Assembly (NCBI GenBank): GCA_021778935.1
Contig: JAJYBQ010000029.1
Location: forward strand, 1-14,627
Source: Pseudomonadota bacterium
GTDB taxonomy: Bacteria > Pseudomonadota > Gammaproteobacteria > Burkholderiales > Burkholderiaceae
Length of the DNA: 14,627 nucleotides
Direction of reading: 5' to 3'
Shown here piece after piece: positions 1-14,627 of the stretch (within the stretch, counting starts at the first letter, position 1; every line of letters begins with the position of its first letter). A program made the translations under genes and the position numbers. The notes under the pieces were generated by a model. The model had not been told where the DNA came from. It saw nothing but the letters and a program-made list of their open reading frames with translations, and made no database searches.

Positions 1-204
1 GAGATCGAACTCACGGAAGGCCGGGCCGCTTGCGCCTATTTCGACATGCAGTCCTACCAGGCACTCAAGCCCGGCGACATCGTGCGCGTACGGCGGAGCG
101 AACACGCCGCAACGCTGCTGCACCCGCCCGGATACAACCATTTCGCGACATTGCAGCGCAAACTGCACTGGAACGTGATGGCGAGCGACGACAGTGGACG
201 CTAA
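1..204 (+). CDS. nadK: NAD kinase, C-terminal end (partial)
   Basis: The window opens inside this gene; 67 codons remain before the TAA at 202-204. NAD kinase phosphorylates NAD to NADP in the cytoplasm. The visible tail has the family's C-terminal pattern: a strand ending in GDIVRVRRSE, then LLHPPGYNHFATLQRKLHW, which matches the conserved HP..Y..F...L..KL.W ending of bacterial NadK. About three quarters of the protein, including the GGDGT and NE motifs, lies upstream of the window and cannot be checked. It is followed after 47 nt by recN on the same strand, the usual nadK-recN pairing of beta- and gammaproteobacteria, so the two are probably co-transcribed. The identification rests on the tail alone. 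Confidence 0.88.
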   Translation, partial: EIELTEGRAACAYFDMQSYQALKPGDIVRVRRSEHAATLLHPPGYNHFATLQRKLHWNVMASDDSGR

Positions 205-251
205 CCAACCGGCATCCGCCCGGCGGACCCTCCGCGTGTGAACAGTCGCCA

Positions 252-1925
252 ATGCTGCGCTCCCTCGCCATCCGCGACTTCATCATCGTCGAACACGCCG
301 ACCTCGAGCTGGATGGCGGGTTCACCGCGTTCACCGGAGAAACCGGCGCCGGAAAATCGCTCCTGATCGACGCCCTCGAATTCGTGCTCGGCGGACGGGC
401 CGAGGCGGACTGGGTGCGCGAGGGTGCTTCCCGCGCCGAGGTCGCGGCGGAATTCCAATGTACCGGACCGGCCTGGGAATGGCTTGTGGAGCAGGACTTC
501 CCGACCGCCGCAGAAGGCGATCGCGCCCACCCGGGAACCGTGCTCGTCCGGCGCACGCTCGACGTCTCGGGCCGTAGTCGCGCCTTTCTGGACGGCGCCG
601 CCGCGACCCTGGGCCAGTTGCGCACATTCAGCGCCTTCGTTCTCGATGTCCACGGCCAGCATGAGCACCAGTCCCTGCTGCGCCCAGCCGCGCAGCAGCG
701 CATGCTCGACGACCATGGCGGCCTTACGCAACTGGTTGCGGATGTCACGGCGTCCTTCGAGCGCTGGCGCGATGCCCGGCGGGCCGTGGAACAGGCGGAA
801 TCCGGAATGCGCGCAGCGCAGGAGCAACGCGAACGGCTCATCCAGATCGTTGCCGACCTGGAGCATCTCGCTCCCGGATTGGACGAATGGGAGCAGATCG
901 AGACCGAACAAAAGCGCCTCGCGCACGGCGCGGCCTTGGTCGAAGGTGCACGGTCTGCCCTCGATGCGATCGCCGATGCCGACGAATCGCTCCAGTCTCG
1001 CCTGGCCCGCATCGCGGGGCAACTCTCGGCGCTCCTCGGCTATGACACCCGTTTGCAGGCCGCGTGCGATGCGGTCGAGGCCGCGACGATCCATCTGGAG
1101 GAAGCCCATCGCGAGCTTGCCCATTACCTTTCGCGCTCGGAACTTGACGAGGGCCGGCTTGCCTACGTCGAAAACCGCCTCGCCGCGCTCCACGCGGCAG
1201 CCCGACGCTGGCGTTGCGCGCCGGCGCAACTGCACGAAGAACTCGCACAAGCGCAGGCGCAGTTGCGCAGCCTGGACCAAGCCGAAGACATGGAGGTTCT
1301 GCGCGATGCGGCACGTCGCGCAGAGGGGGACTACCGCACGCGCACAGCCGCCCTTTCGCAGGCACGGTCGCACGCGGCCGACGCGATGTCGGGCGAGGTC
1401 ACGCGGGCCATGCAGGAACTCGCCATGGCAGGGGGACGTTTCGAGGTGCGGCTGCAGGCCGCGGAACCGTCCCCGTCGGGCGTGGACCGAGTGGAATTCC
1501 TGGTCGCAGCCCATGCCGCCGGAACGGCGCGCCCGCTGGCCAAGGTCGCCTCCGGCGGCGAACTGTCGCGGATCGGACTGGCGATCTCGGTCATTGCCGC
1601 CGCCGCGAACCCGGTCCCGACCTTGATCTTCGATGAGGTCGATGCCGGCATCGGCGGGCAGACCGCTGCGGTCGTCGGCCGCCTGCTGCGTCAACTGGGC
1701 GGGATGCGTCAGGTGTTCTGCGTTACCCACCTGCCGCAGGTGGCCGCGAGTGCCGAGCACCACTTCACCGTGCGCAAGTCGCAGCACCCCGACGGCCGTC
1801 CGCTCTCCCGGACCGAACACCTCGACGACGCCGCACGCATCGAAGAGATCGCACGGATGCTGGGCGGGGCGGAGATCACTCCGCTTACGCGCCGGCACGC
1901 GGAGGAAATGATCGGAGCGCGCTGA
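252..1925 (+). CDS. recN: DNA repair protein RecN
   Basis: RecN is an SMC-like ATPase that acts at DNA double-strand breaks in the cytoplasm. The 557-residue product has the usual length. It has a Walker A motif GETGAGKS at residues 29-36, a long central alpha-helical region rich in Glu, Ala, Arg and Leu (about 180-400) that fits the coiled coil, the ABC signature SGGELSR from residue 434, Walker B LIFDEVDAG from residue 458, and a following switch histidine in VTHLPQVA. I start at the ATG at 252 because the protein then begins MLRSLAIRDF, the conserved RecN N-terminus; the open frame runs on upstream only as an overlap with nadK. No clear Shine-Dalgarno sequence precedes it, which suggests translation coupled to nadK. 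No LexA-type box is evident in the short gap. Confidence 0.97.
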   Translation: MLRSLAIRDFIIVEHADLELDGGFTAFTGETGAGKSLLIDALEFVLGGRAEADWVREGASRAEVAAEFQCTGPAWEWLVEQDFPTAAEGDRAHPGTVLVRRTLDVSGRSRAFLDGAAATLGQLRTFSAFVLDVHGQHEHQSLLRPAAQQRMLDDHGGLTQLVADVTASFERWRDARRAVEQAESGMRAAQEQRERLIQIVADLEHLAPGLDEWEQIETEQKRLAHGAALVEGARSALDAIADADESLQSRLARIAGQLSALLGYDTRLQAACDAVEAATIHLEEAHRELAHYLSRSELDEGRLAYVENRLAALHAAARRWRCAPAQLHEELAQAQAQLRSLDQAEDMEVLRDAARRAEGDYRTRTAALSQARSHAADAMSGEVTRAMQELAMAGGRFEVRLQAAEPSPSGVDRVEFLVAAHAAGTARPLAKVASGGELSRIGLAISVIAAAANPVPTLIFDEVDAGIGGQTAAVVGRLLRQLGGMRQVFCVTHLPQVAASAEHHFTVRKSQHPDGRPLSRTEHLDDAARIEEIARMLGGAEITPLTRRHAEEMIGAR

Positions 1926-1953
1926 TACCCCGCGACCATCCGGCAGGACGCCC

Positions 1954-1972
1954 CGCCGCAAGGAAGGCGGCG
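1954..1972. terminator. GC-rich hairpin between convergent recN and fur
   Basis: CGCCGC (1954-1959) can pair with GCGGCG (1967-1972) around a 7-nt loop, in the 69-bp gap where recN (+) and fur (-) converge. It could stop transcription from both sides. No T-tract follows on either strand, so it is only a weak candidate. Confidence 0.25.
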
Positions 1973-1994
1973 CCCCCGCGCGCGGATGCCGGCC

Positions 1995-2477
1995 CTAAGG
2001 CAGTTGATGACCCGGGTGCACCACACCCGCCGCCCCACGGTTCGGGCAATTCTCCCGCTTGCAGGTGCCGTAGAGGGCGAGCGCATGGTCCTGCAACTCG
2101 AATCCCCGCTCCGCGGCAACGCGACGCTGCCGCTCTTCGATCTCGGAATCGATGAATTCCTCGACGTGGCCGCAGTTCAGGCAGACGAGGTGGTCATGGT
2201 GCGATCCCTCGTTGAGTTCGAACACCGCCCGCCCCGCCTCGAAATGGCGCCGGGACAGCAGGCCCGCGTGCTCGAACTGGGTCAGCACCCGGTACACCGT
2301 CGCCAAGCCGACATCGACGCGGTCGGCACTCAACAAGCGGTATACGTCTTCCGCGCTGAGATGGCGGGATCCAGCCTCCCCGGCGTGACGCTGAAAGATT
2401 TCGAGGATCTTCAAACGCGGGACCGTTGCCTTGAGTCCGCTGACTTTCAATTCGGCCGAGTTGGGATTGCGGGACAT
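1995..2477 (-). CDS. fur: Ferric uptake regulator Fur
   Basis: Fur is a cytoplasmic metal-sensing repressor that with Fe(II) binds Fur boxes of iron-uptake genes. The 160-residue product has the winged-helix DNA-binding domain first ([13 protein letters not shown] at 16-28, the recognition region LATVYRVL at 58-65), then the dimerisation and metal domain. Metal ligands are visible: H93, H94, D95 and H96 in the HHDH motif, C99 and C102 in CLNC, and a second cysteine pair C139 and C144. Together the four cysteines fit the structural zinc site. The ATG at 2477 gives the usual short Fur N-terminus and follows a purine-rich AAAAGG. It is divergent from bamE across 89 bp, the standard betaproteobacterial arrangement. 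Zur and PerR are less likely given the bamE-dapB context. I did not find a convincing Fur box nearby, so autoregulation is not shown. Confidence 0.96.
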
Positions 2478-2506
2478 GTCAACCTTTTTCGATGGAGCCT
2501 GCCGGT

Positions 2507-2512
2507 ATCATA
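2507..2512 (-). promoter_or_regulatory. Possible -10 element for fur
   Basis: TATGAT on the minus strand, about 30 nt upstream of the fur ATG, fits a sigma70 -10 with a leader of about 23 nt. No good -35 lies 16-18 bp upstream. A perfect 10-bp palindrome GGTGATCACC (2520-2529) lies in the -35 to -10 spacer and could be an operator shared with the divergent bamE promoter, which I could not place. Confidence 0.3.
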
Positions 2513-2566
2513 GTGAGCTGGTGATCACCTTACTGTATCGAGTTTCGTTCAAGTTTGTCCTGGATC

Positions 2567-3034
2567 ATGAAAACACAACGCGCGGCATGGCTCTACGCGA
2601 ACCCCCAGCGGACGTCCGGTGCGTCCCGTTTCCCGCCGCGCACCCTGGCCATGCTGCCGCTCGCCGCGCTGATCGCCGCAGCGGCGGTCGGAACCAGCGC
2701 CTGCTCGACAAACTGGATTCCCTACTTCGCCCGGCCCTACCGCCCCGACATCCAGCAGGGAAATGTCGTCACGCAGGACATGGTCGAACAACTGCGCCCG
2801 GGGATGACGGCGGAACAGGTTCGCTTCTTGCTCGGAACCCCCATGCTGCGCGACATTTTTCACCAAAACCGGTGGGATTACCCGTACTACCTGCAGCGTG
2901 GCAACGGCAGTACGCAACTGCGCAAGTTGACCGTTTTTTTTGACCCCTCGGGCCGGCTGGCCCGCTTCCATAGCGACAAGATGCCGACGGAAACGGCGGC
3001 AGACCAATTGATCATCGGGAAAAAAGCGAAGTGA
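2567..3034 (+). CDS. bamE: Outer-membrane assembly lipoprotein BamE (OmlA/SmpA)
   Basis: BamE is a small outer-membrane lipoprotein of the BAM complex, which inserts beta-barrel proteins. From the ATG at 2567 the product has 155 residues. An arginine-containing N-region is followed by the hydrophobic stretch [13 protein letters not shown] and a lipobox-like TSAC, so the lipidated cysteine is residue 46. The mature part has the SmpA/OmlA fold signature: [29 protein letters not shown], then the paired-strand region around NRWDYPYY and [15 protein letters not shown] four codons upstream is possible but less likely. A start at the ATG at 2651 would give a short signal peptide without positive charges, so I prefer 2567. 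The stop overlaps the dapB start by 4 bp (GTGA). Order fur, bamE, dapB with fur divergent is conserved in betaproteobacteria. Confidence 0.93.
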
Positions 3035-3825
3035 AGATCGCCATCGCAGGATGTACCGGCCGCATGGGCCGCGCCATCATCGAAGCGGCCCTGGCCGCTC
3101 CCGACGTCGAAATCGTCGCGGCGCTCGATCGTGCCGAAAGCCCGGAGATCGGGCGCGATTGCGCGGAATTCCTTGGCCGCACGATCGGCGTGCCGATCGC
3201 CGCGGAACTGCGGGAGATCGAGCGGGCGGAAGTGCTGATCGACTTCACACGCCCAAGCGCGACGCGCGCGCACCTGGACGTCTGCGCCCGGGCGCACGTC
3301 GGCGCAGTGATCGGCACCACAGGTTTCGATCCTGCCGGGACGGCCGCGATTGCCGCCGCGGCCGAACGGGCGCCCGTCGTTTTCGCCCCCAACATGAGCG
3401 TCGGCGTAAATGCAATGGTGCGCCTGGTCGAGCTCGCCGCGAAGATGCTGGCCGACGGGTACGACATCGAAGTCATCGAGGCCCACCACCGGCTGAAGGT
3501 CGATGCGCCGTCGGGAACCGCGCTGCAACTCGGTGACGCCGCCGCCCGCGCTACCGGACGGCAATTGGCGGACTGCGCTGTATATGAGCGCCATGGCAAC
3601 ATCGGCCCACGGCCGGCGAACAGCATCGGGTTCGCGACCATCCGCGGCGGCGACATCATCGGCGACCATACGGTGTTGTTCGCCGGCACCGGCGAACGCG
3701 TCGAAATCACACACCGGTCCGCGAGCCGCATGACCTATGCAATGGGTGCACTGCGCGCCGCACGGTTCATCCACGGACGCGCCGGGGGCCTGTTCGATAT
3801 GCAGGATGTCCTCGCTGCGGCGTAG
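3031..3825 (+). CDS. dapB: 4-hydroxy-tetrahydrodipicolinate reductase DapB
   Basis: DapB reduces the product of DapA to tetrahydrodipicolinate with NAD(P)H, the second committed step of the diaminopimelate and lysine pathway, in the cytoplasm. The 264-residue product is of normal length. The N-terminal Rossmann motif is [10 protein letters not shown] at 7-16; GTTGFD and the APNMSVGVN segment follow. The catalytic block [16 protein letters not shown] starts at residue 150, giving H152 and K156 as the expected acid-base histidine and lysine, and SGT (161-163) for substrate binding. Translation starts at GTG 3031, which shares GTGA with the bamE stop, so the two are translationally coupled. The next gene starts inside its last 20 bp. 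Confidence 0.97.
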
Positions 3826-4813
3826 GCGCCCGGTTTCGCTACGAATCGGCGCCGTCGCGCTGGCCGCGATCGCAGCATCCGCCGACCCGGGCGCTCGCGC
3901 CTGCGGCGGGGTTGCCGCAATCGACGACGCCGGGCGGGAAGTCCGTCTCCCGCAACCGGCGCAACGCATCGTCAGCCTGTCGCCAGGAATCACCGAACTG
4001 CTGTTTTCCGCCGGCGCGGGAGCGCGCATCGTGGGAACCACGGAACACTCGGATTACCCTCCTGCTGCGCGCCGCATTCCCCGCATCGCACGCAACGCGG
4101 GAATCGACCTCGAGCGCGTCGCGGCACTGCGTGCCGACCTGATCGTGGCGTGGGGCAGCGGCTATTCCCCGGCACGGCTGGATGCGCTGCGTGCCCTCGG
4201 CATCCCGGTCTACATCGCGGAACCCCGCACGCTGGCCGGCATCGCCACCGAGGTCGAGCGCCTGGGCATCCTTACCGGGTCCCCCGCGGTTGCAACCGCC
4301 GCGGCAATCCGGTTTCGGTCGCGCCTGCAATCCCTGCGCAACCGGTACGCAGGACGGAAACCGCTGCGGGTATTCGTGCAGATCTGGGCCGACCCGCTCA
4401 TGACGCTCACGGGCAGGCACGTCGTGAGCGAGATGCTGCAGGTCTGCGGCGCGCGCAACGTGTTCGAACGCCTGCCGGGCATCGCGCCCGCGGTCAATCC
4501 CGAAGCGGTGCTTGCCGCCGATCCCGATGCGATCCTCACCGCGGAACCCGGCGACCGCTCGGGTGCGGATGACGGTGCGCTGGATTTCTGGAAACGCTTT
4601 CCCGGGCTGCGCGCAGCGGCGCACGACGGCTTTCTCTTCCTCGATGCCGACGAACTCGACCGGGAAAGCCTGCGGACGCTGGATGCCACCCAGGCGCTCT
4701 GCGCGCGCCTGGCGCGGATTCGTGAAGCCCCACCCGCGCCTCGCATGCCGCGCGCCGGGGGAACTACGGGCTGGATCAGATTCGGCCGGCCGGACGGGGT
4801 TGGGGATCGATGA
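3806..4813 (+). CDS. btuF: Periplasmic cobalamin-binding protein, BtuF-like
   Basis: This is a class III substrate-binding protein of an ABC importer (BtuF/FecB type), expected to hand vitamin B12 to BtuCD in the periplasm. From the ATG at 3806 it has 335 residues: basic N-terminus (SLRRRRP), hydrophobic segment, and a plausible signal-peptidase site after ARA. The core begins with [19 protein letters not shown], the standard start of the family, followed by [10 protein letters not shown], the linking helix region [10 protein letters not shown], and C-lobe motifs ADPLMTLTG and ADPDAIL. A proline-rich tail extends past the usual end. The start codon lies inside dapB with only AGG directly before it, so the exact start is uncertain; the frame is open to 3737. 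The assignment to B12 rather than iron-siderophore or heme comes from the adjacent riboswitch-controlled btuBCD, not from this sequence alone. Confidence 0.85.
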
Positions 4814-4830
4814 GGCAATTGCGGGGATGA

Positions 4831-4853
4831 CGCTCGCACCGCGCAGGCGAGCG
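4831..4853. terminator. Hairpin between convergent btuF and btuD
   Basis: CGCTCGC (4831-4837) pairs perfectly with GCGAGCG (4847-4853) around a 9-nt loop, in the 51-bp gap between two converging genes. It is well placed as a two-way terminator, but there is no T-tract on either side. Confidence 0.4.
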
Positions 4854-4864
4854 CGGCGGCCGCG

Positions 4865-5641
4865 CTATTCCGCGACGACGATCCGCCGGCCTGCCACGAA
4901 CGCTTCGACGAAGCGGACCCCGAACAGCCGCCCCAGATTTTCCCCCGTCAGCACACCCTGCGCCCCCCCCGCACGCCACCAACCGTCGCCGGACAGCAGC
5001 AGTGTGTGCGTCGCAAAGCGCAGCGTGGCATCAAGGTCGTGGAACACGGCGACGATCGCCCGCCCCGCGCCGCCCTGTACGGCGGTCGTCAGGCAACGCA
5101 GTACGCTCCCCCGCTGTCGTGGGTCCTGATGGGACACCGGCTCGTCGAGAAACAGCAGCGGCGTATCCTGCGCCAGCGCGGCAGCAATCGCCACGCGCTG
5201 ACGCTCGCCGCGGGAAAGACTGCGGATGTCGCGATTGGCCAAATGGGCGCACGCCATCCGTTCCAGAAAACCCAGCGCCGCGGCGGCGCCGCCGTCGCGA
5301 TCGCCACCGCGCATCCGAAAGCGCCCGGCGAGCACCGTGTCCAGTGCGGTGAATCCGAACGGATCGGCCCATCGGTCGGCAACGAAGGCCCGGACCCCGG
5401 CAAGCGCTTCCGCGGCGGTCCCGTCCGCCGGCAGTCCCGCCAACGTCACGGCGCCTGCGCCGGGCCGCTGCGCGCCGGCCACTACCCGCAGCAGGGACGA
5501 CTTGCCCGCTCCGTTGGGGCCGACGACGGCCCAGCGTTCGCCGCGCCGCACCTCCCATCGCAACCCCCGGACGAGCGTTCTCGCGCCGTAGCGCAAGTCG
5601 AGGTCACGACACGCCAGCAACGGCGCGTCCGGATCGCTCAC
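4865..5641 (-). CDS. btuD: Cobalamin ABC transporter, ATP-binding subunit
   Basis: This subunit hydrolyses ATP on the cytoplasmic side of the inner membrane to drive B12 import through BtuC. The 258-residue product has Walker A GPNGAGKS, the signature LSRGERQRV, Walker B LLFLDEP, and the switch histidine in VFHDLD. The Q-loop is unusual: where relatives have a glutamine, as in an AYLPQ-type sequence, this protein reads RAFVADRWADPF, so Asp seems to replace Gln. Translation starts at GTG 5641-5639, which shares GTGA with the btuC stop; the long open frame upstream of it is only the btuC region in another frame. It is the last gene of the riboswitch-controlled btuB-btuC-btuD unit. Iron-siderophore ATPases look alike, so the substrate is inferred from context. 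Confidence 0.9.
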   Translation of the reverse strand: MSDPDAPLLACRDLDLRYGARTLVRGLRWEVRRGERWAVVGPNGAGKSSLLRVVAGAQRPGAGAVTLAGLPADGTAAEALAGVRAFVADRWADPFGFTALDTVLAGRFRMRGGDRDGGAAAALGFLERMACAHLANRDIRSLSRGERQRVAIAAALAQDTPLLFLDEPVSHQDPRQRGSVLRCLTTAVQGGAGRAIVAVFHDLDATLRFATHTLLLSGDGWWRAGGAQGVLTGENLGRLFGVRFVEAFVAGRRIVVAE

Positions 5642-6660
5642 GACGCGCCTCCCGAAGCCCGCAGTTGCCAAAGAAACACCGGCACGCCGACCAGCGCGGT
5701 CAACGCGCCGACCGGAAGCGACATCGGAGCAACCAGGGTCCGCGCCAGGGTGTCTGCCACGACCACGAGCGCGGCACCCAGCAGGGACGCCGCCGGCAGC
5801 ACGATGCGCGCATCGGGTCCGCAAAATCGGCGGACGAGGTGCGGCGCGACGAACCCGACGAACCCGATCGCGCCGGCGAGCGAGACGGCGATCCCCGCGG
5901 CGGCAGCGGCCACCACGATCAAGCGGCGGCGCAACGCAACGGGTTCGACTCCCTGCGTAAATGCCAGCAAGTCTCCCGCCGCGATGCGGTTCACGGCATC
6001 CGCATCGCGCGCGGCCAACGACAGCAGGCCGATCCACACGCACACGGCCACTGCGCCGACCCCGACGCGGTGCGCGCCGCCGAGATCGCCCATCAACCAA
6101 AAGACCATCGTGCGCAGGCGTCCATCAGGGGCGAACGCGAGCGCAACCGCGATCGCCGCCGAACACGCCGAAGCGAGCATGGTTCCCGCGAGCAGGATCG
6201 TGTCGTCCCGTCCGGACTCGGCGTGCAGATCGATCGAGAACAGGGCGCGATGCGCCAATACGAACAGAACCGCCAGAGCGGCCGTCGCGCCCGCCGCCGC
6301 GGCAAGCGCCGCCGCCATGCCGCCGAGCCCCAACGCGAACGCCCCCAACGCGCCACAGGAACCGCCGCCGGAGACGCCGAGGACATAGGGATCGGCCAGC
6401 GCGTTGCGCAGCAACCCCTGCAGGATCGCCCCCGAAAGCGCCAGCAAACCGCCGACCGCCGCCCCCGCCAAGGCGCGCGCCAATCGCAGCCCAAGGATCG
6501 CCGACGCCAAGGCGGCGTCTCCGGACGATTGCCCGCCCGAAACCGCCGCTCGCAACGCGGCAAACGGATTCACCGACACGCTCCCGACCGCCAGCGCGCC
6601 GAGCACCGCAATCGTGAGGCCACAGCACAGCATCCCGATGACCGCCGTACGAAAACGCAT
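5638..6660 (-). CDS. btuC: Cobalamin ABC transporter, permease subunit
   Basis: This is the inner-membrane permease of the FecCD/BtuC family; two copies form the B12 channel. The 340-residue product is almost wholly hydrophobic and fits about ten membrane helices. Family hallmarks are visible: LALSGAILQGLLRNALADPYVLGVSGG near the second and third helices, and the coupling region GAIGFVGFVAPHLVRRFCGPDAR with the following LPAASLLGAALVVVADTLAR and the C-terminal PVGALTALVGVPVFLWQL. The ATG at 6660 follows GGAGAGG at three-nucleotide spacing and gives the normal N-terminus. It lies 41 nt after btuB and overlaps btuD by 4 bp. Confidence 0.93.
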   Translation of the reverse strand: MRFRTAVIGMLCCGLTIAVLGALAVGSVSVNPFAALRAAVSGGQSSGDAALASAILGLRLARALAGAAVGGLLALSGAILQGLLRNALADPYVLGVSGGGSCGALGAFALGLGGMAAALAAAAGATAALAVLFVLAHRALFSIDLHAESGRDDTILLAGTMLASACSAAIAVALAFAPDGRLRTMVFWLMGDLGGAHRVGVGAVAVCVWIGLLSLAARDADAVNRIAAGDLLAFTQGVEPVALRRRLIVVAAAAAGIAVSLAGAIGFVGFVAPHLVRRFCGPDARIVLPAASLLGAALVVVADTLARTLVAPMSLPVGALTALVGVPVFLWQLRASGGAS

Positions 6661-6673
6661 GCACCTCTCCGCT

Positions 6674-6694
6674 CCGCCCCCCCGAGAGGGGCGG
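6674..6694 (-). repeat. GC-rich palindrome between btuB and btuC
   Basis: Read on the minus strand, CCGCCCC (6694-6688) pairs with GGGGCGG (6680-6674) around a 7-nt loop directly after the btuB stop and before the btuC ribosome-binding site. It resembles a hairpin without a T-tract and may weaken expression of btuCD relative to btuB or protect the btuB 3' end. The flanking sequence GAGATGCCCCCGCCCC recurs with one change after lptG (see 13610-13637), also in the minus-strand reading. Confidence 0.5.
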
Positions 6695-6701
6695 GGGCAT
6701 C

Positions 6702-8612
6702 TCACAATTTCGCCTCGACGCCGGCGATGATCAGACGGGGAAGCGTGTTGTATCCGTAGACAAGCTGGTAATGCGCGTTGAACAGATTCTCGACACGCAA
6801 CTGCAAGCGTACATTGGGCGTCAAGACCCGCTCCACGGCCAGTCGGGCCAGCGTATACGGCGCCAACTGCTCCGCAACCGAGGAATAGGTCGTCGGGTTC
6901 GTGTACAAATCGTTTCGGGCGCCGCTACGCCGAATGTCGAATTGCCCGTCCCAGACCGGATCCGCATACGTGACGCCGAGGTTGCCGTAGTAGTCCGCAC
7001 GGCGCAGCAGCGGCTGGCCGGTGATCTGGTCGCGCGGTCGATCGGCGTTGAGATTCGCCTCGAACCGGAGTCGCCACCACGACCAGGATCCCATCATCTC
7101 GGCGCCATTGATCGCCGCGCGCCCGATGTTGGTCGCGACAAAGTTCGGCGGCAGATAATCGATCAGGTTCGTGATCCGGGTGCGATACACGGTCAGGCCG
7201 GCCGTCGTGCTGGCGCGCTGCCAATGCACCCCGACTTCTTCGCTGCGCGCGCGCTCCGGCTGCAACGCGGGATTTCCACTGCCCGGGTAATACAGGTCAT
7301 TGAAGCTGGGCGCGCGAAACGCGCTCGACGCCTGCGCGGTGAGCCGCCACTCCGGCAAAAACTGCCACCCCCAGCCGAGGAGTCCGGTCGTCGCATCGCC
7401 AAAATCGCTGTAACGGTCGCGGCGAACGTTCGCCTGCCATTGCTGCGTGCCGTGATGCCCCGAAAACCCGACCCAGGCGGAGTCGATGTGCCGCTGAAAT
7501 CCTGTGACCGCAGCGTTGTTGCCGGTCGGATCGTACTGGTTGGACGATCCCGTCTGCAGTTCATGTTCGAGTCCGCCGTTGAAGTCGATCCCTTTGGAGA
7601 TCGGCGTCGTGTCCTGTACGCTGGCAAGCTGATTGCTGCTGTAGAACACGCCGTTGGAAAACGACGTTGGGATGTTCGAGACATCCACGGAATTGTCGCG
7701 GGTCTGCGCCAACTGCACACGCACGACCGACTGGCCGAAGCGATGGGCATCGGATGCGCCGTACCCCTGCAACGTGGCGTGTTCGAGGTGGATCGACGTC
7801 GGACCGTCGAAGTAATTATCGAAGTAGGTGTCGTTGCGATTACCCCAAACCCAGACGTCGTATTCGTCCTTCCCGGTATCACCGGCAAGGCGCATGCTGC
7901 CGTCGCGATGGTTGTTGCCGTCCAGCCCCGGATTGGCGCCGGGCAACTGCGCGGGGTTCTGCGCCGAGATCGCGTTCTGCCCGCTCGTGCCGGCGTTCGC
8001 CGTCAACATGGCGGACCCGAGCTTGGTGCTGACGCTGGCGTTGGCATCCCGGGTGCCGCCCTGGCCCGCGTCCCCTTGCACCTGGGCGCCAGGGTGCGAT
8101 GCGGCCCGCGTGAAGATCTGAATCACGCCGCCGATCGCTTCCGATCCGTACAGGCTCGACAGGTTGCCCCGCACGATCTCGACCCGCTCGATCGAGTCGG
8201 TCGACACGCCGCCCAGCGTCGCCGCGCCGGACAGGGAATTGTTCAAAGGAACACCATCGACCAGCACCAGCACCTGGTTCGAATTGGTGCCGCGCAGGAA
8301 CACGGATGTCTGCGAACCGAACCCGCCCGATCGTGCGACCTCCACCCCGGCCTGCTGCGACAACAGCGTGGCGAGATCATGGGCCTGGGACTGGTCGATT
8401 TCGTCGCGCGTGATGACCGTCGTGTCGGGAATCGTGTCGCCGGCCGGTTGCGCGATGCGCGATGCCGTGACGACGATCGTATCGTCGACCGGAGGAACCT
8501 CCTGGGCGCACGCCGGGAACCACCAGGACGATGCGGCCAGGAAAGGAAATGCAACGCTCGCGCAGCGCGCAAGCGACCCCTCCCGCAACCGCGGGAATTT
8601 TTCGCTGAACAT
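6702..8612 (-). CDS. btuB: TonB-dependent outer-membrane cobalamin receptor
   Basis: BtuB carries B12 across the outer membrane using energy from TonB-ExbBD. The 636-residue product (E. coli BtuB has 614) begins with a signal peptide ending near ACA at 34-36, then a TonB box DTIVVT at residues 44-49, nearly identical in form to the DTLVVT of E. coli BtuB. The plug domain follows: DLATLLSQQAGVEV, FLRGTNSNQVLVLVDGVPLN, and RVEIVRGNLSSLYGSEAIGG, all close to BtuB. The rest is beta-barrel with alternating polar and aromatic residues and the C-terminal block LRVENLFNAHYQLVYGYN. The chain ends in VEAKL, without the usual terminal aromatic residue. I start at ATG 8612, preceded by CTGGAG at 7-nt spacing; the longer open frame upstream covers the riboswitch. 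Expression should fall when B12 is abundant. Confidence 0.95.
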   Translation of the reverse strand: MFSEKFPRLREGSLARCASVAFPFLAASSWWFPACAQEVPPVDDTIVVTASRIAQPAGDTIPDTTVITRDEIDQSQAHDLATLLSQQAGVEVARSGGFGSQTSVFLRGTNSNQVLVLVDGVPLNNSLSGAATLGGVSTDSIERVEIVRGNLSSLYGSEAIGGVIQIFTRAASHPGAQVQGDAGQGGTRDANASVSTKLGSAMLTANAGTSGQNAISAQNPAQLPGANPGLDGNNHRDGSMRLAGDTGKDEYDVWVWGNRNDTYFDNYFDGPTSIHLEHATLQGYGASDAHRFGQSVVRVQLAQTRDNSVDVSNIPTSFSNGVFYSSNQLASVQDTTPISKGIDFNGGLEHELQTGSSNQYDPTGNNAAVTGFQRHIDSAWVGFSGHHGTQQWQANVRRDRYSDFGDATTGLLGWGWQFLPEWRLTAQASSAFRAPSFNDLYYPGSGNPALQPERARSEEVGVHWQRASTTAGLTVYRTRITNLIDYLPPNFVATNIGRAAINGAEMMGSWSWWRLRFEANLNADRPRDQITGQPLLRRADYYGNLGVTYADPVWDGQFDIRRSGARNDLYTNPTTYSSVAEQLAPYTLARLAVERVLTPNVRLQLRVENLFNAHYQLVYGYNTLPRLIIAGVEAKL

Positions 8613-8625
8613 GTTGTGACTCCAG

Positions 8626-8668
8626 TTCCGGCCCTCCGCCGGAAGGAAACGCGCGGCATACACCGCGC
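8626..8668 (-). promoter_or_regulatory. Two hairpins next to the btuB ribosome-binding site
   Basis: TTCCGGC (8626-8632) pairs with GCCGGAA (8638-8644), a 7-bp stem with a 5-nt loop that ends exactly where the CTGGAG ribosome-binding site (8620-8625) begins. GCGCGG (8651-8656) pairs with CCGCGC (8663-8668) around a 6-nt loop. With the terminator-like hairpin at 8671-8699 they fill the stretch between riboswitch and start codon and may form its expression platform. The pairing is plain; the regulatory role is inferred. Confidence 0.5.
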
Positions 8669-8670
8669 AC

Positions 8671-8699
8671 AAAAGCCGCGCCGACGGTCGGACGCGCGG
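8671..8699 (-). terminator. Candidate riboswitch-controlled terminator in the btuB leader
   Basis: On the minus strand CCGCGC (8699-8694) pairs with GCGCGG (8681-8676), enclosing a smaller CGA/TCG pairing, and is followed by C and four T (8674-8671). It lies 11 nt after the end of the cobalamin riboswitch, where premature termination would be expected. The T-run is short, so control at translation is also possible. Confidence 0.45.
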
Positions 8700-8709
8700 G
8701 CCCACCCAA

Positions 8710-8960
8710 CTCGGCCGGTCTCCGGGCTGAGAGCGGGCCCGATCGCCTTCCCACGACGCCCGGAGGCATCGCAGTGGCACTGGATCGGACTTTCGGCGGC
8801 CCGGACTTCCGGACAACCGATGCTCTCGTACCGTTGCGGGGGCAGCACAGGTTGGCGCGCGGCGGATCGGCAAGCCAAACCCGAAAGGGGTTTGTTCCTT
8901 CGCCACGCGCGACTGTTTCCCGTTTCCCCTCCGCCGGCAAAACCGACGGAAGGCACCGAG
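8710..8960 (-). promoter_or_regulatory. Cobalamin riboswitch upstream of btuB
   Basis: The minus strand shows the conserved elements in the right order. P1 arms CTCGG (8960-8956) and CCGAG (8714-8710) enclose: GGTGCC and then GGGAAAC near the 5' end, CCCCGCAACGGTA (8841-8829), GCCACTGCG (8778-8770), GGGAAGGCGA (8752-8743), and the B12 box AGCCCGGAGACCGGCC (8728-8713). This is the adenosylcobalamin-type aptamer that represses B12 uptake genes when the cofactor binds. It lies 97 nt before the btuB start and should control btuB, btuC and btuD together. At about 250 nt it is somewhat long, because of an insert between the GGGAAAC and CCCCGC elements. The promoter should lie at about 8970-9020; an AT-rich CAATAT there is a weak -10 candidate. 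Confidence 0.95.
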
Positions 8961-9048
8961 GAGGCATATTGCAAACGCGACGATCGAAAAACCGTACGCG
9001 GATTGCGGCGCCGATTCTATCAGCGGGCGCTCTGCTACCATCCGCGCC

Positions 9049-9252
9049 ATGCTGGAACCGCTCGACGCACTCACCAACCGGGTCAACGAACTGGTGGCAC
9101 TCGTGCGCCATCTGCGGGAGGAAAACCACCAGCTTCGGACGCAGGTTGCCAATGCCCAGGCGGAGGCAAGCGCGTTGCGGGAACGCATGGCTGCTGCCAG
9201 CCAGCGGCTGGACTCCCTCCTCTCGCGTTTGCCGCAATCGGATGAGGCCTGA
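9049..9252 (+). CDS. zapB: Small coiled-coil protein, ZapB-like
   Basis: This 67-residue protein is almost entirely a predicted coiled coil: LDALTNRVNELVALVRHLREENHQLRTQ continues with Ala, Glu and Arg heptads to the end, with no membrane segment or cysteine. It matches the short family annotated as a cell-division ZapB-like protein that precedes zapA in many beta- and gammaproteobacteria. ZapB-type proteins bind ZapA and link the Z-ring to the chromosome terminus; this role is inferred from position and coiled coil. The stop lies 3 nt before the zapA ATG, so the two form an operon. The upstream region 8961-9048 is shared with the divergent btuB promoter; TACCAT at 9036-9041 is a possible -10, which would leave only a very short leader. 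Confidence 0.82.
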   Translation: MLEPLDALTNRVNELVALVRHLREENHQLRTQVANAQAEASALRERMAAASQRLDSLLSRLPQSDEA

Positions 9253-9255
9253 CGC

Positions 9256-9555
9256 ATGGAACAGATCAGTCTCACCATCCTGGACCGGGAGTATCGGGTT
9301 GCCTGCCGCCCGGAGGAGCGCAGCGAGTTGCTTGCTTGCGCGCACTACGTCGACCAGAAGATGTCGGCGATTCGGGAAAGCGGGAAAGTCCTCGGGCTCG
9401 ACCGGATCGCCGTATTGGCCGCCTTGCAGATCGCGCAGGAATTGTTCAGTGCCAAAGGAACCGATGGGACATCCCTGACAGACGTCCGGCACCGCCTGCG
9501 CGAACTGACCGCACTCGCGGATGAAGTGCTCGCGCCGCAGGAAAAACTGTTCTGA
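9256..9555 (+). CDS. zapA: Cell division protein ZapA
   Basis: ZapA binds FtsZ in the cytoplasm and bundles protofilaments at the division site. The 99-residue product has the typical length and layout: an N-terminal beta segment with EQISLTILDREYRVACRPEE, matching the conserved start of the family, then SELLACAHYVDQKMSAIRESGK, DRIAVLAALQIAQELF and a C-terminal helix DVRHRLRELTALADEVLAPQEKLF that forms the tetramer coiled coil. It follows the zapB-like gene by 3 nt and is followed by the 6S RNA gene, a linkage known across proteobacteria. Confidence 0.94.
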   Translation: MEQISLTILDREYRVACRPEERSELLACAHYVDQKMSAIRESGKVLGLDRIAVLAALQIAQELFSAKGTDGTSLTDVRHRLRELTALADEVLAPQEKLF

Positions 9556-9581
9556 ATCGCCGCCGCAGCCGCGGCAACCGG

Positions 9582-9587
9582 TACAAT
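9582..9587 (+). promoter_or_regulatory. -10 element of the 6S RNA promoter
   Basis: TACAAT ends 7 nt before the expected first base of the 6S RNA, the correct spacing for a sigma70 start. No recognisable -35 lies 16-18 bp upstream, where the sequence is only GC-rich. The RNA may also be processed from a zapA read-through transcript. Confidence 0.6.
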
Positions 9588-9594
9588 CGGGGCT

Positions 9595-9768
9595 CCCTGC
9601 GGTGCGCGCGCAAAGGCTGTTATGTTCCTTGAACCAATGCGCTTTGCGCTCGGTCACCGGGCTCGCGTCGCGGTGCGGTCGGCACGCGTTTGCTGAACCT
9701 AAACGGCGCGGACGGCGACCACCCTGGACCCTCGGTTCAGGATGAGCAGCCGGGCGGCACCCGCGGGG
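9595..9768 (+). ncRNA. ssrS: 6S RNA
   Basis: 6S RNA binds sigma70-RNA polymerase by imitating an open promoter and lowers transcription in stationary phase. The evidence is structural and positional. CCCTGCGG at 9595-9602 pairs with CCGCGGGG at 9761-9768, and after a one-base bulge three more pairs form (UGC with GCA), closing a long hairpin of about 174 nt. Inside are the expected opposed strands of the central bubble, with TTCCTTGAACC (about 9625-9635) on the 5' side and GGTTCAG (9734-9740) on the 3' side; CTTGAACC also occurs in E. coli 6S RNA. The apical part (about 9645-9700) is GC-rich. The site directly downstream of zapA is the classic place for ssrS. The ends are estimated to within a few bases. 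Confidence 0.85.
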
Positions 9769-9784
9769 CCCTTTGCCTTTGATC

Positions 9785-10285
9785 ATGCGTTACTGGCTGA
9801 TGAAATCCGAACCCGGCGAGTGCTCGATCGACGATGCGCTCGCCGCACCCGGCGCGACGGTCCCCTGGACCGGGGTACGCAACTACCAGGCTCGCAATTT
9901 CATGCGTGACGCAATGCACCCCGGAGACGGGGTGCTCTTCTATCACTCCGGCTGCGTGCCGCCGGGGATCGCCGGCATTGCGGAAATCGCCGGCCCGCCC
10001 TATGCGGATCCGACCCAGTTCGATCCGGCCGGCAAGTATTACGACCCGTCGTCCCGGCCGGAATCGCCGCGCTGGATCCTGGTCGATGTGCGCGCGCTGC
10101 GCAAGACCCGACTCCTGCCGATCGGCGAACTGCGCGCGCACCCGGAACTGGCGCGGATGGCGATCCTGCAGCGCGGAAACCGGCTATCCATCACCCCCGT
10201 TGCCACGGAGGAGTGGCGCTTCATCGCGGACCTGATCGACGCATCCGCACCGAAAGCCGCTACGGCGGCGTCCTGTCAAGCCTGA
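9785..10285 (+). CDS. EVE-domain (PUA-like) protein
   Basis: The 166-residue product is a single EVE domain, a PUA-superfamily fold thought to recognise modified nucleotides; the cellular role of bacterial stand-alone members is not settled. It begins MRYWLMKSEP, the conserved N-terminus, followed by the hallmark WTGVRNYQARNFMRD, then GDGVLFYHSGCVPPGIAGIAEI, DPTQFDPAGKYYDP, and WILVDVRALRKTRLLPIGELRAHPELARMAILQRGNRLSITPV, the full set of family motifs also seen in eukaryotic THYN1. I start at ATG 9785; upstream TTG codons in frame would push into the 6S RNA. It sits 16 nt after the 6S RNA. The stop codon lies within a perfect 9-bp inverted repeat (10270-10291). Confidence 0.92.
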   Translation: MRYWLMKSEPGECSIDDALAAPGATVPWTGVRNYQARNFMRDAMHPGDGVLFYHSGCVPPGIAGIAEIAGPPYADPTQFDPAGKYYDPSSRPESPRWILVDVRALRKTRLLPIGELRAHPELARMAILQRGNRLSITPVATEEWRFIADLIDASAPKAATAASCQA

Positions 10286-10291
10286 CAGGAC
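10270..10291. promoter_or_regulatory. Perfect 9-bp inverted repeat: operator or terminator
   Basis: GTCCTGTCA (10270-10278) and TGACAGGAC (10283-10291) are exact reverse complements separated by AGCC. The inner part TGTCA-N4-TGACA has the 5-4-5 layout of FNR-type binding sites. It lies about 111 bp before the CRP/FNR-family gene and overlaps the EVE gene's stop codon. No T-run follows, which argues against a classical terminator. It may be an operator for the regulator itself, or a hairpin that ends the EVE transcript. Confidence 0.5.
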
Positions 10292-10402
10292 CGATTCCGT
10301 CCTGCCGCGCTGCGGGGTAACGTCGCCGCGCGGCGCGAAACGCCCGGCGCAGCACCGCATTCCCGTTTCCTCGGAGGCCCCTTCCCGCGACGATCGGACG
10401 CC

Positions 10403-11065
10403 ATGCCCCGCCCCCCGGAACCCACGCTCGACGCCTTCTCCGATCCCATCGTCCGCGCACTGGCCGCGCAAGGTCGAATCCGCGATTTCCCCGTCGGCGC
10501 CCTCGTGCACCGCGAGGGCGACCCGGCCGAATCGCTGTTCCTGATCCTCGGCGGAGAAATCCAGGGATACGTCTCCGATTCGCAAGGGCGCGAGATGGTC
10601 CTGGATCGCTACGGTCCGGCAGAAGTCGTCGGCGAGATGGCGCTGGGAGCAGCCCTGGGAATGGCGGGTTGCGACCGCCATCGATACTCCGCATGCGCGC
10701 GCACGGCCGCCGTGTGCGTGGTCATCGATCGAAATCCGCTCGACGCCGCCCTGCGCGCACACCCCGGGATCCTGCGGCGGATGATCGGGATCCTGACGCT
10801 TCGCCATGGCGATATCGTCGACAGCGTGCGACGGCTCGCGCTGGTCGACGTGTACGGGCGCGTGCGCCAGTTGTTGATCCACCTCGAGACCGCAGGCGCC
10901 ACGGACCCGCCCCGCGAACGACTGACGCACCAGGATATCGCCAACCGGGTCGGCGCATCACGCGACATGGTTGGACGGGTATTGCGGGATCTGCTGGCTG
11001 GCGGATACATCGCCGTCGAGGACCGGCAGTTCCGGATCCTCCGTACGCTGCCTACGCGCTGGTAA
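10403..11065 (+). CDS. CRP/FNR-family transcription regulator
   Basis: The 220-residue product has an N-terminal cyclic-nucleotide-binding-type beta-barrel (about 15-110) and a C-terminal winged helix (about 150-215). The barrel shows [15 protein letters not shown] at 39-53 and the GEMAL motif at 77-81. In CRP the cAMP phosphate is held by Arg-Ser after this motif; here that place reads RYSA (94-97) after an enlarged loop, so cAMP binding is doubtful. It has no FNR-type N-terminal cysteine cluster. The helix-turn-helix [24 protein letters not shown] (174-197) is clear; R187, D188 and R192 correspond to CRP R180, E181 and R185. The DNA target should therefore resemble CRP half-sites. No strong ribosome-binding site precedes ATG 10403. 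The targets and the signal are unknown; it overlaps lgt tail to tail by 14 bp. Confidence 0.88.
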
Positions 11066-11888
11066 CGGCGCGTTCCTCTTCCGACAACGGGATGGGCGGC
11101 TCGTTGACCCGCAATCGCCACACCAACAAAAGCAGGCCGGCGGCGATCATCGGCAGCGACAGCCATTGCCCCATCGACAAGTGAAATGCAAGGAATCCGA
11201 GGAAATCGTCCGGCTCCCGGGCGAATTCCGCGACGAAGCGCAATACGCCATACCCGATCAGGAACGCGGCGGAAACGACGCCGGTCGGGCGTGGCTTGCG
11301 CGAGAACAGCCAGAGGAACACAAACAAGGTCACCCCTTCGAGCGCAAATTGATAGAGCTGCGACGGATGGCGCGGAATGTTGTCGTGGGCCCGGGGGAAC
11401 ACCATTGCCCACGGCCAGACGTGGGGATCCGCCGGCCGGCCCCACAACTCGCCGTTGATGAAATTCCCCAGCCGCCCGAATGCCAGGCCCAACGGAATCA
11501 TCGGCACCGAAAAATCGGCGATCTGAAACAGGCTCTTGCCCCGCGAACGCGCGAACAGCCACAGCACCAGGGTTACGCCAAGGATGCCGCCGTGCGAAGC
11601 CATGCCGCCCTTCCACGGCTCGAAGATCTCGACCGGATTGGCCAAGTAGTAGCTCGGCCGATAGAAAAGCACATACCCCAGGCGGCCGCCGAGAATGACG
11701 CCGAACACGCCCCAGAAGAGCAGATCCTCGACATCGCGCTCCGACATGCCCCGCCAGGTTTCGCGGGCACGTCGACGTCCCAGCGTGAGATACGCGATGA
11801 AGCCCAGCAGATACATCAGGCCGTACCAGCGTACTGGAAGCGGGCCGATATGAAAGGCGACGGGATCGAATTGGGGAGCGACGAGCAT
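11052..11888 (-). CDS. lgt: Prolipoprotein diacylglyceryl transferase Lgt
   Basis: Lgt moves the diacylglyceryl group of phosphatidylglycerol to the lipobox cysteine of prolipoproteins in the inner membrane, the first step of lipoprotein maturation. The 278-residue product has several hydrophobic segments consistent with seven membrane helices. Key motifs are present: [12 protein letters not shown] near the N-terminus, MASHGG at 96-101 (H99), the Lgt signature [14 protein letters not shown] at 138-151, and [12 protein letters not shown] in the C-terminal third with the arginines known to be essential in the family. I start at ATG 11888, which gives the conserved N-terminus [17 protein letters not shown]; the open frame upstream lacks family similarity. 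BamE in this window is one expected substrate. The last 14 bp overlap the convergent regulator gene. Confidence 0.97.
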
Positions 11889-11925
11889 GGCGGGGTGCCT
11901 GGGGAGTGGCGACGACAACCGGCGG

Positions 11926-11931
11926 ATTGTA
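11926..11931 (-). promoter_or_regulatory. Probable -10 element for lgt
   Basis: TACAAT on the minus strand, 37 bp upstream of the lgt start, is a good sigma70 -10 and would give a leader of about 30 nt. The -35 region holds only a weak TTGCCC at too short a spacing, so the promoter may be weak or activator-dependent. Confidence 0.4.
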
Positions 11932-12118
11932 GTGGTTCGCCGACGGGGCAAGGGACCGAGGACGCACAGCCTGGCCGCCCGGCATCACGCCGGCCGGAGT
12001 AAGGTTTCGCCTGGCGCGAAGTTCCCCGATCATCCCGCGGAGTGCACGCCAAGATGAAATCAGCCCGTATCGCGGTGCCGGGAACCGGATTCGCCGGGAG
12101 ACATCCTGGGACGATGTG
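11932..12118. other. Intergenic stretch with no gene seen
   Basis: This part of the 367-bp gap between lgt and the hemoglobin gene holds no open frame with family similarity on either strand and no tRNA-like cloverleaf. Apart from GC-rich short inverted repeats (for example around GCCGGCCGG near 11988) I see no structure. It presumably carries upstream control sequences for both divergent genes. Confidence 0.5.
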
Positions 12119-12147
12119 TTGACGAATCCTCGTTCGCCCAATAAGAT
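12119..12147 (+). promoter_or_regulatory. Sigma70 promoter of the hemoglobin-reductase operon
   Basis: TTGACG (12119-12124) and TAAGAT (12142-12147) are separated by exactly 17 bp, the best promoter match in the window. Transcription should start at about 12154, leaving a leader of about 100 nt before the hemoglobin ATG at 12256. Confidence 0.75.
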
Positions 12148-12165
12148 TCATCCGCCATGACTCTT
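12143..12165. promoter_or_regulatory. 23-bp inverted repeat resembling an NsrR operator
   Basis: AAGATTCAT (12143-12151) faces ATGACTCTT (12157-12165), whose complement reads AAGAGTCAT; the arms agree at 8 of 9 positions and the whole spans 23 bp. The NsrR consensus known from E. coli has arms AAGATGCAT in the same 23-bp layout, so the arms match it at 8 and 7 of 9 positions. The site overlaps the -10 and the start of transcription, where a repressor would block the promoter. NsrR is a nitric-oxide-sensing repressor. The repeat is seen; the regulator is inferred. Confidence 0.55.
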
Positions 12166-12243
12166 TTGAGGCGTGGTCGGCAACACCGGGGCATCGAAAT
12201 TCGACATCATCCCGGGACTCCCGGTTTCCCAAAATTTCGCTAC

Positions 12244-12249
12244 GAGGAG
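12244..12249 (+). promoter_or_regulatory. Ribosome-binding site of the hemoglobin gene
   Basis: GAGGAG lies 6 nt before the ATG at 12256 and fixes that start over the in-frame ATG at 12157, which lies within the putative operator and has no such site. Confidence 0.85.
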
Positions 12250-12255
12250 AATGGA

Positions 12256-12621
12256 ATGAGCAGTTTGTACGAGCAGTTGGGCGGTGAAGCGGCGGTCAAC
12301 GCGGCAGTGGACATTTTCTACCGCAAGGTTCTAAAAGATGACCGCATCAAGCATTTTTTCGACGGCGTTGACATGGACCGTCAGGCAGCCAAGCAGAAAG
12401 CCTTCCTCACGATGGCGTTCGGCGGTCCCAACAACTACACCGGCGAAGACATGCGGAAGGGACATGCGCACCTTGTCGCCCGCGGCTTGAACGACTCCCA
12501 CTTCGACGCCGTAGTCGAAGACCTCGGCGCGACCCTGAAGGAACTGAACGTTCCGGCCGGATTGATCGCGCAGGTGGCAGCCATCGCCGAAACCACGCGC
12601 AACGACATCCTCGGGCGCTGA
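12256..12621 (+). CDS. glbN: Group I truncated hemoglobin
   Basis: This is a 121-residue two-over-two hemoglobin. It begins SSLYEQLGGEAAVNAAVDIFY, typical of group I, and resembles cyanobacterial GlbN (Synechocystis) closely through DDRIKHFF and QKAFLTMAFGG. Haem-pocket residues can be placed by that likeness: Y22 (B10), Q43 (E7), K46 (E10), Q47 (E11) and the proximal H70 (F8) in KGHAHLV. Synechocystis GlbN has His at E10, which binds the iron as a sixth ligand; here it is Lys. The Tyr-Gln pocket is typical of proteins that bind oxygen tightly and turn NO into nitrate. The protein has no reductase domain, but the next gene 16 nt downstream encodes one. The operon has a strong promoter with an NsrR-like repeat, which fits NO defence. 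Confidence 0.95.
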   Translation: MSSLYEQLGGEAAVNAAVDIFYRKVLKDDRIKHFFDGVDMDRQAAKQKAFLTMAFGGPNNYTGEDMRKGHAHLVARGLNDSHFDAVVEDLGATLKELNVPAGLIAQVAAIAETTRNDILGR

Positions 12622-12637
12622 GCAGCAGTCCGCAACG

Positions 12638-13603
12638 ATGCCTACGATCGTTGTCGGCGGGCGGGCATACGAATGCCCGCCCGGAGCGACCCTCCTCGAA
12701 GGACTGGAAGCACACGGTGTCCCGATGCGTTCATCCTGCCGCGCCGGCAGCTGCCAGGCCTGCATGGTGCGCGCCGTGTCGGGGGAGGTTCCCGAAGCGG
12801 CGCAGGTGGGCCTGAAGGCGACGCTGCGGGCACGCAATTACCTGCTGGCCTGCATCTGTCGGCCAACCGGCGACATGGAGATCGTGACCGATGACGACGC
12901 GATCACGCGCGTACCGGCCGAGGTCGTGGAGATCGGCGAGCTGACGCCCGACGTCATGTCGATCCGACTGCGGCCAGAAGGACCCTACGAATACCGGGCG
13001 GGGCAGTTCCTGCGCCTGTACCGGGACGAACAGACTTCGCGCTGCTATTCGCTTGCCAGCGTACGCGAACTGGATCGCGATATCGAGCTGCACGTCACCC
13101 GCGTGCCGCAAGGACAGGTCAGCGCCTGGATCCACGAATCCGCCCATCTCGGTCAGACCATGACGATCTCCGAAGCCACCGGAAACTGCTTCTATGTTCC
13201 CGGAAATCCGGAGCAGCGGATCCTGCTGGTCGGCACCGGCTCCGGGCTGGGTTCCCTGCTGGGTATCGTCCGCGATGCCCTGCGACAGGGGCACACCGGA
13301 CCGATCCGGCTCTACCATGGCACCCTGCGCCGCGACGGGATCTATGGCGCCGATCGGATCGCGCCGCTCGCACACGATCACCCCAATCTGCACTACGTTC
13401 CCTGCGTGTTGCGTGAAGAAGCGCCGCCGGGAGGGTCGCAGGGCAGCGTGGTGCAGGTCGCCCTGGCGCAGAACCCCGATCTCTCGGGCTGGCGCGTGTT
13501 CCTGTGCGGCGATGCGAATCTCGTTGCTGGCGCCAAGCGAGAGGCGTTTCTCGCGGGGGCATCGATGGACGCGATCCACGCCGACCCGTTCCTTCCGTCC
13601 TGA
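12638..13603 (+). CDS. [2Fe-2S] ferredoxin-flavin-NAD(P)H reductase fusion
   Basis: The 321-residue product joins a plant-type ferredoxin domain (about 1-85) to a ferredoxin-NADP reductase-type module (about 90-315), the layout of electron-transfer components of oxygenases. Cluster ligands are C34, C39, C42 and C72, in CRAGSCQAC and LLACIC. The flavin motif RCYS is at 135-138. The nicotinamide-binding loop GTGSGLG is at 199-205, and the C-terminal FLCGDANLV is near 288-296. It should pass electrons from NAD(P)H through FAD and the cluster to a partner protein. The only candidate here is the truncated hemoglobin encoded 16 nt upstream; no oxygenase subunit is nearby. Families such as phenol or methane monooxygenase reductases and CDP-6-deoxyglucoseen reductases share this layout, so a database name of that kind need not give the true function. 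Confidence 0.9.
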   Translation: MPTIVVGGRAYECPPGATLLEGLEAHGVPMRSSCRAGSCQACMVRAVSGEVPEAAQVGLKATLRARNYLLACICRPTGDMEIVTDDDAITRVPAEVVEIGELTPDVMSIRLRPEGPYEYRAGQFLRLYRDEQTSRCYSLASVRELDRDIELHVTRVPQGQVSAWIHESAHLGQTMTISEATGNCFYVPGNPEQRILLVGTGSGLGSLLGIVRDALRQGHTGPIRLYHGTLRRDGIYGADRIAPLAHDHPNLHYVPCVLREEAPPGGSQGSVVQVALAQNPDLSGWRVFLCGDANLVAGAKREAFLAGASMDAIHADPFLPS

Positions 13604-13609
13604 CCGCAT

Positions 13610-13637
13610 CCCCCTCCCGCCTCGGCGGGGGCGGGGG
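13610..13637. repeat. GC-rich palindrome between convergent reductase gene and lptG
   Basis: CCCGC (13616-13620) pairs with GCGGG (13625-13629) around a 4-nt loop, and CCCCC (13610-13614) can pair with GGGGG (13633-13637) further out. It fills the 48-bp gap between two converging genes and may act as a two-way terminator, though without T-runs. On the minus strand the adjoining GAGGTGCCCCCGCCCC differs by one base from a segment after btuB. Confidence 0.5.
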
Positions 13638-13651
13638 CACCTCCGCCCCGC

Positions 13652-14627
13652 TCAACGCCGCTCGATCCAGTACAACGCCCCCAGCGCGATCGTGAACGCG
13701 ACCATGCCGGGCAGGGCCGCGACGACCATCGGCGGCCAGGTGTTGATGATCCCCAGGTTCGAGAAGATCTTGTTGATCGCATAGAACACCACGCCGATCA
13801 TGATGCCGGCGAAGATCTTCAGGCTGACTGTTCCTGCACGTACATGCAGATAGGCGAACGGCAACGCCAGGGCCATCATGACGATGACCACCGGTGGGTA
13901 AAACACCTTCTGCCACAACGCCAACATATACCGCTCGGTCCGTTGGTGGTTCTCATCCAGGTGCCGGATATAGCGGTACAGGCTGTAGCCGCTCAGCTTT
14001 TCCGGCTTGACCAGCAGCACTCCGAAAATTTCGGGCGTGAGGTCTGATTTCCAGGCCATCGTCGGCGTCCGCAGAATGCGGGTCTGCGCCAGGGCGCCGG
14101 CCGTCGCCGCAACGGCGCCATCCGGTCCCGATGTGCCCGACGGCACCGACCCGACCGGCCGCAGCACCGCAACCTCCGGGTATTGCGTCTCCACCACATC
14201 GGTGAGCATCCACCCCTGGCCGCGCAGGTACTGTCCGCGCCCGGCCGTGGTGATCGATCGCAGGCGAAGCGCGCGGTCGAAGGAAAAAATCCGCAAGCCG
14301 TCGACCTCACCGTCGTTGCGCACGGTCTGTACGTTGACGAAGCGCATCCTTTGCCCCGCAGACACGCCGGGAACGACATCGCGCACCCAGATCCCCGATC
14401 CCCCACCCTGAAACAGATGGGCGCCGACGGCGTGCGATTTCAACCGCTGCGCCAACTCCTCCGCCGGGGGCGCAACCACCTCGCCAAACACGTAGGTGAG
14501 CACCGCGAATCCCATCCCGACCCAGAACACGGCGTCGACCAGCCGCCGGGTGCTCATGCCCGAAACCCGCATGATCGTGAACTCGGAGTTCGACGCCAGC
14601 TTGGACAGCGCGTAGATCGTCCCGATC
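13652..14627 (-). CDS. lptG: LPS export permease LptG (partial, start outside the window)
   Basis: LptG with LptF forms the inner-membrane part of the LptB2FG transporter that extracts lipopolysaccharide and passes it to LptC. About 324 residues are visible; the first few dozen, including helix 1, lie beyond the window end. Visible features are SKLASNSEFTIMRVSGMSTRRLVDA, the conserved cytoplasmic coupling segment of the family, a second membrane helix (VFWVGMGFAVLTYVFGEVVAPPAEE), a long periplasmic jelly-roll region (about GSGIWVRDV to TPEIFGVLL), the DENHQRTERYMLALWQKVFYP linker, and C-terminal helices with FYAINKIFSNLGIINTWPP, a typical LptG signature. The gene ends ERR and converges on the reductase gene. 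The internal ATG at 14572 is not its start, because conserved sequence continues upstream. LptF would be expected just beyond the window. Confidence 0.92.
   Translation of the reverse strand, partial: IGTIYALSKLASNSEFTIMRVSGMSTRRLVDAVFWVGMGFAVLTYVFGEVVAPPAEELAQRLKSHAVGAHLFQGGGSGIWVRDVVPGVSAGQRMRFVNVQTVRNDGEVDGLRIFSFDRALRLRSITTAGRGQYLRGQGWMLTDVVETQYPEVAVLRPVGSVPSGTSGPDGAVAATAGALAQTRILRTPTMAWKSDLTPEIFGVLLVKPEKLSGYSLYRYIRHLDENHQRTERYMLALWQKVFYPPVVIVMMALALPFAYLHVRAGTVSLKIFAGIMIGVVFYAINKIFSNLGIINTWPPMVVAALPGMVAFTIALGALYWIERR

Follow-up and report, generated by a model that had tools for sequence, protein, structure and literature searches.

A truncated hemoglobin gene followed by a reductase gene, the arrangement studied here, has a described forerunner in Legionella pneumophila. 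Rodionov et al. proposed in 2005 that the glbN-lpg2536 operon of this species has a role in NO oxidation and predicted it to be an NsrR target, the sole one in that genome, which had no hmp; flavohemoglobin (Hmp) is the usual member of NsrR regulons in the parts of that paper available to us (PMC1274295). Gardner repeated the Legionella proposal in 2012 and, in the available sections, suggested ferredoxin reductases and FNR-like proteins as general donors of truncated hemoglobins (PMC3820574). The idea of two-gene NO oxidation is thus not new, having been published in 2005 for Legionella. Judged by its published description, as far as it was available, glbN-lpg2536 consists of a truncated cyanoglobin followed by a ferredoxin reductase, as does our pair, but the Legionella operon was reported for one genome, whereas we found the type of pair described below across many. 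Experimental precedent for a split globin-reductase system is given by Bjgb and Flp of Bradyrhizobium japonicum, a globin and a flavoprotein encoded by separate genes of one operon, as our pair probably is; Bjgb or Flp mutants were reported to be more sensitive to NO donors (PMC4724949). Unlike the globin studied here, Bjgb is a 3/3 single-domain globin, and the available text describes Flp as also serving nitrate assimilation (NasC) and Bjgb-Flp as being under NasS-NasT control (PMC4724949). Chlamydomonas THB1, THB2, and THB4 are, like our globin, group I 2/2 globins with a lysine at E10, but they are eukaryotic, whereas ours is bacterial (PMC7082302, as far as available).

The pair that we analyzed lies in a 14,627-nucleotide stretch of DNA, the whole of which is called the window here. 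Its first gene (12256..12621, forward strand) encodes a 121-residue truncated hemoglobin of group I (GlbN type), with its ATG at 12256 and its stop at 12621; the mechanically called open reading frame begins at 12157 and has 154 residues, and the homologues begin at 12256. A Pfam scan matched PF01152 with 65 bits over residues 3-115, and a PDB comparison returned cyanobacterial GlbN, cyanoglobins, and group 1 truncated hemoglobins as the nearest solved structures (E = 1.1e-39 for cyanoglobin 1s69). With a helix numbering on the cyanoglobin alignment that we partly presume, its pocket consists of TyrB10 (Y22), GlnE7 (Q43), LysE10 (K46), GlnE11 (Q47), and the proximal HisF8 (H70). The full-length PF01152 match together with HisF8 and TyrB10 places the protein in group I, which agrees with a sequence-only reading of the window that had recognized a group I truncated hemoglobin with a Tyr-B10/Gln-E7 pocket; the lysine at E10 was absent from that reading. 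The positions were read from the cyanoglobin alignment, which is ungapped over this stretch, and from the B10/E7/E10/E11 spacing of THB11 in the available text of its description (PMC7082302).

The second gene (12638..13603, forward strand), which begins 16 nt after the globin stop, encodes a 321-residue reductase that we presume to be the dedicated partner of the globin. Its coordinates and its three [2Fe-2S], FAD, and NAD(P)H domains were confirmed as previously read: it carries Fer2, FAD_binding_6, and NAD_binding_1 in the Pfam scan, which is the three-domain architecture of oxygenase reductases, and C34, C39, C42, and C72 have the spacing of plant-type ferredoxins. The best solved structural neighbor of its structure model (pLDDT 88.2, pTM 0.79) was the P450 reductase GcoB, likewise found by sequence, in a comparison (VIA-align) that hardly covered the first 40 residues of the model. 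By sequence and fold, its closest relatives of known function were GcoB, CarAd, T4moF, and BenC; plasmid-borne NdoR was 32-33% identical to it, and all five have the [2Fe-2S]-FAD-NAD architecture and fold in common with the window reductase. Two other assignments were rejected. The iron-sulfur-binding ferredoxin reductase NF004317/PRK05713 scored 194.1 bits, under the equivalog cutoff of 338, and the Hmp model NF009805 scored 52.5 bits (cutoff 432) over the reductase part only, the globin and the reductase being separate genes. Both Hmp and the window pair couple a globin with an FAD/NAD(P)H module that reduces it or, in our pair, would do so, but Hmp is one chain with an N-terminal 3/3 globin and no [2Fe-2S] domain, whereas the window pair is two chains with a 2/2 globin and a ferredoxin domain.

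Upstream of the globin, a -35-like hexamer TTGACG (12119..12124) and a -10-like hexamer TAAGAT (12142..12147), both on the forward strand and separated by 17 nt, together have 9/12 matches and form the only sigma-70-like site in 11950-13750, where shuffled sequences had a mean of 0.3; TTGACG stands before the same TAAGAT in the three nearest relatives of the window, L001-L003. A single promoter-like site was therefore upheld from the earlier claim of one strong promoter, but its strength was not borne out. The globin and the reductase would be carried on one transcript. The other open reading frames of the window include, by reading, recN, fur, a bamE-like gene, dapB, btu genes, and zapA, and Pfam confirmed EVE, Crp/Fnr-type, Lgt, and LptF/G proteins. 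As previously stated for this window, no oxygenase subunit was recognized nearby, either among the four neighbors scanned by Pfam or among the remaining open reading frames, which were judged by reading. Rfam placed a cobalamin riboswitch at 8696-8975 on the reverse strand, before a TonB-receptor-like open reading frame (btuB by reading), and a 6S RNA at 9591-9773 on the forward strand, after the open reading frame read as zapA-like. L001-L003 have about 1.1 kb of extra DNA between lgt and the globin (about 4341-5455 there, corresponding to 12092-12098 of the window), which in L001 and L003 contains a gene of 385-390 codons, absent from the window, whose product resembles a type III sulfide:quinone reductase; the L001 product scored 74 bits with NF049943, far under the cutoff.

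A profile built from 16 reductases found 293 relatives in named genome contigs, and we analyzed the best 80 of these. In every one of the 80, a globin gene immediately preceded the reductase gene on the same strand, a constancy that puts the pairing far beyond chance. The gaps between the two genes ranged from 5 to 202 nt and were mostly 11-30 nt. The upstream globin was a strong match (at least 199 bits) in 79 of the 80 loci, and the same number of these best 80 paired globins kept all five pocket residues (Y/Q/K/Q/H); the exception in both respects was L053, whose globin is divergent (52 bits). According to the record titles, the hosts include Gallionella, Sideroxydans, Ferrovaceae, Sulfuriferula, Methylococcus, and Methylobacter, along with many unassigned metagenome-assembled genomes (MAGs); L048 is the locus of Sulfuriferula multivorans. 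No named Legionella sequence occurred among these best 80 of 293 reductase matches. A third conserved partner gene was sought and rejected: when open reading frames of at least 80 residues were clustered over the 80 loci, setting aside the globin, the reductase, an NsrR-like gene, and overlapping frames, no other cluster occurred in more than 12 loci (the 22 largest clusters were considered, each judged by residues 1-70 of a single representative). In three Methylobacter loci (L059, L079, and L080), the opposite strand carries another globin no more than 3.5 kb away, which in L059 and L080 is followed by a second, divergent reductase.

To this we added, as a less biased sample, a class survey of 369 genomes taken evenly across the class that includes G025, the genome with the Methylococcus capsulatus locus L037; in each genome, at most 6 reductase candidates and 11 globin candidates were scored. 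We ourselves placed the family line at 248 bits, above an interval down to 199 bits in which the survey had no scores; NdoR scored 218-220 bits on the same profile, and the list of reductases reached down to about 168 bits, well under this line. The survey yielded 62 family reductases in 56 genomes, and a globin lay immediately upstream of 50 of them, so that the conservation of the pairing was confirmed here as well. Among the other 12, three (G239, G351, and G407) are single chains of a reductase with a C-terminal truncated globin, and one (G401) is immediately preceded by a truncated globin of a different kind. The gene of the G043 reductase was probably interrupted by contig ends; the globin and a reductase start lie on another such end (L106). 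For the remaining seven, the stretch read contained no globin; five of them are second copies in genomes that have the pair, and no oxygenase was found among 14 scanned neighbor genes of these seven. One globin-less family reductase (L090:3292-4275) stands beside an open reading frame resembling part of heme-copper oxidase subunit I and has an 18/22 NsrR-type site just upstream. Eight of the 369 genomes encode a fused double truncated hemoglobin, with two group I domains in one frame of 272-297 residues (L099:3169-4005, L100:3203-4000, G033:C56, G106:C108, G346:C98, G378:C11, G284:C1, and G233:C36); it is not paired with the family reductase, and the best NsrR-type sites in the two upstream regions read scored 15/22 and 18/22.

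A maximum-likelihood tree of 119 rows contained 112 family members and, for comparison, five reductases of generic type together with two naphthalene dioxygenase reductases of the NdoR type; a 100/100 branch separated all 112 family members from the others. Within these 112, a globin lies upstream of 99 and another kind of globin upstream of two, eight are without a globin, and the three fused copies fall on three branches. The tree has some long branches and a small outgroup and was midpoint rooted for drawing only. It omits three paralogues under 150 bits and the window reductase itself but includes L001-L003, which are 91-95% identical to the window reductase, and G409. The pair also occurs on Methylocystis plasmids: 12 plasmid records were matched, and two (L112 and L113) of the three Methylocystis matches read were plasmid pairs, one on a plasmid typed as mobilizable and both near a gene for an RNA polymerase sigma factor. 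Near the window, the family is patchy, the reductase being found at E <= 1e-60 in 5 of the 41 genomes that comprise G001 and its relatives, so that lateral transfer or repeated loss is possible. The G410 copy is partial with one internal stop, and no globin was found within its 2.2 kb of sequence.

These data bear on two simpler explanations of the pair. Two unrelated genes might merely be neighbors in a compact region, and short intergenic gaps are indeed common among unrelated neighbors, while the genes around the pair vary from locus to locus. This explanation, to which we give a negligible probability, is refuted by the 80 of 80 best loci, the 50 of 62 class-survey reductases, and the tree with its 99 of 112 globin-linked members; the fused copies on three branches and the joint presence of both genes on Methylocystis plasmids speak against it as well. 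Alternatively, the reductase could serve an oxygenase encoded elsewhere in the genome, with the globin as a bystander, as might be thought from its closest relatives of known function, GcoB, CarAd, T4moF, BenC, and NdoR, all of them oxygenase reductases. However, NdoR adjoins its oxygenase (ndoABC), and GcoB, BenC, CarAd, and T4moF are likewise encoded with their own oxygenases, whereas the window family forms a separate group that adjoins, or is fused to, a truncated globin. Its homologues thus did not sit with oxygenases, and the 100/100 branch sets the globin-linked reductases apart from NdoR. With no oxygenase recognized beside the pair and globin fusions in existence, we regard the bystander explanation as very improbable for this pair and oxygenase service as unlikely to be the usual role of the reductase family.

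The fusions deserve a closer description. They consist of a [2Fe-2S]-FAD-NAD reductase with a truncated globin at its C-terminal side and a tail rich in cysteine (CxxC...CxxC), a domain order that is the reverse of that of Hmp (L091:3168-4757, L092:3363-5210, and L097:3044-4576; proteins P0241-P0360). A search with the L091 fusion returned 1,213 proteins at E <= 1e-60, which may include unfused reductases; among the best 120 matches listed, PF01152 was present in 116, and PF01152, PF00111, PF00970, and PF00175 were present together in 113. Y373 and K397 were invariant in 36 aligned fusions, and we read them as the probable equivalents of the B10 tyrosine and the E10 lysine. The fused globin is distant from the paired ones (30-34 bits on the paired-globin profile), so that the fusions argue for the kind of partnership and not for the descent of the window pair. 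An AlphaFold model of the fusion (pLDDT 79.8, pTM 0.52) packed its domains too loosely to place the heme relative to the cluster. Natural fusion is a classical argument for joint action, and its occurrence between a truncated globin and a reductase of the same family lends support to the proposal, made earlier from the sequence of the window, that the two proteins would form a dedicated redox pair. We found no description of a reductase-truncated-globin fusion in the open-access literature.

An NsrR-like gene was present in 54 of the 80 loci, always on the opposite strand, and was not seen in the other 26, some of which are short; among the 77 loci in which the upstream sequence exceeded 700 bp, 49 had it within 800 bp. 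Of the 54 genes, 53 encode a motif of three cysteines, commonly of the form C-x7-C-x5-C, the exception (L052) being a fragment. For the three NsrR-like proteins scanned, NF008240 (NsrR) was the best NCBIfam model, with 126-142 bits against a cutoff of 182. Scored with what we take to be the operator consensus of NsrR, 64 of the 80 loci had an upstream site of at least 15/22, a score reached by 3.25% of 1,600 stretches taken at random from these loci; six sites scored 21-22, with perfect sites at L059 and L079, and 16 loci had no site of at least 15/22. Of 15 more pairs from the class survey, 11 also had a site that reached this score, and two of these sites were perfect, a count made with no shuffle control. 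The window has a candidate operator at 12143..12165 (forward strand), which scored 15/22 with a degenerate right half and overlaps the -10 hexamer. It is the best in the 14.6 kb (next best, 13), and when the upstream region was shuffled 100 times, one shuffle scored as well. It lies 113-114 nt from the globin start, as do the 16-17/22 sites of L001-L003, and the L002 site is degenerate like that of the window. No NsrR gene was found in the window or adjoining the pair in L001-L003, the nearest relatives. The sister genomes G001 and G002 encode an NsrR homologue elsewhere (142 bits, cutoff 182), beside an ammonium-transporter-like open reading frame (by reading), and G003 had a weak match of 42.8 bits. 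NsrR may act at the window's own degenerate candidate operator. Control by NsrR is not universal, since no NsrR-type site was found at the two Methylocystis plasmid pairs read or at the three fusion genes.

We then compared the distribution of the pair with that of Hmp. No Hmp above the curated cutoff was found in any of the 42 pair genomes examined, which cover 42 of the 80 loci and many of which are draft MAGs; all 42 had partial matches to the Hmp model, mostly in the reductase half. None of the sister genomes G001-G003 had an hmp over the cutoff. In the class survey of 369 genomes, a full-length Hmp was present in 28 (26 over the cutoff and two full-length proteins just below it) and the pair in 50, and no genome had both, compared with 3.8 expected (Fisher p = 0.021, with genomes counted as independent of kinship). 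The Hmp survey suggested with the sequence-only reading agreed with that interpretation, as did the outcomes for the two refuting conditions accessible to computation, loss of the adjacency in relatives and oxygenase neighbors of the reductase homologues. A separate 3/3 globin domain was present in several pair genomes (e.g., G029, G032, G033, G036, and G039), so that other globins could share the task.

Taken with the constant pairing and the NsrR linkage, this makes it likely, in our view, that NO induces the pair and that its two proteins together work as an NO dioxygenase, comparable to a flavohemoglobin divided between a truncated globin and a reductase of the oxygenase type. In such a system, NO would inactivate the Fe-S repressor NsrR and thereby free the promoter, whose -10 would until then be covered by NsrR, and the globin and the reductase would be made together. 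The oxygenated globin would convert NO to nitrate, leaving a ferric heme, and the reductase would return the heme to the ferrous state with electrons passing from NAD(P)H through FAD and [2Fe-2S]. The reductase is presumed to reduce this globin, and NO is presumed to be the substrate; sequences do not separate NO dioxygenation from NO or nitrite reduction.

Other nitrogen-oxide chemistry therefore has to be weighed, in which the LysE10 globin, held in the reduced state by the reductase, would at low oxygen turn nitrite into NO or NO into N2O, with dioxygenation being minor. Several of the named pair carriers are iron oxidizers or methanotrophs by their record titles, organisms that live at low oxygen, and LysE10 is kept in 79 of the 80 paired globins. 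In the available text on Chlamydomonas, the E10 lysine is the sixth ligand in THB1, THB2, and THB4, and THB1 and THB11 reduce nitrite in vitro, but the quoted rate is low, 45.9 per M per s for THB1 (PMC7082302). The share of Bjgb in the N2O production of Bradyrhizobium was also judged low by its authors in the available sections (PMC4724949), and NO removal agrees better with the linkage to NsrR and with the exclusion of Hmp; we hold this chemistry to be an unlikely main function. The globin might instead serve oxygen or peroxide, by buffering O2, supplying a terminal oxidase, or acting as a peroxidase, with a reductase that merely keeps it ferrous. Peroxidase activity has been reported, in the text available, for a truncated hemoglobin of Roseobacter denitrificans (PMC4319818), and for the trHbN of Sideroxydans ES-1 the authors favored a terminal-oxidase role because NO reductases are present (PMC3770913, as far as available). 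The linkage to an NsrR-like gene and operator in distant lineages, however, points to NO as the signal, and we regard an oxygen or peroxide function as quite unlikely.

Returning to NO dioxygenation, we lean somewhat toward a broader claim, namely that this is a second major bacterial NO dioxygenase independent of Hmp, in which a LysE10 truncated globin would be driven through [2Fe-2S] by its own reductase. It would be encoded as a two-gene operon, often controlled by NsrR, in Gallionellales, Methylococcales, other Pseudomonadota, and Methylocystis plasmids, or as a single chain of reversed order, and would replace Hmp in those lineages. We found no experimental study of the globin-reductase pair in the open-access literature, nor a paper there on the breadth of the pairing or on the LysE10 pocket. 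Because the Legionella proposal came first and the evidence agrees with it, the idea raised by the sequence-only reading is well supported but was anticipated. Beyond the 2005 proposal, our analysis contributes the wide distribution of the pairing, its linkage to NsrR, the exclusion of Hmp, the fusions, and the conservation of LysE10; the pair proves to be much more widely distributed and much more constant than the 2005 report implied.

To our knowledge, THB1, THB2, and THB4 of Chlamydomonas have no operon partner, and we know of no native reductase for most truncated hemoglobins, so that a role as NO dioxygenase is hard to test for them. With a constant partner, natural fusions, and an adjoining NO-sensing repressor, both the likely reductase and the likely signal can be named for this family, and two purified proteins suffice for a test. 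If the proposed function is true, the pair would explain how iron-oxidizing and methane-oxidizing bacteria without Hmp tolerate NO.
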